Assembly: GCA_034520215.1 (NCBI GenBank)
Contig: JAXHNR010000001.1
Location: 1,044,560 to 1,108,559 of the forward strand
Reading direction: 5' to 3'
Source: Candidatus Krumholzibacteriota bacterium
Lineage (GTDB): Bacteria > Krumholzibacteriota > Krumholzibacteriia > Krumholzibacteriales > WJIX01
Length of the DNA stretch: 64,000 nt
A model generated the notes under the pieces. That model made no database searches, was not told the origin of the DNA, and saw only the letters and a list, made by a program, of their open reading frames with translations. Below are positions 1 to 64,000 of the stretch, one piece after another; the first letter of the stretch is position 1, and every line of letters begins with the position of its first letter. The position numbers and the translations under genes are program-made.

Positions 1-1877
1 GGGTTCGCACAATGCAGAAGAACTGGATCGGTAAGAGTGAGGGTATTGAGATCAGTTTCAAGCTTGATAAATCAGATAAAATCCTCCCTTGTTTTACTAC
101 GAGAGTTGACACGATCTTCGGCGTAACTTTTATAGTTATGGCTGCCGATCATCCTATGGCGGAAAAACTACTTGAAATTGGCGGAAGAGAAGAAGGTATT
201 GAATATATAAACCGTATTAAGAAATTGAAGATGCAGGACAGAGCTGAAAGTGGGAGGGAAGGGTTTTTTACAGGCTGTTACGCAATAAATCCAGCTACAT
301 CAGAAAAGGTCCCCATTTATCTTGCCGGTTATGTTCTTATGGATTATGGCACAGGGGTTGTGATGGGCGTACCGGCGCATGATCAGAGGGATTTTGAATT
401 CGCGCGTGATGCTAAACTCAATATACCAGTTGTTCAAGTGATCAAACCTGATGACTCTGATCTTGAAGAATTAATGGAAGCTTATATCGGCAACGGGTCG
501 CTGGTAAATTCAGATAAATATGACGGGCTTTCAAATTTAGAGGCAATGGAAGTAATTACTGATTCTCTGGAAAAGCAAGGTCTCGCGAAAAGAACTACCC
601 ATTACAGACTGAGAGACTGGCTTATTTCGAGACAGAGATACTGGGGAGCTCCGATTCCAATAGTGTATTGTGGCAAATGCGGAGTTAATCCAGTACCTGA
701 AGATGAACTTCCAGTCTATCTGCCCGATAATGTTGATTTTACCCCGAGGGGAGACGGAAAAAGCCCATTATCTACTTCTGAAATATTTGTTAACACAAAG
801 TGTCCCGTGTGTGGAGGTCCCGCGAAAAGGGATACCGACACAATGGACACGTTCGTTGATTCCAGTTGGTATTTTTTGAGATATTTATCGCCAAATGATT
901 CAAGTAGACCCTTTAACAGAAAAATTGCAGACAGGTGGTTGCCCGTCGATCAATATATAGGCGGAGTTGAACACGCTATATTGCATCTTTTGTATTCACG
1001 ATTCATCGTAAAGTTCCTCTACGATAAAGGCTTTGTTGGTTTTGAAGAACCTTTCAAAAACCTGTTTACGCAGGGGATGATAACAAGAAACGGCTCTAAG
1101 ATGTCTAAGAGCGCCGGTAATGTAATTAGTCCAAACGAACTTATTGATAAATACGGCGCGGACACTGTCAGGATATACACTCTATTTATCGGTCCTCCGG
1201 AGAAGGATGCGGAATGGAATCAGCGCGCGGTTGAAGGCGCATGGCGGTTTGTAAATAGAGTATGGCGCATATATTCTAATAATGAAGACATTTTTAAAGG
1301 TTTTGCTGCGTCTGAACATAAGAAAACGGATACTCTTGATCCGAAATCTATGCAGGACTCTCAGCTTGAACTTTACAGAAAAGTTCAGCAAACAATATCC
1401 AAAGTAAAAAGAGACGTTTTAAGCGGCAGTTTTCATTTCAACACCGCGATAAGCGCTCTGATGGAGCTCACAAATGAAATTTATAATTTTATCGATACCG
1501 ATTCGGGATTATCTTCGAGTGATGAGTATTCCGTGAATTTGTTCAGGTATTCTTACCACAATCTTTTGATACTTCTTGCTCCGATTGCTCCTCATCTATG
1601 CGAGGAATTGAGAGAACTTTGCGGATATGGATCCACTGTTTTTAAGGAAAAATTACCCGTTGAAGACGAGCGTTACATGGAAGAAGATACTTTTACACTT
1701 ATAATACAGGTTAACGGTAAGGTAAGAGCGAGAATTGACGTCGATTCAGAAAGCGATGAGGAAAAATTAAAAGAGATAGCGCTTGAGAATGAAAGAATTA
1801 AAAAGTACACGAATTCTGGTAAAGTAAAGAAGATTATAGTGGTTCCCAATAAGTTAGTAAATATAGTAGTATCATAA
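1..1877 (+). CDS. leuS: Leucyl-tRNA synthetase, C-terminal part (5' end outside window)
   Basis: Class I aminoacyl-tRNA synthetase that charges tRNA-Leu in the cytoplasm. The reading frame is open to the left edge; the codons before the first in-window ATG (base 12) continue the family sequence [10 protein letters not shown], so that ATG is internal and the N-terminal Rossmann part with the HIGH motif is missing. Visible parts in order are the CP1 editing domain (TTRVDTIFG, then [15 protein letters not shown]), the [15 protein letters not shown] segment, a Cys-pair insert (CGKCG and CPVCGG), DSSWYFLRY, the catalytic KMSKS loop near base 1100, the anticodon-binding helices and the C-terminal domain with [11 protein letters not shown]. 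It faces the next gene tail to tail, and I see no convincing terminator hairpin in the 135 bp between them. Confidence 0.97.
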
Positions 1878-2012
1878 ATATACAATAATAACCTAAGAAC
1901 ACTTATAAAGCTATTAGCAATATAGTATATTTATATTGGTTAACATAATATATATTATACGACATTATGGAATCATAATCACATCAGCTGAAAGTACTTT
2001 TGTCTATACTCT

Positions 2013-2675
2013 CTATCCCTTCAGGATATCTATTTTGAGTTGTATTTCCCTCTTGGCAAGACCTTCTTTAAACTCTCGAGCTTGTTCCAATAACTCGACA
2101 GCTTTTCCCTTCTTTCCGGCAAGCTTATATAATTCAGATGCTTTCTCAAGAAAACTTCCATCTTTTCCTGTTGAAGATTCTTTCTCGGAAAGTTCAACAT
2201 ACATTTCCGCGGCTTTTTCAAAATCACGTTCGTTCTCATAGGCTATAGCGATAGCTATCTTCGACGGTTCTTTATAGAACGAGTATTCATTGCAGTTATT
2301 TAAATAATCATTAAAATAATCTGTCGCGTCTGTGTTTCTGCCTTCAGCGAGGGCGCATTTGCCGGCAAAATACCTTGCGAATACACCATATTTACTATTG
2401 CCGTAAGCATTTTTAACAGATCTGAAAATATCTTCAGCGGAAGTTGTCTCGCCTTGTCTGTAAAGAGTAAGTCCCTCTGAGAACCTGTTTATACTTTGGA
2501 TCTTGGATTCTTCCGCGTGGTTGGAATACCACACAATACCTGAAACGATTATAATAACGACAATTACAGCAGCAAATAAGTAATTCTGGTGTGTTTTTAT
2601 GTATTCATGGGCTTTAACAAAGAAGGAGACAAACGCGTCTTCCCTTATCTCTTTTCTCGTCATTCTGTTTCTCAA
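2013..2675 (-). CDS. Membrane-anchored TPR protein (YfgM/YbgF-like)
   Basis: A 220-residue protein with a short basic cytoplasmic N-terminus (TRKEIRED), one strong membrane helix at about residues 31-50, and an extracytoplasmic helical region with TPR-like repeats (for example FSEGLTLYRQGETTSAEDIF and KASELYKLAGKKGKAVELL). This layout matches YfgM-type ancillary translocon/periplasmic chaperone proteins, but similarity is at fold level only, so the role is inferred. The start is a TTG: the strong ribosome site AGGGAGGT lies 7 nt upstream of it, whereas the ATG four codons later is too far from that site. The gene is single, transcribed away from mobile element copy 1, whose left end is 87 bp upstream of this start codon. 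Confidence 0.8.
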   Translation of the reverse strand: MRNRMTRKEIREDAFVSFFVKAHEYIKTHQNYLFAAVIVVIIIVSGIVWYSNHAEESKIQSINRFSEGLTLYRQGETTSAEDIFRSVKNAYGNSKYGVFARYFAGKCALAEGRNTDATDYFNDYLNNCNEYSFYKEPSKIAIAIAYENERDFEKAAEMYVELSEKESSTGKDGSFLEKASELYKLAGKKGKAVELLEQAREFKEGLAKREIQLKIDILKG

Positions 2676-2761
2676 TTCTGCTACCTCCCTTTATTAAATT
2701 AAAATATATAGTTATTCTCGATTTTACAAGTTATTAATAAAATTAATCACTTTATAATAAC

Positions 2762-3072
2762 GTGGAGTTTCCCCAATTTTTATAACCTATAAGGTAGTCG
2801 ATGATTTGTAACAGTATGCAGCTGATTAATATTTTCAAAATCGTGGTCGATTTCCCCGGCGAGGGAATCGTACGCTCTGCGCCTTGGGCTCGCTCTTTCT
2901 GCCCCTTCGGGCCAGAAATCCTTGCCCGCTCGCCACTCGGCGAGGGTTTTGAAAATATCAATCAGCCGCACTCATCAGCAATGAAAGCCCTATTCCACTT
3001 ACCAATCCTGATAACTGATTGTATCTCGCAATGTTATTATAATACTTGCCGAATTTTCAGAGGGAACTCCAA
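2762..3072. mobile_element. MITE-like element, copy 1 (about 311 bp)
   Basis: First of three near-identical copies in the window, all in the same orientation. The ends are GTGGAGTTTCCCC and an imperfect inverse (GAGGGAACTCCAA). The 8-bp sequence ATAATAAC is found immediately on both sides (2754-2761 and 3073-3080), as expected for a target-site duplication. Inside, a 24-bp inverted repeat containing TTTTCAAAA/TTTTGAAAA encloses a GC-rich core with three hairpins, one with a TTCG loop. No credible protein is encoded. The element fills the space between two divergent genes (2675 and 3138) and accounts for most of that 462-bp gene-free stretch. Confidence 0.85.
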
Positions 3073-3137
3073 ATAATAACTAATTGACATTATATTTCTG
3101 TTATGAGAAACTGGAAACTACTATATAAGGAGTAAAA

Positions 3138-5603
3138 ATGATCAGATTTATAAGAAGCGGTATAATCGCTGCTGCGTTACTGATCATTATACTAGGGTAT
3201 TTTGGACTAGAAGATTTCTTAGAATCCCCTTCTCTCGGAATCAAAGACCATAACCTCGAAATCATAGAAATTGAAGAAGACGGGTCTAACCTTAACTCAT
3301 CACTGAAAATAGGCGATCTTATCGTAGCTGTTAACGGTACCAGGGTTAACAATATGAATCACTATAAATACTTGATTTTCAGAAATACTAACTTAATCCC
3401 CTTTATTTTTACAGTTAAGCGAAACGGTGAACTTATAGATATCAAAGTAAGAGTTGAAAAACGATCGATCGCCAAGAAACTTCAAAGATTCGGGTTAATT
3501 ATCTCCGCGTTGAGCTTTATTACGGCGGGTTTTGTGGTTATTCGAAAACGCAGTGATATTATGGGGATTCTTTTCTCGATGAATTGCCTTGTGATGGCCT
3601 TTCTTTTTACGGACAGACCGGTTGTATCGTCAGATATTCTTCATATCGGCGGAGAGTTGATATATGACCTTCTGTTTATTTTTATGCCGGCCTTTTTCCT
3701 CCATTTCTTTCTCATGTTCCCGGGACGTGTTATTAAAACGGGAAGCACACGTTACAAAGCGGAGAAATACCTCTACTACCCGCCTACTATAATATACGCT
3801 ATAAGTTTTATTCTCTCTCTAGCTAACTATAATTCCACAGTCAGCAGGTCTATTATTCATTTTCACGAAACTATTACATCTTTATACTGGATGTTCTACG
3901 CGATATTAATCCCCGTAATTTTTATTCGGTCCTACAGGGCTTCCCCCAAAGCACTCAAAACAAAATTCCGGATAGTGATTTTCGGCGTTGCTACAGGAAT
4001 ACTTCCAATGGCGGTGATGCTTTTTGTTATGCATGTCAAACCAATTTCTGTCTCTTACAATTATCTGTATCTCTCCTGGATTTCACTGTCGTTTATTTCA
4101 ATAGCTTTTAGTTGGGCGATTCTAAAACAAGACGCGTTTAATCTGAGATTGGTTTTAAAGAGAGTGATCGTATATCTCGTTATTCCGCTGCTATTTACAG
4201 CAGTTTATTATGTTATCAATCAAATATCGGAAAGTAAAACCGCTCAGCTTCTTGATTTGAATCAGTACTATTTTTCGGCAATAGCGATAATCTTTTTCGC
4301 GGTTATCTTCGTTCCCGCGAGATCTATGGTTTTCAGTATATTTGACAGATATTCCTACCACAAGCGCGGAGATTTAAAGAGATCCCTCATGGAATTTTCA
4401 CATAATATCCGTTCGTATAAAAGCGCTGAAGGGATTATAAGTTGTGTTGCAATAGAGATAGTAAGTATCTTTCAGCCTGAAAGTGTCCAGGTATTCTTAT
4501 CAAGAGATGACTTTCATTTTGAGCTTAGTTATATATATCCGGAGGATAAAGAAATAGTAGTAAAAAAACTGCCTAAGAAAATTGAATTGCTCCGTGAGAC
4601 CAAAAAAAAGAAATCCCCTTTAATGCTTGAATATTTTGACTCTATGTGGGTCAAGTATAAGTTCGATAGAATTTCGCGCGAATTTGTCAATTTAAACAAA
4701 AATTCTACTATTGTAGCTATATCAGTAGATGATGTTTTGAAAGGGTTTATTTTAGCGGGGCCTAAAATATCCGGAGGCATATATACGAGCGAGGATTCGG
4801 AACTGCTGAATTTTCTTGGAGAGAGAACTGCCGCTTCTTTGAGAAATTTGGAATTATCTCGTATCAACCTCGAGAAAGATGAACTCGATAACGAAATCAG
4901 GATAGCAAGCGTAATCCAGAAGAAACTTCTACCGGGTTCACCCCCCACTCTGCGCGGGGCGCAAATCGCGGCTAAAATCAAAACAAGCAAGCAAGTTGGA
5001 GGAGATTTCTACGATTTCTTCGACATGGGGGCGGGGATTACAGGGCTCGCTGTATCAGATGTCGCCGGGAAGGGAATACCCGCTGCTTTCCTCATGTCCA
5101 CGATTCAGGCTTCTCTAAGTGCTCAGACTCAGTTAAAACGTAAATGTGCCGATGTAGTTTACTACTTGAATAACAACCTATTTGAAAAGAGCGACACTAT
5201 TCGCCATGCAACTTTATTCTATGCTCTATACGATGAACGAACAGGTATACTCAATTATACAAACGCTGGAGCCGTACCTCCGGTAATTATCAAACGAAAC
5301 GGTAAAATAGAAAGATTGAAAAGAGGGGGCCTTGTTCTCGGGATTGAAAAAAATACTACCTATCTTGAAGGGGCGGTCAAATTAAAGAGTGGCGATCTGC
5401 TCGCGGCGTTTACGGATGGAGTAATTGATCAGGAGGATGATGAAGGGAATTATTTCGGATTCGAAAGATTTCTTGGATTCATGGTTGAGAATTACCGGCT
5501 TAGTTTAGATAGATTGATTGATAAATTATTCGACTGCTTAGAGGATTTTGGCAATAAAAAAATAAAGGACGATACTACGGTTATAATTTTAAAAAAGAAT
5601 TAA
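3138..5603 (+). CDS. Membrane SpoIIE-type PP2C phosphatase with PDZ-like and GAF-like domains
   Basis: An 821-residue predicted signalling Ser/Thr phosphatase. Residues 6-24 are a membrane helix. Residues about 31-106 form a PDZ-like domain (GDLIVAVNGTRV at 59-70), predicted outside the cytoplasm. A block of several hydrophobic helices covers about 115-390, followed by a GAF-like region and a long helix. The C-terminal PP2C/SpoIIE domain keeps the metal-binding acidic residues: GGDFYDF near 620, SDVAGKGIPAA near 641, FTDGVID near 758 and DDTTVIIL at the end. Such enzymes usually dephosphorylate anti-anti-sigma proteins; no partner gene is adjacent, so the target is unknown. AAGGAG lies 5 nt before the ATG. 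Mobile element copy 1 ends 66 bp upstream of the start. Confidence 0.9.
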   Translation: MIRFIRSGIIAAALLIIILGYFGLEDFLESPSLGIKDHNLEIIEIEEDGSNLNSSLKIGDLIVAVNGTRVNNMNHYKYLIFRNTNLIPFIFTVKRNGELIDIKVRVEKRSIAKKLQRFGLIISALSFITAGFVVIRKRSDIMGILFSMNCLVMAFLFTDRPVVSSDILHIGGELIYDLLFIFMPAFFLHFFLMFPGRVIKTGSTRYKAEKYLYYPPTIIYAISFILSLANYNSTVSRSIIHFHETITSLYWMFYAILIPVIFIRSYRASPKALKTKFRIVIFGVATGILPMAVMLFVMHVKPISVSYNYLYLSWISLSFISIAFSWAILKQDAFNLRLVLKRVIVYLVIPLLFTAVYYVINQISESKTAQLLDLNQYYFSAIAIIFFAVIFVPARSMVFSIFDRYSYHKRGDLKRSLMEFSHNIRSYKSAEGIISCVAIEIVSIFQPESVQVFLSRDDFHFELSYIYPEDKEIVVKKLPKKIELLRETKKKKSPLMLEYFDSMWVKYKFDRISREFVNLNKNSTIVAISVDDVLKGFILAGPKISGGIYTSEDSELLNFLGERTAASLRNLELSRINLEKDELDNEIRIASVIQKKLLPGSPPTLRGAQIAAKIKTSKQVGGDFYDFFDMGAGITGLAVSDVAGKGIPAAFLMSTIQASLSAQTQLKRKCADVVYYLNNNLFEKSDTIRHATLFYALYDERTGILNYTNAGAVPPVIIKRNGKIERLKRGGLVLGIEKNTTYLEGAVKLKSGDLLAAFTDGVIDQEDDEGNYFGFERFLGFMVENYRLSLDRLIDKLFDCLEDFGNKKIKDDTTVIILKKN

Positions 5604-5740
5604 AACTTAAATAAATATCACAGGTATTCTGAGGTTAATCTTATAATCCTATATAAACTATAGTATAATTATACAATTATAGGTTACCGCGCATCTTTAT
5701 AATTATATATATTTTCTATTACTGCAATAATACTGTGAAT

Positions 5741-5763
5741 GAGTGGCATTTTACCGGCCACTC
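5741..5763 (+). terminator. Hairpin downstream of the phosphatase gene
   Basis: GAGTGGC and GCCACTC form a perfect 7-bp stem with a 9-nt loop, followed by a short T-rich run (TATTTATT). It is about 140 bp after the stop codon of the SpoIIE-type gene. It could be a weak intrinsic terminator; the U-tract is poor. Confidence 0.35.
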
Positions 5764-6013
5764 TATTTATTAGATTTGTGAAATTGTAAACCGTAAGATT
5801 ATATAAATACTGTATAATCTATTCCCATAAGTATATGTAATTACTTAAATTTTGATAGATCAGTTATTTTGCATAATTATTATATCCTCCATATTCTGTT
5901 GTCCGGCACAATAAATGCGCCTTGAAGAAGTAAATAACTTAATGAGGAATAAGTTATTTTGGAATATTTTTCGTAGTTGGCCAGTATAGATTATAATTAG
6001 CAGGAGGTGAAAA

Positions 6014-6061
6014 ATGTTACCTATATTTCTGATAATTGATCTATTGTGGTGGCTGAAGTAA
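6014..6061 (+). CDS. Possible 15-residue hydrophobic peptide
   Basis: An ORF of 15 codons encodes MLPIFLIIDLLWWLK. It starts at an ATG preceded by AGGAGGTG with 4-nt spacing, one of the strongest ribosome sites in the window, and ends with TAA 33 bp before a strong terminator. The peptide is almost entirely hydrophobic with a Trp pair and a terminal Lys. It could be a small membrane peptide, a type I toxin-like peptide, a leader peptide, or a chance ORF. No gene on the same strand follows before the terminator, which argues against a leader peptide. Nothing else in the window supports a particular function. Confidence 0.35.
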   Translation: MLPIFLIIDLLWWLK

Positions 6062-6094
6062 AGCAGCAAGCAGATTGCACTGGTTATTAAATTT

Positions 6095-6143
6095 AAATAT
6101 TCCCGATGAGATGGGGTGTCTTACCGGGAATATTTATTTTTTT
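6095..6143 (+). terminator. Rho-independent terminator
   Basis: A perfect 11-bp stem (AAATATTCCCG, 6095-6105, with CGGGAATATTT, 6125-6135) is followed by a run of seven T residues. It ends a plus-strand transcript that would include the 15-codon ORF at 6014-6061, because no other plus-strand gene lies between the phosphatase gene and this site. Confidence 0.75.
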
Positions 6144-6186
6144 ATCTATATTAATAATCCGGCATAATAAAAAAGCATTTTAAAAA

Positions 6187-6260
6187 CGCCCCCGGCATGA
6201 CTCGAACATGCGACACCCGGTTTAGGAAACCGATGCTCTATCCGCCTGAGCTACGGGGGC
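6187..6260 (-). tRNA. tRNA-Arg (anticodon CCT)
   Basis: The minus strand folds as a cloverleaf with acceptor stem GCCCCCG/CGGGGGC, D-arm sequence TAGCTCAG, anticodon loop TTCCTAA giving anticodon CCT, and T-arm GTTCGAGTC. The 3' CCA is not encoded. It decodes the rare Arg codon AGG. It is the last of four tRNA genes interspersed in the minus-strand block 6190-18400. Confidence 0.95.
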
Positions 6261-6323
6261 AAATTAACGATAATATCAAATAGTATTTTAATGATTTAAC
6301 ACTAAGATGGCAAATAAAATTGC

Positions 6324-6842
6324 TCAATAAATCACTAATGAAAACACTTTTCTATCACTGAGTTTTTTTCTGCCTTCAAGATCTGAAAGTTCGATCAGAA
6401 AACATAATTCTTCCACTTCACCGCCAAGTTTGTCGATCATTCTGCAAGTTGCCGCAGCTGTTCCTCCTGTCGCGAGTAGATCATCGATAATAAGTACCTT
6501 ATCTCCCTTTTCTATCGAATCTACGTGCATCTCTAGACATTCTTCGCCATATTCAAGTGAATAACTTTCTTTTATTTTCTTTGAGGGCAATTTCCCCTCT
6601 TTCCTGACCAGAATTAAAGCCTTTTTCAATCTTGAGGCCAATACAGAACCGAATATGAACCCTCTGGATTCTATAGCGGCAATTTTGTCTATTTCACGAT
6701 CTGAGTATCTGTGGTAAATCCTTTCGCATATCTCACTGAATACTTCATTGGAAAGAAGCAGCGGCGTGATGTCGCGGTAGAGTACTCCCTTTATCGGAAA
6801 ATCAGCTATGCTTCGAATCACTTCTTTCATATCAATTTTCAC
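6324..6842 (-). CDS. apt: Adenine phosphoribosyltransferase
   Basis: Purine salvage enzyme converting adenine and PRPP to AMP. It is 172 residues, normal for the family. Conserved features are FPIKGVLYRDITPLL near the N-terminus, ESRGFIFG, a flexible-loop region with LVRKEGKLP, and the PRPP-binding motif VLIIDDLLATGGTA. I chose the GTG start at 6842 because AGAGGAG lies 5 nt upstream; the longer ATG frame (6875) would overlap the sigma-factor gene and has no ribosome site. It follows the sigma-factor gene after 13 bp and is probably cotranscribed with it. Confidence 0.95.
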   Translation of the reverse strand: MKIDMKEVIRSIADFPIKGVLYRDITPLLLSNEVFSEICERIYHRYSDREIDKIAAIESRGFIFGSVLASRLKKALILVRKEGKLPSKKIKESYSLEYGEECLEMHVDSIEKGDKVLIIDDLLATGGTAAATCRMIDKLGGEVEELCFLIELSDLEGRKKLSDRKVFSLVIY

Positions 6843-6855
6843 GTTTTCTCCTCTG

Positions 6856-7668
6856 TTATTCTTCTTGAGAATCAATCAACAGCTTCAATTTACCTAGCGC
6901 ACGCTTCTCGATCTGCCTTACTCTTTCTCTTGAAACATTTATTCTTTCCCCAATGCTGGCAAGTGTATGTGTTTCCCCGTCGAGAAGACCATACCTGATT
7001 TTCAATATATACTTTTCCCTTTCAGATAATCTTTCAATTATATCAGCCAGTTCTTCATTCTCGATTTGTCTTAGAATTATTTTTTCCGGGTTTACGTCAT
7101 CTTCAACCTGAAAATCGTCAGCCAGTTGATTGTACGTATCAATGCTGCTGGACATATCGAGCGCCTTTATATTCATTATAAGTTCTTCGAGCATTATAAA
7201 TTTATTTCTGGATATTCCGAGTTGTTTTATTTGTTCATCAATGTCTAGATTGTCCCTGCTATTCTTTAATTCGAAGTAACTGCTGATCAATTTTAATATG
7301 TGGATGGGAATTCTGATAGTGCGGGAATAATTTGAAACTGCTTTGGAAATCGACTGCTTTATCCACCATGAGGAGTATGTGCTGAAACGGAACCCCCTTT
7401 CGGGATCATACTTATCAACAGCTTTAATAAGCCCCATATTCCCCTCTTCTATAAGATCCAGGAAAGAGATATTATATGTTCGGTATGATTTGGCAATACT
7501 TATTACGAGTCTCAAATTACACATAATGAGTCTTTTTTTGGCTTCTTCATCACCCTGTTGAACCTTCCTTGCCAGATCTATCTCTTCTTCTTTTGTCAGC
7601 CTCGGATATTTACCCACTTCAAGGAAATATCTCTGCTGAAAATCTTCAATATCCTTTATTTTTTTCAT
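6856..7668 (-). CDS. Sigma-70 family RNA polymerase sigma factor, group 2 (RpoS/RpoD-like)
   Basis: A 270-residue primary-like sigma factor without the long region 1.1. It has region 1.2 (YPRLTKEEEIDLARKVQQGD, 21-40), region 2 (NLRLVISIAKSY, 51-62; FLDLIEEGNMGLIKAVDKYD, 69-88; the promoter-melting stretch FRFSTYSSWWIKQSI, 93-107), region 3, and the helix-turn-helix of region 4.2 (LASIGERINVSRERVRQIEK). Region 2.3 reads YSSWW where YATWW is common. Short length and the position directly after an M23 lipoprotein gene, with surE nearby, recall the surE-pcm-nlpD-rpoS locus of Gammaproteobacteria. An alternative stationary-phase or stress sigma role is therefore plausible but inferred. The gene starts 12 bp after the M23 stop codon, with no strong ribosome site visible. 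Confidence 0.9.
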   Translation of the reverse strand: MKKIKDIEDFQQRYFLEVGKYPRLTKEEEIDLARKVQQGDEEAKKRLIMCNLRLVISIAKSYRTYNISFLDLIEEGNMGLIKAVDKYDPERGFRFSTYSSWWIKQSISKAVSNYSRTIRIPIHILKLISSYFELKNSRDNLDIDEQIKQLGISRNKFIMLEELIMNIKALDMSSSIDTYNQLADDFQVEDDVNPEKIILRQIENEELADIIERLSEREKYILKIRYGLLDGETHTLASIGERINVSRERVRQIEKRALGKLKLLIDSQEE

Positions 7669-7680
7669 AAGGTTCTTTTT

Positions 7681-8250
7681 TTAAAGGGTCCTGTCTATAT
7701 ATAAGATCGGATTTACGGCATTACCTTTCACGCGGATTTCAAAATGAAGATGTGTTCCGGTTGTTCTTCCGCTCTTACCGGCTTTTCCTATTTTTTGACC
7801 GATTTTTACGTAATCTCCCATTTTGCAAAGTATCGAAGAAAGATGTGCGTAAATTGTGTGAATACGTTTTCCGTGATCTACAATTATGATTTTACCGTAG
7901 CCATTCCTTCTGCCGGCGAAGGCAACTTTACCCGAAGCGGAGGCGACAACAGGTTCACCCATTGTTGTGTCAATGTCAATCCCGGTGTGACGTTCCTTAT
8001 ATTTATAATTTGGACTGTTTCTAACTCCGAAACTGCTTGTAATCCTCCCGGCACTGTAGTTATTTACGGGGGGAGAAAATTTAATAGCTATATACGGGTT
8101 CGGATTATTAGTGGTAGAAATCTTTTTTTTGCTGCTTCTTCTTCCCAGTTTGCCGTGGTAAATTGGAGCTTCGGAACAACCGAAATAGAAAAGCAGCACG
8201 GCGGTTATTAATAATGCCCTTTTTGTTGGATTTTCGTTAAACATATTCAC
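7681..8250 (-). CDS. M23 family metallopeptidase lipoprotein (NlpD/LytM-like)
   Basis: A 189-residue predicted envelope protein. A signal peptide ends in a lipobox-like LFYFGC (Cys25), followed by a low-complexity Lys/Ser/Asn linker and a LytM/M23 domain at about 65-185. Both zinc motifs are intact: HTGID (88-92) and HLHFE (167-171), so it is probably an active peptidoglycan endopeptidase rather than a degenerate activator. No LysM domain is present, unlike NlpD of E. coli. It lies directly upstream of the sigma-factor gene (12-bp gap) and 53 bp downstream of tRNA-Pro(CGG). Confidence 0.88.
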   Translation of the reverse strand: MNMFNENPTKRALLITAVLLFYFGCSEAPIYHGKLGRRSSKKKISTTNNPNPYIAIKFSPPVNNYSAGRITSSFGVRNSPNYKYKERHTGIDIDTTMGEPVVASASGKVAFAGRRNGYGKIIIVDHGKRIHTIYAHLSSILCKMGDYVKIGQKIGKAGKSGRTTGTHLHFEIRVKGNAVNPILYIDRTL

Positions 8251-8302
8251 TTTGGGAATAATCTTTTTATCAATAACACTGACAACTTCTCTTTAGTGAA
8301 AA

Positions 8303-8379
8303 TGGTCGGGGCGACTGGATTTGAACCAGCGACCTCCTACTCCCGAAGCAGGCGCGCTACCGAACTGCGCTACGCCCCG
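8303..8379 (-). tRNA. tRNA-Pro (anticodon CGG)
   Basis: The minus-strand cloverleaf has acceptor stem CGGGGCG/CGCCCCG, anticodon stem-loop CCTGC-TTCGGGA-GTAGG (anticodon CGG) and T-arm GGTTCAAATCC. The 3' CCA is encoded. Its acceptor and T arms are identical to those of the second tRNA-Pro at 10651. It lies between the COG2426 gene and the M23 gene, in the same direction. Confidence 0.96.
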
Positions 8380-8459
8380 ACAAAATCATTGCCATGCTAA
8401 TTATAATTCACCAGCTTGAATGAATCAACTTCAAAGCCTTATAAATCAACCTTAAGTGA

Positions 8460-8948
8460 TTAAATGCCCCAGAAGGAAATAACACCGAGGCTGGCCAATG
8501 TGACTATAGTTCCTGATATAAAGATTCCGGCAATTATAGCAGGGATCGCGTGCCTTAAAGGAATTCTAAATATAAAAGCTGCCGCGCAACCCGTCCAGGC
8601 GCCAGTCACGGGAAGAGGTATAGCCACGAACAAAATTAGCCCTAAAGCTTCAAATCTTTCTATTAATTCACTTTTACTCCTGGTTCTTTCAAATAACCAG
8701 GTAAAGAAACGATCGAAGAAACTATAGCGATTTGACAGCGATTCCGAAATTCTACCCAGGAAAAGCAGTATAGGTATAACGGGAAGAAAATTACCGGCAA
8801 CTGAAATAATGTAGGCCTTTTGCCAGCTTATACCGATTGCCAGGGCGTATGGAATAGCACCGCGAAGCTCTGATATGGGAAGTGAGGCTATAAAAAAAAC
8901 AATAAATTCTGCCGGGATTCTGCCTAAAGCTTGAAACGCTGCACTCAA
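8460..8948 (-). CDS. COG2426 small multi-pass membrane protein (putative small multidrug export family)
   Basis: A 162-residue inner-membrane protein with about four hydrophobic segments. It carries family signatures SELRGAIPYALA near residue 28 and LPVTGAWTGCAAA near 112. The family is annotated as putative small multidrug exporters, but the substrate is not established. The start is TTG at 8948: AGGGAG lies 6 nt upstream. It is read in the same direction as surE (109-bp gap) and the downstream tRNA-Pro. Confidence 0.85.
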   Translation of the reverse strand: MSAAFQALGRIPAEFIVFFIASLPISELRGAIPYALAIGISWQKAYIISVAGNFLPVIPILLFLGRISESLSNRYSFFDRFFTWLFERTRSKSELIERFEALGLILFVAIPLPVTGAWTGCAAAFIFRIPLRHAIPAIIAGIFISGTIVTLASLGVISFWGI

Positions 8949-9057
8949 TATCTACTCCCTTAAATCCTGTAAAGATGGAAATTCTATTTTAATTATAAGT
9001 AAGCAATCATAGTACCAGATAATAAATAATTGAAAGATTCTCATTCTAAGAAGATTA

Positions 9058-9819
9058 TTAAAAGCTGCCCCAATCCCAACTTTCCAATTCCGGTATTCTC
9101 TCTTTATCCGTCATTGAGATTGATATAGGAGTAACGGAGACGAATCCGGATTTGACAGCCTGGAAATCTGTTTTATCCTCGTCCCTCCAGCCGGGTTTTC
9201 CACCCCCTATCCAATAGTAATTATCACCCCTTGGATCCTTTTTTGCAATTATCATGTCATTATAGACTCTTGAACCAAGGCTGGTTATTTTAATACCTTT
9301 AAATTTATCTTCTCCGATATAGGGGATATTTACATTAAGAAGAAGTTTATCATCAATAGTTTTCTGTATCATCTTCCTCACAAGCATTCCGGAAACGCTG
9401 GATGCAACTGTGAAATCCCTATTCTTGCGGGAAGTAACAGATATAGCTATCGAATTTATTCCCAGAATATAACCTTCTATAGCAGCGGCAACAGTACCTG
9501 AATAGATAACATCTTCTCCCATATTAGGACCATGATTAATCCCGGAGACAACTATATCCGGCTTACTGTCCATAATGCCGTATACCGCCATTATAACGCA
9601 ATCTGCCGGAGAACCGGTCACGCTGAACCAGGAATTACCGTACTCATGAACTCTTAACGGTTTATTCAGTGTTATAGAATGACTTGATGCGCTGCGTTCG
9701 ACTTCAGGGGCTATTACTATAACATTGCCTATACTACTTAGAATATCTACGAGAGCTCTAAGACCGGAGGCCCTTATACCGTCATCATTTGTGACTAGAA
9801 TATTTATGTTATCCTTCAT
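9058..9819 (-). CDS. surE: 5'/3'-nucleotidase SurE
   Basis: Survival protein E, a metal-dependent phosphatase acting on nucleoside 5'- and 3'-monophosphates. The N-terminal motif VTNDDGIRASGL (residues 9-20) supplies the metal-binding Asp pair. SGINHGPNMGEDVIYSGTVA is the second signature, and GSPADCV also matches. Its 253 residues are the usual length. It lies three protein genes upstream of the sigma-factor gene, which recalls the surE-to-rpoS neighbourhood of E. coli. Confidence 0.96.
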   Translation of the reverse strand: MKDNINILVTNDDGIRASGLRALVDILSSIGNVIVIAPEVERSASSHSITLNKPLRVHEYGNSWFSVTGSPADCVIMAVYGIMDSKPDIVVSGINHGPNMGEDVIYSGTVAAAIEGYILGINSIAISVTSRKNRDFTVASSVSGMLVRKMIQKTIDDKLLLNVNIPYIGEDKFKGIKITSLGSRVYNDMIIAKKDPRGDNYYWIGGGKPGWRDEDKTDFQAVKSGFVSVTPISISMTDKERIPELESWDWGSF

Positions 9820-9903
9820 AACTTCCCGTTAACTTTCCAGCAGCTCATATTTACCAGTACTTGTATTCCTGTATCCTTTTAGAAGTAGGATAGAGAGTAG
9901 AAT

Positions 9904-10590
9904 CTACCAGAAAAATCTCCTTAAAACCAGCGATAAAAACCTGTATGTATCAATAAATGGATTTATTTTGCTTTTTTCTTCCGAATAGATAGTATCGATG
10001 TAAATAAAACCTATTTTTGCTTCTTTTTTCGCTGCTTTCAGAAGCAGTTCACTCTCTGTATCAAAGTGAGTGCTCTTAAAAATCATATTTCTTATTATTG
10101 ATGTTCGGATGAGTCTGTATCCCGACTGGCTATCTGGGATTTTTGATCCCGTTAAACTGCTTATAATAAGAGATGTAATTTTATTGCTGAGTCTTCTCAA
10201 AGCGGGCATTCGGGCAGTCTTATTCATCCTGTTTCCGATAATTATATCAGCGCCGGTTTCCAAAAACTTCGTAATAAATTTCGGTATATATGAAGGGTTA
10301 TGCTGGCCGTCTCCATCTAGAGTAATTAGGGCGGAAATATCAGGAGAATTCTTGATTTCATTAAACCCTGTGATTAAAGCTCTGCCCTTTCCGTAATTTT
10401 TTTCGTGACTGATCACTTTTACTCCAAGTTCTGCCGCCATATCAGCTGTGCCGTCATCTGATCCGTCATCGATAATAAGGATATTTTCCAATTTAATATA
10501 GTTTTTGACTTCTTTGACAACCGCTGTTATATGGTCACTTTCATTATAGACGGGAATTACCACAGCAATATTTTCATAGCATTTTTCCAT
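9904..10590 (-). CDS. Family 2 glycosyltransferase (dolichyl-phosphate mannosyltransferase-like)
   Basis: A soluble GT-A glycosyltransferase of 228 residues. It has VVIPVYNESDHI at the N-terminus, the nucleotide-binding DDGSDDGTADMA, and the DxD-type motif ITLDGDGQHN. DSQSGYRLI and the lack of C-terminal membrane helices fit the DPM1/polyprenyl-phosphate glycosyltransferase group. The sugar and acceptor cannot be told from sequence. I used the ATG at 10590; an in-frame TTG 18 bp upstream is possible and neither has a strong ribosome site. It follows tRNA-Pro(GGG) by about 60 bp. Confidence 0.88.
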   Translation of the reverse strand: MEKCYENIAVVIPVYNESDHITAVVKEVKNYIKLENILIIDDGSDDGTADMAAELGVKVISHEKNYGKGRALITGFNEIKNSPDISALITLDGDGQHNPSYIPKFITKFLETGADIIIGNRMNKTARMPALRRLSNKITSLIISSLTGSKIPDSQSGYRLIRTSIIRNMIFKSTHFDTESELLLKAAKKEAKIGFIYIDTIYSEEKSKINPFIDTYRFLSLVLRRFFW

Positions 10591-10650
10591 AATAATTACT
10601 GTAAACAAAGAGTTATAACATAAAAGCTATTCTGTGTTTTGAATTAAAAA

Positions 10651-10727
10651 TGGTCGGGGCGACTGGATTTGAACCAGCGACCACTTGCCCCCCATGCAAG
10701 TGCGCTACCGGACTGCGCCACGCCCCG
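10651..10727 (-). tRNA. tRNA-Pro (anticodon GGG)
   Basis: The minus-strand cloverleaf has acceptor stem CGGGGCG/CGCCCCG, anticodon stem CTTGC/GCAAG and loop ATGGGGG (anticodon GGG). The 3' CCA is encoded. The acceptor and T arms match tRNA-Pro(CGG) at 8303 exactly. The gene sits between the MerR-type regulator and the glycosyltransferase. Confidence 0.95.
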
Positions 10728-10818
10728 ACATGCAAACAATTTAACCTTTGCCATTAATAATTACAAGATAAATCTCTAATAGCAAGTAAGTTAAAGAATC
10801 CGGTTATTTCGAATGAGA

Positions 10819-11184
10819 CTATAATTCATCAATCATTTTTTTTAGCTCGGCGAGTTCCTTTTTTACTGAAAGAAGAATCTTGCGATTCTGCGGATCAGAA
10901 AAGGGAATATTCAGCTGTTCAATAAGAACATCGGGGTTGTTTCCTGAATCTTTGAGTTTCTTTCTCGCGCCGGAGATGGTGAAACCGTTTTCATGAAGGA
11001 GTTTTTGTATACTTAGAAGGTATTTTATATCTCTGATTCTGTAGGTTCTGTTTCCAGCTTTGCTCCTTCTTGGCTTTAGTACCGGAAATTGAGATTCCCA
11101 GTAACGAAGCACATGTGCTTTAACACCGACAAGCTTACTAACTTCCCCTATTGAATAGTACAATTTGTTATTGAATTTTGTCAT
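10819..11184 (-). CDS. MerR-family transcriptional regulator
   Basis: A 121-residue DNA-binding protein. The winged helix-turn-helix at residues 9-78 has YSIGEVSKLVGVKAHVLRYW and a second wing with NRTYRIRDI. A Leu/Lys-rich helix at the C-terminus should form the dimer coiled coil. No Cys or ligand-binding domain is present, so it belongs to the short, effector-less MerR group. AAAGG precedes the ATG. It follows gpsA by 35 bp on the same strand and is probably cotranscribed with it. Confidence 0.9.
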   Translation of the reverse strand: MTKFNNKLYYSIGEVSKLVGVKAHVLRYWESQFPVLKPRRSKAGNRTYRIRDIKYLLSIQKLLHENGFTISGARKKLKDSGNNPDVLIEQLNIPFSDPQNRKILLSVKKELAELKKMIDEL

Positions 11185-11219
11185 AGTTGTCTACCCTTTA
11201 TCCGAGGGGCTTTCTTATA

Positions 11220-12257
11220 TCAATACATTTCCTTCTTTGCTTTTCTAAGCATTAAATCTCTCATAGCTTTTCTGGGATTTTTTCTGTGAAATAGAACACT
11301 GTAGACCTGTTCTGCTATTGGCAATTCAACACCCTCTGCTGAACCTAATCTCACAGCAGCTTTCGTGGTTTTGACACCTTCGGCTACCATTACCATATCC
11401 CCCAGAACCTCCTTTAAACTTTTACCTTTGCCGATTTGTTCTCCCACATACCGATTTCTACTGTGTCTGCTCATGCAAGTGGCTATCAAATCTCCAATAC
11501 CGGAAAGCCCGCTTAAGGTTTCTTTTCTGGCGCCAAGTTTTTTGGCGAGGCGTTTTATCTCAGCAAGCCCCCTTGTAATAAGAGCCGCCTTTGTATTATC
11601 TCCATAACCCAGACCGTCACATATCCCCGCTGCTATAGCTATTGTGTTTTTAAGAGCAACGCCGAGTTCAACGCCTATGATATCAGTGTTAGTGTAAACG
11701 CGGAAATTCTCAGTCATGAAAAGATTCTGTATCTTTTCAAGTACAGGTCTATTTATTCCTGCTACTACCACAGAAGTCGGCATCTTTCTACTTACTTCTT
11801 CGGCATGGCTTGGTCCGAGAAGACAATTTATCAGCCTCTTACTCTGGGGAAGTTCCTGACTGAGAACGGTACTCATACGGCAAAGGGTTTTATTCTCGAG
11901 TCCTTTAGCGGCGTCAATTATGATAGAATTTTTATCAAAATTCTGCTGGGAAGCTGTTAGACGGGCTACATCCCTTATAGTGTGACTGGGTGTAGCAAAT
12001 ACAATATATTTTGAATTCTCAAGGGCCTCGTTCAAATCCGATGTTATCTTAATAGACCAGGGTATGGAAATTCCAGGAAGAAAACGTTTGTTTTCATGGT
12101 CCCGTCTTATTGCTTCCGCGAGTTTTGGGAATTTTTCCCATAGAATAACATCATGACCATTCTCATTCAGCAGTATAGCAATGGTAGTCCCCCAACTTCC
12201 GGAACCTAATACGGTAATCTGTTCTTTCTTTCTTTCTTTGCTTTTTGAAGTGGTCAT
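11220..12257 (-). CDS. gpsA: Glycerol-3-phosphate dehydrogenase [NAD(P)+]
   Basis: Reduces dihydroxyacetone phosphate to sn-glycerol 3-phosphate for phospholipid synthesis. It has the Rossmann motif LGSGSWGTTIA (about 18-28), GPSHAEEV, the catalytic Lys in ALKNTIAIAAGICDGLGYGD, and GLSGIGDLIATC. Its 345 residues match the family. The ATG follows the plsY stop codon directly (TAAATG), with AAAGGA 9 nt upstream, so plsY and gpsA are translationally linked. They make and acylate the same metabolite. Confidence 0.97.
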   Translation of the reverse strand: MTTSKSKERKKEQITVLGSGSWGTTIAILLNENGHDVILWEKFPKLAEAIRRDHENKRFLPGISIPWSIKITSDLNEALENSKYIVFATPSHTIRDVARLTASQQNFDKNSIIIDAAKGLENKTLCRMSTVLSQELPQSKRLINCLLGPSHAEEVSRKMPTSVVVAGINRPVLEKIQNLFMTENFRVYTNTDIIGVELGVALKNTIAIAAGICDGLGYGDNTKAALITRGLAEIKRLAKKLGARKETLSGLSGIGDLIATCMSRHSRNRYVGEQIGKGKSLKEVLGDMVMVAEGVKTTKAAVRLGSAEGVELPIAEQVYSVLFHRKNPRKAMRDLMLRKAKKEMY

Positions 12258-12872
12258 TTAAAATATCCTTTTTTCCGTACCCAGTTTAAGTCTTCTTATA
12301 TTAGATCTATGCTTGTATATTACTGCTGTTGCAACAATTATAGAGAGAGCAATTATTACAATACTTGTTTCATATCCGAAGAACAAACGCATTAATATCA
12401 GTGAAATAGGCAAAAATAATGCCGCTGACATACTTGCAAGTGACACAATTCTTGTAAAAAAAAGAAGTAAGAGCCAGACAACCAGGCATATAGCGACAGC
12501 GAAAGGTGCGATCGCGAGAAAAACCCCGGTTGTGGTTCCGACTCCCTTGCCTCCGGAAAATCTGACAAATATAGAATAATTATGACCGAGAACAGCAAAA
12601 AATGCTGCTAAAGCAATAAATGTACTGCTGTCAATACCAAATAAAGAAACAGCTTTAACGGCCAGAAAACCTTTTCCTATATCGATTATCAGCACAGGTA
12701 CAGCCGCTTTAGCTCCCAGCACTCTGAATGTATTTGCGGCTCCTAGATTTCCGCTACCGAATTCCCTGAGGTCAACACCTTTTAATATCTTTCCGAGGAT
12801 AAAGCTTGTAGGTATGGATCCCAGTAAATAACCAGATGCAGAAACAAATAAAATATTTACTAATAATTCCAT
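12258..12872 (-). CDS. plsY: Acyl-phosphate:glycerol-3-phosphate acyltransferase
   Basis: Integral membrane enzyme transferring acyl groups from acyl-phosphate to glycerol 3-phosphate. It has about six hydrophobic segments and the three family motifs GSIPTSF, FGSGNLGAANTFR and FSGGKGVGTT. I chose the ATG at 12872 (204 residues) because AGGGAG lies about 8 nt upstream and the der stop codon is one base away; a longer in-frame start inside der is unlikely. The next gene, gpsA, makes its substrate. Confidence 0.95.
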   Translation of the reverse strand: MELLVNILFVSASGYLLGSIPTSFILGKILKGVDLREFGSGNLGAANTFRVLGAKAAVPVLIIDIGKGFLAVKAVSLFGIDSSTFIALAAFFAVLGHNYSIFVRFSGGKGVGTTTGVFLAIAPFAVAICLVVWLLLLFFTRIVSLASMSAALFLPISLILMRLFFGYETSIVIIALSIIVATAVIYKHRSNIRRLKLGTEKRIF

Positions 12873-12873
12873 C

Positions 12874-14202
12874 CTAGTGCTCCCTTGATCTGAATCGGAT
12901 TCTAACAGCTGTGCCTTCAAAGGTAAACACTTTTCTTATCTGATTATTGATATAACGTCTATAAGATCGAGGAAAATAGGAAGGATTGTTTACAAAGAGG
13001 GTGAAGGTAGGGGGCTTAGTGTCAGTTTGTGTTCCGTAGAATATTTTTCCAATTCCTCCTTTGTAATAGCCAGGTGGATTTATTGATGTGACTTTATTTA
13101 AGAACTTATTAAATTTTGCTGTAGGTATTGTTTTTATTCTCTCCCCTTGAATCTCAAAACATTTTGGTAGAATATTTCCTATTCTCGTTCCCGTCTTTGC
13201 CGAAACAGTAATGATAGGCGCATATTCTACAAATGGAATTGATTTATGAATAACTTTCTTGAAAGTGGGGTAATCTAGATCCTTCTTGTCTACAAGATCC
13301 CATTTATTCAGTAGAATTATAATTCCTTTTCTAGCTTTATGTGCCAGTGAAATTATTTTTATATCTTGTTTTGTTATCCTGTTATTTGAGACGTCAATAA
13401 CTGCGAGTACAATATCGGCATTTTCCACACTTCTTTCACTTTTTAGGCTGGTAAGACCTTCCAGTCCCCTGCTCTTTTTTGATTTTCTCCTTATCCCAGC
13501 AGTATCAGTGATAACAACATCTTTGCCGTAATACTTAAAGCGGAGGTTTATAGTATCCCTTGTCGTCCCCTGTTCTTCAGATACGATATTTTCTTCCTTT
13601 CCTACCAGTTTGTTTACTAAAGAACTTTTGCCCACATTCGGTTTGCCAATCAAATCGATCTTAATGATATCATCATCGACTGAATGAAAAGTATCTTTAG
13701 GTTGTTGTAATCTGGATACTACTTCATCGAGCATGTCCCCTATTCCCCTGCCGTGGAGAGCACTTATTGTAAAGAGTCTGCTGAAACCGAGGGAATAGAA
13801 ATCGTTTGATTCAATTTCATCATTCCCGCTCTCAACCTTGTTCACTACACATATAATCTTATTGCGCAGTTTCCTGACCGATTTAAGAAGCAACATATCT
13901 TCCGAAGTTGGACCTGTTTTCAGATCCGCAAGAAATATTATCACATCAGCGCTGACGGCTGAATTTACAATCCTTTTCCTTATTTCCTGCTGGAGCGTAT
14001 CGTCACCTTCTGAGTCGAATCCACCAGTGTCAACAACTGTAAATTCTTTTCCGTTCCAGCTGGTCTTTTCTCTCATAGTATCTCTTGTTACCCCGGGGGC
14101 CGCGTGTGTTATCGCTTGCCTTCCGCCTACTATTCTGTTAAAAAGCGTTGATTTCCCGGAATTCGGTTTTCCTATTATGGCAACACTGCGGAGTTGCTTC
14201 AT
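12874..14202 (-). CDS. der: Ribosome-assembly GTPase Der (EngA)
   Basis: GTPase needed for 50S subunit maturation, with two tandem G domains and a C-terminal KH-like domain. The first G domain has GKPNSGKST (11-19), DTGG and NKVE. The second has GKPNVGKSS near 190, DTAGIRRKSKKSRG, and NKWD. Its 442 residues are standard. AAAGGAAG lies 4 nt before the ATG. It is preceded 12 bp upstream by the DUF512 radical-SAM gene, an association also seen in Firmicutes. Confidence 0.97.
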   Translation of the reverse strand: MKQLRSVAIIGKPNSGKSTLFNRIVGGRQAITHAAPGVTRDTMREKTSWNGKEFTVVDTGGFDSEGDDTLQQEIRKRIVNSAVSADVIIFLADLKTGPTSEDMLLLKSVRKLRNKIICVVNKVESGNDEIESNDFYSLGFSRLFTISALHGRGIGDMLDEVVSRLQQPKDTFHSVDDDIIKIDLIGKPNVGKSSLVNKLVGKEENIVSEEQGTTRDTINLRFKYYGKDVVITDTAGIRRKSKKSRGLEGLTSLKSERSVENADIVLAVIDVSNNRITKQDIKIISLAHKARKGIIILLNKWDLVDKKDLDYPTFKKVIHKSIPFVEYAPIITVSAKTGTRIGNILPKCFEIQGERIKTIPTAKFNKFLNKVTSINPPGYYKGGIGKIFYGTQTDTKPPTFTLFVNNPSYFPRSYRRYINNQIRKVFTFEGTAVRIRFRSREH

Positions 14203-14214
14203 GATTCTTCCTTT

Positions 14215-15507
14215 TTATGTTTTAACTATAGTATTTTCCAGGAAATTGCTTTCCGGAACAATTATCTCTTTCTTCAATTCATCGCGAAGGTCGGCGATTG
14301 AATAGTTGTCAATCAACAGACCCTCATTATTAAAAGAGTTAGGCGGCAAAACAATGGGGCCGGAGATATTTTCGGATTTAGTGACCTTTTCAATAATATC
14401 CCTTCCGGATAGCAGGCCGGATACTGTAACAGAGTCTCCAAAGAGTTTGTTTGGTACAGATATCAGATTAATTTTAAGTCCAGCTAGATCCCTTTCGATG
14501 AGCGGTATTACGTATTCGCTAATCAGATTATATCCCATTTTCCCGGTAACAACGGTGAATTCGGATGCAATATTAGTTTGTCGTCTTAGGTTCTTGATTT
14601 CACTTCTTATCTCCTCTATGAATAGCCTTGACATTCCGACACCATTTGCCGACTGATCAAAATCTCCGTAATAATTATTGTCTGGAATCTTTTTCCCGGC
14701 GAGAAAAAAGAATTCGTCCGAAAGATAGAAAAACCTCTGATTTGTTTCAGGCCACCCCGTAAGCTGCCTGTCTTTATTTTCAGCCCATTCGAGAAGTTTC
14801 ACGGCATTATCTTTATCGAAGCCTTTAATATCCTGAAGGTTTCTCCTGTGTTTCGTAAGTCCAATGGGAACGACAGCTACAGATTTACACGCGGGATAAA
14901 GTTCGGAGAGTTTATCAATGCTTTCTTCAAGTACCTTTCCGTCGTTTATGCCCGGAATTACTACTATTTGGGCGTGTATAGTAATACCTCCATCAGCTAA
15001 ACCTTCTAATAATTCCAGAATATTATTAGGTATTGCACGCCCAAATAAATATTCACGAATACTTTTATTTACACAATGAACAGAAACATAAATGGGTGAA
15101 AGATGATAGTCTATTATTCTGTCAATCTCTTCTCTTCTTATATCATTCAAGGTAACATAATTACCGTAAAGAAAACTCAATCTGTAATCGTCATCTTTCT
15201 TGTAGAGTGTGCCTCTCAATCCCTTAGGCATTTGATCTACAAAACAAAAAATGCAATTACTGCGGCATTTAATAAAGTTCATTTCCTCAAATAGGACTCC
15301 GATTTTACTTAAACTGGAACTTTCTATAGTTTCCTTCATGATTCGGCCGTCATTTTTCTTTATAACAAGATCTATTTCGCCGATGTCATCCATGTGAAAT
15401 ATCATGTCAAGTTGATCTTCAACCGGGAAGGAATTAATCTTAATTATTTCATCGCCGGGATGAAAGATTTCTGTTTCATCCAAGACTTTTTTTATTCGTA
15501 CTCCCAT
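14215..15507 (-). CDS. DUF512 radical-SAM protein with N-terminal PDZ-like domain
   Basis: A 430-residue member of the DUF512 family (TIGR03279-like). The N-terminus is PDZ-like (FHPGDEIIKINSFPVEDQLD), followed by a radical-SAM-type cysteine cluster CRSNCIFCF, then FVDQMPKGLRGTLYKKDDDY and FLYGNYVTL. The C-terminal half has TVVTGKMGYNLI and LPPNSFNNEGL. The biochemical role of this family is not established; an Fe-S redox or modification enzyme is likely. I used the ATG at 15507, where the PDZ homology begins; a TTG/GTG start 48 bp upstream is possible. It is 12 bp upstream of der. Confidence 0.88.
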   Translation of the reverse strand: MGVRIKKVLDETEIFHPGDEIIKINSFPVEDQLDMIFHMDDIGEIDLVIKKNDGRIMKETIESSSLSKIGVLFEEMNFIKCRSNCIFCFVDQMPKGLRGTLYKKDDDYRLSFLYGNYVTLNDIRREEIDRIIDYHLSPIYVSVHCVNKSIREYLFGRAIPNNILELLEGLADGGITIHAQIVVIPGINDGKVLEESIDKLSELYPACKSVAVVPIGLTKHRRNLQDIKGFDKDNAVKLLEWAENKDRQLTGWPETNQRFFYLSDEFFFLAGKKIPDNNYYGDFDQSANGVGMSRLFIEEIRSEIKNLRRQTNIASEFTVVTGKMGYNLISEYVIPLIERDLAGLKINLISVPNKLFGDSVTVSGLLSGRDIIEKVTKSENISGPIVLPPNSFNNEGLLIDNYSIADLRDELKKEIIVPESNFLENTIVKT

Positions 15508-15588
15508 ATTGTTTCTTCTATCCTTACATATAAAAACAGGGTTATTTTTCACCAAACATCAAATATTATGAAGAACAAGAAAAGAAAA

Positions 15589-15661
15589 AGCGGGCAACGG
15601 GATTTGAACCCGCGACCTTCAGCTTGGGAAGCTGATACTCTACCAACTGAGTTACGCCCGC
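15589..15661 (-). tRNA. tRNA-Gly (anticodon CCC)
   Basis: The minus-strand cloverleaf has acceptor stem GCGGGCG/TGCCCGC, discriminator T, D-arm AACTCAGTTGGTAGAG, anticodon stem-loop TCAGC-TTCCCAA-GCTGA (anticodon CCC), and T-arm GGGTTCAAATCCC. The 3' CCA is not encoded. It lies 15 bp downstream of miaA in the same direction. Confidence 0.96.
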
Positions 15662-15676
15662 GTAAGAATGAAAATA

Positions 15677-16597
15677 TCAATTTAAGAACTCCCTGTCAAG
15701 TAGCTTGAGAGCAGCAGTATAGGGATCGGTCATTGAAGTATTAATCCAGGTGATTTTCTCTTCCTTTTTAAACCAGGTTATCTGACTTTTAGCGTATTGC
15801 CTCGTTCGCGCTGATATTTTTTCTTTCATCTCATTGTAATCAATAATATTGCGCAAACAGGATATCACTTCGGGATACCCCAGAGTTTGCATTCCCGGCC
15901 ATTGGGGCTTTATTCCCGCGGCAAGAAGGTTTTTAACTTCATCAACCCATCCGTTCCCTATCATTTTTTCAACTCTGTTGTTTATTCTCTGATGAAGAAT
16001 GGATCTTTCGGTATTAAGACCTATTTTCACAGATTGAAGATTGAATATGTCAGACTCATTTTGTTTTCTGATATGTTCACTCAGGGGTATGCCTGAAAGT
16101 GTATATACTTCGAGGGCTCTGGATATTCTATAAAGGTCATTTGGATGAATTCTTTCGGCGCTTTCTTCGTCACACTTCAGAAGCCGTTTGTAGAGCTCGG
16201 GAGTTTCCACATTAGTGATGCTTTCAGAAAACTCCTTTCGCTCATCCTCCGAAAGATTAATATCAAAGAGGCCGCGGAGAATGCTCTTAAAATATAATCC
16301 TGAGCCTCCCACCAGGAATGGGGTCTTTCCCCTGGAAAAAATATCGCCAATTATTTTTCTCGCTCTTTTGGAGAACCAAGCGGCATTAGACTTTTCATCA
16401 AGATCAAGAATATCAAGCATGTGGTGCGGCACCCTGCTACGGTCAAATTCTGTTGGTTTGGATGTTCCTATATTGATTCCCTTATATATTGTTTTTGAAT
16501 CAATACAGACTATTTCCCCTTTTAACTTAAGAGCTAGTTTCATTGCCAGATCACTTTTGCCTATTCCGGTGGGCCCCATAATAATAATTGCTTTCAT
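15677..16597 (-). CDS. miaA: tRNA dimethylallyltransferase
   Basis: Transfers a dimethylallyl group to N6 of A37 in tRNAs reading UNN codons. The P-loop GPTGIGKS (8-15), DSKTIYKGINIGTSKP, VPHHMLDI, LVGGSGLYFK and the R-rich SARTRQYAKSQITWFK region are all present. Its 306 residues are normal. CGGAG precedes the ATG. It follows mutL by 11 bp, as in the mutL-miaA pair of Proteobacteria. The product feeds MiaB, encoded at 34489-35808. Confidence 0.97.
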   Translation of the reverse strand: MKAIIIMGPTGIGKSDLAMKLALKLKGEIVCIDSKTIYKGINIGTSKPTEFDRSRVPHHMLDILDLDEKSNAAWFSKRARKIIGDIFSRGKTPFLVGGSGLYFKSILRGLFDINLSEDERKEFSESITNVETPELYKRLLKCDEESAERIHPNDLYRISRALEVYTLSGIPLSEHIRKQNESDIFNLQSVKIGLNTERSILHQRINNRVEKMIGNGWVDEVKNLLAAGIKPQWPGMQTLGYPEVISCLRNIIDYNEMKEKISARTRQYAKSQITWFKKEEKITWINTSMTDPYTAALKLLDREFLN

Positions 16598-16608
16598 TTT
16601 TACTCCGT

Positions 16609-18375
16609 TTAAACTGATCGGTTAAAACGTTTTTCCAGATCAGAAAGATTCACGCGGAGTATTGTCGGGCGTCCATGAGGGCAGGTAAAGGGAAAATCTG
16701 TAGCGAATAGCCGGTCAACCAGGTTTTCCATCTCCTCTCTTGTGAGCTTTTGACCGAATCTTATAGCGGAATGGCACGCGAAACGTTTTAGAATTTCTTC
16801 AAGCTCCGTTTTATCTCTTCCTATCTCGCCAAGTATATCACGCAGAAGTAGTCCCTCATTCCAGTTTTTAACTCCGGCCGGGATACCCCTCACAACAATT
16901 GTCCTCATACCAAACGGCTCCACTTCGAATCCGATACGGGGAAGTATTTCCCAGTAATCTTCGAACTTCTTATATTCCCCGGGAGTCAACTCAATTGTTG
17001 CGGGAAAAAGCAATGATTGAATAGCAGGGGTATCCCCCGCTATGTTCTTTTTTGCCTGGTTATAAAGAATTCTCTCATGAGCAGCGTGTTGATCTATTAT
17101 AACCATTCCTCCTCTGATCTGTATCAATATATAACTGTCATGAAGCTGCCAGTATAATTTTGTTGATTCGAAGGGACTTTTATCTTTACCTTTTTCAAAG
17201 AGGGATTCAGGGGATTCTCGAAAAACACCATCGTTCATGTCACCGTCAGCTTTGCTCGCTTTATAATATTCTATATTTGTAACAGAAGGTGATTCTTCTC
17301 TCCCCGTCTCTCGGATGTTTTTTGATTCATTCTCGGCGGGGAATATGCTTCTGTATACAGATTCTACCTTATTCTGGAATGAGATTGTTTTTTCCCCTTT
17401 TACAATATTCCGTATAGAAGAAAATATGAGACTGTGAATATCTCTCTCGTTTTTGAATCTGACTTCTGATTTTGTAGGATGTACATTAACATCTATCATA
17501 TCAGGTGGTATTTCAAGAAATATAACGGCGACGGGGAAACGATTGTAGGGTATAACAGATTCATAAGCACGCTTTAAGGCGTATCCCATAACTTTGTTTG
17601 AGACGTATCTGTGGTTAACGAAAAAATGCTGTAATGTTCTGTTTCCTCTTGTTAATTCCGCGGAAGAAGTATAACCGAAGATTCTGAGCCTTCCACTTTC
17701 AGAATCGAAATAGTTTAGATCCCGGAATATGTCGCTCCCAAAGACGTCTTCCGTCCTGTCTTTAAGTTCAGCTGGATTAAAAGAAAATATTTCTCTGCCA
17801 TTTCCATTCATAACGATACCGATTTGAGGGAAAGAAAGACTGAATTTTTGAACGAAGGCGGTAATTCGCCTGAGTTCGGCGGAATCACTTGATAGAAATT
17901 TCATTCTCGCGGGCAGGTTGAAGAAGAGTTGCTCGGAGATAACAGTAGTTCCCTCTTTTCTGGGTACCGGGCTTCTCTCTATGAATTTATCGCCCTTCCA
18001 GACCATCTTTGTTCCAACATCTTCACCACCCGACTTTGATACTATAGTAAGGCGGCTGACAGATTTTATGCTCGCTAAGGCTTCTCCTCTGAATCCAAGA
18101 GTTTTGATATTTTCTATATCGTTGAAATTAGAAATTTTGCTGGTCGAGTAATTATCCGTTGCCATAGCAATTTCTCCCTGAGGAATACCAACACCATTGT
18201 CCTTCACCTCGATATACGATTTCCCCCCATTCTTGACGGTTATAGAAATCTTTGTTGCGCCCGCATCCAGAGAGTTTTCTATCAGTTCCTTGACAATATT
18301 TTTAGGTCTTTCTATGATTTCGCCGGCTGCTATTTTCCCGGCGGTTTCTTCTGATAACGTTTTGATAGAAGCCAA
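16609..18375 (-). CDS. mutL: DNA mismatch repair protein MutL
   Basis: GHKL-ATPase partner of MutS. The N-terminal ATPase has KIAAGEIIERPKNIVKELIE, DNGVGI and TLGFRGEALASI. The central region is variable. The C-terminal dimerisation/endonuclease domain has DQHAAHERILYN, ACHSAIRFGQ and CPHGRPT. The last residue of the DQHA(x2)E(x4)E metal motif appears to be Asn rather than Glu, so nicking activity needs checking. I chose the TTG start at 18375, which has AGAGGT 5 nt upstream; the GTG 18 bp earlier has no ribosome site. mutS is at 29361-31943. Confidence 0.95.
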   Translation of the reverse strand: MASIKTLSEETAGKIAAGEIIERPKNIVKELIENSLDAGATKISITVKNGGKSYIEVKDNGVGIPQGEIAMATDNYSTSKISNFNDIENIKTLGFRGEALASIKSVSRLTIVSKSGGEDVGTKMVWKGDKFIERSPVPRKEGTTVISEQLFFNLPARMKFLSSDSAELRRITAFVQKFSLSFPQIGIVMNGNGREIFSFNPAELKDRTEDVFGSDIFRDLNYFDSESGRLRIFGYTSSAELTRGNRTLQHFFVNHRYVSNKVMGYALKRAYESVIPYNRFPVAVIFLEIPPDMIDVNVHPTKSEVRFKNERDIHSLIFSSIRNIVKGEKTISFQNKVESVYRSIFPAENESKNIRETGREESPSVTNIEYYKASKADGDMNDGVFRESPESLFEKGKDKSPFESTKLYWQLHDSYILIQIRGGMVIIDQHAAHERILYNQAKKNIAGDTPAIQSLLFPATIELTPGEYKKFEDYWEILPRIGFEVEPFGMRTIVVRGIPAGVKNWNEGLLLRDILGEIGRDKTELEEILKRFACHSAIRFGQKLTREEMENLVDRLFATDFPFTCPHGRPTILRVNLSDLEKRFNRSV

Positions 18376-18555
18376 TAAATACCTCTTGTTCACAACTCAA
18401 TTATTAACAAGACTCGCGAAGCGTGTTCTAAGATAACACACCTTATACAGGGCGGGCAACGTAAAATCTATCGAACAAGAAAAGATTCAACCCCCTTCTA
18501 TAAAGACAGTTCCCCATATAGTTTATCGGTCGCGCTTGAATAAATTATCAAATTA

Positions 18556-20103
18556 TCAGATGCGGCCAAGGTTTATAAGTACTGTGGCAGTTCCATCATA
18601 TTCCGTGTTTACGTTGTAGCGGATAATAATATCTGAGTAATCATCGTCATTCAGATCGTAGACTGAAAGCCTCCCAAAGGCATTAACGTTTATTTCTACA
18701 GCAGCATCATCCGAGAATAATTTATCTTCATCCTCTACACCCCGGTATATTGAGAGTTCATCCTCATCAGTAGCATAAACAAAGTCTTTCCGTTTATCGC
18801 CGTCATAATCACCCTCGAGATTCATCGCGGGTGTATCGGTTTCTCCGGAGAAATCGATTTTGAGTTTTACTTCTTTTGAAAAATCAGGTCTTTCTGAAAA
18901 AGATCCATCTTTATTTAAAAGAAAGATATTAAAATTTATAGGCAACGATCTTGTAAGCAGTATGCGGATTATCGATGTAATACTTATCTTCACAGAAGGC
19001 ATTATAAGATCCAGACGTCCGTCACCATTGACATCGCTGATCATGGTTTCAGCGGATGCTGTTCCCTCGGAAATTATAACCTGTTGCGGCGAATCACTGT
19101 AATCATCCGGGCTGCCGCGGAATATGTTCAAAACACCTCGTAAATTCGTAAGCCCCTTAGAGGTTTGTTTCGTTACGATAGCATCGGCGTATCCGTCCGC
19201 GTCGAGATCATTTATAGTTGTTGTCAGGTTGCTTGTGCCCTCTATTTTTTCCTTCCTCGTACGTACATCGAAATTTCTTTCTTTCTGAACCTCAGTAGAA
19301 AAACCACCATCATTCATCCTCAGATAAACGGAGAGTTTATCGTCGTTTGTTACTATTAAGTCGCGTTTGTCGTCATTGTTGTAATCAATCAAGTTGATCG
19401 AAGGAAATGAGAAAGAAGAAGTAAGTCCTGAAGTTATGAAAGTTTCATCTTTGAAAGAATTCCATTCCCTGACTCGTGTATCTATTTTTACGTTAACACT
19501 GTTTTGAGATGTAAAATCACCTGTAGAATCACGTGAAAAAATAGTTAAGCCGTCAAATCGAAATACGGCGATATCATCTCTGCCGTCTTCGTTCCAGTCT
19601 CTGACGAAGTTTACATGCGGAATATACGACCTGGATGGTGAAACCATCATACCTTCGACCGGAAAAATGACTGAAGGAGTATTGTTGTAGAAAGCACCGT
19701 CAATTGAGTAGCATCTTATCTCATTCGCGGTAGAATAGATTATCTCCTTCTTTTTATCACCGATAATATCCCCCGTATCGAATATTGAGGCGAGAGTGTC
19801 AATTTCCCAAGACTGATCTGCCGCAGGTGAAAAACCGTCATCCGGACTATGGTAAAAGATGGATATCCACCTTGATTCATCAGGGGATAATCCCTTTCTG
19901 TGTGTTATCAGAATGTCTTTTAAACCGTCAAAGTCGACGTCTTCAATATGTATATCCTGCAGCTTATCAGCTACTCCCAGTTTTGATATCAAAAAGTAAT
20001 CTTTATCATCAGCTGAAGAACTTTCCGGAGTAATTATAAAAGTAAATATTACCAGACAAATATTTATTATCGCTTTCCTCATTAAACCTCTTTGTTTTGT
20101 CAT
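18556..20103 (-). CDS. Exported FG-GAP/VCBS-repeat protein
   Basis: A 515-residue predicted secreted protein. A signal peptide (hydrophobic stretch IINICLVIFTFIIT) is followed by seven repeats, each with an Asp-rich calcium-binding loop such as DVDFDGLKD, DWNEDGRDD, DYNNDDKRD, DLDADGYAD, DVNGDGRLD, DYDGDKRKD and DLNDDDYSD. These fold as an integrin-like beta-propeller. The ligand is unknown. ATG at 20103 has GGGAG 13 nt upstream; an ATG 21 bp later has AGAGG close by, so the exact start is open. It lies 42 bp after the ABC permease gene on the same strand, so cotranscription with the exporter and barrel protein is likely. Confidence 0.88.
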   Translation of the reverse strand: MTKQRGLMRKAIINICLVIFTFIITPESSSADDKDYFLISKLGVADKLQDIHIEDVDFDGLKDILITHRKGLSPDESRWISIFYHSPDDGFSPAADQSWEIDTLASIFDTGDIIGDKKKEIIYSTANEIRCYSIDGAFYNNTPSVIFPVEGMMVSPSRSYIPHVNFVRDWNEDGRDDIAVFRFDGLTIFSRDSTGDFTSQNSVNVKIDTRVREWNSFKDETFITSGLTSSFSFPSINLIDYNNDDKRDLIVTNDDKLSVYLRMNDGGFSTEVQKERNFDVRTRKEKIEGTSNLTTTINDLDADGYADAIVTKQTSKGLTNLRGVLNIFRGSPDDYSDSPQQVIISEGTASAETMISDVNGDGRLDLIMPSVKISITSIIRILLTRSLPINFNIFLLNKDGSFSERPDFSKEVKLKIDFSGETDTPAMNLEGDYDGDKRKDFVYATDEDELSIYRGVEDEDKLFSDDAAVEINVNAFGRLSVYDLNDDDYSDIIIRYNVNTEYDGTATVLINLGRI

Positions 20104-20145
20104 TTTTGATCTTTACTCCCTAATCTTAGGATAACATATAATATT

Positions 20146-20955
20146 TCAAAATTTTATTTCCTTTTTTGTGATGAACAATTGTCCCGCTGCTATTGAAATG
20201 ATCATATACACGCCTGAGACAGTTAACGTTTTCTTTATAAGCTCTGACCAGGAAAAAGGGAGAGGTAGGCCTTTGGCCATTGCGGTCATTTGTTCTAACG
20301 GGGATGAAATATAAGTGATCAATAAAAATCCTTTAAGTACGGGCAGGATCCCAATTACCATCATAAGAAAGCCAAAAGACAGTACAGTCGCTATTGACAA
20401 ACCCGGTCGGCAGAATAGAGTTGAAATAGCGGAGGTAAAACAAACAACCGCGAACAAAGTCGATAGAGAGAGCGATAGAACAAGAAGAAGTCTCAAGCCA
20501 AGGCTCGACGCGGAATGAATAACGTAATTTTTCTCAACCAGATTCGTTAAACCAAATTTAATCCAGGAAAGAAATAATACAAGAATTGTCGAACAAAAAA
20601 GCAATAAAGCGGCAATAAGGCATAGATAAATAATTTTACCTGTAAGCCAAGTTCTTCTTGACACGGGACTTACCCAGACTGATTTAACCGTGCCCATTGC
20701 AAATTCATTAGAAATCTGAAACGAAGTAATAATAACGAGGGTAAGAACAATTATATTTATTAACCAGCTTAAGCTGGCAGATGTTACATAGAAACCGTTC
20801 GGCAGGCCAAAATAGTTCCTTAAGGCCGCGGCGCTCAAGCCGACAAAAACAAGAATGGTAAGCAGAAAAAATGCCGCTGGAACAACAAATCTCATTTTGT
20901 TCCTTCTGAGTTTGTAAATTTCAGTGGAAATAATTGCCGAAAAGTTACGATTCAT
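20146..20955 (-). CDS. ABC-2 type transporter permease
   Basis: A 269-residue membrane protein with about six hydrophobic helices. The first follows a short cytoplasmic segment (STEIYKLRRNKMRF), as is usual for ABC-2 permeases. The extracytoplasmic and loop regions show no extra domain. Its start codon overlaps the end of the ATPase gene by 11 bp, so the two products almost certainly form one transporter. The substrate cannot be deduced. Confidence 0.9.
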   Translation of the reverse strand: MNRNFSAIISTEIYKLRRNKMRFVVPAAFFLLTILVFVGLSAAALRNYFGLPNGFYVTSASLSWLINIIVLTLVIITSFQISNEFAMGTVKSVWVSPVSRRTWLTGKIIYLCLIAALLLFCSTILVLFLSWIKFGLTNLVEKNYVIHSASSLGLRLLLVLSLSLSTLFAVVCFTSAISTLFCRPGLSIATVLSFGFLMMVIGILPVLKGFLLITYISSPLEQMTAMAKGLPLPFSWSELIKKTLTVSGVYMIISIAAGQLFITKKEIKF

Positions 20956-21874
20956 AAATATCCTCCTTCGTTAGCCGGAGGAATACACTTTCCAGTGATT
21001 CTCTCTTTTTGTTAATCTTCTTTAGATCAATTGAATTCTCCCTTAAAAGCGCTTTGATATCATCGGTTTCCAGGCCGGGTTCAATTAGTTGTATCTTGTT
21101 ATCTGATAGAGTAATTACGCCTTTGCCTTTAAAATGTTTTTTAAGTAACTTGACTGCCAAATCAGTATCATCTAAAACTAACTCGATTGTCTTCCCACAG
21201 GAAAGCTCGGACGGTTTGCCCGAAGCAACAATAATTCCTTTATTAATGATTATGATTTTGTCGCAGACCTGCTCTACTTCTTCCATTCGGTGTGAAGCCA
21301 GAAGCAGGGTTCTCCCCTCTTCGTGAGCAAGTCTGGGTAAAAACTCACGCACATTTGCAATACCGGCAGGGTCAAGGCCATTTGTAGGTTCGTCAAGAAG
21401 AAGCAGTTCCGGATTCCCGATAAGTGCTGAAACTAGACCCAGGCGTTGTTTCATGCCCCATGAATATTCTTTTACTTTTTTAGACTCCGTCCCTCTCAAT
21501 CCGGCGAATGTTAGAAGCTTTTCAATATCTGTCGATTCTGTATTTCTCGACCATTTTGTAATTAATCTCAGGTTTTCCGAACCGGTAAGATATGGATAAA
21601 ATGCCGGAGAATCAAATTGAACTCCCACCCTCGACAAAGCTCTTTTTTTATCCTTTTGAACATCTTTACCACCTATGAGTATTCGTCCCCGTGATGGTTT
21701 TAGAAGAGCGCAAATCAATTTAAAAGTAGTTGTTTTACCGGCCCCGTTAGGACCTAAAAAACCATAAACGCCCGGAGAATCCAGAACAATATTTATGTTT
21801 CTTAATGCCCTGGTTCTACCGTAATTTTTACTTAGATTCTCAATATTAAGTACAGGTGCTTTTCTGGTTATCAT
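20945..21874 (-). CDS. ABC transporter ATP-binding protein
   Basis: A 309-residue ABC-2 type ATPase. It has Walker A GPNGAGKTT, Q-loop region GVQFDSPAFYPYLTG, signature YSWGMKQRLGL, Walker B LLLLDEPTNGLDP and the switch His in LLASHRMEE. A C-terminal extension of about 90 residues is typical of CcmA-type exporters. AGGA lies 9 nt before the ATG, 10 bp after the stop codon of the barrel gene. It partners with the overlapping permease gene. Confidence 0.96.
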   Translation of the reverse strand: MITRKAPVLNIENLSKNYGRTRALRNINIVLDSPGVYGFLGPNGAGKTTTFKLICALLKPSRGRILIGGKDVQKDKKRALSRVGVQFDSPAFYPYLTGSENLRLITKWSRNTESTDIEKLLTFAGLRGTESKKVKEYSWGMKQRLGLVSALIGNPELLLLDEPTNGLDPAGIANVREFLPRLAHEEGRTLLLASHRMEEVEQVCDKIIIINKGIIVASGKPSELSCGKTIELVLDDTDLAVKLLKKHFKGKGVITLSDNKIQLIEPGLETDDIKALLRENSIDLKKINKKRESLESVFLRLTKEDIYES

Positions 21875-21884
21875 AATATAATTC

Positions 21885-23450
21885 CTAAAACGATCTTTGA
21901 GCTCGAATAATTATACGGGGTGTAAAGTTTTCACTTTCAAGATCTTCTGCTACATAAATACCAATATAAGGCAAGAAGGATTTCCCCGAGATTCCTACGC
22001 CGGCACTTTTTCTCCATTCTTCAAAAGATTTACTCAAGAATCCGAAAGGTGAATGTTTATTGTCAGAATCGGTTAAAATGCCAATATCTGAGAAAAGGAG
22101 AAGTTCGGCTCTCGTGAACAAAATATCAAGTAAGGGCAGTTTGGGCAGCTCGCTTCTCAGCTCTCCGGATACAAGCGCCAATCTGTCTCCTCTGTGAACC
22201 GTAAAGGGATAGTCTTCGACCCCCCTTATCCCCCCGTATCCATTAATGGAATGAGTTAACTGCCGGGGAATTTCATCAAAAGATGAAAAGAGTTTAAATC
22301 CCACATCGAATTTGAATCCCTCTGTAATTTCATTATAACGGTTCGTATTCATTTTAAAAGCGGAATAGGAAAAGTCTCCGGGGCCATCCGCTATACCTTT
22401 CTCAAAAAGAAAATCCAGTTTCCAGCCGTCATATTTCCATCCTGATTCGTCACGGGTATCAAAATTAAGGTCGATTCTTAAAGAAAGTCTTTTTCCATCA
22501 TCAATAGCCGGATTTACTCTGAATTTGTCATCTCCTCTAAAAATCGATGGTATTGATCTGGCTTTCAATGAGATGTCATTTTCAAACGATAGCACCGATT
22601 CTACTGAAAGGGCCTCTCCTGAATCATAGATAAATCCTATTTCTCCCCCCCTTTTTTCGTAATAATCCGCAAAATCATCACCGCAGAGTTCTACTATAGC
22701 GCCGTTCTCAAGACGTGATAATTGCCATTTATCGTTTGTAACCGTTTTCTTAAAGGCGCGTGCCACGAAATCAAACTCCTCAGAGTAAAAGGGAATTTTC
22801 ATTTGCGCGTTAAAGCCAAGGAAACCTCCGGTTTCTTTCCATATTGGAACTAATAAACGCGCGTACCATGATATATAGGGATCTTTGTGTTTATTATTGT
22901 GACGTTCGAGGCCCGCTCTTACAATATTATAATCAACACGGCAGGGATATCCCGGCTTTAAAGAATATTTTGTTTTTAAAGCATAGGGGTCCTCTTTCTT
23001 AATAAACACAATCTCTCCGTTCTCTTCGAATTGCCGGCTGTCCAGACGACACGCGCATTTGTAATAAAAAACGCCCCCTGATATTTCCGCCCGTCTGGAT
23101 TCGAATTTACCGCTGTTAACAAGCTTTACTCTTCCAGTAACCTTGGCATTTCCCGTGAGAACCAGTCTTCCATTTATTATCCAAGCGTCTCCGACAAGTA
23201 ATCCGCCGCTCTGTATATCAAGGGAACCGTCAATGATTATCAATGTTCCCTCTATAGTATCCCCTCTCGAGATCATAAATGGGCCGTATTTAACAGTATT
23301 CTTATTATTTTTCAGAATATCTGTTAGTTCTTGAGGGGACAGTTCAACCACTTTTTCATTATCTTTATATGATCTGCTTGCAGATAAATGCCGATATTGC
23401 AATACTAAACCGAGTATTACAGCGGTAATTATAATTATTTTATGTTTCAT
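21885..23450 (-). CDS. Outer-membrane protein: beta-helix-like N-terminus plus BamA/Omp85-like barrel
   Basis: A 521-residue predicted outer-membrane protein. After a signal peptide (IIIITAVILGLVL) comes a short repetitive beta-rich region at about 55-130 (DTIEGTLIIIDGSLDIQSGG, then WIINGRLVLTGNAKVTG), similar in style to bactofilin or polymer-forming beta-helices. A possible CACR cysteine pair follows. The remainder alternates like a beta-barrel, includes the surface-antigen-like GYGGIRGVEDYPF followed by GDRLALVSGELRSELP, and ends in a terminal Phe (RAQRSF) as BAM substrates do. I see no POTRA repeats. It heads a likely operon with the ABC transporter and the VCBS-repeat protein. Confidence 0.72.
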   Translation of the reverse strand: MKHKIIIITAVILGLVLQYRHLSASRSYKDNEKVVELSPQELTDILKNNKNTVKYGPFMISRGDTIEGTLIIIDGSLDIQSGGLLVGDAWIINGRLVLTGNAKVTGRVKLVNSGKFESRRAEISGGVFYYKCACRLDSRQFEENGEIVFIKKEDPYALKTKYSLKPGYPCRVDYNIVRAGLERHNNKHKDPYISWYARLLVPIWKETGGFLGFNAQMKIPFYSEEFDFVARAFKKTVTNDKWQLSRLENGAIVELCGDDFADYYEKRGGEIGFIYDSGEALSVESVLSFENDISLKARSIPSIFRGDDKFRVNPAIDDGKRLSLRIDLNFDTRDESGWKYDGWKLDFLFEKGIADGPGDFSYSAFKMNTNRYNEITEGFKFDVGFKLFSSFDEIPRQLTHSINGYGGIRGVEDYPFTVHRGDRLALVSGELRSELPKLPLLDILFTRAELLLFSDIGILTDSDNKHSPFGFLSKSFEEWRKSAGVGISGKSFLPYIGIYVAEDLESENFTPRIIIRAQRSF

Positions 23451-23519
23451 ATATTTTTATAATATCACAGGAAACGCTTATAATTAAATATTAATTCGGC
23501 TACTTTGAAAATTACTTTT

Positions 23520-23548
23520 TTGTGTTGAATAAACAAAATTATTATAAT
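23520..23548 (+). promoter_or_regulatory. Candidate sigma-70 promoter for the gene at 23678
   Basis: TATAAT (23543-23548) matches the -10 consensus exactly and lies 17 bp after TTGTGT (23520-23525), which shares TTG with the -35 consensus. It is in the divergent region and points toward the exported-protein gene, leaving an untranslated leader of about 120 nt. Confidence 0.4.
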
Positions 23549-23677
23549 AAAGGATAAAAATCAGGCATAATTTGACCGCGTGAATGACCAAAGTTATTCT
23601 AATCCAAATTATAAAAGAATCATTTAAGAGAGATAACAAGATAAAAGCGTCACAGGATCAATTGAAAGCAGCCGGCA

Positions 23678-24808
23678 ATGCGCGAAATATTCAAGAAATA
23701 CAAATTTATATTCTGTGTATATATGATTCTAATCTCTCTTGTTATTTCTTCCAGCAAGCCTCTTTCGGCACAATCTGACACCGAAGCCCTCAAGACAAGA
23801 TACTATTTCTATAATGGTCTTGATTATGGCAGCGAAACCCTTATAAATCCTATAAGACTTATTCTAAATGGAGGATTAGGAATATTACAGGTTGACAGCC
23901 GCAGCAACAGGCTCTCAGATATAGACTTTAAAAACGGGGCTGACAACCTATGGATGAATCTCAGCGATCCTTTCGGCGCTATTGGAAGAGAAGGCGCGGG
24001 CAAATTTTTTCTGAATGAATTATTTCCCGTCAGCTTAAAATCTAATGACGCTCATTACTGGCCTAATTACACATTGCACCTTATTGGAGGCGGAATGTCA
24101 TACAGGATGATGGCCGAGTGGTTTGAAATGCACAATTACGGACACCCCAGAACCTATTCTATATTGACTATTTCGCTGTATCATCTTCTTAATGAAGTAG
24201 TAGAAAACAACAAATTCGTAGGCTATTCCGCTGACCCTATAGCAGACCTTTATATTTTTGATCCCCTTGGAATATTGCTTTTCAACAGTGACAGAGTGTC
24301 GCGTTTCTTCAGTGAAACCCTTAATATGGCTGATTGGTCATATCAGGTTTGCTATAATCCTGAAAAGGGATCAGTTCAGAACATCGGTCAGAATTTCGTC
24401 TTAAAGTACTGGATTAACGATGATGAGAGTAAGGGGATTTTCTACCATATGGGCACTCACGGGGAATTAGGGCTGTCATTCAGGCGGCCCGGAGGCGATT
24501 GCATTTCTTTCGGAGCCGGACTCGTTCCTAAAAAATTAATAGATATCAGCAATAGCACAAACTTTCGCAGCCTGACGGCTGACCTTGTTGTTACAGCGGG
24601 TGTATTTTATGACCGCCACAATTCTCTTTTAGCTTCACTGATTTATTCTAAATCACAGGATTACATGTTGAGATTGAATCTTTACCCGGGGCTTTTTAAG
24701 ATCAAGAATGTCTCACCGGGAATATTCATGTCTCTAAGTCAGGATAATGATTTGAGTTTTGGAATAAATTTCAAACTGTTCCCATTTGGTATTTCTAATA
24801 CATTTTAA
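23678..24808 (+). CDS. Exported protein of unknown function
   Basis: A 376-residue protein I do not recognise with certainty. Residues 8-31 form a signal peptide ending near LSAQS. The middle contains hydrophobic, Gly- and His-bearing segments (YTLHLIGGGMSYRMMAEWFE, then HNYGHPRTYSI) and DPIADLYIFDPLGILLF. The C-terminal third alternates hydrophobic and polar residues in short strands and ends in Phe, suggesting an outer-membrane barrel or a membrane-associated protein. The ATG has no strong ribosome site, so the start is not certain. It is transcribed divergently from the barrel-protein operon and converges on the POT transporter gene. Confidence 0.7.
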   Translation: MREIFKKYKFIFCVYMILISLVISSSKPLSAQSDTEALKTRYYFYNGLDYGSETLINPIRLILNGGLGILQVDSRSNRLSDIDFKNGADNLWMNLSDPFGAIGREGAGKFFLNELFPVSLKSNDAHYWPNYTLHLIGGGMSYRMMAEWFEMHNYGHPRTYSILTISLYHLLNEVVENNKFVGYSADPIADLYIFDPLGILLFNSDRVSRFFSETLNMADWSYQVCYNPEKGSVQNIGQNFVLKYWINDDESKGIFYHMGTHGELGLSFRRPGGDCISFGAGLVPKKLIDISNSTNFRSLTADLVVTAGVFYDRHNSLLASLIYSKSQDYMLRLNLYPGLFKIKNVSPGIFMSLSQDNDLSFGINFKLFPFGISNTF

Positions 24809-24852
24809 AAAATATAATACTTTCCCCGGGGGGTATTAACCTGAAATGTAGA

Positions 24853-24887
24853 AAGAGCCGGGGCAAGTCTCAGAAACCCCGGCTCTT
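24853..24887. terminator. Bidirectional hairpin terminator
   Basis: AAGAGCCGGGG (24853-24863) pairs perfectly with CCCCGGCTCTT (24877-24887) across a 13-nt loop. It lies between two convergent genes, 10 bp from the POT stop codon. The flanks are not strongly T-rich, so it may rely on stem strength. Confidence 0.6.
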
Positions 24888-24897
24888 ATCTTACATA

Positions 24898-26562
24898 TTA
24901 AGACTGTGATGCTTTTTCCAGTTTTTTCATCACGGAAAATATCAGTATTGCGGAAAGTAAACACATTACAATGAGAAGAAGGAAGAACTGCCACAATTCC
25001 CACAGATCCCAGAAATAACCAACAAGACCGGCAAGCAGATTCCCGACTGCTGTTGCGGCAAGCCAGCCTCCCTGCATAGTTCCTTTATATTTCGGAGGCG
25101 ACACCTTCGAAACAAAGGAAATACCCATTGGAGAGAGACAAAGTTCAGCAATCGTTACTGTAAAATATGTTCCTATGAGCCAGTATGGGCTTCTCGTAAC
25201 ATCTGAAACTCCGCCCGCTAGCTCGTGTGGTGATTTCAAGCCTATAGAAGCTATCATCATAAATCCGAAAGAAATACCGGTAATAATCATCCCGATACCG
25301 ATCTTCCTGGGTGTACTGGGTTCCTTGCCTTTCTTCTGTAGAAATGAGAAGAACCCAATTACAACTGGAGTCAGAAAGACTATAAAGATCGGATTGAAAT
25401 GCTGGAACATCTGAGGGCTTATATCCATAGAATCATTATAACCGCTTATAACCCAGTAGCTGACAATGAAACCTACAAAAAACAAAATTCCGCCGATAAT
25501 TTTCTCATTCTTTTTGCTTGCTTTCCTCAAGAGAAATACAAGCCCGATCAATGTAACTATAACCGGCAGAAAAGATTTCAGACTGAAGAATGTATAGGTT
25601 ATATCGCTTACTTTGCTGGCCGTGTAATCCCTCGCGAAGATACTCAGTGTGAATCCATTCTGGTGGAAAGTCATCCAGAAGAACATTACGACGAAGAAAA
25701 CAAAGTAAAGGGCGAAGAGGCGGTCTTTGGTCTGCCTTGGTGAAAGTTCTACGACCTGATCCTTATGTTCCTCGCTCGCCGCTTTCTGTTTCTCTGTCAT
25801 ATCGGCGACTTTATAGTGTTTTTTAAAAAACACAAATATGACCAGCGAAACTACCATGCTGACGGCAGCCACAGCGAATGCGCCGTTATAAGCTGTACTT
25901 ACACTTTCTAAATAGTTTTTACAGAATATCCCCAAGTCCGCGGGAACAGTGCCTAATTGAATTTTAGCAAGATTCATAAGCTCGGTTGTATTTTGAAGAT
26001 GCCCGCCTATATATTTATTGCCCAGATCCACAATCTTCTGGTTATAAGAAAAGCCGTCTTTTCCAAGTATCCAGTTAATGGCCGCAGTGGCGGCAGATGG
26101 CGCGAAGAAGGCACCGATATTAATGCCCATGTAGAAAATATTAAAGGCGTAATCGCGTACATGCTCATATTTCGGATCGTCGTACATGTTTCCGACAAGA
26201 GCTTGCAGGTTACCCTTAAATAAACCGGTACCAGCCGCTATTACAAACAGGGCAATAGCAAGGAGAATTACACCTTTGTCCGGAATAGCAAGAAGTGCGT
26301 ATCCGGCAAATAAAACAACAGTACCAATAACTATTGTTTTACCGTATCCCAGCCATTGGTCGGCAATAATGCCGCCGAAAAGTGGAAGGAAATAAATGCC
26401 AAAAAGAAAAGCCCCATAGACAAGGCCGGCTGTGTGAGCGTCCCACTTGAATGTTGCTTGAAGATAGAAAACAAAGATTGAAAGCATCGTGTAGTAACCG
26501 AAACGCTCGCCCATATTGGCGAAGAAGGCTACAAACAATCCTTTCGGGTGGTCTTTAAGCAT
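24898..26562 (-). CDS. POT-family proton-coupled oligopeptide transporter
   Basis: A 554-residue inner-membrane carrier with 12-14 hydrophobic helices of the major facilitator fold. Family motifs are GERFGYY in the first helix, FYMGINIGAFFAPS, and the C-terminal ELCLSPMGISFVSKVSP. The usual ExxERF motif reads NMGERF, so the first, proton-linked Glu is Asn; a subgroup in Bacteroidetes-like bacteria shares this. It probably imports di/tripeptides. AAGGAG lies 7 nt upstream of the ATG. Mobile element copy 2 begins 84 bp upstream of the start codon. Confidence 0.93.
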   Translation of the reverse strand: MLKDHPKGLFVAFFANMGERFGYYTMLSIFVFYLQATFKWDAHTAGLVYGAFLFGIYFLPLFGGIIADQWLGYGKTIVIGTVVLFAGYALLAIPDKGVILLAIALFVIAAGTGLFKGNLQALVGNMYDDPKYEHVRDYAFNIFYMGINIGAFFAPSAATAAINWILGKDGFSYNQKIVDLGNKYIGGHLQNTTELMNLAKIQLGTVPADLGIFCKNYLESVSTAYNGAFAVAAVSMVVSLVIFVFFKKHYKVADMTEKQKAASEEHKDQVVELSPRQTKDRLFALYFVFFVVMFFWMTFHQNGFTLSIFARDYTASKVSDITYTFFSLKSFLPVIVTLIGLVFLLRKASKKNEKIIGGILFFVGFIVSYWVISGYNDSMDISPQMFQHFNPIFIVFLTPVVIGFFSFLQKKGKEPSTPRKIGIGMIITGISFGFMMIASIGLKSPHELAGGVSDVTRSPYWLIGTYFTVTIAELCLSPMGISFVSKVSPPKYKGTMQGGWLAATAVGNLLAGLVGYFWDLWELWQFFLLLIVMCLLSAILIFSVMKKLEKASQS

Positions 26563-26645
26563 ACCCTCTCCTTTAGGATTTAAGAAATACAGAACATTTT
26601 CAATATCGTACTATATTGAAAATAACATTGCAATCAATAAAGTTT

Positions 26646-26955
26646 GTGGAGTTTCCCCAATTTTTATAACCTATAAGGTAGTCGATGATTTGTAACAGTA
26701 TGCGGCTGATTGATATTTTCAAAATCGTGGTCAATTCCCCCGGCGAGGGAATTGTACGCTCTGCACCTCGGGCTCGCTCTTTCTGCCCCTTCGGGCCAGA
26801 AATCCTTGCCCGCTCGCCACTCGGCGAGGGTTTTGAAAATACCAATCAGCCGCACTCATCAGCAATGAAAGCCCTATTCCATTTGCCAATCCTGATAACT
26901 GATTGTATCTCGCAATGTTATTACAATACTTGCCGAAGTTTCGGGGGAACTCCAA
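26646..26955. mobile_element. MITE-like element, copy 2 (about 310 bp)
   Basis: Same element and orientation as the copy at 2762. The left end is GTGGAGTTTCCCC and the right end GGGGGAACTCCAA, with one mismatch in the inverted repeat. ATAAAGTTT (9 bp) flanks it directly on both sides (26637-26645 and 26956-26964), a clear target-site duplication. The 57 bases at the left end match the other copies exactly. It sits in the gap between the GAF-protein gene and the POT gene (26563-26980). The rest of that gap shows nothing else but the POT ribosome site. Confidence 0.88.
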
Positions 26956-26980
26956 ATAAAGTTTTATTGGTATTTAGAAA

Positions 26981-29275
26981 CTATTCCAGTCCGTTCTTAG
27001 CTTCCATAATAAGAACGGACGCTGTTTCGGATTTGCCGGGGAAACGGGCGAATGAACTTTTAGAGTGAAACAGCTCCGGGTCAAAAAGATCATTTTCTTT
27101 AAGGTAATCGTCAATACAGCTTTTGATTCGCCTTTCAAGTTTTTTTATCCTGCCGTAACTTTCCAGGGATAAGACGGCGAAGATATCTGATTCGATCCAT
27201 GAAAAGAAATCAGTTTTTCTTATGATGCTTTTTAATTTAGAGCTCATATGGTTTATATGAATCAACCCCTTACTCTGTTCATTTTTAAGGAGTTCTCGCA
27301 GCCCCTCTATTTTAAAGACAGTAACCGTAAAGGTTTGGTGGTATCTTTCCGCCCTCTCTATCTCTCCCGTAACCTTGCTTATAAAAAGTGATTGATTAAA
27401 CTTCAGTAATTCTTCAAGGCTTTCCGGTTTTGATCTTTCTTCTATTATTCCCTTACCTTTAATTGTAACAGAGTAAATTGATTTAAGAATTTCCACTCCT
27501 CTGCTCAGCAACTTGATGTCACCTTTTCCGAAGATCGAAGAATCAAGGGGTGAAATGGTTTCCTTGTTATAACCAACGTATATAAGCTTTTCCTTATCAT
27601 TAGATATTATAGGGTATGAAATCGTGGAATAATAGAAAGGGGGAGATTCAAATGTATTTACTTCCGTCGTCAAGTAGCTTGTGCACTCCGGCGCTGATCT
27701 TTCAATCGTCCTCTTTGTAATTTTGGAATCATACTTTTTAAGCCGTCTAAAATACTCCTCATCGGAAGGAAAATTATAAAAGGCGGTTTTTTCTCTTCCC
27801 TTTCCAAAATAATGCAAGCTTCCCATCGAGGCACTTACAAGTTTAGAAAGAAAGGAAGACAATTTGTTAATACTCTCTTCAATATTACCCGAAACTATAA
27901 GTTCCGGAGTCAAATCTGATAACTTTTCAAGTCTATCCATGTTCCGCTTGTGCCGTTCATCTTTGAGCTGAGAATTAATAAAAAACCCGAGTTGAAAACA
28001 AATGTTTTCCTTGTGTTTCATGAATTGTTCGAATGGATCTAACTTTGAAAATTCAATTACAAGAACTCCTACGGTATCATTGTTTACAAGCGGAAGATAT
28101 ATAAACGAAACTTTTTCCCTGTTTCTCCTATCTTCAGTGTTGGATAGATCGGCCTCTTCTGTTATTATCACCTCTTTGGAATTCAGGTATGCTTTACCCA
28201 GACTGCCGCTGCTGCAGTGTATTCTCGAAGAATATCCTTCATGCTGAATTTGGTTGTCGCTTCCGCCTAATATCAACCAATCGCCCTCGTCAGTTGCTGT
28301 ATATATCGCTACTGTAGCAGCGTCAAACTCTTTAGATATGAATTTGCTCAAGAGAGAAAATTTTTCATGAAACTCACATTCTCTGCTGATCAAATGCCCG
28401 ATGTAGTGCTGAAGCTCCTTTTCAGTTTTATTATATTTTACTGTCTCAATTTCCATATGTTTATAAAGCACAGGCGCAATTTCTTTTGATATAATTTCAG
28501 CTGTATCCCGGTCGCTTTCTGTAAGTTCCCGTTCATCTCTGTCTGTGGATATATTCAAGACTCCTATCAGATTATCTCGATAGATGATTGGAGCTGTAAC
28601 CGCACTCTGTATCTTGTTTCTTTCTTTCTTAGCAAGTACACCGCGAACACCTTTTACAATATCTTCAGTTAGAATTACTTTTCTCAATGACGCGGCTTTT
28701 CCAGCAATGCCGTCCCCGAGTTTTTGTCTTGTATTTTCGATCACTTCACTACTGAGCCCTTTTGCGTAAGCAATATAAAGTTCTTCGGTATTCTCAGAAT
28801 AAAGCATTATGGAACCTGAAGAAGCATCGAGTCTCTTGACAGCTATACCCAGAATCCATTCCAGAAGTTTATCCCTGTCAGAGAGCCTGTTTAGTTGTTT
28901 CAGAGCACTCTCAAATCTACTGGTACTAGAATATGGCTCAGATGATTCTGTTATCTTCTTATTTTCATGAAGTTTATGCGCATCTAATATGTCAATAACT
29001 TGCAGGCCTTGCGCCGTCAGCAGCTCTATTTCTTCCCTGAATTTGGTGTTATTCTTATCTGCTATGATATAATCAGCGTCTCTGAATATATTAATAAATG
29101 ATTTGTCTGAATAAGTATTGATACCAATAATTTCAGCGATTTCAAGCGCTAAAGCCTTTTTATTGGTATCATAAATACCCAGTATATAAAAGTCTGACAG
29201 TTCGTGGAATTGGCTGAGGACTGAAAGCTGCTTTTCTCCTCCTCCAATTATTGCTATGTTCACTTTTTCCGACAT
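26981..29275 (-). CDS. Multi-domain GAF protein with Rossmann-like N-terminus and degenerate GGDEF-like C-terminus
   Basis: A 764-residue cytoplasmic protein. Residues about 5-110 look like a Rossmann fold (IAIIGGGEKQLSVLSQF, then YILGIYDTNKKAL). A well-formed GAF domain follows at about 135-280 (GIAGKAASLRKVILTED, then APIIYRDNLIGVLNIST) and a second GAF-like domain at about 290-430. The last 140 residues resemble a diguanylate-cyclase fold, but the GGDEF position reads ESDIF, so cyclase activity is very unlikely. It is probably a sensor or regulatory scaffold; ligand and partner are unknown. It follows mutS by 85 bp. AAGGG lies 9 nt before the ATG. Confidence 0.75.
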   Translation of the reverse strand: MSEKVNIAIIGGGEKQLSVLSQFHELSDFYILGIYDTNKKALALEIAEIIGINTYSDKSFINIFRDADYIIADKNNTKFREEIELLTAQGLQVIDILDAHKLHENKKITESSEPYSSTSRFESALKQLNRLSDRDKLLEWILGIAVKRLDASSGSIMLYSENTEELYIAYAKGLSSEVIENTRQKLGDGIAGKAASLRKVILTEDIVKGVRGVLAKKERNKIQSAVTAPIIYRDNLIGVLNISTDRDERELTESDRDTAEIISKEIAPVLYKHMEIETVKYNKTEKELQHYIGHLISRECEFHEKFSLLSKFISKEFDAATVAIYTATDEGDWLILGGSDNQIQHEGYSSRIHCSSGSLGKAYLNSKEVIITEEADLSNTEDRRNREKVSFIYLPLVNNDTVGVLVIEFSKLDPFEQFMKHKENICFQLGFFINSQLKDERHKRNMDRLEKLSDLTPELIVSGNIEESINKLSSFLSKLVSASMGSLHYFGKGREKTAFYNFPSDEEYFRRLKKYDSKITKRTIERSAPECTSYLTTEVNTFESPPFYYSTISYPIISNDKEKLIYVGYNKETISPLDSSIFGKGDIKLLSRGVEILKSIYSVTIKGKGIIEERSKPESLEELLKFNQSLFISKVTGEIERAERYHQTFTVTVFKIEGLRELLKNEQSKGLIHINHMSSKLKSIIRKTDFFSWIESDIFAVLSLESYGRIKKLERRIKSCIDDYLKENDLFDPELFHSKSSFARFPGKSETASVLIMEAKNGLE

Positions 29276-29360
29276 CTAAAAAAACCCTTATCTATTCTTT
29301 GAGAATAGTATAGTTCTCACAATGCATTGATATGCAAATGTTAAGCCATAAGGAGTCTAA

Positions 29361-31943
29361 TCAGTTTTTTTTAGACAATTTCTTGAGTTTTGAAAGAATC
29401 TGAATTGCTTGAATTGGAGTGATTCTGTTAACATCACACTCTTCAATTACTTTAATTATCTTTTCAATGTGATTTTCTTTTGAAAATAGCGAAGGTTGAA
29501 TTTTGTCAGGAAGATTCCGCTCAGAAAAATCTGAGCTATTTCTCTGAAGAGACTGCAGGATAGAATTGGCCCTCTCAATAACTTTTTGGGGAAGTCCGGC
29601 AAGGCGGGCTACATGAATGCCGTAACTCTTGTCACTTTTGCCATGGACAAGTTTGTATAGAAAAATTATTTCATCGTTCCATTCCTTTATTGAGACCTTC
29701 ATATTACAAAGCCGCGGGTATCTATCTGACAGAGAGGTAAGTTCCTGATAGTGTGTGGCAAAAAGGGTTTTTGGTTTTCTTTTTACTTCATCTAAAAGAA
29801 ATTCTGTTACGGCCTGCGCGATACTAAGACCATCGCTTGTGCTTGTTCCGCGCCCCACTTCATCAAGAAGAACGAGACTTTTTGAAGTACAGTTATGAAG
29901 AATTTTTGCCGTTTCACTCATTTCAACAAGAAAAGTGCTTTCCCCGGCGGCAAGGTTATCACTCGACCCAACCCTTGTAAAAATCCGGTCCATAATTCCA
30001 ATTTCAGCCGCTGAAGCTGGAACAAAACTTCCGGCATGAGCGAGAATAGAGATAAGGGCGGTCTGGCGAATTATAGTTGATTTACCTCCCATGTTCGGTC
30101 CTGTAATAAGCAGTATTTGCCTGTGAGAAGGCCTGAGAATGATATCATTCGGTATAAATTCCTTTTTCGATATAATTTCAACAACTGGATGCCGACCGTC
30201 CTTGATGATCAGATTATTTGAATCATTTACTTCAGGCCTGCAGTAATCCCTCTTAAGAGCTAAATGAGCCAGAGCTGAGATTGTGTCAAGTACGGCAACT
30301 CCGCGGGCTATTTTCTGCAGAACTAAGCTGTTTTCCGTGATTCTCCTACAAATGTCAGCATATATTCTCTTTTCATATTCAACTCTCTTCGCCTGGGCTG
30401 AAAGTACCGCCCCTTCCTTTTCTGTAAGTTCCTTGGTTACAAACCGCTTAGACGATACAAGAGTCTGTTTTCCAATGTAGTGTTCCGGCACTTTGTCCGT
30501 ATGAACATTTGATACTTCAATATAATAACCGAATATCTTATTATAACCGACTTTGAGTGAAGATATCCCAGTCTGTTTCCGTTCTGACTCCTGAAGAGAA
30601 GCTATCCACTTTTTTCCTTCCTCTGATTCTAGTATTAATTCATCAAGTTCTTTATTGAAACCTCCCTTTATTACACCTCCGGCGCGCAGATTAGCCGGGC
30701 AGTCTTCGCTTATGCTATTCTTTATAAGACTTTTAATTTCAACCTGTTCATTCAGGCACTCAGTATGTCTTTCCAGATAACTTGCTTTTAAGTTTCCGGT
30801 TATATCGGTCAGCTTTGGGGAACGTTCAAGAGCCTCCAGGAGCTGCAGGAGTTCCCTGGGCCCCGCTCTACTCGTTGAAATCCTTGATATTATTCTTTCA
30901 ATGTCAGGGTATCTCTTTAGAGTTTCCCTTATCTTACGAAGGGCAATCTGATTGGAATACAGAGCGTCCACAGCGTCGAGCCTCTGGTTTATATCTTCGG
31001 ATTCACGTAACGGCCTCATAATCCAGGAGCGCAGCATCCTTCCTCCGGCTGCCGTTTTTGTATGATCAATATTCTTTATCAGGGTTATCTCATCAGAATC
31101 GCCCAGAAGCGGATTGAAAAGCTCGAGGTTTCTGACCGTTTGTCTGTCAAGGATCAACGCTTCATTAGAGCCTATAAACTTAATTCTTGTAATATGATTT
31201 AAGTTATTCTGCCGCAGATCCTTGACATATGAAAGAAGAGCGCCCGCCGCCGCGGTAGCTGTTTTCTTATTTTCAATACCAAACGCGACAAGGTTTTGAA
31301 TATTAAAATGACGCATGAGAATCTCCCGCGCCCTATTAAAGTTAAAATAATAGGGCTTTACATCTTCGAATTTACAGGCCGGTGAATTTTTATCTATAAG
31401 ATCGCTTATAGCAGCGGGGTCACCTGAGTAAATAGCTTCACGGATATTCGTTACGGCAAGTATGTTTTCTACAGCACTTATATCGTCTTCCCCGACACTG
31501 AATTCGCCGGTTGAAAGTGAAAGCACGGCAAATCCGACCAGTTCTTCTTCTTTCTTCAAAGAAAGAACATAATCATTCTTTTTATCACTGAGAGTCGCGG
31601 GTGAAAGTGATGTTCCCGGAGTTATGACATCCGTCACAGCTCTTTTTACAAGGCCTTTTGATGCTGAAGCATCCTCAACCTGATCGCATATAACTATCTT
31701 CTTTCCGGCTTGCAGAAGTTTTGCCGCGTATGCGTCAACAGCATGTATCGGTACTCCGGCAAGGGGAACAGGATTTTGTTTATCCCTCGAAGTAAGGGCT
31801 ATATTAAGAATTCTTGAAACTTCCTCCGCGTCTTCATAAAAGGTTTCATAGAAATCCCCTACTTGAAAAAACAGGATCCCGTCATTGTGTTTTTGCTTCA
31901 GCTCATGATATTGAGCCATAAGTGGTGTTAGTTTTATAGCCAT
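29361..31943 (-). CDS. mutS: DNA mismatch repair protein MutS
   Basis: Mismatch-recognition ATPase, 860 residues, standard length. The N-terminal mismatch-binding motif is GDFYETF (Phe-x-Glu). The C-terminal ATPase has Walker A TGPNMGGKST, the FTRVGSSDNLAAGESTF segment, and Walker B LVLLDEVGRGTSTSDG. The start codon lies one base after the stop codon of the SPOR gene, with no ribosome site, indicating translational coupling. mutL is 11 kb away. Confidence 0.98.
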   Translation of the reverse strand: MAIKLTPLMAQYHELKQKHNDGILFFQVGDFYETFYEDAEEVSRILNIALTSRDKQNPVPLAGVPIHAVDAYAAKLLQAGKKIVICDQVEDASASKGLVKRAVTDVITPGTSLSPATLSDKKNDYVLSLKKEEELVGFAVLSLSTGEFSVGEDDISAVENILAVTNIREAIYSGDPAAISDLIDKNSPACKFEDVKPYYFNFNRAREILMRHFNIQNLVAFGIENKKTATAAAGALLSYVKDLRQNNLNHITRIKFIGSNEALILDRQTVRNLELFNPLLGDSDEITLIKNIDHTKTAAGGRMLRSWIMRPLRESEDINQRLDAVDALYSNQIALRKIRETLKRYPDIERIISRISTSRAGPRELLQLLEALERSPKLTDITGNLKASYLERHTECLNEQVEIKSLIKNSISEDCPANLRAGGVIKGGFNKELDELILESEEGKKWIASLQESERKQTGISSLKVGYNKIFGYYIEVSNVHTDKVPEHYIGKQTLVSSKRFVTKELTEKEGAVLSAQAKRVEYEKRIYADICRRITENSLVLQKIARGVAVLDTISALAHLALKRDYCRPEVNDSNNLIIKDGRHPVVEIISKKEFIPNDIILRPSHRQILLITGPNMGGKSTIIRQTALISILAHAGSFVPASAAEIGIMDRIFTRVGSSDNLAAGESTFLVEMSETAKILHNCTSKSLVLLDEVGRGTSTSDGLSIAQAVTEFLLDEVKRKPKTLFATHYQELTSLSDRYPRLCNMKVSIKEWNDEIIFLYKLVHGKSDKSYGIHVARLAGLPQKVIERANSILQSLQRNSSDFSERNLPDKIQPSLFSKENHIEKIIKVIEECDVNRITPIQAIQILSKLKKLSKKN

Positions 31944-31944
31944 A

Positions 31945-32997
31945 TTAATTGATTGTCAGAATTCTGCAGGTAAGTCCGAGCTTATCTGTTGCCAGAAGAG
32001 AATCTTCTTCTGCGCTTGTTCTCTCATTGTATCTGCCCACTCTGACCCTAAAAAGTTTCGTGTCGGAAGTTATATATTTAGATTCGACCCTGACATGCGG
32101 AAAAAGCCTGGAAAGTTTCGAGGAAACGCTTGAAGCATTCTGGCGATTCTGAAACGCTCCGAATTGAATAGTATACTCGTCTGGTTTGTTTGTAATTTTA
32201 TCTTCTTCATTAACGGCCCGTCCCATTGATTCAGCTACTCCTTGGCCTTTTTCTTTGTTTTTCATTGAAACAAGGATACGCATTTTATCAATTGCTTTCG
32301 CTGACTCTATAGATTTTGGAAACAATTTCTTCAGTGAACGGTATACTTCAAAAGCCTTTTGTGAATCTCCGGTTATCTCAAGACACTCACCTAATTTAAA
32401 GGCAGCTAACGGGTTTGAATGAATCCCCCCTATAGTTTCATATTTTTCGATCGCGCCTTTATAATTACCTTCCTCCATATCAAGTTGGGCTCTTTCCATA
32501 TAACTTCGATATAGATACTCTCCCTTATCAACCCTGAGGAAGTCTTTCCTCGCTTTTCTTAGTGCTCCCGATTCCTTAAAACACAATCCCCGGAAATAAA
32601 AGGCTTCCATACGTATACTTGACCCGGATGATACTGGAATATTCACCAGCAGCTTAAGCGCCCTGTTGTATTTTTCAAGTGAGTAATAAATTTTGGCCAA
32701 TTCGGTTCTTGCAATAAAGGAAACGGGGTTTCCGGATGAAGCAATAATCTCTTTGTAAATCTTAGTGCTTTTGCCGATGTTTGTTTCGAGCCGAGCCTGA
32801 AAGAGTTTTCCATAATAATAGTTCTTTCCTCTCAAATCATCAATAAGCTTCAATAGCTCCTCTTTTGCATCAGTATATTCAACTTGATCGAAATGCCTTT
32901 TGACTTTGATTAGACTATATGGCACAGATGCGGTTATTTGAGTAAATAACATGAGGATGACCGCGAGCAGTGATAAACTAATCAGGAATTTCTTCAT
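31945..32997 (-). CDS. Exported TPR protein with C-terminal SPOR domain
   Basis: A 350-residue predicted periplasmic protein. It has a signal peptide (FLISLSLLAVILMLF), TPR-like repeats at about 30-240 (for example FYFRGLCFKESGALRKARKD and AAFKLGECLEITGDSQKAFE), a charged linker, and a SPOR domain at about 275-350 (YTIQFGAFQNRQNASSVSS). SPOR domains bind denuded septal peptidoglycan, so a role at the division site is likely but inferred. I used the ATG at 32997, where the signal peptide begins; it overlaps the end of lapB by 20 bp. mutS follows immediately. Confidence 0.85.
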   Translation of the reverse strand: MKKFLISLSLLAVILMLFTQITASVPYSLIKVKRHFDQVEYTDAKEELLKLIDDLRGKNYYYGKLFQARLETNIGKSTKIYKEIIASSGNPVSFIARTELAKIYYSLEKYNRALKLLVNIPVSSGSSIRMEAFYFRGLCFKESGALRKARKDFLRVDKGEYLYRSYMERAQLDMEEGNYKGAIEKYETIGGIHSNPLAAFKLGECLEITGDSQKAFEVYRSLKKLFPKSIESAKAIDKMRILVSMKNKEKGQGVAESMGRAVNEEDKITNKPDEYTIQFGAFQNRQNASSVSSKLSRLFPHVRVESKYITSDTKLFRVRVGRYNERTSAEEDSLLATDKLGLTCRILTIN

Positions 32998-34132
32998 TGT
33001 GCTTTCTAAAGGTATCAATGCCACCGCAATTCTCACAATAAAAAAGAGGAATGTTAACCTGGTTATTACAAACAGTACAACTGTATCCGATCTCTTTCTG
33101 TCTTTTTACAGAATCCATTCTGAGTGTTTGAATTGCTTTATCAACATGGTCGTTATTAATATATATAAGGGCCATTTCTGTTTTTATTAAATTGTTGATT
33201 CTCAGCTGCCCCGCTTCATTTTCGAAAAGGCGGATTACCTTTTCAGGTTGACCTTTCTTTTCAAAGAAAGAAACAAGTGAAATAAAAATATCCGGATTTC
33301 CGGTGTGCTGTCGGTATAGATCTTTAAGAATCGCCTCGAGTTCCTGAAATTTCTGTTCCTCAAAAAGTGTCTCCTCGATCATTTTTATTGTAAGACTGAA
33401 AAAAGATATATCAATTTTCAAGAGAGAAACCCATTTTTCAATTGCTTTACCCTTCTTGCCATTTAAAACAAGCGCCTTTCCAGACATATATAATGCTGAC
33501 GGAAAGTCAGAGTTGTATTTTAAAGCTAAATCGGAATATTTTAGAGATTCATCAATCCTTTTTTTATCCAGGCATATTGATGATGCTGATACAAGATAGG
33601 AAGCTACTACTTCTTTTGATATAGAAACATCGAGTTCAGCAGCCGCTTTTATATTCTTATAAGCTTTTTTGTAATTACCTATCATGTGGTGGAATCTATT
33701 GAGGGAGAGAAGTGCCTCTCTATTTCTCTTGATATTTTTAATAGCCTCAAGTGAATCTATTGCTTCATCTATTCTCCCTAAAACGCCAAGATCTCTCGCA
33801 ATAGCCAGCTTTATCTGATCTTTCTCATCGCCCGAAATATCCTTTCTAATAGCCATACTCCTATGTATCTGAAGAGCTTTAACGCCTTGACCATTTTCTC
33901 TAAGCAGTTTACCTAGAAGTATATAGGCTCCAACCCGGTTTTCGCCCTTTTTTACCGCATTCTTGAGATAGCCCAGAGCAAGTTCCTTGTTTCCGTCCAA
34001 GAGGGCGTAAAGAGCTTCGATATATAGAGATTTTGGCAATCCCTTCCTCTTCTTCCTCTCAATCCAGATCAGGAGAGCAAGTAAAAGGAAGATTCCCGCG
34101 AGAATCGTAATCAAAATAATCTTAGTGTTCAT
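32978..34132 (-). CDS. lapB: LapB-like TPR protein with C-terminal zinc ribbon
   Basis: A 384-residue homologue of LapB (YciM). The N-terminal membrane anchor covers about 5-23, followed by a cytoplasmic array of TPRs and a C-terminal rubredoxin-like metal site CTVC ... CENC near 357-375. In E. coli LapB adapts the FtsH protease to degrade LpxC and so controls lipopolysaccharide synthesis. The partner gene lapA lies directly upstream (20-bp gap), as in E. coli, which strengthens the call. Confidence 0.85.
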   Translation of the reverse strand: MNTKIILITILAGIFLLLALLIWIERKKRKGLPKSLYIEALYALLDGNKELALGYLKNAVKKGENRVGAYILLGKLLRENGQGVKALQIHRSMAIRKDISGDEKDQIKLAIARDLGVLGRIDEAIDSLEAIKNIKRNREALLSLNRFHHMIGNYKKAYKNIKAAAELDVSISKEVVASYLVSASSICLDKKRIDESLKYSDLALKYNSDFPSALYMSGKALVLNGKKGKAIEKWVSLLKIDISFFSLTIKMIEETLFEEQKFQELEAILKDLYRQHTGNPDIFISLVSFFEKKGQPEKVIRLFENEAGQLRINNLIKTEMALIYINNDHVDKAIQTLRMDSVKRQKEIGYSCTVCNNQVNIPLFYCENCGGIDTFRKHNEEIPD

Positions 34133-34152
34133 AATAGAGCAAATTAATGATA

Positions 34153-34476
34153 TCAGGGTTGAATTAGTTCATCTTTATCCAACGGTTCTTCATTCAAAGG
34201 TATATTCCTCAGTTCTGAAATCTCATCAAGAAGCTTTCTCCTTTCCTTCTTTCCTTTCCTGAGACGCAGCAGCAACTGCATTTCACGTATCCAGGAGCCT
34301 ACTGCCCAGATGATCATGCCAGAGATAAAAGAAGTAATAATAACGAGGTTTAATGTAACATCGTAAAGCGTATGGTTAAAGAAATAAAAGGTAACTTTAG
34401 TTCCCGCATTCTCTGTACCTAGCCAAATAATCCCAATTGCTCCTATCAGTAAAACTATTCCCCTTATTATCCACAC
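34153..34476 (-). CDS. lapA: LapA-domain membrane protein
   Basis: A 107-residue protein with two hydrophobic segments (about 5-20 and 42-62) and a charged C-terminal coiled-coil (LRKGKKERRKLLDEISELR). This matches the DUF1049/LapA family involved in lipopolysaccharide assembly. The start is GTG with GGGAGGT about 7 nt upstream. It lies between miaB (12-bp gap) and lapB (20-bp gap). Confidence 0.85.
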   Translation of the reverse strand: MWIIRGIVLLIGAIGIIWLGTENAGTKVTFYFFNHTLYDVTLNLVIITSFISGMIIWAVGSWIREMQLLLRLRKGKKERRKLLDEISELRNIPLNEEPLDKDELIQP

Positions 34477-34488
34477 GGAATTACCTCC

Positions 34489-35808
34489 CTATATTTCTTC
34501 TCCTATAAATGTAAAACCTTCAAGTTTCTTGAGTTTTACATTTATAAACTCACCTTCTTTTAGACTTCCCGGATTAACGTTCACATTCCTAAAATGTGTT
34601 GTTCTTCCCTTGATGTAGTGATTTTTACCCTTTTTGGTTCTTCCGTCAAGCAGGATTTTGAATTTCCGGCCATTTAGTTTTCTAAAAATATCATAACGTA
34701 TTTCTTTTACTCTTTTATTCAGTCTCTCGAGACGTTTCTTTTTTGTATCGATACTTACGTTATCATCCATTCTGTAAGCTGCGGTTCCTTCCCTTGGTGA
34801 GTATTTAAAAGTAAAAGCTGAATCAAATCGAGTGTATTCAACCAAATCCATTGTCTTTTCAAAATCTGATTCATCTTCAGTCGGGAATCCTACAATAATA
34901 TCAGTAGTTATAGCGAGGTCTGGAACGATTTTTCTGGCTTCTTCAACACTGGAGATATAGTCTTCACGCGTATATTTTCTACCCATCAGCTTTAATATCC
35001 TGTTGCTTCCGGATTGAAGCGGAAGGTGTATATGATTACATACCCTGCTGTCGGCAGACATTAATCTGAATAATTTCATTCTTATATCTTTAGGGTGAGT
35101 AGTAAGGAAACGAATCCTGGGAATATCCGTCTCATCGAGAATCAATTCCATCAGACTGGTAAAATCAACACCTCCGTACTGATAAGCCATTACATTCTGT
35201 CCAAGTAAAGTTATTTCTTTAACTCCGTTTCCGTGCATTCTTTGTATTTCGTTAATCACGATATCCGGAGCTTTACTCCTTAAATGTCCCCTAAGATACG
35301 GGACAACACAGTAAGTACAGTAATTCTCGCACCCTCTGGTTATTGATAAAAACTTCGAGGTTTTGCTTTGCTCTTTATTACAACGTTCGGGGAGTTTATA
35401 AGTTGCGGCATGATTTCTCTCAAGAAGCATTGTGTTGGAGATTTTATCAAGATCCCCGGAAAGAATAGATACCAACTCTTTATAATTATCCGGTCCGGAT
35501 ATAATATCGATTCCGGGGACTATTTTCTTAAGCTCAACCCCCATTCTTTGAGCCATGCAACCACATACGGCAAGAATGGCGTTGTTAATTTTAGACAGTT
35601 TGTGAAGATGGTTGATTGCCCTTGTTTCAGCATGTTTTCTGATGCTGCATGTATTTACTATTATTATGTCCGCTTCCTGTGGATCTTTTATAATCCTGCT
35701 GTTTCCTTCTGTTAACAAAGCTCCGATCATCTCGGTATCGAAAGCATTCATCTGACAGCCAAAACTTTTTAGATAGATTTTTTTATTATTCATAGAGGTT
35801 GCTTTCAT
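34489..35808 (-). CDS. miaB: tRNA-i6A37 methylthiotransferase
   Basis: Radical-SAM enzyme converting i6A37 to ms2i6A37 in tRNA. The N-terminal UPF0004 domain has YLKSFGCQMNAFDTEM, and the radical-SAM cluster is GCENYCTYCVVPYLRG. TTHPKDI and the C-terminal TRAM domain follow. Its 439 residues are standard. The ATG overlaps the mtaB stop codon as ATGA, so the genes are translationally coupled; a second in-frame ATG five codons later is possible. MiaA, which makes its substrate, is encoded at 15677. Confidence 0.97.
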   Translation of the reverse strand: MKATSMNNKKIYLKSFGCQMNAFDTEMIGALLTEGNSRIIKDPQEADIIIVNTCSIRKHAETRAINHLHKLSKINNAILAVCGCMAQRMGVELKKIVPGIDIISGPDNYKELVSILSGDLDKISNTMLLERNHAATYKLPERCNKEQSKTSKFLSITRGCENYCTYCVVPYLRGHLRSKAPDIVINEIQRMHGNGVKEITLLGQNVMAYQYGGVDFTSLMELILDETDIPRIRFLTTHPKDIRMKLFRLMSADSRVCNHIHLPLQSGSNRILKLMGRKYTREDYISSVEEARKIVPDLAITTDIIVGFPTEDESDFEKTMDLVEYTRFDSAFTFKYSPREGTAAYRMDDNVSIDTKKKRLERLNKRVKEIRYDIFRKLNGRKFKILLDGRTKKGKNHYIKGRTTHFRNVNVNPGSLKEGEFINVKLKKLEGFTFIGEEI

Positions 35809-37163
35809 TTTTTGAGAAGAGGTTCACCGGTGATTTCGCCGAAAAAAACTCCGCCTCTATTCCCGCTGAACTTAACAGGTACAAGTTTACCCCTTAAATT
35901 TGCCGAGGATGCCCGTAAAATGATTTCGCAATAATTCCCTGTAATTGATTTATAAACTACTTCATCACCATCTAATTTCTCCTGCACAAGAGCGATTTCA
36001 TTGCGGTTCTTTTGAGAAAACAAAAACTCCTTTTTCTTTGCTTTACCTATTTCTATAAGTTCACGGCTCCTTTTCTTCCTGGTCTCCGGGGCTATTTTAC
36101 CGGGAAGCGACTCTGCTTTCGTTCCGGGTCTATCTGAATATGAAAAAACATGCAGGTAATTTATTGGTAATTCAGATTCGATGAGTGAACAAGTATTCTT
36201 AAAGTTTTCATCAGTCTCACCGGGAAACCCTACTATGATATCAGTGCCAATCGCCGCATCCGGCATGGAACTTACAATTTCCGTTGTTTTTTCAATATAC
36301 TGTTCAACCGTATAGGGCCTTTTCATAGCTTTAAGTACATTGTTGTCTCCACTCTGAAGAGGAATATGAAAATGAGGAGCAACTCTGTTTGTTTCAGAAA
36401 CCAGCTTAATTAATTCGGATGTAACCTCGGTAGGTTCAATACTGCTGAATCTTATACGAATACCCTCAGTGTTTTTTAGAATTTTTTTTATAAGGGTTAC
36501 AAGATCGTCGGAGAAATCACTATTTTCGCCGTAACGTCCAATATGAATTCCAGTCAACACTATCTCTTCATATCCGTTTTCCACCAAACGCTTTATTTGA
36601 CTGATTATATTGTCAGGAGCTACACTTCTGTTTCTTCCTCTCGTATAGGGTATAATACAATAGCTGCAAAAAGCGTCGCAGCCATCCTGTATCTTTATAA
36701 ATGCGCGGGAATGCCCGTGAAATACATCTATCTCGCAATCTAACAGCGGCTTGTCTTCAGTAATATCTTCGAAATTCAATTCAGTCTTATTACCGTTATC
36801 TCTGATACTTTTGAGAAGATAGGGTATGTAACTTTTATCTTTATTATTTATCAGGTGGTTTATTTCATCCATCTTCTCTAAATCTCGAGGGTTGCTTTCT
36901 ACATAACATCCTGTTGTTATAATTACCGAATCAGGGGCTTTTCTCCTCGCGCGTCTTATAGCATTTCTTGATCTGGCATCTGTTTTTCCGGTAACGGTAC
37001 ATGTGTTTATTATATAAAAATCCGCTTTTTCGTAAAATTCACGAAATTCAAACCCTATTTTCTCGAGATTAGACCGGATACATTCAGATTCGTACTGATT
37101 TAATTTGCATCCTAGTGTTTTAATTGAGAATGTGTTTCTTCTAATAACTCGTCCATTTTTCAT
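35805..37163 (-). CDS. mtaB: tRNA-t6A37 methylthiotransferase
   Basis: Radical-SAM methylthiotransferase making ms2t6A37. It is told apart from MiaB and RimO by TLGCKLNQYESE at the N-terminus and the TVTGKTDARSRNAIRRA segment. The Fe-S cluster motif is GCDAFCSYCIIPYTRG, followed by RFSSIEPTEV and a TRAM domain. Its 452 residues are normal. It starts a new unit after the rpsA terminator and overlaps miaB by 4 bp. Confidence 0.95.
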   Translation of the reverse strand: MKNGRVIRRNTFSIKTLGCKLNQYESECIRSNLEKIGFEFREFYEKADFYIINTCTVTGKTDARSRNAIRRARRKAPDSVIITTGCYVESNPRDLEKMDEINHLINNKDKSYIPYLLKSIRDNGNKTELNFEDITEDKPLLDCEIDVFHGHSRAFIKIQDGCDAFCSYCIIPYTRGRNRSVAPDNIISQIKRLVENGYEEIVLTGIHIGRYGENSDFSDDLVTLIKKILKNTEGIRIRFSSIEPTEVTSELIKLVSETNRVAPHFHIPLQSGDNNVLKAMKRPYTVEQYIEKTTEIVSSMPDAAIGTDIIVGFPGETDENFKNTCSLIESELPINYLHVFSYSDRPGTKAESLPGKIAPETRKKRSRELIEIGKAKKKEFLFSQKNRNEIALVQEKLDGDEVVYKSITGNYCEIILRASSANLRGKLVPVKFSGNRGGVFFGEITGEPLLKK

Positions 37164-37191
37164 TTTCTGATATAAACGGGTATTTAAATAA

Positions 37192-37218
37192 ATGAGGGTG
37201 GATATATACCACCCTCAT
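37192..37218 (-). terminator. Rho-independent terminator after rpsA
   Basis: A perfect 10-bp stem (ATGAGGGTGG, 37192-37201, with CCACCCTCAT, 37209-37218) has a 7-nt loop and, on the minus strand, is followed by a T-rich run (TTATTTAAATA). It begins 33 bp after the rpsA stop codon and ends the scpA-to-rpsA unit. Confidence 0.8.
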
Positions 37219-37250
37219 CAAGTTAGTAAAGACGTAGATTCATTTTAAAC

Positions 37251-39341
37251 CTACTCTTTTTCCTCTTCATTGTTTTTATCTTCAGGTTTATCAGCTGAAG
37301 TTTCGTCGTCCCCGGAAAGTTCCTCTTCTTTCGAAGCTTCTTCTGTTTCTTCTTGAGGTTCTTTCACTTCTTCTGCTTCCTCCTTTTCTGAAGCAGGCGT
37401 TTCTTCAACGCTTGTCTTGTCCTGAGATTCTACTTCATCACTTTCCTTGTCATCTTCTCCTTCAACGAAATCATCTTCTTTCACATTAACTTCGGAAGCC
37501 TTATCTTCCTCAATATCCTTTTCGTCTTTTGGAACCTCAGGTTCGTTTTCGTCCAACAGTTCTGATGGATCAGGGGTCTTCAACGCTTCCAGGAATTCAT
37601 TATATTCCGATTCATCCTTATCCTCAAAGTAAGCGTTTATGCTCAAAACAATTTTTTTGTTGGATGGATCCATTTTTATAACCTTCAACGGAACCTTGGA
37701 ATCCGTATCGAAATAAAGTGAAGGCTTTTTCAAATTCTCCAGACCCATATGAGACAGTGGGACAAAGCCTTCAACATTATCTTTTATTTCAACCACGGCT
37801 CCGCGGTCGAGTAACCTGGATATTTTCCCCTCGGTTTCTTTGCCGACGGTAAATTCCTCCGCGAGTTTATCCCACGGATTCTCCTTGACCTGTTTTATCC
37901 CGAGACTTATTCGTCTTTTATCACTGTCAATATCGAGAACTACAACCTCTACTTCCTGTCCCTTCTTAAGCACTTCGGAAGGATGGCGCACCCTTTTTGC
38001 CCAAGACATATCAGAAATATGCACAAGGCCGTCTATTCCGTCTTCTATTTCTACAAATGCGCCAAAGTTCGTGAGGTTTCTTACCTTCCCGATAAGTTTT
38101 GTGCCAGGCGAGTACTTCTTCTCCAGAGATTTCCACGGATCGGGTTCAAGCTGTTTCAAGCCCAGGGAAATTTTTTCATTTTTCTTATCAACATTTAATA
38201 CAACGGCCTCGATCTGGTCGCATATTCCTACAACCTTTGAGGGATGTTTTACATGCCGTGTCCAGGACATCTCGGAGATATGAATGAGGCCTTCAACACC
38301 TTTCTCAAGTTCTACAAAAGCCCCGTAATCAGTTATTGAAACAACCTTCCCCTTGACTGTTTCGCCCACAGGAAATTTTTCTTCAACGTCTTCCCACGGG
38401 TAAGGTGTAAGCTGCTTGAGCCCCAGGGAAATTCTTTCACGTTCTTTATCAAAATCAAGGATTTTAACCTGAAGCTTGTCGCCTATAGCGACGAACTCAG
38501 AAGGATGGCTTATTCTGCCCCACGTGAGGTCTGTTAGATGTAGTAGCCCGTCAATTCCGCCTAGATCGACAAACGCTCCAAAGTCAGTTATATTCTTCAC
38601 TATACCTTCGCGAACTTCTCCAACTTCAAGATCGCTTAGAAGTTTGTCCTTTTCTTTTTCACGGCGTTTCTCAAGTACAATGCGTCTCGATACTACTATA
38701 TTACGCCTGCGTTTGTTAATTTTAATGATTCGGCATTCGAGTTCTTCGCCTATTAGTTCCTCGAGGTTGGGTATTTGTCTTAAAGCTATTTGTGAGCCGG
38801 GAAGAAAAGCGTCAACTCCCATCAACTTTATCATCAAACCGCCCTTGATTCTTCTGTCAACAGTAGCTTTGACAGTTTCCGCGTTGTCATAGGCGTCCTT
38901 AATAGCGTTCCAAGCTTTATGGAAATCAGCTTTCTTCTTTGAAAGAACTACAAGCCCATCCTGGTTTTCAAGCTTTTCAAGAAATACATCAAATTCGTCC
39001 CCCGCTTTAACTTCTTTGCAGTCCTGAAACTGATCAATAGGGATAGCTCCTTCGCTTTTGAACCCTATGTCGAGAACGACTTCCTTTTCATCTACAGAAT
39101 AAACCTTTCCCTTGACTATTCTGCCTTCCTTGAGCTGAACTATTTCTATATTCTCGTCAAGTGATCCGTCAGGTGAGAAAATATCTTTCTCGCTTTCTTT
39201 ACTAAGCTCATCACTTGGTACCTGTCCAAATTCTTGCAAATAACTGGTTTTCCCGTTACTTTTGTTATCACCTTCTTTCTTTTTTGTATTTTTTTCTTCG
39301 GGGATATTCCCCTTTTCAAGATCTACCTGTTCGTTCTCCAT
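37251..39341 (-). CDS. rpsA: 30S ribosomal protein S1 with long acidic C-terminal tail
   Basis: A 696-residue S1 protein with six S1 (OB-fold) domains: two N-terminal ribosome-binding ones and four RNA-binding ones with the repeated signature GAFVDLGG..GLLHLTDL or GAFVEIEDGIDGLVHISDM. About 120 residues follow the sixth domain and are almost entirely Glu, Asp, Lys and Ser, with stretches such as KEEEAEEVKE-type runs. Typical six-domain S1 proteins are about 550-570 residues, so this tail is extra. AAAGGAG lies 11 nt before the ATG. It is the last gene of the scpA-rpsA unit, next to ispH and cmk as in many Clostridia. Confidence 0.96.
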   Translation of the reverse strand: MENEQVDLEKGNIPEEKNTKKKEGDNKSNGKTSYLQEFGQVPSDELSKESEKDIFSPDGSLDENIEIVQLKEGRIVKGKVYSVDEKEVVLDIGFKSEGAIPIDQFQDCKEVKAGDEFDVFLEKLENQDGLVVLSKKKADFHKAWNAIKDAYDNAETVKATVDRRIKGGLMIKLMGVDAFLPGSQIALRQIPNLEELIGEELECRIIKINKRRRNIVVSRRIVLEKRREKEKDKLLSDLEVGEVREGIVKNITDFGAFVDLGGIDGLLHLTDLTWGRISHPSEFVAIGDKLQVKILDFDKERERISLGLKQLTPYPWEDVEEKFPVGETVKGKVVSITDYGAFVELEKGVEGLIHISEMSWTRHVKHPSKVVGICDQIEAVVLNVDKKNEKISLGLKQLEPDPWKSLEKKYSPGTKLIGKVRNLTNFGAFVEIEDGIDGLVHISDMSWAKRVRHPSEVLKKGQEVEVVVLDIDSDKRRISLGIKQVKENPWDKLAEEFTVGKETEGKISRLLDRGAVVEIKDNVEGFVPLSHMGLENLKKPSLYFDTDSKVPLKVIKMDPSNKKIVLSINAYFEDKDESEYNEFLEALKTPDPSELLDENEPEVPKDEKDIEEDKASEVNVKEDDFVEGEDDKESDEVESQDKTSVEETPASEKEEAEEVKEPQEETEEASKEEELSGDDETSADKPEDKNNEEEKE

Positions 39342-39424
39342 TAATAAATCGCTCCTTTCGTATTTTTGTAGTTTATGATAGGTAGTTTCGTCGCTATACG
39401 CAAGCTAATTCTACTATAACTTTT

Positions 39425-40288
39425 CTAGCCGGAAGCCGCCAGTTCACTGAGTTTCTTCTCAACATCTTCGATCACCCAATCTGGTGTTGATGTACCCGTG
39501 GTCAGTCCAATTTTATCTACACCTTCAAACCAGCCGGGATCGATCTCAGCCGCAACCTCGATATGCTTGGAAGAAATGGCGTTTTCAAGACACATCATGT
39601 GCAGCCGTTTTGTATTTGAGCTTTTCTTACCCCCTACAACCAGCATCATATCAACTTCATTTGCAATACTCATAGTAGCTATTTGCCTTCTGACAGTAGC
39701 CTGGCATATAGTGTCATAGACTATAAGATCCGGTATATGGTTTTTCAGTACTTCAATAACTAAATCTGATTTTTCCCTTGAGAATGTGGTCTGTGTAATT
39801 ACGCCTGCATTGGACAGAGATGAAAGAGACTCGGCTTCTTCAATGGATTTTATTACAATAGGTTTATTCGGGACATGTCCCGAGATTCCTATCACCTCGG
39901 GATGGTCGCTGTGTCCTATTATTATTACAGGCCGGTCTTGAGAGTAAAGCCTCTGGACGTATTCTTGGCTTCTTTTTACAAAGGGGCATGTCGTATCTAT
40001 TAGATTTATTTTCCTTCGGCGCGCGGTATCAAAAATATCCCGTTGAACTCCGTGAGCTCTTATCACGACAGTATCTCCTTCGCTGACATCAAAAAGGGAT
40101 TTTGCCGACTTAACTCCCATATTCTTAATTTTTTGAACTGCTTGAGGGTTATGGATTATCTCGCCGAGTGTGTAAATATTATCGCCCCCGTACTTGCTGA
40201 CCCCTTCCATAAGAAGCTTTATAGCTCTTTTTACCCCAAAGCAGTAACCCATGTGAGGAGATGTAATTATCTTGAATTTTTCATTCAC
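39425..40288 (-). CDS. ispH: 4-hydroxy-3-methylbut-2-enyl diphosphate reductase
   Basis: Last enzyme of the MEP isoprenoid pathway (LytB), a 4Fe-4S protein making IPP and DMAPP. The three cluster cysteines are visible in GYCFGVKRAI (Cys16), TTCPFVKRSQ and DTICQATVRRQ. LGEIIHNPQAV, IGHSDHPEVIGISGH and TTGTSTPDWVIEDV are further signatures. Its 287 residues are typical. The GTG start overlaps the end of the cmk/plsC gene by 8 bp. DMAPP made here is also the donor for MiaA. Confidence 0.97.
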   Translation of the reverse strand: MNEKFKIITSPHMGYCFGVKRAIKLLMEGVSKYGGDNIYTLGEIIHNPQAVQKIKNMGVKSAKSLFDVSEGDTVVIRAHGVQRDIFDTARRRKINLIDTTCPFVKRSQEYVQRLYSQDRPVIIIGHSDHPEVIGISGHVPNKPIVIKSIEEAESLSSLSNAGVITQTTFSREKSDLVIEVLKNHIPDLIVYDTICQATVRRQIATMSIANEVDMMLVVGGKKSSNTKRLHMMCLENAISSKHIEVAAEIDPGWFEGVDKIGLTTGTSTPDWVIEDVEKKLSELAASG

Positions 40289-41630
40289 TTTTAAGCATCC
40301 TCATTTCTTCTATAATCATTGAAGATATTATTCTGTAATCTCTTTTCCTGTCGTCAGATTCATAGCTGTCATTTAGTAATATCGGCGGTCCTATAATCAA
40401 TTCCAGTTTTTCACGTCTCAGCATTGCTCTAAGCAAGTGGTTCGAACCTCTAAGATAAACTGGTATTATACTGGCCCGCGCGCGCATAGCAATAAATCCT
40501 ATGCCCACTTTTAACTCTTCAACCATATTGTCCTTCGACCTCGTACCCTGCGGAAACATAAGTATCGATTCTTTTTCTTTCAACTTATTTATTACTGTGG
40601 AAAGAGCACTCCTGTCGAAGCTATCCCTATCAATTGGGACAGCACGGTATTTTCTTAGCAGGGCGGAAAAAACCGGAGTTTCGAAAAGCTCTTTTTTGGC
40701 AAGTATCCATAACTTTCTTTTTAAAGAGGTGGCAACTATGGGAGGATCGCTCAAAGAACTATGATTGCTGGCGAAAATAAAACCGCCCTTGTACTTCAGG
40801 TTTTCTTTTCCGTATATTTTAAGTCCGAATATAAATCTATAAAGGAATCTTACAAGGAATATCGTAAATCTGTAATACAATTCCCCACAGAAAGGATATT
40901 CTTTATCACTCTCAAATCCTATTTTCTCAAGATATTCAGCTCTCTTCAAAACACGATCTTCAACCATAGTTACTTGTTCTTGTATGGTAATACCTGATGT
41001 ATCAACAACTAACGACCCCGGAGATTTAACAAGAGGACTCATTTCCCTGGATGAATCAATTGAATCTCTTTTTAATATATTTTCTCTTATCTTTTCAGAA
41101 TCGAAGTCCAGCCCCATAGATTTCAGTTGAGCTGCTCTTCTCGTTACTCTGGCGTCTATATCGGCAACCAGAAATGTTTTGAAATGCGCGTAAGGAAAAA
41201 CAACTGTCCCAAGATCACGGCCCTCGGCTACTATCCCTCCATCTTTTGCTATCTTTCTCTGTAGTTTTACCATCTCGCGCCGCACGCAACCAAGCCGGCT
41301 GATTTTTGAAACCGAATTGGAAACCTTAGAGTCTCTTATCTCTTTTTCAATAGTTTTACCATTTAAAAGAATAACTTTCTTACCTTCAACATCGCCGAAT
41401 TCCAGGTTGATTCCTTCTACTATTTCAGCGATACCTTTTATATCCTCTGGATCTACTCCATTTTCAAGAACGGCGTAAGTAACTGCCCTGTACATGGCTC
41501 CCGTATCGAGATAAGTTAAATTAAGCCTTTCAGCAAGCAATGACGCTGTAGTGCTTTTCCCTGAACCCGCGGGCCCGTCAATAGTTATGATCATCTTGCT
41601 GACGATTTTATGCTGTATTTTCTCATTCAT
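40281..41630 (-). CDS. Cytidylate kinase / 1-acylglycerol-3-phosphate acyltransferase fusion
   Basis: One uninterrupted frame of about 449 residues joins two enzymes. The N-terminal half is cytidylate kinase: P-loop ITIDGPAGSGKST, YLDTGAMYRAVTYAV, GIVAEGRDLGTVVFP and RDSIDSSREMSPL. The C-terminal half is a PlsC-type acyltransferase with the catalytic NHSSLSDP (HX4D) and FPQGTRS motifs. The pieces are separate neighbours (cmk, plsC) in many bacteria, so this is a gene fusion. The start is uncertain: ATG at 41630 is used, ATG at 41594 begins right at the kinase homology, and a TTG at 41666 is possible. It overlaps ispH. Confidence 0.92.
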   Translation of the reverse strand: MNEKIQHKIVSKMIITIDGPAGSGKSTTASLLAERLNLTYLDTGAMYRAVTYAVLENGVDPEDIKGIAEIVEGINLEFGDVEGKKVILLNGKTIEKEIRDSKVSNSVSKISRLGCVRREMVKLQRKIAKDGGIVAEGRDLGTVVFPYAHFKTFLVADIDARVTRRAAQLKSMGLDFDSEKIRENILKRDSIDSSREMSPLVKSPGSLVVDTSGITIQEQVTMVEDRVLKRAEYLEKIGFESDKEYPFCGELYYRFTIFLVRFLYRFIFGLKIYGKENLKYKGGFIFASNHSSLSDPPIVATSLKRKLWILAKKELFETPVFSALLRKYRAVPIDRDSFDRSALSTVINKLKEKESILMFPQGTRSKDNMVEELKVGIGFIAMRARASIIPVYLRGSNHLLRAMLRREKLELIIGPPILLNDSYESDDRKRDYRIISSMIIEEMRMLKSE

Positions 41631-41745
41631 CCTGCTCTTAATTACCCTCTTTGAATATAGAACCAACGCGAAATTATAATAATCGATAATGCAATAAGTA
41701 GAATAATCTTACTTCTGAAAAAATCCCTTTATCTACCAGTGGAGT

Positions 41746-42849
41746 TTAATTTATTATTGACTTTAACTCCTCTAGAAATCTTGCGTTCTCATGCGGAGTG
41801 CCTATCGTGACCCTTATTGAATTCTCTCCGAGACCGAAAGGCTTCATACTTCTGACAATAACACCCCTTTCCATTAGTTTTTCAACTATCCCGGTTTCAA
41901 GTTGTTCAGACGGTACGGCAAGCAGGAAATTGGTTTGAGAATGAGGTACGGTAAATCCAAACTTTCTCAGCTCACTTGCCACAAGCTCCATCTGTTCTGA
42001 ATTTTCTTCCAAGCGGCTTTTTAATTTTTCTGTATATTTCAGAGCAGTTCTCGCGGCTGCCTGAGCCACTCTGTTTACGTTAAATGGCTGCCTTACCCTA
42101 TGCAGGCATTTAACAAGGCCTGGATGTGATATTGAGTATCCTACCCTCAGCCCCGCCAATGAGTAAAACTTTGAGAAGGTCCTGAGTATAACAAGGTTAT
42201 CCATAGATTTAAGCAACTCTACAGTGTCAGGAAAATCATCGGCTGTCACAAATTCATAGTAGGCCTCATCAAATACTACGATAATATTATCTGCCAGACC
42301 CTGAAGGAATTCAGCCACTTCATCAGCTGAGACATATGTGCTTGTGGGGTTATTCGGATTGCATAAAAAGACCATTTTTGTTCTGGGCGTTATGCTGTCT
42401 TTCATTTTTTTCAGGTCCATGCGGTAATTCTTCAGAGGAACCCTAACTTCCTTTACTCCCGCAAGCTTTATAATAAGGGGATAGGCAATAAAACTTGGAA
42501 ACGGGTATACAACCTCTTCATTGCTGTTTACAAACCCCCTTACGAGAAGATCGAGGATCTCGTTTGATCCGTTACCCACAAATATATTCTCCTGCTTGAC
42601 TCCGATATGCTCTGCCAGGTCTCTGGAGAGATAATGAGAACCGGAATTAGGATATCTGTTTATGAAATCAGCTTCTTCGGCTATAGCCTTTTTGATTTCC
42701 TCAATGGCTTCTCTAGGGTTTTCATTGGAAGCGAGTTTTATTATTTCGCCCTCAATATTCTTTTCTCTTCTAAGTTCTTCTATCGGTTTTCCCGGAATGT
42801 ATGGTTTCAAGTCTTCCAAATGGGGCCTCATTAGACTTTTGAAATTCAT
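41746..42849 (-). CDS. hisC: Histidinol-phosphate aminotransferase
   Basis: PLP-dependent class I/II aminotransferase, 367 residues. It has KLASNENP near the N-terminus, GNGSNEILDLL, FLCNPNNPTSTYV, DEAYYEF and the PLP-binding Lys in RTFSKFYSLAGLRVG. No other histidine gene is nearby, so related aromatic or imidazole-type substrates cannot be excluded. AAAGGAG lies 5 nt before the ATG, and the ATG overlaps the rluB stop codon as ATGA. Confidence 0.92.
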   Translation of the reverse strand: MNFKSLMRPHLEDLKPYIPGKPIEELRREKNIEGEIIKLASNENPREAIEEIKKAIAEEADFINRYPNSGSHYLSRDLAEHIGVKQENIFVGNGSNEILDLLVRGFVNSNEEVVYPFPSFIAYPLIIKLAGVKEVRVPLKNYRMDLKKMKDSITPRTKMVFLCNPNNPTSTYVSADEVAEFLQGLADNIIVVFDEAYYEFVTADDFPDTVELLKSMDNLVILRTFSKFYSLAGLRVGYSISHPGLVKCLHRVRQPFNVNRVAQAAARTALKYTEKLKSRLEENSEQMELVASELRKFGFTVPHSQTNFLLAVPSEQLETGIVEKLMERGVIVRSMKPFGLGENSIRVTIGTPHENARFLEELKSIIN

Positions 42850-43598
42850 TTATTCTCCTTTATTGTTACTCCTGTTTTTTCTCTCAATAAATTTTCTTCA
42901 CTCTCCGACAGAGTTCTGATTTCTCCGATCTTTAGGTTGTCGAATTCCAGCCCTCCAATGCTCTTTCTATTCAAACTAATCACCTTATGGCCAATAGCAT
43001 CAAACATTCTTTTGATCTGTCTATTTTTCCCTTCTCTTATTGTGACTTCGATGTCCGAGAATTTTGATGAAATTCTTTTTGTTTCAACTTTACAGGGGGC
43101 TGTTATGTAGCCTCCAATGTCTATGCCTCCCGACACGTTTCTTAAATCGTTCCTGCCAATCTTTCCTTTCACTCTGACCTGATATATCTTTGGTATCTCG
43201 TGTTTCGGATGAGTCAATCTGTAAGCTAGATCACCGTCATCAGTAAGCAATATAACTCCGGTTGTATCGATATCCAATCTTCCTACCGGATATAACCTTT
43301 CTGAATATCCCTCTTCTCTCGCAATATCGATTACTGTTTTTCTTCCACGGTTATCGCTCGCCGAAGACAGAACTCCGGCGGGTTTATTAAGAACAAGAAG
43401 GGTTTTTTCTTGCTTGTATTTAATTTCTTTTCCGTCAAATACGACAATATCTTTTTCAGGTTCAACTTTTAATGAAAGTCTGTTAACAGGATTGCCGTTT
43501 ACTTTCACTGATCCGTTGAGTATAAATTTTTCACATTTTCTTCTTGAACCAAGTCCCGCGCCCGCGAGATAGCGGTTTATCCTGATTTTATTCGTCAT
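42846..43598 (-). CDS. rluB: Ribosomal large-subunit pseudouridine synthase (RluB/RsuA family)
   Basis: A 250-residue pseudouridine synthase. The N-terminal S4 domain (RINRYLAGAGLGSRRKCEKF) is followed by the catalytic domain with LLVLNKPAGVLSS, the catalytic Asp in PVGRLDIDTTGVILLTDDG, and EGKNRQIKRMFDAIGHKV. RluB is favoured over RsuA from the scpA-scpB-rluB context. I used the ATG at 43598, where S4 homology begins; it overlaps scpB by 11 bp. Confidence 0.93.
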   Translation of the reverse strand: MTNKIRINRYLAGAGLGSRRKCEKFILNGSVKVNGNPVNRLSLKVEPEKDIVVFDGKEIKYKQEKTLLVLNKPAGVLSSASDNRGRKTVIDIAREEGYSERLYPVGRLDIDTTGVILLTDDGDLAYRLTHPKHEIPKIYQVRVKGKIGRNDLRNVSGGIDIGGYITAPCKVETKRISSKFSDIEVTIREGKNRQIKRMFDAIGHKVISLNRKSIGGLEFDNLKIGEIRTLSESEENLLREKTGVTIKENK

Positions 43599-44328
43599 CT
43601 GATATTTTTTGATCTTCTTCTCTGCCGCATTCATCCAATTTATTGTCTTCACTTTTATCTTCAGCGCCGTTGTTTTCCGGTATATTTTCAATCATCCCCC
43701 TCTGCGCCACATCCCGCCCGTCTTCATTTTCGATATCCTCATTACCGTCATTCAGTTTATAATTTAATATATCCAGAGCTTGAATCTCTGTTTCAAATTC
43801 CTCGATCGCGGGAAGTTCTCTGTAATTTTTAAGTCCCAGATACTCCAGGAATTTCTTTGTTGTGGAATATAGAAAAGGCTTTCCAATGCCATCTCCCCGC
43901 CCGGATACAGTAATCAACTCCCTTTCTGTAAGAGTCGAAAGAACACCGTCACTATTAACTCCTCTTATATCCTCGATTTCGTGCCTGCTTACTGACTGCT
44001 TATAAGCTATAATAGCAAGTGTTTCAAGTGCGGCTCTGGAAAGTTTTGACTTCCTTTTGTTTTTGTAAAGCTTCTTAACTATGGAAGAAAATTCGGGCAG
44101 TGTCGTCAGCTGAAAACCTCCGGCAATCTCGGCGATTTGGAAACTTCTAAAATTTTCAGCGTAGAAGGTGGAGAGTGATTCGATTGCTGATGTTATATAT
44201 TTACCCGATGGGGCTTCTGTCAATTTTGCGAGTTTACGGGCAGAAAGTGGTGTATCAGACGCAAAGAGCAGGGCCTCAACCTGCTTTTCAATAATATGCT
44301 CACGCTGTTTATCGAAATCGTTATCCAT
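43588..44328 (-). CDS. scpB: Segregation and condensation protein B
   Basis: Kleisin-associated winged-helix protein of the SMC-ScpA-ScpB condensin. It is 246 residues with two winged helices at about 10-180 (VEALLFASDTPLSARKLAKL; LETLAIIAYKQSVSRHEIED; IRGVNSDGVLSTL) and a charged acidic C-terminal tail of about 50 residues. It starts 2 bp after the scpA stop codon. Confidence 0.95.
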   Translation of the reverse strand: MDNDFDKQREHIIEKQVEALLFASDTPLSARKLAKLTEAPSGKYITSAIESLSTFYAENFRSFQIAEIAGGFQLTTLPEFSSIVKKLYKNKRKSKLSRAALETLAIIAYKQSVSRHEIEDIRGVNSDGVLSTLTERELITVSGRGDGIGKPFLYSTTKKFLEYLGLKNYRELPAIEEFETEIQALDILNYKLNDGNEDIENEDGRDVAQRGMIENIPENNGAEDKSEDNKLDECGREEDQKISDDE

Positions 44329-44330
44329 AA

Positions 44331-45083
44331 TTATCTTTCAGCCACAGGATCGTCTTCCTTAACGTAAAGCCAGATGTCGTTACGGCCGGACATCTGGCGT
44401 GCCATGATAAAACCATCACGCACGAGTTCTAAAATGGCTATTAAAGTAACGATGATCTCTATCCTTCCGCCTACGTCTTCAAAAAGTTCTGTGAATAGGA
44501 CTTCAGAATTACCGCTTAGTTTATCCTTTATTAGTGAAATCTTTTCATCGACGGTGAATTTCTCGATCTCAACATTATATTTAATCTCTTCTTTTAAATC
44601 CTTCAAAATAGTCTTAAAAGCATCCATAAGATCAAATAGTGAAAGCTCTATTGTTTCGGAATCACCTTCTTCTCTTACATAGTCAGGGACAGGGCGAACA
44701 AAAACATTCCTTCTTCTTGTTTCCCTGCCGGCAAGATGATCGGCGGCTTTTTTGAATTTTTTGTATTCTATCAAATTCTTTACAAGATCTTCTCTGGGAT
44801 CTTCATCTTCATCCTCGATTTCTCTTTTTGGCAGAAGCATCTGAACTTTTATCCTCATGAGAGTAGCTGCCATAACGAAGAACTCTCCTGCTACTTCGAG
44901 TTCAAGTTCTTTCATCATATCAATATAGGAAAGGTACTCACGTGTTATATGTGATATAGGTATATCGTAAATGTTTATCTTGTCTCTTCGAATAAGATGA
45001 AGAAGAAGGTCAAGGGGTCCTTCAAAATGATCCAGCCTTACCTGATATGCCGTTTCTTTTCTTTTTGATTCTTTTTCAAACAT
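44331..45083 (-). CDS. scpA: Segregation and condensation protein A
   Basis: Kleisin subunit of bacterial condensin, 250 residues. The N-terminal SMC-binding part has YQVRLDHFEGPLDLLLHLIR and INIYDIPISHITREYLSYI. The C-terminal winged helix has VTLIAILELVRDGFIMARQ. It heads the scpA-scpB-rluB-hisC-cmk/plsC-ispH-rpsA unit. Mobile element copy 3 begins 87 bp upstream of the start codon, so the promoter lies in that gap or inside the element. Confidence 0.96.
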   Translation of the reverse strand: MFEKESKRKETAYQVRLDHFEGPLDLLLHLIRRDKINIYDIPISHITREYLSYIDMMKELELEVAGEFFVMAATLMRIKVQMLLPKREIEDEDEDPREDLVKNLIEYKKFKKAADHLAGRETRRRNVFVRPVPDYVREEGDSETIELSLFDLMDAFKTILKDLKEEIKYNVEIEKFTVDEKISLIKDKLSGNSEVLFTELFEDVGGRIEIIVTLIAILELVRDGFIMARQMSGRNDIWLYVKEDDPVAER

Positions 45084-45169
45084 AAGATATCTTTCCGCCT
45101 GTCTCGCAAAAGGGAATTCCCCGATGGATGGTAAGCTAACGGGGTGTCTATGTCAACTTTTTAGTTTAT

Positions 45170-45475
45170 TTGGAGTTTCCCCAATTTTTATAACCTATAA
45201 GGTAGTCGATGATTTGTAACAGTATGCGGCTGATTGATATTTTCAAAATCGTTGTCGGTTTCCCCGGCGAGAAAACCGCAACTCCCACCTCGGGCTCGCT
45301 CTTTCTGCCCCTTCGGGCCAGAAATCCTTGCCCGCTCGCCCTCCGGAGGGTTTTGAAAATATCATTCAGCCGCACTCATCAGCAATGAAAGCCCTATTCC
45401 ACTTACCAATCCTGATAACTGATTGTATCTCGCAATGTTATTACAATACTTGCCGGATTTTCGGGGAAACTCCAC
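45170..45475. mobile_element. MITE-like element, copy 3 (about 306 bp)
   Basis: Same element and orientation as those at 2762 and 26646. Its terminal repeats pair perfectly over 12 bp (TGGAGTTTCCCC and GGGGAAACTCCA). TTTAGTTTAT flanks it (45160-45169 and 45476-45485), a duplication of up to 10 bp. The core differs most from the other copies, but both core hairpins are preserved by compensating changes. The surrounding gap 45084-45593 holds nothing else I can identify. Confidence 0.88.
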
Positions 45476-45593
45476 TTTAGTTTATAGTCTGTTTTACTGA
45501 GTTTAGAATTTTTTTATATATGCGATAACAGGTATTACCAAAGGAAAACAGGACTGCACGGTAAGAGAAAATATTGCTTTTATTTGAAGATCT

Positions 45594-46103
45594 TCATTTA
45601 ACTCTGAATATTCTTCTTTCAAAGTTTATTCTTCTCTCTGAAGGATAAAAGTAGTATAGAGAATAAAGGGTGAGCAGAAAAATCGCGGTCATATAAAAAG
45701 ATGTAAGATCGAAGATATATGCAGCTATACAAAAATACGGAGTTATAAGAGCTAATCTTATCAATTTCTTTTCGAATGCCATAAATTTGTCGTTCCGTGT
45801 TGACTTTTTACCCTTCACACTATTCGCGAAATTGGCTCTTAGAAAGACGGGGCCGGCTAACGCTGAAATTGAAGAAATTACAAGGATGCCGGTGCTTAAG
45901 ATTTTAGACGGACTGAACTTCTCCGGAAAAAGTATTCCATACCTTTTCAATAAGTAAACAGATATGAAGCCCGCCAAAGCCGGGATGAGAAAGCCTAAAT
46001 ATATCTTTTTCAAATATTCCACTATATCGCCTGATAAAGATTGATAATATAGTTTAATTGATAGAGTTATAACATTGTCTGCATATAGGTTATAACATAG
46101 CAT
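45594..46103 (-). CDS. Hypothetical multi-pass membrane protein
   Basis: An ORF of up to 169 codons, not recognised. It has four hydrophobic segments (around 34-52, 67-90, 113-128 and 134-152), Lys/Arg-rich loops, and an Arg-rich C-terminus (ERRINFERRIFRVK). The start is unclear: the annotated ATG has no ribosome site, and an in-frame GTG about 27 codons later, just before the first helix, is as plausible. It follows cstA by 20 bp on the same strand and may be cotranscribed. Confidence 0.5.
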   Translation of the reverse strand: MLCYNLYADNVITLSIKLYYQSLSGDIVEYLKKIYLGFLIPALAGFISVYLLKRYGILFPEKFSPSKILSTGILVISSISALAGPVFLRANFANSVKGKKSTRNDKFMAFEKKLIRLALITPYFCIAAYIFDLTSFYMTAIFLLTLYSLYYFYPSERRINFERRIFRVK

Positions 46104-46123
46104 AATTTACTACATAATAATCG

Positions 46124-47860
46124 TTATACTTGATTGTGATAATGACTTGTCCTTTCCCCGGTTTTAAAGAGTTTTAACAATCCTTCAAAAACAATCCATA
46201 CCGCTATAATTAAAATTGCCATATTTATGATTTGAAGTAGAAAATTGCTTGAATCCCAAAACGTTATCTGATTGAGCAAAAGCGCCCAAACCGTCATCAC
46301 CGACATAAAAGCCGCGGGCAGAGCTGAAACCAGAAATCTCATTTTCCCCTTCTGTCTGAGATAAAATGTGATTACTATAAGAGCCAGTGCCGCGAGAGTT
46401 TGATTGGTCGCTCCAAACAAAGGCCATAGTTTCAAAGCTCCCTTACCCCCCGCTCCAGTCGCGAAGGCAAGCACGAGTCCCGTAAAAACAGCTATAAAGG
46501 TGGCAATGTATCTCCCCGTAAGAAATTTCATTTTAAAATGCCCAAAGAGTTCTGAAATAACATAGCGCTGAATCCTGGTCGCGGTATCCAGGGTTGTTCC
46601 GGCGAATGAGGCCACAAAGACACCCATTATCACGAGGGCGATATTCCTTGAGAGCCCTGTAGAGGCAATCATATTTGCTGAACCGTCGACAAAAGCTCCG
46701 ATTTTTGATTCAAGTCCCTTCGCGGCGGCCCATGACTCATAGTGCGTAGTCCAGGCATCTATACCTGTCAGTGTTTCTCCATTTTGAGCAACATAACCCA
46801 TTCCTATACCGGCAGCTACGGCGATAATAACGAGTGTCGCCAGTGCGCCTTCCATCAGCATCGAACCGTAACCGACAAAGAGTGAATCTTTTTCAGTTCT
46901 CACCTGTTTGGCGGATGTTCCTGATGATACAAGTGAATGAAAACCGGAAATTGCTCCGCAGGCTATTGTTATAAAAAGAAACGGCCAAAGAGGCGGAGCA
47001 CCTTCAGGCACGGACTGAACCGCTGGCGCTACAATTTCGAGGCCGCTTGTAAAAGCAGAAACTAGAATGCCGGCTACGAGCAGTGCCATGGCAATAACCA
47101 GCTGGTGTGAATTTATATAATCACGCGGTTGCAGGAGTGTGGTTACCGGAAGGACAGAAGCTATAAACGCGTATATTAATAGTATTATAGTCCATACGCC
47201 GGTTGGCGGTATACCTGCTACAGAAGGCATACCCAATGGAATATAGGTCCCCGCGACAACGGTGATATACATCAGCAGAACAGCAACAATGGACCATATC
47301 TTAACGTTCGCGCCTTTTTTGTAAATCATATACCCCAATCCAAGAGCAATTAACACTTGAAGCCAGACGGGGAATACGGCGGAAGGATACTTTGAAAAAA
47401 CTACGGCTATAACCAACCCGAAAATGGCTATAATAATCCACAATTCTAGAAAAACTATTAGAAAGAAGAAAAATCTAGTCCGCGGACTTACATATTTGGA
47501 GGCATATTCAGCAATAGATTTACCCTGGTTGCGCATCGATATAATCAATGAACCGAAATCATGGACCGCGCCCATAACTATGCTCCCGGCAAATATCCAG
47601 ATCAAAGCGGGCACCCACCCCCATATGATGGCTATAGCCGGTCCTACTATCGGTCCAGTCCCCGCGATTGACGTAAAATGGTGTCCGAAAATAATCTCTT
47701 TTTTTGTGGGAACGTAATCGATGCCGTCTTCAAGTTCCGCGGAGGGAACCGTGGCTTCATCGGATAGATTAAAAATCCTGTACCCGATGAATTTTCCGTA
47801 AAGATGATAGGCGATTATGTAACCGACAAAAACGAGCAGCATAATCAGCAGCGCATTCAT
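46124..47860 (-). CDS. cstA: Carbon starvation protein CstA-like peptide/pyruvate transporter
   Basis: A 578-residue inner-membrane protein with about 16 hydrophobic helices. The conserved N-terminal CstA region is visible (GHHFTSIAGTGPIVGPAIA, GAVHDFGSLIISMRNQGKSI), as are GFHSLVSSGTSAKQ and SFAGTTLDTATRIQRY. Family members take up peptides or pyruvate, often during carbon limitation. It is shorter than E. coli CstA (about 700 residues), like the shorter CstA-type proteins of other phyla. A POT peptide transporter is also present in the window. Confidence 0.93.
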   Translation of the reverse strand: MNALLIMLLVFVGYIIAYHLYGKFIGYRIFNLSDEATVPSAELEDGIDYVPTKKEIIFGHHFTSIAGTGPIVGPAIAIIWGWVPALIWIFAGSIVMGAVHDFGSLIISMRNQGKSIAEYASKYVSPRTRFFFFLIVFLELWIIIAIFGLVIAVVFSKYPSAVFPVWLQVLIALGLGYMIYKKGANVKIWSIVAVLLMYITVVAGTYIPLGMPSVAGIPPTGVWTIILLIYAFIASVLPVTTLLQPRDYINSHQLVIAMALLVAGILVSAFTSGLEIVAPAVQSVPEGAPPLWPFLFITIACGAISGFHSLVSSGTSAKQVRTEKDSLFVGYGSMLMEGALATLVIIAVAAGIGMGYVAQNGETLTGIDAWTTHYESWAAAKGLESKIGAFVDGSANMIASTGLSRNIALVIMGVFVASFAGTTLDTATRIQRYVISELFGHFKMKFLTGRYIATFIAVFTGLVLAFATGAGGKGALKLWPLFGATNQTLAALALIVITFYLRQKGKMRFLVSALPAAFMSVMTVWALLLNQITFWDSSNFLLQIINMAILIIAVWIVFEGLLKLFKTGERTSHYHNQV

Positions 47861-48153
47861 AATTAACTTCCTCTTTTAGTTTATTAATTATTTTAAATAA
47901 CACTGATGATTTTTTCACTTTCTGTATGCAAAATCAAGAAAAACTTCCTTATGCTATATATATCGGTAAAACTTCTTGTATATATGGTTTTTTAATGTTG
48001 GAATAATGTTTGCTTTCTTGTAGTTTTGATCTTGCTGCTCTAAACATCTGATTTTAGAGTAAAGGTAACCAGCCCTTACTTAAATCAGCCGGCCCTTCTG
48101 CGTTATCATTATCGGCAGGCAAGTTTTTAACTTTAGTGGATGGGAGAAAAGAT

Positions 48154-48648
48154 ATGTCAAAAAGAATTACTGTTTCTTTAATTATTATAATATTATTTTC
48201 TATATTCTTTCAGCCGAGCGTTTTCGCTCAAAGCAGGCTGGAATATCCTAACGATTTCGGAATTGAAATTGGAGGAAAATCCATCGTTTATTCTTTTACC
48301 TATCAGCGTATGCTCAATCATTATATTGGACTTGAAGGGGGTATTTCAGCTCTAGGAGGAGGCGATAGCGACGGCAACGCGACTGTGATTTTCTTCCCAG
48401 TTGGAGCCAAAGCCTATCTGCTTCCGAAAAATGGATCTCCTTTTATTACCGGCGGAATAGTGTTTATAAACGCGTCTGTGGAATCCGGACCTTTTGAAGA
48501 TAGCACATCAAACTCATACACTTACGCCGGTTTGGGATTCGAATACCGCGCGGAGGGAGGATTTATTTTTCGCGGTACAGCGTATGGACTGATATCGGAA
48601 GGAAGTTTCTTTATATGGCCCGGCCTTCACGTGGGCTACGCATTTTAG
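48154..48648 (+). CDS. Small outer-membrane beta-barrel-like protein
   Basis: A 164-residue exported protein of unknown role. The signal peptide (VSLIIIILFSIFFQ, cleavage near VFAQS) is followed by alternating hydrophobic/polar strands rich in Gly and Tyr, and the protein ends in Phe (HVGYAF), typical of small barrels. GGGAG lies 8 nt before the ATG at 48154, which I prefer to the GTG 18 bp upstream. It is divergent from cstA and ends before a strong shared terminator. Confidence 0.75.
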   Translation: MSKRITVSLIIIILFSIFFQPSVFAQSRLEYPNDFGIEIGGKSIVYSFTYQRMLNHYIGLEGGISALGGGDSDGNATVIFFPVGAKAYLLPKNGSPFITGGIVFINASVESGPFEDSTSNSYTYAGLGFEYRAEGGFIFRGTAYGLISEGSFFIWPGLHVGYAF

Positions 48649-48679
48649 GGCCTTATTCAATAAATAAATCAGTTTGTAA

Positions 48680-48718
48680 AAAAACCACCGGAATGTCAGT
48701 TAACATCCGGTGGTTTTT
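48680..48718. terminator. Bidirectional rho-independent terminator
   Basis: AAAAACCACCGGA pairs with TCCGGTGGTTTTT over 13 bp around a 13-nt loop. Poly-A and poly-T flanks make it work in both directions. It separates the small barrel gene and the PhzF-type gene, which converge. Confidence 0.88.
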
Positions 48719-48766
48719 ATAATATACCAGGTGTTTCTTTTGAGTAAATGTTACAAGTTTATATAT

Positions 48767-49771
48767 TTAAGCTTGAACAAATTTTATTTTACTCGTTTTA
48801 TCATCGATCTCTATTTTTCTTTCAATCGAAGTAGCAGCAAGTCCCCCTATATAGACAGAATTAAAATCGTCGTTTGCGTTTGATTTATCAATCTTGCAAT
48901 AGACCTTAGATAACCTTTCTCTGTCATTCCCCTGCTTGAATATCATTGATTCATTACTGCTAATTCCGTGTCTGCCTAGATATGATCCAATCGCGACAGA
49001 GGACATACCGGAAGCTTCAACTTCCAATAACCCGATCGCGGGCGCAAAATGCCTCGTTTGCGCTATACAGTCATAAGCGGTATCCAATGAAAAAATATCT
49101 GTGGTCTGCACTCCCAATTTCCTGTTAAGGATACTTAATTTTATCAAATCCGGCTTGACGTTATATATGGTCTCAAGGTTTTTTATCGGTACTAACAAAT
49201 GATGCAGCCCTGTGCTTACTTCTTCAATGGGTAATCCCGTAGTGTAAATTTCATTTGGGTCAATTTCAAATATTTCCGCTATACTTTCCGGCTTAACGTC
49301 TGAATGTTTATAATCTTTTACACTCTGTTTGATCATTATTTTTTCCAATAACCCGCCCTGATTAATTCTTACTTTATCCTTCATATCAGCTTTTGACGGT
49401 AAAACTGAATCATCCTTTCTCAGATAATGTATATCTACAGGTATATCACCTTCATTAGTTTCAATATATATTCTTGTATGACCATTGTTTAAATCTATTC
49501 GTCCCTCTTCAATAAGGGCAAAAGTGGCGCTAATTATACTGTGTCCGCTTATATTAACTTCATTGCTTTGTGTGTAAAACCTGATTCTAAAGGGTGATCT
49601 GCCAACTCCTGTTTCAGTAATATATGCCACTTCCACGAGACTGATCTCCTCGGCAATTTTCTGCATTTCATTTTCTGTTAATCCTTCAGCAGAAGTAATG
49701 ACCGAGGATGGATAGCCATGGAACGGTAAAGTAGTAAATACATCCACATTCTTAATAATATAAGTTCGCAT
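48767..49771 (-). CDS. PhzF-family protein
   Basis: A 334-residue protein of the PhzF/diaminopimelate-epimerase-like fold. The catalytic Glu47 lies in ISLVEVAYI, followed by FYTQSNEVNISGHSIISATF. The second half has EASGMSSVAIGSYLGRHGI and YIGGLAA. PhzF itself isomerises a phenazine precursor, but most family members are of unknown substrate, and no phenazine genes are nearby. GGGGAGGT lies 7 nt before the ATG, a strong site. It is alone, ending at the shared terminator. Confidence 0.88.
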   Translation of the reverse strand: MRTYIIKNVDVFTTLPFHGYPSSVITSAEGLTENEMQKIAEEISLVEVAYITETGVGRSPFRIRFYTQSNEVNISGHSIISATFALIEEGRIDLNNGHTRIYIETNEGDIPVDIHYLRKDDSVLPSKADMKDKVRINQGGLLEKIMIKQSVKDYKHSDVKPESIAEIFEIDPNEIYTTGLPIEEVSTGLHHLLVPIKNLETIYNVKPDLIKLSILNRKLGVQTTDIFSLDTAYDCIAQTRHFAPAIGLLEVEASGMSSVAIGSYLGRHGISSNESMIFKQGNDRERLSKVYCKIDKSNANDDFNSVYIGGLAATSIERKIEIDDKTSKIKFVQA

Positions 49772-50059
49772 TTATTTTACCTCCCCATTAGATATTCGCA
49801 TAAAGCACTATTTTAGAATTACTTTTATATAGTTGAGCATTCATTATAAACCCCGCTCTATGTAATTTATGTCCCCCTCTTTATTTGTTTTATTATATAT
49901 ATTGCATCCCGTTACACTGCCATAGGCGAAATTTTATAAAATAAACATTTTTTCCGGCCGCATCTAATATCATTAAGCAAATTCGGTTCCGTATATGGAA
50001 ATACGCCAATTTTTTACTTTGTAAAATGGTAAAAAATAAATTCGCGGAACAAATTAAAA

Positions 50060-50974
50060 CTATCCTCGCGGATGAAAGGTCCTGTGCACTTCCAGCAGAT
50101 AGTTAGTATCGAGTTTTGTGTAAATCTGTGTCGTCGAGATGCTTGAGTGCCCAAGAAGCTCCTGAACTACACGGAGGTCGGCTCCTCCTTCGATAAGGTG
50201 TGTCGCAAACGAATGTCTGAGCGTGTGAGGAGTTACCTCCGGAGGAAAACCCGCTGAAGCAGAGTATTTTTTTATCATTTTCCATATACTTACCCTTGAT
50301 ATTCTTTCCCCGCGGTAGTTCACAAATACATAGGGACTTATTTTTGTTTTAACCAATAGAGGCCTCGAATCCTTCGAATATTTTTCTAGAGTTTTGAGTG
50401 CTTTTATACCAAATGGAACAACGCGCTCTTTTCTTCCCTTGCCCAATACCCTTAGGAAGCGATCTTCCGTATTAATCTTTTCAAATTTAAGATTGCAAAT
50501 CTCTGAAACTCTCATCCCGGTCGAATAACCCATCTCAAGTATTGCCCGGTCTCTAAGCCCAAACTTTGTTTCATCAGGCTGCGAAATCAGGATATCCGCT
50601 TCAACCTGTGACAGCACGAAAGGTATTTTCTGTATTGCTTTTGGTGTTGAAATCTCTTTAATCTCGAGTTTATCAAGATACCCCTCACGGTATATAAACC
50701 TATGAAATCCTTTAACCGCACTCAGTATCCTTGAACAGTAAGAGGAGTTCTTCTTACTTCTAATTTCCGCAGCGAATGAAAGACTGGTTCTAAGATCCAA
50801 CCCCTCAATACCGTAGAGATCTTTATCTTTTAAATACTTAATATACAGCTTTAAATCACCGATATATGCACTTATAGTTAAATTGCTTAGCCCTTTCTCT
50901 ATCGTCATATAATCTATATATCGATCCACAAGAATTCTGATTATATCTTTTTTATCTTTATTCTTTGATTCCAT
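50060..50974 (-). CDS. xerD: XerD-like site-specific tyrosine recombinase
   Basis: A 304-residue integrase. The N-terminal SAM-like core-binding domain is at about 15-95. The catalytic residues are visible: Arg in STGMRVSEI, Lys in LGKGRKERVVPF, His/Arg in TPHTLRHSFATHLIEGGADL, and Tyr in TTQIYTK. It probably resolves chromosome dimers with XerC (61717). Assignment to D rather than C is tentative and rests on the other copy being in the classic XerC position. The ATG at 50974 overlaps uvrC by 17 bp. Confidence 0.88.
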   Translation of the reverse strand: MESKNKDKKDIIRILVDRYIDYMTIEKGLSNLTISAYIGDLKLYIKYLKDKDLYGIEGLDLRTSLSFAAEIRSKKNSSYCSRILSAVKGFHRFIYREGYLDKLEIKEISTPKAIQKIPFVLSQVEADILISQPDETKFGLRDRAILEMGYSTGMRVSEICNLKFEKINTEDRFLRVLGKGRKERVVPFGIKALKTLEKYSKDSRPLLVKTKISPYVFVNYRGERISRVSIWKMIKKYSASAGFPPEVTPHTLRHSFATHLIEGGADLRVVQELLGHSSISTTQIYTKLDTNYLLEVHRTFHPRG

Positions 50975-52772
50975 GATAGATCTTTTTCGCAATCCTGATT
51001 CCTATACCCGGAATATCCGCGATGTCGTCTATTGACGCTTCTGAAAGCTTTTTAACACTTCCAAAAGCATTAAGAAGCATTATTTTCCGTTTCTCTCCTA
51101 TGCCGTTTATTTCATTAAGCCTGGAACTTCTAATTGATTTCAATCTTAGTTTCCTGTGATAATCTATGGCAAACCTGTGCGCTTCATTTCTGATCTGCTG
51201 AAGTAATTTAAGAACAATGCTTTGTGAAGGAAGCTTTATTAAACCCTTTTCTCCGTATTTATGAATTTCTTCATTTTGTTTTGTAAGCCCAATAACAGGT
51301 ATATTCCCAAGTCCTGCACCCTTAAGACTCCCCATAGCTGCCGAAACCTGCCCCTTTCCCCCGTCAATTAGTATTAGATCCGGTATTTCAGTGTCTTTAG
51401 ACCTTCCCGCTTGTTCGAATCTTCTCGCTAAAACTTCGGCAATCATCGCAAAATCGTCAGAACCTTTCACTGTCTTGATCTTAAAATGCCGGTATCCCTT
51501 TTTGTGTGATTTGCCTCTGTGAAATACCACCATGGATCCCACAGCCATTGTTCCCTGAATATTTGAGATATCGTAACCCTCTATAATAAAAGGTGTATGG
51601 TAAAGCCCGAGCGTCTTTTTTGTTTCTTCCAGAACATTTTCTCTATCGCTTAAAACCTTTGGAGATTTAAAGAGTTTCAGCTCGGCGTTCTTCTCAGCGA
51701 GTTGAAGTATTTTATTCTTTCTCCCCCTCTTGGGAATCTTTATTTTGACCATTCGCCCGGCTTTTTTGCTCAGCCATTTTGCCAATAGTTCTCCTTCCGG
51801 AATATAGTTTCTTATATAAATCGAAGGCGGTATATCCATCACAGCATCATAGTAAAGTTTTATAAAAGACTCGGTAACCAGACTTATTTTATTCTCTCCC
51901 GTAGATGGGAGCATAAATGTCTCGGAATTCAGTATCTTGCCTTCACGGATTTTCATAACAACAGCACAGTAATAATCACCATCCCCTGACAACGCCACGA
52001 TATCTTCATCACTTCCCAGAGGGTCAAACGCCAGCTGCTTTTCTGATATCTTCTTTACAGCTCTCATCTGATCCCTTAGCACCGCAGCCCTTTCATACTC
52101 TTTTTCGGCTGATAGTTTTCTCATTTCATCTTGTAGTTCCGATAATAATTTCTTGTTTCTACCGTTTAAGAAAAGTTTTACCTGCTCAACTAATTTCATA
52201 TATTCTTCCTCTGTAATTTTCCCTGTACAAGGAGCTGAGCATTTACCAATCTGATAATAAAGGCATTCACGGTCGGTTTTTCGTTTTAATTTTCTATTCG
52301 AACATCTTCTTAAAGTGAATATATCACCAATTATGCTGAGTGTTCTTCTCAAAGAGCGAGTATCCGTGTAGGGACCAAAATAAACTGAATCATCCTTCTC
52401 GATATTTCTGACCACCATAATTCTTGGAAATGTATCAGTCATGGTTAATTTGATATAGGGATATTTCTTATCGTCCTTCAATTTAATGTTGTATAAAGGC
52501 CTGTATTCTTTAATAAAATTACATTCAAGAACAAGGGCTTCTATCTCACTGTCAGTTGTGACATAATCTATATCTCTCAACTTCTTCATAAGTGACGCTG
52601 TTTTCGAATCAACGACGGCGGACTTGCTGAAATAGTCTCTTACTCTGTTATTGAGATTTTTTGCCTTTCCCACATAGATTATCTTTCCCCCTTTACCTTT
52701 CATTATATATATTCCGGGATACTTCGGTATTTTCTTTATATTCTCTTTTAGTTTTGAGTCTTTTCTTGACAA
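50958..52772 (-). CDS. uvrC: Excinuclease ABC subunit C
   Basis: Nucleotide-excision-repair nuclease, about 604 residues. It has the GIY-YIG domain (PKYPGIYIMKGKGGKIIYVG, then KAKNLNNRVRDYF), a cysteine cluster (CLYYQIGKCSAPCTG), the UVR motif region, the RNase H-like endonuclease (IEGYDISNIQGTMAVGSMVV; LILIDGGKGQVSAA) and C-terminal helix-hairpin-helix repeats. The TTG at 52772 has AAGGG 7 nt upstream and is preferred; a TTG 15 bp earlier is also open. It is divergent from rpsT with less than 50 bp between start codons. Confidence 0.96.
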   Translation of the reverse strand: MSRKDSKLKENIKKIPKYPGIYIMKGKGGKIIYVGKAKNLNNRVRDYFSKSAVVDSKTASLMKKLRDIDYVTTDSEIEALVLECNFIKEYRPLYNIKLKDDKKYPYIKLTMTDTFPRIMVVRNIEKDDSVYFGPYTDTRSLRRTLSIIGDIFTLRRCSNRKLKRKTDRECLYYQIGKCSAPCTGKITEEEYMKLVEQVKLFLNGRNKKLLSELQDEMRKLSAEKEYERAAVLRDQMRAVKKISEKQLAFDPLGSDEDIVALSGDGDYYCAVVMKIREGKILNSETFMLPSTGENKISLVTESFIKLYYDAVMDIPPSIYIRNYIPEGELLAKWLSKKAGRMVKIKIPKRGRKNKILQLAEKNAELKLFKSPKVLSDRENVLEETKKTLGLYHTPFIIEGYDISNIQGTMAVGSMVVFHRGKSHKKGYRHFKIKTVKGSDDFAMIAEVLARRFEQAGRSKDTEIPDLILIDGGKGQVSAAMGSLKGAGLGNIPVIGLTKQNEEIHKYGEKGLIKLPSQSIVLKLLQQIRNEAHRFAIDYHRKLRLKSIRSSRLNEINGIGEKRKIMLLNAFGSVKKLSEASIDDIADIPGIGIRIAKKIYHGIKE

Positions 52773-52818
52773 ATCAGAACCCTTCAATTATTTTCTTTAA
52801 ATACTGGAGGTGTATTAA

Positions 52819-53064
52819 ATGCCGGAACATAAGTCATGTTTGAAGAGAATGCGTCAAAACGAAACCAGGCGCCAAATAAATAAAAGATACAAGAGTTTTC
52901 TAGTTCATAGTATCAGATCTTTCAAAAAGATTGAAGATCCAGAAGCCGCAAAGGAAGAATTCCCCAGAATTACATCTATCATTGATAAATCCAGGAAAAA
53001 GGGGATCCTTCATAAAAACAAGGCATCCAGGATAAAATCGCGTCTTTCAAAAAAAACCAGCTGA
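52819..53064 (+). CDS. rpsT: 30S ribosomal protein S20
   Basis: A short basic 81-residue helical protein that binds 16S rRNA. It has KRMRQNETRRQINKRYKS near the N-terminus and the C-terminal NKASRIKSRLSKK motif, with about 20% Lys. GGAGGTG lies 6 nt before the ATG. It stands alone on the plus strand between uvrC (divergent) and proS (convergent, stop codons 2 bp apart). Confidence 0.96.
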   Translation: MPEHKSCLKRMRQNETRRQINKRYKSFLVHSIRSFKKIEDPEAAKEEFPRITSIIDKSRKKGILHKNKASRIKSRLSKKTS

Positions 53065-53066
53065 TA

Positions 53067-54776
53067 TCAAACGCTCTTTTGAACTGCACTCAAAATCTTT
53101 TCCCTGACTTCTTCAATAGGAACGTCATCAACCTCGAGTGTGGCCCTGTGCATCAGTTCAACCTTTCCCTCTTTGAGCTTCTTGCCGACAGTGAGTCTAA
53201 GAGGTACGCCAATAAGCTCTGAATCCTTGAATTTAACCCCCGGACTTAAATCTCTGTCGTCAAGCAGGACATCCAGCCCATCACCCTCCAGTTCCTTGGT
53301 AAACCTTTCTGATATTTTCATCACCTCTTTATCTCTTGAATTAACCGGCAGCACTATTATATCAAATGGGGAAATCTCAGGGGGCCATATTATTCCCGCT
53401 TCGTCATAGTTCTGTTCTATGGCAGCCGCGGCCATTCTGCTTACGCCAAAACCATAACATCCCATTATAAAATGTTTGCTCTTTCCATCACTGTCGAGGA
53501 AACCCGCATTCATGCTCTTGGAATATTTTGTACCAAGCTTGAATATATGTCCCACTTCAACTCCGTTTTTCAGGAATAGTTTTCTTCCGCACTCCGGACA
53601 TGAGTCACCTTCACGGGCCAGGGCGAGATTCCGGGTACTGTCTATATTAAAATCCCTTCCAAGAACGGCACCAACATAATGAACATCCTTTTTATTAGCT
53701 CCAATGACCATTTCGTCGAGGTTCTCAATCAATTTATCTGCAATAATCGAAACTCTGTCAGGAAGATTTACAGGGCCGGAAAAACCCTGAGGGCCACCTG
53801 TCAAATCTTCTATTTCATCCGGCTCGAGGAATCTCAATTCCGCGCCTTCAAAGAGGCTGACAAGTTTAGTTTCATTGACCTCTCTGTCACCGGGAATCAA
53901 TACGGCAACATCCTTTTCGCCGACTCTGTAGAGCAATGTTTTAACAATTTCAGTTTTGTCTTTTTTTAGAAACTCAGCAACTTCAGCAACTGACTTGGTG
54001 TTCGGTGTTTTGATCTCCCTTATTTTCTCCAGTTTGGCTTTTCCTTCACTCTTTTTATTGATTTGGACAACCGCTTTTTCCAGATTCGCGGAATAACCGC
54101 ACTCGCAGCCTAGAATTTTGTCTTCACCGTTATCCGCCAGAACCATAAACTCATGAGATTCATTTCCCCCTATATAACCTGATTCAGCGTCAACAACAGT
54201 GTATTTAAGTTCACACCGCTCTATTATTCTTTTATAGGCTTCCGCCATCTTTCTGTATGTCTCGTCCAGCGATTCTTCGTTCGCGTGAAAACTGTAAGCA
54301 TCTTTCATTATAAATTCTCTCGCTCTAATAATTCCGTAGCGAGGTCTTATTTCATCGCGGAACTTTGTCAATATCTGATAGAGGCACTGCGGGAGATCAC
54401 GGTAACTTTTCATTTCATCACGGGCAATCATCGTAATTACTTCTTCATGTGTGGGGCCCAGAGCAAAAACCCTGTCCTTTGAATCGTGCAGTTTGAAAAG
54501 TTCAGGTCCAAAACTATCAATCCTGCCGCTCTCTTTATAAATATCTATAGGATGAAGAATCGGCATCAATACCTCTTGAGCGCCGACTCTATTCATCTCC
54601 TCCCTTATAATTCTTTCAATTTTTTTGAGTACTTTTAACCCCATAGGAAGAAAAGAGTAAACTCCTGAAGTGAGCTTCTTTATCAATCCAGCTCTCAGCA
54701 TTAACTTATGGCTCGGTATTTCGGCTTCTCTCGGATTTTCTTTAAGGGTTGGGATACAACTCTCTGACCAGCGCAT
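53067..54776 (-). CDS. proS: Prolyl-tRNA synthetase, bacterial type
   Basis: Class II synthetase charging tRNA-Pro, 569 residues. It has motif 1/2 regions (GVYSFLPMGLKVLKKIERII; LGPTHEEVITMIARDE; FRDEIRPRYGIIRAREFIMK), the inserted editing domain between about 230 and 380, motif 3 (GCYGFGVSRMAAAAIEQ) and an anticodon-binding domain. Presence of the editing insert marks the bacterial form. AGAGGAG directly precedes the ATG. Two tRNA-Pro genes are in the window (8303 and 10651). Confidence 0.97.
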   Translation of the reverse strand: MRWSESCIPTLKENPREAEIPSHKLMLRAGLIKKLTSGVYSFLPMGLKVLKKIERIIREEMNRVGAQEVLMPILHPIDIYKESGRIDSFGPELFKLHDSKDRVFALGPTHEEVITMIARDEMKSYRDLPQCLYQILTKFRDEIRPRYGIIRAREFIMKDAYSFHANEESLDETYRKMAEAYKRIIERCELKYTVVDAESGYIGGNESHEFMVLADNGEDKILGCECGYSANLEKAVVQINKKSEGKAKLEKIREIKTPNTKSVAEVAEFLKKDKTEIVKTLLYRVGEKDVAVLIPGDREVNETKLVSLFEGAELRFLEPDEIEDLTGGPQGFSGPVNLPDRVSIIADKLIENLDEMVIGANKKDVHYVGAVLGRDFNIDSTRNLALAREGDSCPECGRKLFLKNGVEVGHIFKLGTKYSKSMNAGFLDSDGKSKHFIMGCYGFGVSRMAAAAIEQNYDEAGIIWPPEISPFDIIVLPVNSRDKEVMKISERFTKELEGDGLDVLLDDRDLSPGVKFKDSELIGVPLRLTVGKKLKEGKVELMHRATLEVDDVPIEEVREKILSAVQKSV

Positions 54777-54928
54777 CTCTCCTCTTTCTGTAGTGGCAAT
54801 TAATGATAATTAAAGTTATTTTAATTCCAAACCTTCATTTTTTATAGTAAGCTAGTAGAGGACTGTTTGCAAGATTGAAGTACATATAGCGAAATATAGT
54901 ATCACTTTTTTCTAAAGGATGGGATTAG

Positions 54929-56764
54929 ATGAAAGTTGAACTAGGCAAGATGCTCGACGAAGGGTGCGTTATATTCGACGGCGCCATGGGCACGATGTTG
55001 TATGACAGAGGGGTTTTTATAAACAGATGCTTCGATGAAATCAATCTATCCAATCCTGATATGGTAAAGAATATTCATCGCGAATACATTAAGGCCGGAG
55101 CAGATATAATTGAAACTAACACATTCGGCGCTAATAAATTTAAACTGAAGCTACACGGGATTGAAGACAAAGTACGCAACATAAATAAAACGGGTGCTTT
55201 ACTAGCCCGTGAGGCGGCTGGTGACAGCGCTCTTGTGGCTGGTTCGATCGGTCCTCTAGGAATAAAGATAGAGCCCTGGGGCCCAACATCTAACCTCGAA
55301 GCTCAAGAGGTATTCAAATCACAAGCAGAATCACTACTGGAAGGAAAGATTGATCTTTTTATTCTTGAAACTTTTGCCGACCTCAACGAAATCCACCAGG
55401 CGATAAACGCGGTAAAGGGAATTTGTGATCTTCCTGTAATTGCTCAGATGACACTCCAGAAAGACGGTTTGGGTCTATACGGCACAGAACTCTCCGTATT
55501 TACAAGGAGGCTTGACAGCTGGGGGGCTGACGTAATAGGAGTTAACTGCACTGTAGGTCCTAAAGTTATGCTCGAAGCTGTAAAGAAACTTGCCTCCTCG
55601 ACTGATAAATATATATCCGTACAGCCAAATGCCGGAGTTCCCCAGAATGTCAATGACAGAAATATTTATATGGTATCACCTGAATATCTCGCTGAATACG
55701 CCGTAAGGTTTGTCAAAGCTGGCGCAAATATTGTCGGGGGATGCTGCGGGACAACCCCAAAACATATAAATGCTATATATAAAAGCCTTCGTGAAGGATC
55801 CCCTCCAAGGGTAATTCATATAGAAAAACAAACGAAAGAGGAAACCTTCAGGCAGGAGACAATAGTTCCTGCTTCAGAAAAATCACGCCTCTCATCCCTT
55901 GTAACCCGAGGTAAGTTTGTCAAAATAGTAGAACTCGTTCCGCCAAGGGGCTTTGACACAGGCGGTATCCTGCGCTCAGCGGAAAAACTTTCCGAATTCG
56001 GTGTTAACGCTATTAATATCCCCGACAGCCCCAGAGCTACATCAAGAATGAGCGCACTTTCTCTTGCCGTGCTTATTGAAAAAGAGATCGGTATTGAATC
56101 ATTGCTGCACTACTGCTGCCGAGACCGGAATATACTCGGTATGCAGTCTGATCTTCTGGGGGCCCAGGCTCTTGGACTTAGAAATTTATTGATTATAACA
56201 GGTGACCCTATAAAAACTTATGACTATCCAGACGCTACCGCGGTATTTGATATAGATTCAATCGGATTGATGAATGTAGTTCGAAAATTAAACCACGGCT
56301 ATGACATAGGAGACAGAAAACTTAAAACACCCACCTCCCTGTTTGCCGGTGTTGGAGTAAATCCAGGGGCAATTGATTTCGAAGAAGAGTTGAAGAGATT
56401 TTACTGGAAGGTTGACGCTGGAGCTGAATTTGCAGTAACTCAGCCTGTTTTTGATATTGACATCTTTGTAAAGTTCTTTAAAGCAACGGAACATATGGAT
56501 ATCCCTGTAATAGCGGGAATATGGCCTTTGTCTAGTTATAGAAACGCTGAATTTATGAATAATGAGCTTCCGGGAGTAACTGTTCCCGAGGATATAATGA
56601 AACGTATGAAAGAAGCCAGGAGTGGTAAAGAGGCTACACGTGAAGGTGTCAAAATCGCATCCGAACTACTTGAAGAACTTAAACCTATGATAGCCGGCGC
56701 CCAAATAAGCGCTCCATTTAACAAACACGCTCTGGCGCTGCAAGTTCTTGATTCAATCGATTGA
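54929..56764 (+). CDS. Homocysteine S-methyltransferase / methylenetetrahydrofolate reductase fusion
   Basis: A 611-residue bifunctional methionine-synthesis protein like YitJ. The N-terminal half is a Zn-dependent homocysteine methyltransferase (FDGAMGTMLYDRG, ADIIETNTFGANKF, with zinc ligands in GVNCTVGP and GGCCGTTPKH). The C-terminal half, from about residue 320, is a MetF-type TIM barrel (HYCCRDRN, LLIITGDP, AEFAVTQPVFDIDIF). No cobalamin-binding domain is present. AAAGGA precedes the ATG by about 11 nt. The 152-bp region shared with divergent proS shows no recognisable SAM riboswitch. Confidence 0.94.
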   Translation: MKVELGKMLDEGCVIFDGAMGTMLYDRGVFINRCFDEINLSNPDMVKNIHREYIKAGADIIETNTFGANKFKLKLHGIEDKVRNINKTGALLAREAAGDSALVAGSIGPLGIKIEPWGPTSNLEAQEVFKSQAESLLEGKIDLFILETFADLNEIHQAINAVKGICDLPVIAQMTLQKDGLGLYGTELSVFTRRLDSWGADVIGVNCTVGPKVMLEAVKKLASSTDKYISVQPNAGVPQNVNDRNIYMVSPEYLAEYAVRFVKAGANIVGGCCGTTPKHINAIYKSLREGSPPRVIHIEKQTKEETFRQETIVPASEKSRLSSLVTRGKFVKIVELVPPRGFDTGGILRSAEKLSEFGVNAINIPDSPRATSRMSALSLAVLIEKEIGIESLLHYCCRDRNILGMQSDLLGAQALGLRNLLIITGDPIKTYDYPDATAVFDIDSIGLMNVVRKLNHGYDIGDRKLKTPTSLFAGVGVNPGAIDFEEELKRFYWKVDAGAEFAVTQPVFDIDIFVKFFKATEHMDIPVIAGIWPLSSYRNAEFMNNELPGVTVPEDIMKRMKEARSGKEATREGVKIASELLEELKPMIAGAQISAPFNKHALALQVLDSID

Positions 56765-56804
56765 ATGAAAAACGCGAAATATAGTTTTCATTAAGTATTG
56801 TATC

Positions 56805-57638
56805 TTAAAGTAATCTTCTGTAATGATCAGCGGAGTAATGACCACTGAAAGACTCTACAGCGGGGCCTGACAGCAGACAATTCTGGGCGCCTGAATCAGT
56901 TTTATCAAAACTTACGGTCAAAACATCCCCTCCGGAGGTTTCACACGATACTGGAGACTCTGTCATTCCTAAATGTGATGTTATTACCGCTATAGCGACT
57001 GCTCCTGTTCCGCAAGCCAGTGTTTCATCCTCTACCCCTCTTTCATATGTTCTGTAAAATATATAATTTTTATTAATCACCTTTACTATATTAACATTCG
57101 TTCCATGGGGTTCAAACATGTGATTGTATCTTACGGGACTAATTATAGATAGAAAATCCTTCCTTGATATTTCTCTAGCATTATCGGAAATCAATACCGC
57201 GTGCGGAACACCGGCCAAGGCAAATGAAAATTCAGGAGCAACTTCTCCAATATCTATGTTCAGTTTTACACCGGAGACATCGCCCAGTGATATTGTAACT
57301 TTCCCCTTTCCAATCTTCCCTTCAATTATCCCGGAATCAGTTTCAAATTCGAAATATTCATTTATAATCGAATTATCAAAGGCAAATTTCGCCGCGCATC
57401 TTGCTCCGTTTCCGCACATCTCGGCCCTGCTGCCGTCGTTATTATAATATACCATCCTGAAAGAAGCATCTTCAGAGGGCTGAACCAGAATCAAGCCGTC
57501 GCCCCCTATGCCGAAATGCCTGTCGCACAGAGCTGATATCATGGCGGGTGATGATTTAAATGTTTCATCCATATCATCTATTACAATAAAGTCATTTCCC
57601 GCGCCGTGCATCTTTGAAAAAGGAATCTTTTTTTCCAT
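56805..57638 (-). CDS. dapF: Diaminopimelate epimerase
   Basis: Converts LL- to meso-diaminopimelate for lysine and peptidoglycan synthesis. The two catalytic cysteines are in MCGNGARCAA and LACGTGAVA. FSKMHGAGNDFIVID marks the N-terminus. The protein is 277 residues. I chose the ATG at 57638, one base after the stop codon of the lipoprotein gene; it converges on the MetF-fusion gene. Confidence 0.96.
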   Translation of the reverse strand: MEKKIPFSKMHGAGNDFIVIDDMDETFKSSPAMISALCDRHFGIGGDGLILVQPSEDASFRMVYYNNDGSRAEMCGNGARCAAKFAFDNSIINEYFEFETDSGIIEGKIGKGKVTISLGDVSGVKLNIDIGEVAPEFSFALAGVPHAVLISDNAREISRKDFLSIISPVRYNHMFEPHGTNVNIVKVINKNYIFYRTYERGVEDETLACGTGAVAIAVITSHLGMTESPVSCETSGGDVLTVSFDKTDSGAQNCLLSGPAVESFSGHYSADHYRRLL

Positions 57639-57639
57639 C

Positions 57640-58713
57640 TTAATCATTTCCAAGTTCAAGGTTTTCTATCTCTTCAATCTCAGCGGGTTTGAGATTAATT
57701 GTGTCCCGCAGGCTTATGCCCGGTTCTTCATGTGTTAAACTGGAATCTTCCGGATCTGCATAATATCCTTTCGTACTGTCATCATTTATATCTATAAACG
57801 CGGATAACAGATAATCTCCGGGCAGAACACTTTCAAATTTGTAAACCCCGGCAGAATCAGCAAAAACTTCATAATCCTTCTTATCTTCACTGACATTCCT
57901 TAGTCTCATAGTGATGATCTTATCAAAACTTGTACTATTCTTGATTATGCCATTTATTTTTCCAGGTTCATCAGGGTCTATTATATTTAAAACAAAGTTG
58001 CTGTAAATACTGTTTAGTCCAGTAAGATATATGGTGTCCGGGTGAATAATATAGAATTCCTTGGAAGCAGAGAAATCACCATTATTATCGGTATCGACAA
58101 ATGCCCATATCCTGAAACCTGAACTGTCTGTGGGCAGGTACCGGAAGGAAAAACTTCCATTCTCATCTGCTTCGGCAGTTCTTAATTCCGGCTTCTGATA
58201 TAAATGTTCAAAAGTATCAGGCTCTGAGCTTGTCAATTTTGCTATTCCGTCTTCTGCAACTATATTCTTGAATTTAATGTCACCAGTTATTATTCCCTTT
58301 TCCAGCGAATCTGCTGTCGAGAAATAGAAAATTTCGCTTCTCTCGGATTCTACGTTGTGGTTATCCGTATAACCTTTTTTGAGGTAAAAAGAGAGGGTTG
58401 TTTCCGGCAGTAATTCTTCAAATTGGATTTCAACCCTGTTGCCGCTCACATCTATCTTCTTGAAAGTTACTTCCGGATAAACGATTATTCTTTTCCTCAA
58501 ACTTTCAGAATCCAGTTTCTCACTGAAGATAATTTCAACCTTTTTTGTTCTGCTGACGCCTGTAGAATTTTCCGCCGGTTTTATTTCAATTAATTCCGGC
58601 GGTGTCTTATCCTCCGGACCGCCGGTTGGAGGTTCCATGACAGCACACGCGAAAACTAGAAAAAGGGTACTTGATAAATACCAGGTGAAATGCCTCAAAC
58701 TCCTATAACTCAC
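57640..58713 (-). CDS. Ig-like domain lipoprotein
   Basis: A 357-residue predicted outer-membrane lipoprotein. The signal peptide ends at a lipobox-like VFAC (Cys23), followed by PPTGGPEDKTPPELI and an SbsA-type Ig-like domain at about 35-135 (VSRTKKVEIIFSEKLD). Two further beta-rich modules follow, with KINGIIKN-type segments and DTDNNGDFSA and DINDDSTKGYY, which look like Asp-rich loops. Similar proteins are common in FCB-group bacteria; no function is established. It overlaps argF by 11 bp and is coupled to dapF. Confidence 0.85.
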   Translation of the reverse strand: MSYRSLRHFTWYLSSTLFLVFACAVMEPPTGGPEDKTPPELIEIKPAENSTGVSRTKKVEIIFSEKLDSESLRKRIIVYPEVTFKKIDVSGNRVEIQFEELLPETTLSFYLKKGYTDNHNVESERSEIFYFSTADSLEKGIITGDIKFKNIVAEDGIAKLTSSEPDTFEHLYQKPELRTAEADENGSFSFRYLPTDSSGFRIWAFVDTDNNGDFSASKEFYIIHPDTIYLTGLNSIYSNFVLNIIDPDEPGKINGIIKNSTSFDKIITMRLRNVSEDKKDYEVFADSAGVYKFESVLPGDYLLSAFIDINDDSTKGYYADPEDSSLTHEEPGISLRDTINLKPAEIEEIENLELGND

Positions 58714-59638
58714 TTTCTGAGGGTATCAGCAGGGCTATAATAGCTCTCTGGATATGCAGCCTGTTTTCCGCTTCATCGTAGACAACTGAGTGTTTACCGT
58801 CGATTACAGAGTCTGTGACCTCAAGCCCTCTATGAGCGGGAAGACAATGCATAAAAAGGGAATCACTGTTAGTATGTTCCATTAGTTTATCATTTACCTG
58901 GTAGGACTTAAACTCTTCCATTCGTTTTTTCTCCTCATCCTCCTGTCCCATGCTTGTCCAAACGTCAGCATACACAACATCCGCGTCTTTGACGGCATCA
59001 AATGGGTTTTCTATGTATTCAAAGTCCGGATTTCCGTCAGATTTTAATTCTTCGAGAAAAGTGGGAGATATATTGTATCCCTTAGGAGAAGACAAAACGA
59101 ATTTAAAGTCAAATCTGGACGCGGCATTCAGCCAGCTTCTCGAAACATTATTTCCATCACCTATAAAGACAACCTTTTTCCCGTCAATTGAACCAAGTTT
59201 TTCAGTGATTGTAAATATATCTCCAAGCACCTGGCACGGGTGAAGAAGGTCTGTCAAACCGTTTATAACTGGTACGCTCGCGTACTTGGCAAGGTCGTCA
59301 ACCATTTCCTGGCTGAATGTTCTTATCTGTATAGCATCAAGGTACCTTGAAAGAACTTCTGCTACATCTTTCGGCGCTTCTCTCGAACCTATCCCTAATT
59401 CTCTGTCCGTCAAATAAAGACTCGAACCTCCAAGCTGCCTTATTGCTATTTCAAAACTAACTCTTGTTCTCAGACTCGGTTTATGAAAAATGCAGCCCAG
59501 GACACGCCCGGGGTGAGTTTGTTTTAAGGAGAAATTCTTAGCCTTAGGTTTCTGCTCTTTGCACAGATCCATTATAGCTACAAGTTCATCGCGGGAGAAA
59601 TCCCTTAAAGAAACAAAGTCCTTTTTACTCAATTTCAT
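58703..59638 (-). CDS. argF: Ornithine carbamoyltransferase
   Basis: Makes citrulline from ornithine and carbamoyl phosphate, 311 residues. The carbamoyl-phosphate loop reads PSLRTRVSFE (55-64; Leu where Thr is most common in STRTR), and other motifs are HPCQVLGDIFT, FIGDGNNVSRSW and the ornithine-binding MHCLPAHRGLEVTD. No other arginine gene is nearby. It lies 12 bp after hslU, in an operon ending with dapF. Confidence 0.94.
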   Translation of the reverse strand: MKLSKKDFVSLRDFSRDELVAIMDLCKEQKPKAKNFSLKQTHPGRVLGCIFHKPSLRTRVSFEIAIRQLGGSSLYLTDRELGIGSREAPKDVAEVLSRYLDAIQIRTFSQEMVDDLAKYASVPVINGLTDLLHPCQVLGDIFTITEKLGSIDGKKVVFIGDGNNVSRSWLNAASRFDFKFVLSSPKGYNISPTFLEELKSDGNPDFEYIENPFDAVKDADVVYADVWTSMGQEDEEKKRMEEFKSYQVNDKLMEHTNSDSLFMHCLPAHRGLEVTDSVIDGKHSVVYDEAENRLHIQRAIIALLIPSESEL

Positions 59639-59650
59639 TTCCGCTCCTTC

Positions 59651-60991
59651 CTAAAGGACATATCTTGCCATGTCATCATCTTTTACAATTTTTTCAAGCT
59701 TCTCTCTTACCTCTTCAGCGGTAATTGTGATTTCATTCATCTCTTTTGAAGGCAGTTCAAAAAGAATATCTTCAAGCAGTGTAGTCAATACGGTATGCAG
59801 ACGTCTGGCGCCGATATTCTCCATTTTCTGATTTGCTTTAAAAGCCATATTTGCAATCTCTTTGATAGCTTTCCCGGTAAAGTTAATTTTGCATTCTTCT
59901 GTCGCTATCATAGCGCTATACTGTTTAATAAGCGCGTTTTTTGGCTCTGTAAGAATTTTTTCAAAGTCTTCGGCGGTTAGAGAATCCAGTTCTACTCTAA
60001 TTGGAAATCTACCCTGAAGCTCAGGTATCAGGTCTGAAGGTTTTGACATGTGAAAAGCGCCAGCCGCCATAAAAAGTATATGGTCTGTCTTTACGGTGCC
60101 ATATTTTGTGTTTATTGAAGAACCCTCTACAATTGGGAGAATGTCTCTCTGCACCCCTTCTCTTGAAACATCAGGGCCGCTGCCTCCGCCAGATTTTGCT
60201 ATTTTGTCAATCTCGTCTATAAAAACGATCCCCGTTTCTTCAACAGCTTTGATAGCGAGAGAAACAACTTTTTCCATATCCAGCAATTTTTCCTTTTCTT
60301 CACTCAACAAAATCTCTTTTGCCTCTCCGACCGAAACTGCTTTGTTTTTCTTTTTATCAGGAAACATCTTCTTTAAACCTTCAGGTATATTAAATCCCAT
60401 CTCCTCTATTCCGCTTCCTGAGAATACCTCGATCATAGGCGTTGCTTTGTCAACTGCTTTGACTGTTATCTGTCTTTCGTCGAGGTCTCCGTTTATCAAT
60501 TTTTTTCTAAGTTTTTCCTTTGTTCTCTCTCTTCTTTCCTCCATCTCCGCGTCAGATGATTCTGGGGCTTTATCTGAAGCGGGCAAAAGCAAGTCAAGAA
60601 TTCTGTTGATCATGTTTTGATGGGCTATTTCCTCTATCTCCTCAAACATTTTCTCCTTTTCAGTACTTATTGCTATGGAAACAAGGTCTCTGATCATCAG
60701 TTCGACATCCCTGCCGACATAACCAATTTCAGTAAATTTGGTAGCTTCCACCTTTACAAAAGGAGAACCGGCCAGATTCGCGAGCCTTCTGGCAACTTCC
60801 GTTTTACCAACACCGGTTGGGCCTATCATAATAATATTATTCGGCATTATTTCATCTTTAATGTCACCCTCGACATTTCTTCTTCTCCATCTGTTTCTCA
60901 GGGCTATCGCGACAGACTTTTTAGCTTCATTCTGTCCGATAATATATTTATCCAGTTCTTCGACTATTTTCTTTGGAATAAGTTTATCCAT
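59651..60991 (-). CDS. hslU: ATP-dependent protease ATPase subunit HslU
   Basis: AAA+ unfoldase that feeds HslV, 446 residues. It has YIIGQNEAKKSVAIALRNRW, Walker A GPTGVGKTEVAR, the pore motif EIGYVGRDVE, Walker B GIVFIDEIDKIA and the C-terminal KIVKDDDMARYVL that docks into HslV. GAGGTG lies 9 nt before the ATG at 60991, preferred to the GTG 12 bp upstream. It follows hslV by 13 bp. Confidence 0.97.
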   Translation of the reverse strand: MDKLIPKKIVEELDKYIIGQNEAKKSVAIALRNRWRRRNVEGDIKDEIMPNNIIMIGPTGVGKTEVARRLANLAGSPFVKVEATKFTEIGYVGRDVELMIRDLVSIAISTEKEKMFEEIEEIAHQNMINRILDLLLPASDKAPESSDAEMEERRERTKEKLRKKLINGDLDERQITVKAVDKATPMIEVFSGSGIEEMGFNIPEGLKKMFPDKKKNKAVSVGEAKEILLSEEKEKLLDMEKVVSLAIKAVEETGIVFIDEIDKIAKSGGGSGPDVSREGVQRDILPIVEGSSINTKYGTVKTDHILFMAAGAFHMSKPSDLIPELQGRFPIRVELDSLTAEDFEKILTEPKNALIKQYSAMIATEECKINFTGKAIKEIANMAFKANQKMENIGARRLHTVLTTLLEDILFELPSKEMNEITITAEEVREKLEKIVKDDDMARYVL

Positions 60992-61004
60992 ATCATCTAT
61001 CACC

Positions 61005-61532
61005 TCAAAAGGAGAGAGTAGTTATACTGCTGTTTGTGTAAATACATATTTCAGAGGCTATTTCAAGTGATTTTCTCACTATATCCTCAGCTCCCAATTT
61101 TGTCTCATTAATATATGCCCTGGCGGCCGCGAGCGCGTAAGGTCCTCCTGAGCCAATTGCCAGAATTCCGTCATCAGGTTCAACGACGTCCCCTTTTCCG
61201 GAAATTATCAATGAATGCTTTTTGTCCATAACAGCCAGAAGTGCCTCTAGATGGCGGAGTATCTTATCGCTTCTCCATTCCTTCGCCATCTCCACTGCCG
61301 CTTTCATTATATTTCCGCTGTACTGTTCTATTTTACCTTCAAATTTAGTAAATAATGTCATGGCATCCGCCGTACTGCCTGCAAAACCGGCTAATACGGA
61401 GTTTTCCGTTATCTGCTTTACCTTAACCGCTCCGTGCTTCATCACAGTATCCCCGAATGTGACCTGTCCGTCACCTCCAATCGCGTAATGTTTGCCGCGA
61501 CGCACACCCAGTATTGTAGTTCCCTTAAACAT
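61005..61532 (-). CDS. hslV: ATP-dependent protease peptidase subunit HslV
   Basis: Proteasome-like threonine peptidase, 175 residues. The catalytic Thr is in GTTILGVRR, exposed after removal of a short propeptide (MFKG or so). [30 protein letters not shown] and [15 protein letters not shown] are family signatures. AAAGGA lies 6 nt before the ATG. Confidence 0.97.
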
Positions 61533-61654
61533 AACATTTCCTTTCTCAATCTGTTATCTAATATCATCAAATCAATATATAAATCAAGTATCTAATCTTT
61601 TATATAATCCTCCCAATATCAGCGTTTTTATAACAAGAGTATGAATGTGGAATC

Positions 61655-61673
61655 CGGGTTTTTCAATAACCCG
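61655..61673 (-). terminator. Weak hairpin downstream of xerC
   Basis: CGGGTT and AACCCG form a perfect 6-bp stem with a 7-nt loop, 44 bp after the xerC stop codon. There is no T run after it on the minus strand, so it may attenuate rather than stop transcription into hslV. Confidence 0.25.
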
Positions 61674-61716
61674 TCCCAATTACTATTTTGTTAAACATGT
61701 ATAAAAAATAAATAAT

Positions 61717-62664
61717 TTATTTATCTAACGCCCTCGGATGCGCCTGATCATAAACCTCTCTTAATTTTTCTGTTGTAATATGTGTGTAGATCTGAGTAGT
61801 TGACAAATTGACATGCCCGAGCAATTCCTGCACAGCTCTGAGGTCAGCACCGGCATCCAATAGATGTGTTGCAAATGAATGCCTTAAAACGTGAGGGCTC
61901 AACTTGGATAAGTTCGCGGCGCATATTAGATATTTTCTTACAATTCTCTGAATGGTCCGGTTACTTATTCTTCGGTTTTTTCTTCCCAAAAAGAGGGGTT
62001 TATCCAGATTACCCTTGAAGAATTCCAGAAACTTCTGCCTGGACCTGCAAGCTGTTTCGGGAGCGTTATGTGCTTCCTTCAAATATAACTTCAGTGAATC
62101 AGAAGCCTTTCCAGACAGAGGTAAATATCTTTCCTTACTTCTTTTGCCCAAAACCCTTATGATGCCTTTTTCAAAATTACAGCTTCCTATGTTACAACCC
62201 GTAAGCTCAGAAAGTCGCATCCCAGTACCATACAAAAGTTCCAATATTGCTTTGTCTCGCAGTCCTTTACTATTATTCAAATCCGGTAGATCCATAATTC
62301 TCTCTATAGCTTTAAGATTCGCGAAGACTGGAAGTTCTTTATCAGCTTTAGGAGTCTGAAGCCCGATTGTTGGATTATGCTCGATAAAGCCTCTCTGCTT
62401 ACAAAAAAAGAAAAGACTCTTCAGTGACGCGGATTTTCTCGCAACACTGCTTTTTGAATACCCCTTCTTTAACAGCAGGGCTAGAAATGATTTTACTGTC
62501 AAGTAGTCGATATCCACGAGGCTCGCGTTTTCTGAAATCTGCGCCTCAATATATTCAAAAAATTGCTTTATATCACACTGGTACGCCCTGAGTGTCTGAT
62601 CAGAGACACTTCTTTCGATTCCAAGGTAAACCAAATATTCCTTCAAAGCTTTATATAATAGCAT
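61717..62664 (-). CDS. xerC: XerC tyrosine recombinase
   Basis: A 315-residue integrase for chromosome-dimer resolution. Catalytic residues are Arg in GTGMRLSEL, Lys in LGKRSKERYLPL, His/Arg in SPHVLRHSFATHLLDAGADL, and Tyr in TTQIYTH. It lies between topA and hslV in the order topA-xerC-hslV-hslU known from Firmicutes (cod operon) and other phyla; trmFO is absent here. About a third of its residues appear to match the xerD-like gene at 50060 by eye. Confidence 0.93.
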   Translation of the reverse strand: MLLYKALKEYLVYLGIERSVSDQTLRAYQCDIKQFFEYIEAQISENASLVDIDYLTVKSFLALLLKKGYSKSSVARKSASLKSLFFFCKQRGFIEHNPTIGLQTPKADKELPVFANLKAIERIMDLPDLNNSKGLRDKAILELLYGTGMRLSELTGCNIGSCNFEKGIIRVLGKRSKERYLPLSGKASDSLKLYLKEAHNAPETACRSRQKFLEFFKGNLDKPLFLGRKNRRISNRTIQRIVRKYLICAANLSKLSPHVLRHSFATHLLDAGADLRAVQELLGHVNLSTTQIYTHITTEKLREVYDQAHPRALDK

Positions 62665-62812
62665 AACGGAAGTTTATCACAGTATTCAATAATCGTTCAA
62701 GTCTTGATAATAAAAGAGATACTGCCACAAATAAAAATATCGTTTTATCTCTATTTGCATTCTTAATATTAATTCTGTCAGCTAATATTCTTCTTAAGTA
62801 TCAGTTTATTTA

Positions 62813-64000
62813 TCAAGAATAAACTTCATGCTTACAGGCGGGACATTTAAAGAAATCGCCCTTACTTTTTGTTGATTTTTCAAGAAGAATGCTGCCTCCG
62901 CACTGAGGACATTCTCTGTCAACTGGTTTATCCCAGGAGGCAAAATCGCATTTTGGATAATTGCTGCATCCGTAGAATATCTTTCCCCTGCGCGTCCTTT
63001 TTTCAATAATATCTCCATTGCAATCATCACGGGGACACTTCACTCCTATTTTAACAGGTTCTGTATACTTACAATCGGGATAATTTGAACACGCGATAAA
63101 ACGGCCAAACCTACCATTTTTATATTTTAACTTTCCGCCGCACCTGGGGCATTCTCGGTCGAGGTCCTCCTCGTCGAGAGATTTCGTAAATTTACATTCA
63201 GGATATCCCGGGCATGCCAGAAACTGGCCATTTCTACTCCACTTCTTTATAAGCTTTTTCCCACACTTTTCGCAAACTTCATCCGTCTCCTCCTGAACCA
63301 GTTTTTTAGCATCACTTTTTTCAACCTCGAATTTTTCAAGATCAATTTTCAAATGGCTGTAATAATCCTCTATCACATCCTGCCATTCTGTCTTGGCCAT
63401 TTCAATTTCGTCCAGTTTATTTTCCATCCCCGCGGTAAACTCAATTTCGAATATATCATTAAATAGCTTATCGAGTATCCTCCAGACCTCTTCACCGAGT
63501 TTAGTAGGATAAAGTGTTCTTTTTTCCTTGGACGCGTATCCCCTGGTTTGGATTATAGCCAGAATACTCGCGTATGTGCTCGGACGTCCAATTCCGTTCT
63601 CTTCAAGTGTTTTAATAAGAGCGGATTCTGAAAATCTTGCCGGCGGTTCTGTATAGTGCTGTTTCCCCTCGAGTTTTTTTATCGTAATTACTTCCCCCTC
63701 GGAAATATCAGGAAGCTGAACATCTTCCTCTTTCTTTCTGTCAGGCATAATATCAAGAAATCCCTTTTTTTTAAGCACTCTGCCGTTTGACCTCAGCTGA
63801 TAAATTCCCGCTTTTAGATCGGCGCTAATTGTTTGATAGACCGCGGGTGTGGAAAGGGAAGCTAAAAAACGCTGCCAGATCAGTTTGTAAAGAGCAAGTT
63901 GATTTTTCCCAAGATGCCTTGATAATGAACCGGGTGTTTTGAAACAATCGGTAGGTCTTATTGCTTCATGGGCGTCTTGAGCCGATTTGTTCTTCTTAAA
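62813..64000 (-). CDS. topA: DNA topoisomerase I, C-terminal part (5' end outside window)
   Basis: Type IA topoisomerase relaxing negative supercoils. The frame is open to the right edge; the family sequence continues upstream of the first in-window start-like codon (LKAGIYQLRSNGRVLKKKGF), and the edge itself encodes KNKSAQDAHEAIRPTD. RFSESALIKTLEENGIGRPS is the conserved active-site-side segment. Four C-terminal Cys4 zinc ribbons follow (CEKC/CPGYPEC, CPRC/CSNYPDC, CPRDDC/CSNYPKC, CPQC/CPAC). The catalytic Tyr and TOPRIM domain lie outside the window. Confidence 0.97.
   Translation of the reverse strand, partial: FKKNKSAQDAHEAIRPTDCFKTPGSLSRHLGKNQLALYKLIWQRFLASLSTPAVYQTISADLKAGIYQLRSNGRVLKKKGFLDIMPDRKKEEDVQLPDISEGEVITIKKLEGKQHYTEPPARFSESALIKTLEENGIGRPSTYASILAIIQTRGYASKEKRTLYPTKLGEEVWRILDKLFNDIFEIEFTAGMENKLDEIEMAKTEWQDVIEDYYSHLKIDLEKFEVEKSDAKKLVQEETDEVCEKCGKKLIKKWSRNGQFLACPGYPECKFTKSLDEEDLDRECPRCGGKLKYKNGRFGRFIACSNYPDCKYTEPVKIGVKCPRDDCNGDIIEKRTRRGKIFYGCSNYPKCDFASWDKPVDRECPQCGGSILLEKSTKSKGDFFKCPACKHEVYS

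Follow-up and report, generated by a model that had tools for sequence, protein, structure and literature searches.

The window, the whole 64,000-nucleotide stretch of DNA analysed here, carries three copies of a genome-wide family of MITEs whose members lie at a fixed distance just upstream of predicted sigma-70-like promoters and are oriented according to the type of their ends. The DNA sequence gives the family itself, its target duplications, empty sites in relatives, its position and orientation relative to the predicted promoters, and ends shared with an insertion sequence (IS) of which the same genome holds broken copies. Very probably the MITEs are derivatives of this IS, a diverged IS4-type element, whose transposase, acting in trans, would insert them with the TGGA end facing promoters, just upstream of the -35 box.

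The window copies are 304–309 bp long with 12-bp inverted ends, and each is flanked by its own, different duplication (Table 1), the flanking repeat of copy 2 reading (A)ATAAAGTTT. The sequence-only reading had reported three copies with such ends and flanking duplications, and the sequence confirmed all of them in place. All three left ends match the 12-base sequence TGGAGTTTCCCC exactly, and the right ends of copies 1, 2 and 3 differ from it by two, one and zero mismatches, respectively. No ORF of 100 aa was found wholly within a window copy, and an Rfam scan of the window at the gathering score returned four tRNAs only and assigned the MITE to no family. Copy 1 belongs to the class with two TGGA ends and has its -35-like box on the right; this -35 is good, and a poor -10 (GAAACT) follows it at spacing 17. 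In copies 2 and 3 the -35 is on the left, and the promoter score of copy 2 is 8, below the line of 8.5 used in the counts given later.

Table 1 Positions in the window of the three MITE copies, their target duplications and the promoter-like sequences beside them.
Feature	Position	Strand	Sequence or context
MITE copy 1 (family F1)	2763..3071	+	ends TGGAGTTTCCCC / GAGGGAACTCCA
Left target duplication, copy 1	2754..2761		ATAATAAC
Right target duplication, copy 1	3073..3080		ATAATAAC
TTGACA, -35-like box outside copy 1 right end	3084..3089	+	towards gene 3138-5603 (+)
MITE copy 2 (family F1)	26647..26954	+	
Left target duplication, copy 2	26637..26645		ATAAAGTTT
Right target duplication, copy 2	26956..26964		ATAAAGTTT
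Promoter-like TTGCAA-17-TACGAT near copy 2	26605..26633	-	towards peptide-symporter gene 24898-26562 (-)
MITE copy 3 (family F1)	45171..45474	+	
Left target duplication, copy 3	45160..45169		TTTAGTTTAT
Right target duplication, copy 3	45476..45485		TTTAGTTTAT
Promoter-like TTGACA-17-TACCAT near copy 3	45128..45156	-	towards gene 44331-45083 (-)

Searches with left-end patterns revised the initial description of a three-copy element to about 100 members in the genome. BLAST of copy 1 against its own genome matched at all 40 of the scored candidates (127 candidates in all) and also gave short reverse matches, which come from the internal hairpin. A 24-base left-end pattern allowing up to three mismatches hit 70 places with no control match, and a 20-base pattern hit 109 places with one. 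The catalogue used below comprises 101 distinct left ends, from about 100 of the 109 places among the matches listed and from the fetched flanks, and includes two source-IS remnants (L068 and L215); the pattern picks TGGA-type left ends, and the catalogue is thus built from one end type. Sixty left ends belong to F1, the family of the window copies, 27 to F2, which has another interior, and 14 to others. Many copies are truncated at the right. TGGA-type ends read KTGGA from outside and the AGGA-type ends of MITEs CAGGAC, and the base between the terminal T and the duplication is T in 49, G in 41, C in 10 and A in one of the 101 left ends. Among relatives, three genomes of the same genus each carry a single element (L096, L097 and L100) that is about 125 bp long and combines similar ends with a different interior, and a genome of the same family (G004) carries F1-like and F3-like elements. 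The MutS encoded in the window has its closest matches in metagenome-derived genomes labelled 'bacterium AUK263' (75%), Candidatus Latescibacterota CSMAG_2999 (76%, partial) and Candidatus Krumholzibacteriota (60%), and the host probably belongs to the Krumholzibacteriota or a neighbouring group.

The interiors of F1, F2 and F3 (L035, L110, L114) have hairpin stems that differ in sequence within a common architecture. Between otherwise constant flanks the palindrome at the centre is found either way round, in F1 (L049, L047 and L067) as well as in F2 (L205, L207 and L214 compared with L031), as if it had been flipped via recombination across its inverted arms; by a string test, 38 F1 copies have it one way, three the other way, and 19 were undecided. 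One locus, L051 (1955 (+) to 804 (-)), is a recombinant bounded by two left ends, one of F2 and the other of F1, and is without a target duplication. At L032 (around 8571 (+) and 2945 (-)), L022 and L021, elements stand end to end only about 12 bp apart, possibly through repeated use of one target. Stacked insertion as a wider pattern had no support in a loose test, which looked for end-like sequence up to 40 bp outside the elements and was positive at 17 of 166 flanks and in 21 of 166 control windows, although L021, L022 and L032 are exact end-to-end cases.

A usable right end was recognised in 65 of the 101 elements, and 48 of these 65 have a target duplication, four of the 48 with one mismatch admitted. 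When left and right flanks were re-paired at random in 500 trials, 0.4 duplications were seen on average and never more than four, against the 48 observed. The duplication length of 8–10 bp proposed from the window holds for the window copies; genome-wide the lengths are mostly 9 bp (20/48) or 10 bp (12/48), with five duplications each of 8 and 11 bp, four of 12 bp, and one each of 13 and 14 bp.

Outside the left ends, TTGTCAA and TATAAT-like blocks recur at a constant distance and resemble a sigma-70-like promoter pointing away from the element. Flanks were scored outward for TTGACA with at most one mismatch, a spacing of 16–18, and TATAAT with at most two mismatches. A -35/-10 pair with the -35 starting 11–18 bp outside was present at 41 of the 101 left ends, compared with 0.8 expected from the background of positions 40–259 of the same flanks and with a mean of 1.6 and a maximum of nine in 500 trials on composition-shuffled flanks. 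TTGACA alone gave 53/101 at 11–18 bp with at most one mismatch (3–7 in other 8-bp bins) and 83/101 with at most two (32–44 in other bins), the other 18 left ends having no -35-like hexamer there. When the 83 flanks were aligned on the -35 alone, a -10 emerged at spacing 17 (T 0.67, A 0.55, last T 0.55). A combined promoter score of at least 8.5 was reached at 58 of the 101 left ends and in 2.4% of 1717 control windows. These consensus matches place the elements just upstream of predicted sigma-70-like promoters at a fixed distance. The duplication occupies the gap that separates the element from the -35 box and covers about positions -39 to -48 of the predicted promoter, a region to which the alpha C-terminal domain binds.

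An ordinary MITE without target preference would insert at random, and selection would keep the copies at harmless sites upstream of promoters. Insertions into genes and promoters are expected to be selected against, and the copies do lie near gene starts, an outward open frame starting within 300 bp of 71 of the 101 left ends. Against such a history, 76 of the 83 left ends with a -35 (at most two mismatches) have it starting at 12–15 bp, and the promoter signal is orientation-specific and tied to end type. Survival alone predicts neither the fixed distance nor the end-type rule, and we consider random insertion improbable.

The end-type rule was apparent at the right ends, which were counted in the 65 of 101 elements where one was recognised, the other 36 being left out. 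A promoter pair at 11–18 bp was found outside 11 of 31 right ends of the TGGA type and one of 34 of the AGGA type (Fisher p=0.0009), and TTGACA alone outside 14/31 and 4/34, respectively (p=0.005). Where a duplication was present, elements with two TGGA ends reached the score of 8.5 on the left in 12, on the right in eight, on both sides in one and on neither in three (n=22), and those with one TGGA and one AGGA end on the left in 10, on the right in one and on both sides in none (n=22). With no duplication required, the corresponding counts were left 16, right 14, both five and neither three for two TGGA ends (n=28), and left 16, right two and both none for TGGA plus AGGA ends (n=32); the remaining five of the 65 elements, which end in other bases, fall outside both class counts. 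The TGGA end faces the predicted promoter, and the AGGA end does not.

Orthologous sites without the element were found in relatives for two window copies. For copy 2 the orthologous intergenic region is without it in G002 and G003 (same genus), and for copy 3 the orthologous site is without it in G001 (same genus) and G004. Their flanks are only about 70% alike in nucleotides, so that the single target copy is readable in part, as TTTAGTTT in G001 (copy 3) and as the related TTAAAAGTT in G002 (copy 2). By eye, the empty sites of copy 2 in G002 and G003 have TTGCAA or TTGCAT, a spacing of 17 and TAGAAT, and the TGTCAACTT block is conserved in the empty sites of copy 3 in G001 and G004. The promoter-like sequence is present there without the element, which we count in favour of the promoter-directed insertion proposed here. 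Flanking repeats that proved not to be duplications at such loci would have spoken against the sequence-only reading; at copies 2 and 3 the duplications stood. Movement by transposition, first concluded from the duplications at the three sites, is supported by these duplications together with the empty sites of copies 2 and 3.

Domestication as regulatory elements would be another way to account for the arrangement: copies would be kept because their end, or the hairpin at their centre, tunes or insulates the promoter beside them. The element does contain a strong predicted hairpin (z -4.7), and outward open frames begin 55–150 bp outside 45 of the 101 left ends and 11 of the 31 TGGA right ends. 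However, AGGA-type right ends also have such frames (8/34), relatives are without the element at copies 2 and 3, many copies are truncated and no Rfam family corresponds to it. We judge domestication an unlikely explanation, which could nevertheless be true of some copies alongside target-directed insertion by an IS4-type transposase.

The IS itself was found through its ends. L215, on contig C2 of the same genome, has the end TGGAGTTTCCCCAATTTTT followed by a broken transposase C-terminus and no MITE interior; the transposase fragment has matches in five of 80 genomes of the phylum, its own included, and had no plasmid match and no Pfam or NCBIfam family. An intact transposase gene of 421 aa (194-1459, - strand) was present at L236 in G003, between the ends TGGACATTCCCCAGTTTTT at 176 and AGGACATTCCCCAGTTTTT at 1602, which gives an IS of about 1.43 kb, and G010 has a 79% identical intact transposase with two TGGA-type ends. 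Queried at full length, the transposase matched in six of the 80 phylum genomes, including its own, where all seven matches are on C2 and all are broken or partial. One of these source-IS copies (G000:C2:36417-38790, own genome) is broken by several stops and has a central gap, possibly where another insertion interrupts it. The claim that no transposase lies near the window copies agrees with these searches: all matches to the source transposase and to PF00872 are on C2, and the window is on contig C1. MITE-type ends are shared with transposase-bearing elements at L215, L236 and L234, and the sequence common to MITEs and IS is confined to the ends. The suggested search for a source with the same ends led to the intact transposase between such ends in G003; the target duplication proposed for it was not clear by eye in either of the two intact IS copies, and MITE duplications are mostly 9–10 bp. 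A promoter-like sequence in the transposase-3' flank was seen by eye in L236, L234, L215 and L237 (4/6), was weak in L239 and was absent in L238.

The G003 transposase has the motif D86D123E (spacers 86 and 123) and the YREK signature YLSRWLIEETIRFIK, which fall within the IS4 definitions D(60-110)D(100-150)E and Y(2)R(3)E(6)K, and it scored 35.7 bits against Pfam DDE_Tnp_1 (PF01609; cut-off 23). Its best score against the curated NCBIfam IS4 models was 39.1 bits (cut-off 160), and matches to the IS4, IS701 and IS1634 models were below their cut-offs only. Relatives of the transposase occurred in four plasmid records, at 26–28% identity, and in one unannotated phage record, none was found in viral contigs, and a search by sequence of solved structures gave no match. 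The MITEs were probably moved by this diverged IS4-type transposase, whose copies in their own genome are now broken. Their identification as MITEs is supported by short length, non-coding sequence, inverted ends, duplications, empty orthologous sites and many copies, and also by the full-length element with similar ends in relatives and the broken copies in the same genome.

We regard it as very unlikely that the mobilising enzyme was a Mutator-type transposase, of ISLre2, ISKra4 or IS256 kin. The same distance, an 8–9 bp duplication and end-dependent orientation are described for Mutator-type elements in PMC3942029, and the genome has an IS256-type relic about 120 bp from a matching end. But searches of the genome for ISLre2 and ISKra4 gave no match, one of them being weak in that its control also matched nowhere; the end beside the IS256 relic, at L068, corresponds across about 30 bases to the distal end of the IS4-type element and is better read as a remnant of that IS; and the other IS256-type loci checked are without such ends. 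A Mutator-type transposase between such ends was not found, the transposase there being PF01609. The IS256 relic was rejected as a source after PF00872 fragments in the genome had been examined and the L068 fragment had been searched for in 58 genomes, only L068 having the end. At L068 (1528-1893, G000:C2) the IS256-type relic is fused to the IS4-type distal end, near a single-strand-binding-protein-like gene.

Oriented insertion upstream of promoters is already published for the Mutator-type elements TnGBS, ISLre2 and ISKra4. In Guerillot et al. 2014 (PMC3942029), TnGBS, ISLre2 (p-MULT 3) and part of ISKra4 (p-MULT 4) insert 15–17 bases upstream of the sigma-A -35 with an 8–9 bp duplication; end asymmetry sets their orientation, elements with near-perfect ends occur both ways round, and contact with RNA polymerase is suggested for the targeting. 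The TnGBS papers are cited for motifs upstream of promoters in PMC10433421. The elements described here work like these in promoter-upstream position, duplication and end-set orientation, and we claim no membership; theirs are Mutator-type, whereas here the transposase is an IS4-type DDE enzyme (PF01609, YREK) and nearly all copies are MITEs. The IS4 family is defined by De Palmenaer et al. 2008 (PMC2266710), the available part of which reports strong target-arm conservation in some members and leaves a promoter preference for IS4 unmentioned, the word 'promoter' occurring there 0 times. Our source element resembles the IS4 family in D86D123E, Y(2)R(3)E(6)K, a single ORF and a length of about 1.43 kb, but it lies far below the curated models and has one end that starts with KTGGA, not 5'-CA; a duplication of about one helix turn, as in IS4, is seen in the MITEs and not clearly in the intact IS copies. 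Prokaryotic MITEs such as Correia and MITEAba12, which carry promoters or IHF sites and for which inversion is reported in the case of Correia (PMC10969869), are likewise short and non-autonomous with inverted ends and many copies near genes; in contrast, the element here stands upstream of the host's own promoter-like sequence. What appears to be new is MITEs at a fixed distance upstream of predicted sigma-70-like promoters and oriented by end type. In the literature searched, neither IS4-type elements nor MITEs were reported to insert upstream of promoters, which is weak evidence of absence, subscription papers being mostly outside the scope of the search.

We propose that an IS4-type transposase supplied in trans would bind both MITE ends and insert the element by a staggered cut of about 9–10 bp into DNA just upstream of a sigma-70-type -35 box, at roughly the position of the alpha-subunit C-terminal domain. 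The TGGA-type end would come to lie beside the promoter, with the AGGA-type end on the far side, and elements with two TGGA-type ends would insert either way round. Mobilisation of the MITEs by this transposase, activity of the predicted promoters and a preference exerted during insertion are our inferences; the preference may operate via contact with promoter-bound RNA polymerase or via the sequence or shape of promoter DNA.

We see an even chance that oriented promoter-upstream insertion arose a second time, in an IS4-type DDE transposase and independently of the Mutator-type elements, and that the MITEs placed one and the same DNA block at the alpha-CTD position of dozens of promoters in a single small genome. 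If so, two groups of DDE transposases would share one safe harbour, a few bp upstream of the -35 box. Promoter recognition by a transposase would then be directly testable on about 100 natural sites in one genome, with matched empty sites and a built-in orientation control, and MITE ends could help promoter mapping in uncultured bacteria.

Follow-up and report, generated by a model that had tools for sequence, protein, structure and literature searches.

Putative miniature transposons lie at a near-constant distance upstream of predicted -35 boxes in a Candidatus Krumholzibacteriota genome

Three copies of a repeat are present in a 64,000-nucleotide stretch of a Candidatus Krumholzibacteriota bacterium genome (GenBank assembly GCA_034520215.1, contig JAXHNR010000001.1, positions 1,044,560 to 1,108,559; hereafter the window), and each has its left end less than 90 bp from a start codon. 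What places a repeat so regularly beside genes? The initial annotation offered two answers, that insertion is targeted relative to promoters or that the genes receive a promoter, operator or processing site from the elements. The coordinates on which it built are confirmed: from left end to start codon we measure 87 bp (start at 2675), 84 bp (26562) and 87 bp (45083), and all three copies share an identical 57-bp stretch running from TGGAG to AGTATGC. The repeat that it placed at 26637-26964 is also there, the element proper being shorter and the rest consisting of 10-bp direct repeats on either side (Table 1). We report that the spacing to start codons is not a rule in this genome and that the near-constant measure is the distance to the -35 box of a predicted promoter outside the element.

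Promoters were scored using E. coli-type hexamers with hand-set weights, and all promoters referred to here are predicted. Genes were called mechanically, and so were start codons, with some errors (the scpA start itself was mis-assigned by the script). The sequence examined in the genome comprised the stretches around matches to the elements and to their terminal inverted repeats (TIRs). An Rfam scan of the window returned tRNAs only. The label of the POT-type transporter gene is that of the initial annotation.

Table 1. Window coordinates of the three repeat copies, their target-site duplications and the neighbouring predicted promoters and genes
Feature	Position	Strand	Remarks
MITE copy 1	2762..3071	+	right end toward conserved promoter
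Copy 1 target duplication, ATAATAAC	2754..2761; second copy 3073-3080	.	
-35 box TTGACA (predicted) for the gene at 3138	3084..3089	+	12 bp outside copy 1 right end
Gene downstream of copy 1 right end, 821 aa	3138..5603	+	
POT-type transporter gene, 554 aa	24898..26562	-	start 84 bp from copy 2
-10 box TACGAT, POT transporter promoter (predicted)	26605..26610	-	17-bp spacer
-35 box TTGCAA, POT transporter promoter (predicted)	26628..26633	-	13 bp outside copy 2, 2 bp past duplication
Copy 2 target-site duplication, left, AATAAAGTTT	26636..26645	.	10-bp exact match
MITE copy 2, family A, 309 bp	26646..26954	+	left TIR GTGGAGTTTCCCC, right TIR GGGGGAACTCCA
Copy 2 target-site duplication, right, AATAAAGTTT	26955..26964	.	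10-bp exact match
-10 box TACCAT, scpA promoter (predicted)	45128..45133	-	
-35 box TTGACA, scpA promoter (predicted)	45151..45156	-	14 bp outside copy 3, 3 bp past duplication
Copy 3 target duplication, TTTAGTTTAT	45160..45169; second copy 45476-45485	.	
MITE copy 3	45170..45475	+	perfect TIRs TGGAGTTTCCCC...GGGGAAACTCCA = 45171-45474

The three repeats are full-length members of a transposon family of approximately 305-310 bp (family A), the ends of which are inverted repeats, (G/T)TGGAGTTTCCCC and GGGG(G/A)AACTCCA, enclosing an interior that folds into a strong though imperfect hairpin (-63 kcal/mol as DNA; z -7.1 relative to shuffles). In the genome as a whole (2.6 Mb, two contigs) 59-60 left and 30 right ends were located, corresponding to approximately 60 copies. 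Exact target duplications flank 28 of 36 full-length copies, with a modal length of 10 bp, and they differ from copy to copy in the range 8-14 bp. The elements are multi-copy, shorter than 600 bp and free of a transposase gene, for which they are too small; they carry TIRs (perfect in copy 3) and variable target-site duplications, and relatives have empty sites at the orthologous positions (G001-G003). Judging from these sequence features, the window repeats are non-autonomous transposons of the MITE type. A sister family (family B; approximately 285 bp, 23 copies) has the same TIR, as have further families in the genome, and an exact pattern scan for the family A left end in named genomes gave no match. 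At three copies (C1:662289, 775822 and 594003) the neighbouring ORF stops 66-68 bp from the element end. Two others, C1:408567 and C2:3899, face near-identical promoter regions (TTGACAGAAAA...), a likeness that suggests a duplicated locus or related operons.

Across the approximately 60 genomic copies the left end is 40-441 bp from the next start (median 108), and most distances fall between 70 and 120 bp. This range rules out a fixed start-codon distance, and the agreement at 84-87 bp in the window is a coincidence within it. The same end had been reported to face the gene each time; there is a bias toward the left end, and yet where just one end of a full-length copy faces a promoter, it is the left end in 19 cases and the right in 9 (p 0.09 for departure from an even split), ruling out a strictly fixed orientation.

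What is nearly constant is how far the element lies from the core promoter. Reading outward from the element end, a sigma70-type promoter is predicted, with a TTGACA-like -35 box that begins 12-15 bp outside the element end and a TATAAT-like box 16-18 bp after it. Of the 60 family A left flanks, 62% have a good promoter (score at least 6 in a 9-18 nt window). The corresponding figure is 3% when flanks are shuffled and 2% when they are reverse-complemented; among 6258 positions upstream of genes lacking the element it is 7.3% (binomial p 3.5e-27). Thirty-seven left ends have such a promoter, and in 33 of them the -35 box is at 12-15 bp. In several other family A copies the promoter has the same offset outside the right end, while in approximately 7 of the 36 full-length copies neither flank has a scored promoter. 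Moreover, 22 copies have both an exact duplication and a single promoter-facing end, and in 20 of them the edge of the duplication nearest the promoter is 2-4 bp from the -35 box; the offset from element to -35 box tracks the duplication length of 8-14 bp (r=0.67). Since the gap between duplication and -35 box is constant and the duplication length varies, one cut appears to be anchored to the -35 box and the other to float. Family B provides an independent repeat, with a promoter at the expected place in 16 of 23 ends (two of the remainder have one at the right end) and a gap of 2-3 bp between duplication and -35 box in 8/8. In a genome of another genus of the same family (G004) there are more than ten copies, approximately 65-86% identical, and the -35 box is at the expected offset in three of the four for which the left flank was read.

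The initial annotation had named random distance and orientation among genome-wide copies as grounds for refutation. The start distance does vary and both orientations occur, yet the distance to the -35 box does not vary, so that the idea of targeting relative to promoters survives and is strongly supported.

The promoters are not the elements' own. The -35/-10 pairs lie outside element and duplication, and the TATAGG and TATAAA boxes noted earlier in the invariant end are not at promoter position. In genomes of the same genus the orthologous positions lack the element and retain the promoter. At the scpA site of G001 the sequence 'taaactaaaaagttgaca' / attaaactaaaaagTTGACA has nearly the same bases as the flank of copy 3; the POT site is element-free in G003 and G002 with TTGCAA/TTGCAT-N17-TAGAAT conserved; and the promoter is likewise kept at element-free sites of the carboxylase, pgm, dnaN, transaldolase and CoA-binding genes. 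An exception is purN, where the conserved -35 box is apparently approximately 26 bp away. At the copy 1 site G001 conserves AATTGACA, which corresponds to the DNA outside the right end, where the promoter scores 8.8 with the E. coli-style hexamer weights. Of the three genes to which the initial annotation assigned the elements (TPR protein, POT transporter and scpA), the TPR gene at 2675 is not the one served at copy 1, where the conserved promoter belongs to the gene at 3138. Conservation at element-free sites indicates that the promoters predate the insertions, and the element as promoter source is ruled out.

Which transposase moved these elements? A search of the genome itself with Pfam PF01609 (DDE_Tnp_1) gave one sub-threshold relic, situated in a decayed IS at C2:36392-38934 with the TIR TTGGACATTCCCC. 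The transposase of this IS is full of stops, and the IS is broken by an IS3-type element with an open transposase ORF (288 aa). Intact transposase copies were found in G003 (421 aa) and G010, a copy in G016 is cut by the contig end, and relatives 79-100% identical to the query occur in three MAG contigs, one of them from Candidatus Krumholzibacteriota. On plasmids, tblastn with the decayed transposase gave no match and with the intact one only 25-27% matches in Thermus/Deinococcus; a search of solved structures gave no match, and an AlphaFold model built from three sequences (pLDDT 39) was set aside. The DDE_Tnp_1 domain is recognized at 35.7 and 39.5 bits (Pfam cut-off 23). Every NCBIfam model for IS4, IS701 and IS1634 matches far below its cut-off (best 39-50 bits against 100-160 for the main models), so that by its profile matches the transposase belongs to an unclassified lineage of the IS4 clan. 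Its motif YLSRWLIEETIRFIK conforms to the signature Y(2)R(3)E(6)K.

The autonomous elements are placed in a similar way. In both intact copies with a readable flank the transposase 3' end faces a TTGACA promoter, namely CAAGAATCTCAA followed by TTGACA-N17-TATCCT in G003 and AATTATTTCCTTAC followed by TTGACA-N17-TAAGCT in G010, and the decayed IS faces ATAATTAATGTC followed by TTGAAG-N16-GATAAT. The placement is thus found in two genera for MITEs and two for IS ends, three genera in all. Another end type, TTGGAGTTTCCCCATTTTTCTAAGGGGAA, is present at C1:1553110, C1:1561708 and C2:45478 and is similar to IS ends; in G002 and G013, related ends likewise precede TTGACA promoters. At C2:23070 (promoter score 12.6) and C2:921673 (5.0), transposase remnants are situated immediately within MITE-type TIRs (TTGGAG/TCGGAG-type). 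The IS4-clan IS is the likely driver of the MITEs, and we infer that this transposase family moved them. As the exact partner it is a candidate: the IS TIR TTGGACATT and the MITE TIR TTGGAGTTT differ at 3 of 13 positions (TTGGACATTCCCC matches 10/13); none of the IS copies examined was an intact IS with the exact MITE TIR. Target duplications were not recognizable at the decayed or intact autonomous copies inspected, whereas the MITEs have clear ones.

We consider it highly probable that transposition is targeted to a position just upstream of the core promoter. An IS4-clan (DDE_Tnp_1) transposase with a target choice keyed to the core promoter would mobilise the MITEs. Of its two staggered cuts, one would fall 2-4 bp before the -35 hexamer of an existing sigma70-type promoter and the second 8-14 bp farther upstream. 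Repair would leave the element approximately 12-15 bp upstream of the -35 box, its left end more often, not always, promoter-ward, with core promoter and coding sequence intact. Loosely intergenic insertion, followed by selection that kept only promoter- and gene-sparing copies, could account for the facts that most copies are intergenic and upstream of apparently essential or housekeeping genes (dnaN, scpA) and, because loss of the promoter-distal part is tolerated, that many left-only copies exist. Such survivorship predicts a broad spread of distances, as opposed to the actual peak of approximately 4 bp in width and a duplication edge fixed within 2-4 bp of the -35 box, and we regard it as most improbable. 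We infer that later selection is not the source of the precision, which would arise at insertion through recognition of the promoter DNA or of the complex that RNA polymerase forms with it. It also appears very unlikely that the elements are mobile regulatory modules, whose conserved 57-bp end would be an operator or upstream activating sequence and whose copies were kept at a working distance. Conservation is highest in the left 80 bp (identity 0.96-1.0 in each 10-bp block) and lower in the right approximately 70 bp, and many family A copies retain the left part alone. Right ends also face promoters, however, and orthologous promoters exist without the element. Nor does the left-only excess need a function of the left end, since the promoter is 12 bp away and would be lost to deletions on its side, and the truncation breakpoints cluster at the two bases of the internal hairpin (consensus positions 57-61 and 198-203). 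This deletion bias accounts for the excess, which was dropped as proof of function.

Within targeted transposition, it is possible, though somewhat doubtful, that the transposase reads a TTG(ACA)-like motif a few bp from the cut, with promoters incidental and RNA polymerase uninvolved. In its favour, the cut position is constant relative to the -35 box, and 44 of 60 flanks have TTG at offset 11-16, compared with 11% elsewhere. Against it, TTGAC is followed by a good -10 box at 16-18 bp in 55% of element sites, 19% of other intergenic and 2% of intragenic occurrences (55% vs 19%, MWU p 4e-4), and good -10 boxes are also present where the hexamer is poor (11 of 24 element sites with only TTG). 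The sequence comparison therefore favours a promoter, rather than a lone hexamer, as the target; since purging of harmful insertions could contribute to the -10 excess, direct recognition of -35 DNA stays a rival. The duplicated DNA spans roughly -49 to -39 in the usual numbering, the region bound by the alpha C-terminal domain. Tentatively, but plausibly, the transposase may dock on the RNA polymerase-promoter complex or on bent upstream DNA (alpha-CTD/UP-element) and integrate into the approximately 10 bp just upstream of the -35 contact. We give docking on the polymerase complex and direct DNA recognition about equal weight.

The elements resemble known systems in several respects. Like IS4-clan ISs (IS4/IS701/IS1634; PF01609) the IS has a DDE_Tnp_1 domain and short TIRs, and duplications of approximately 10 bp are seen here in the MITEs; no description of a promoter-upstream target choice for IS4-clan families was found in the open-access literature. 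Bacterial MITEs such as Correia, ERIC, BrickBuilt and QMITE are likewise small, with TIRs, duplications, many intergenic copies and an internal hairpin. Correia elements are mostly located just upstream of genes, and MITEs in general are intergenic and themselves carry promoters (reviewed in PMC10969869), whereas in the present case the promoter belongs to the host and its -35 box is at a fixed distance. In E. coli, IS5 inserts upstream of the glpFK and fucAO promoters in one orientation and alters expression, its target, in mutants obtained by selection, being a short CA/TAG/A sequence at a distant upstream site (-374 to -371 relative to the fucA start) (PMC11894529). Unlike the present elements, IS5 shows no fixed distance to the -35 box, and no precedent for -35-anchored insertion in bacteria was found in the open-access literature. 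The yeast retrotransposons Ty3 and Ty1 insert at a fixed spot just upstream of the polymerase start region, sparing coding sequence. These are retroelements that use an integrase and Pol III factors and have no homology to the present elements, for which contact with the polymerase would be an analogy at the level of a hypothesis.

MITEs and IS4-type elements are themselves already familiar. Insertion at a nearly set distance from the core promoter, repeated at close to a hundred sites of a single genome, would amount to a target-selection rule new to bacteria; it also suggests a transposase that might serve to tag promoters. Targeting of this kind would explain how a small genome tolerates its load of elements, and each insertion would flag a -35 box in a largely uncultured phylum. 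If docking on the polymerase proves true, the system would be a bacterial counterpart of Ty3/TFIIIB targeting.
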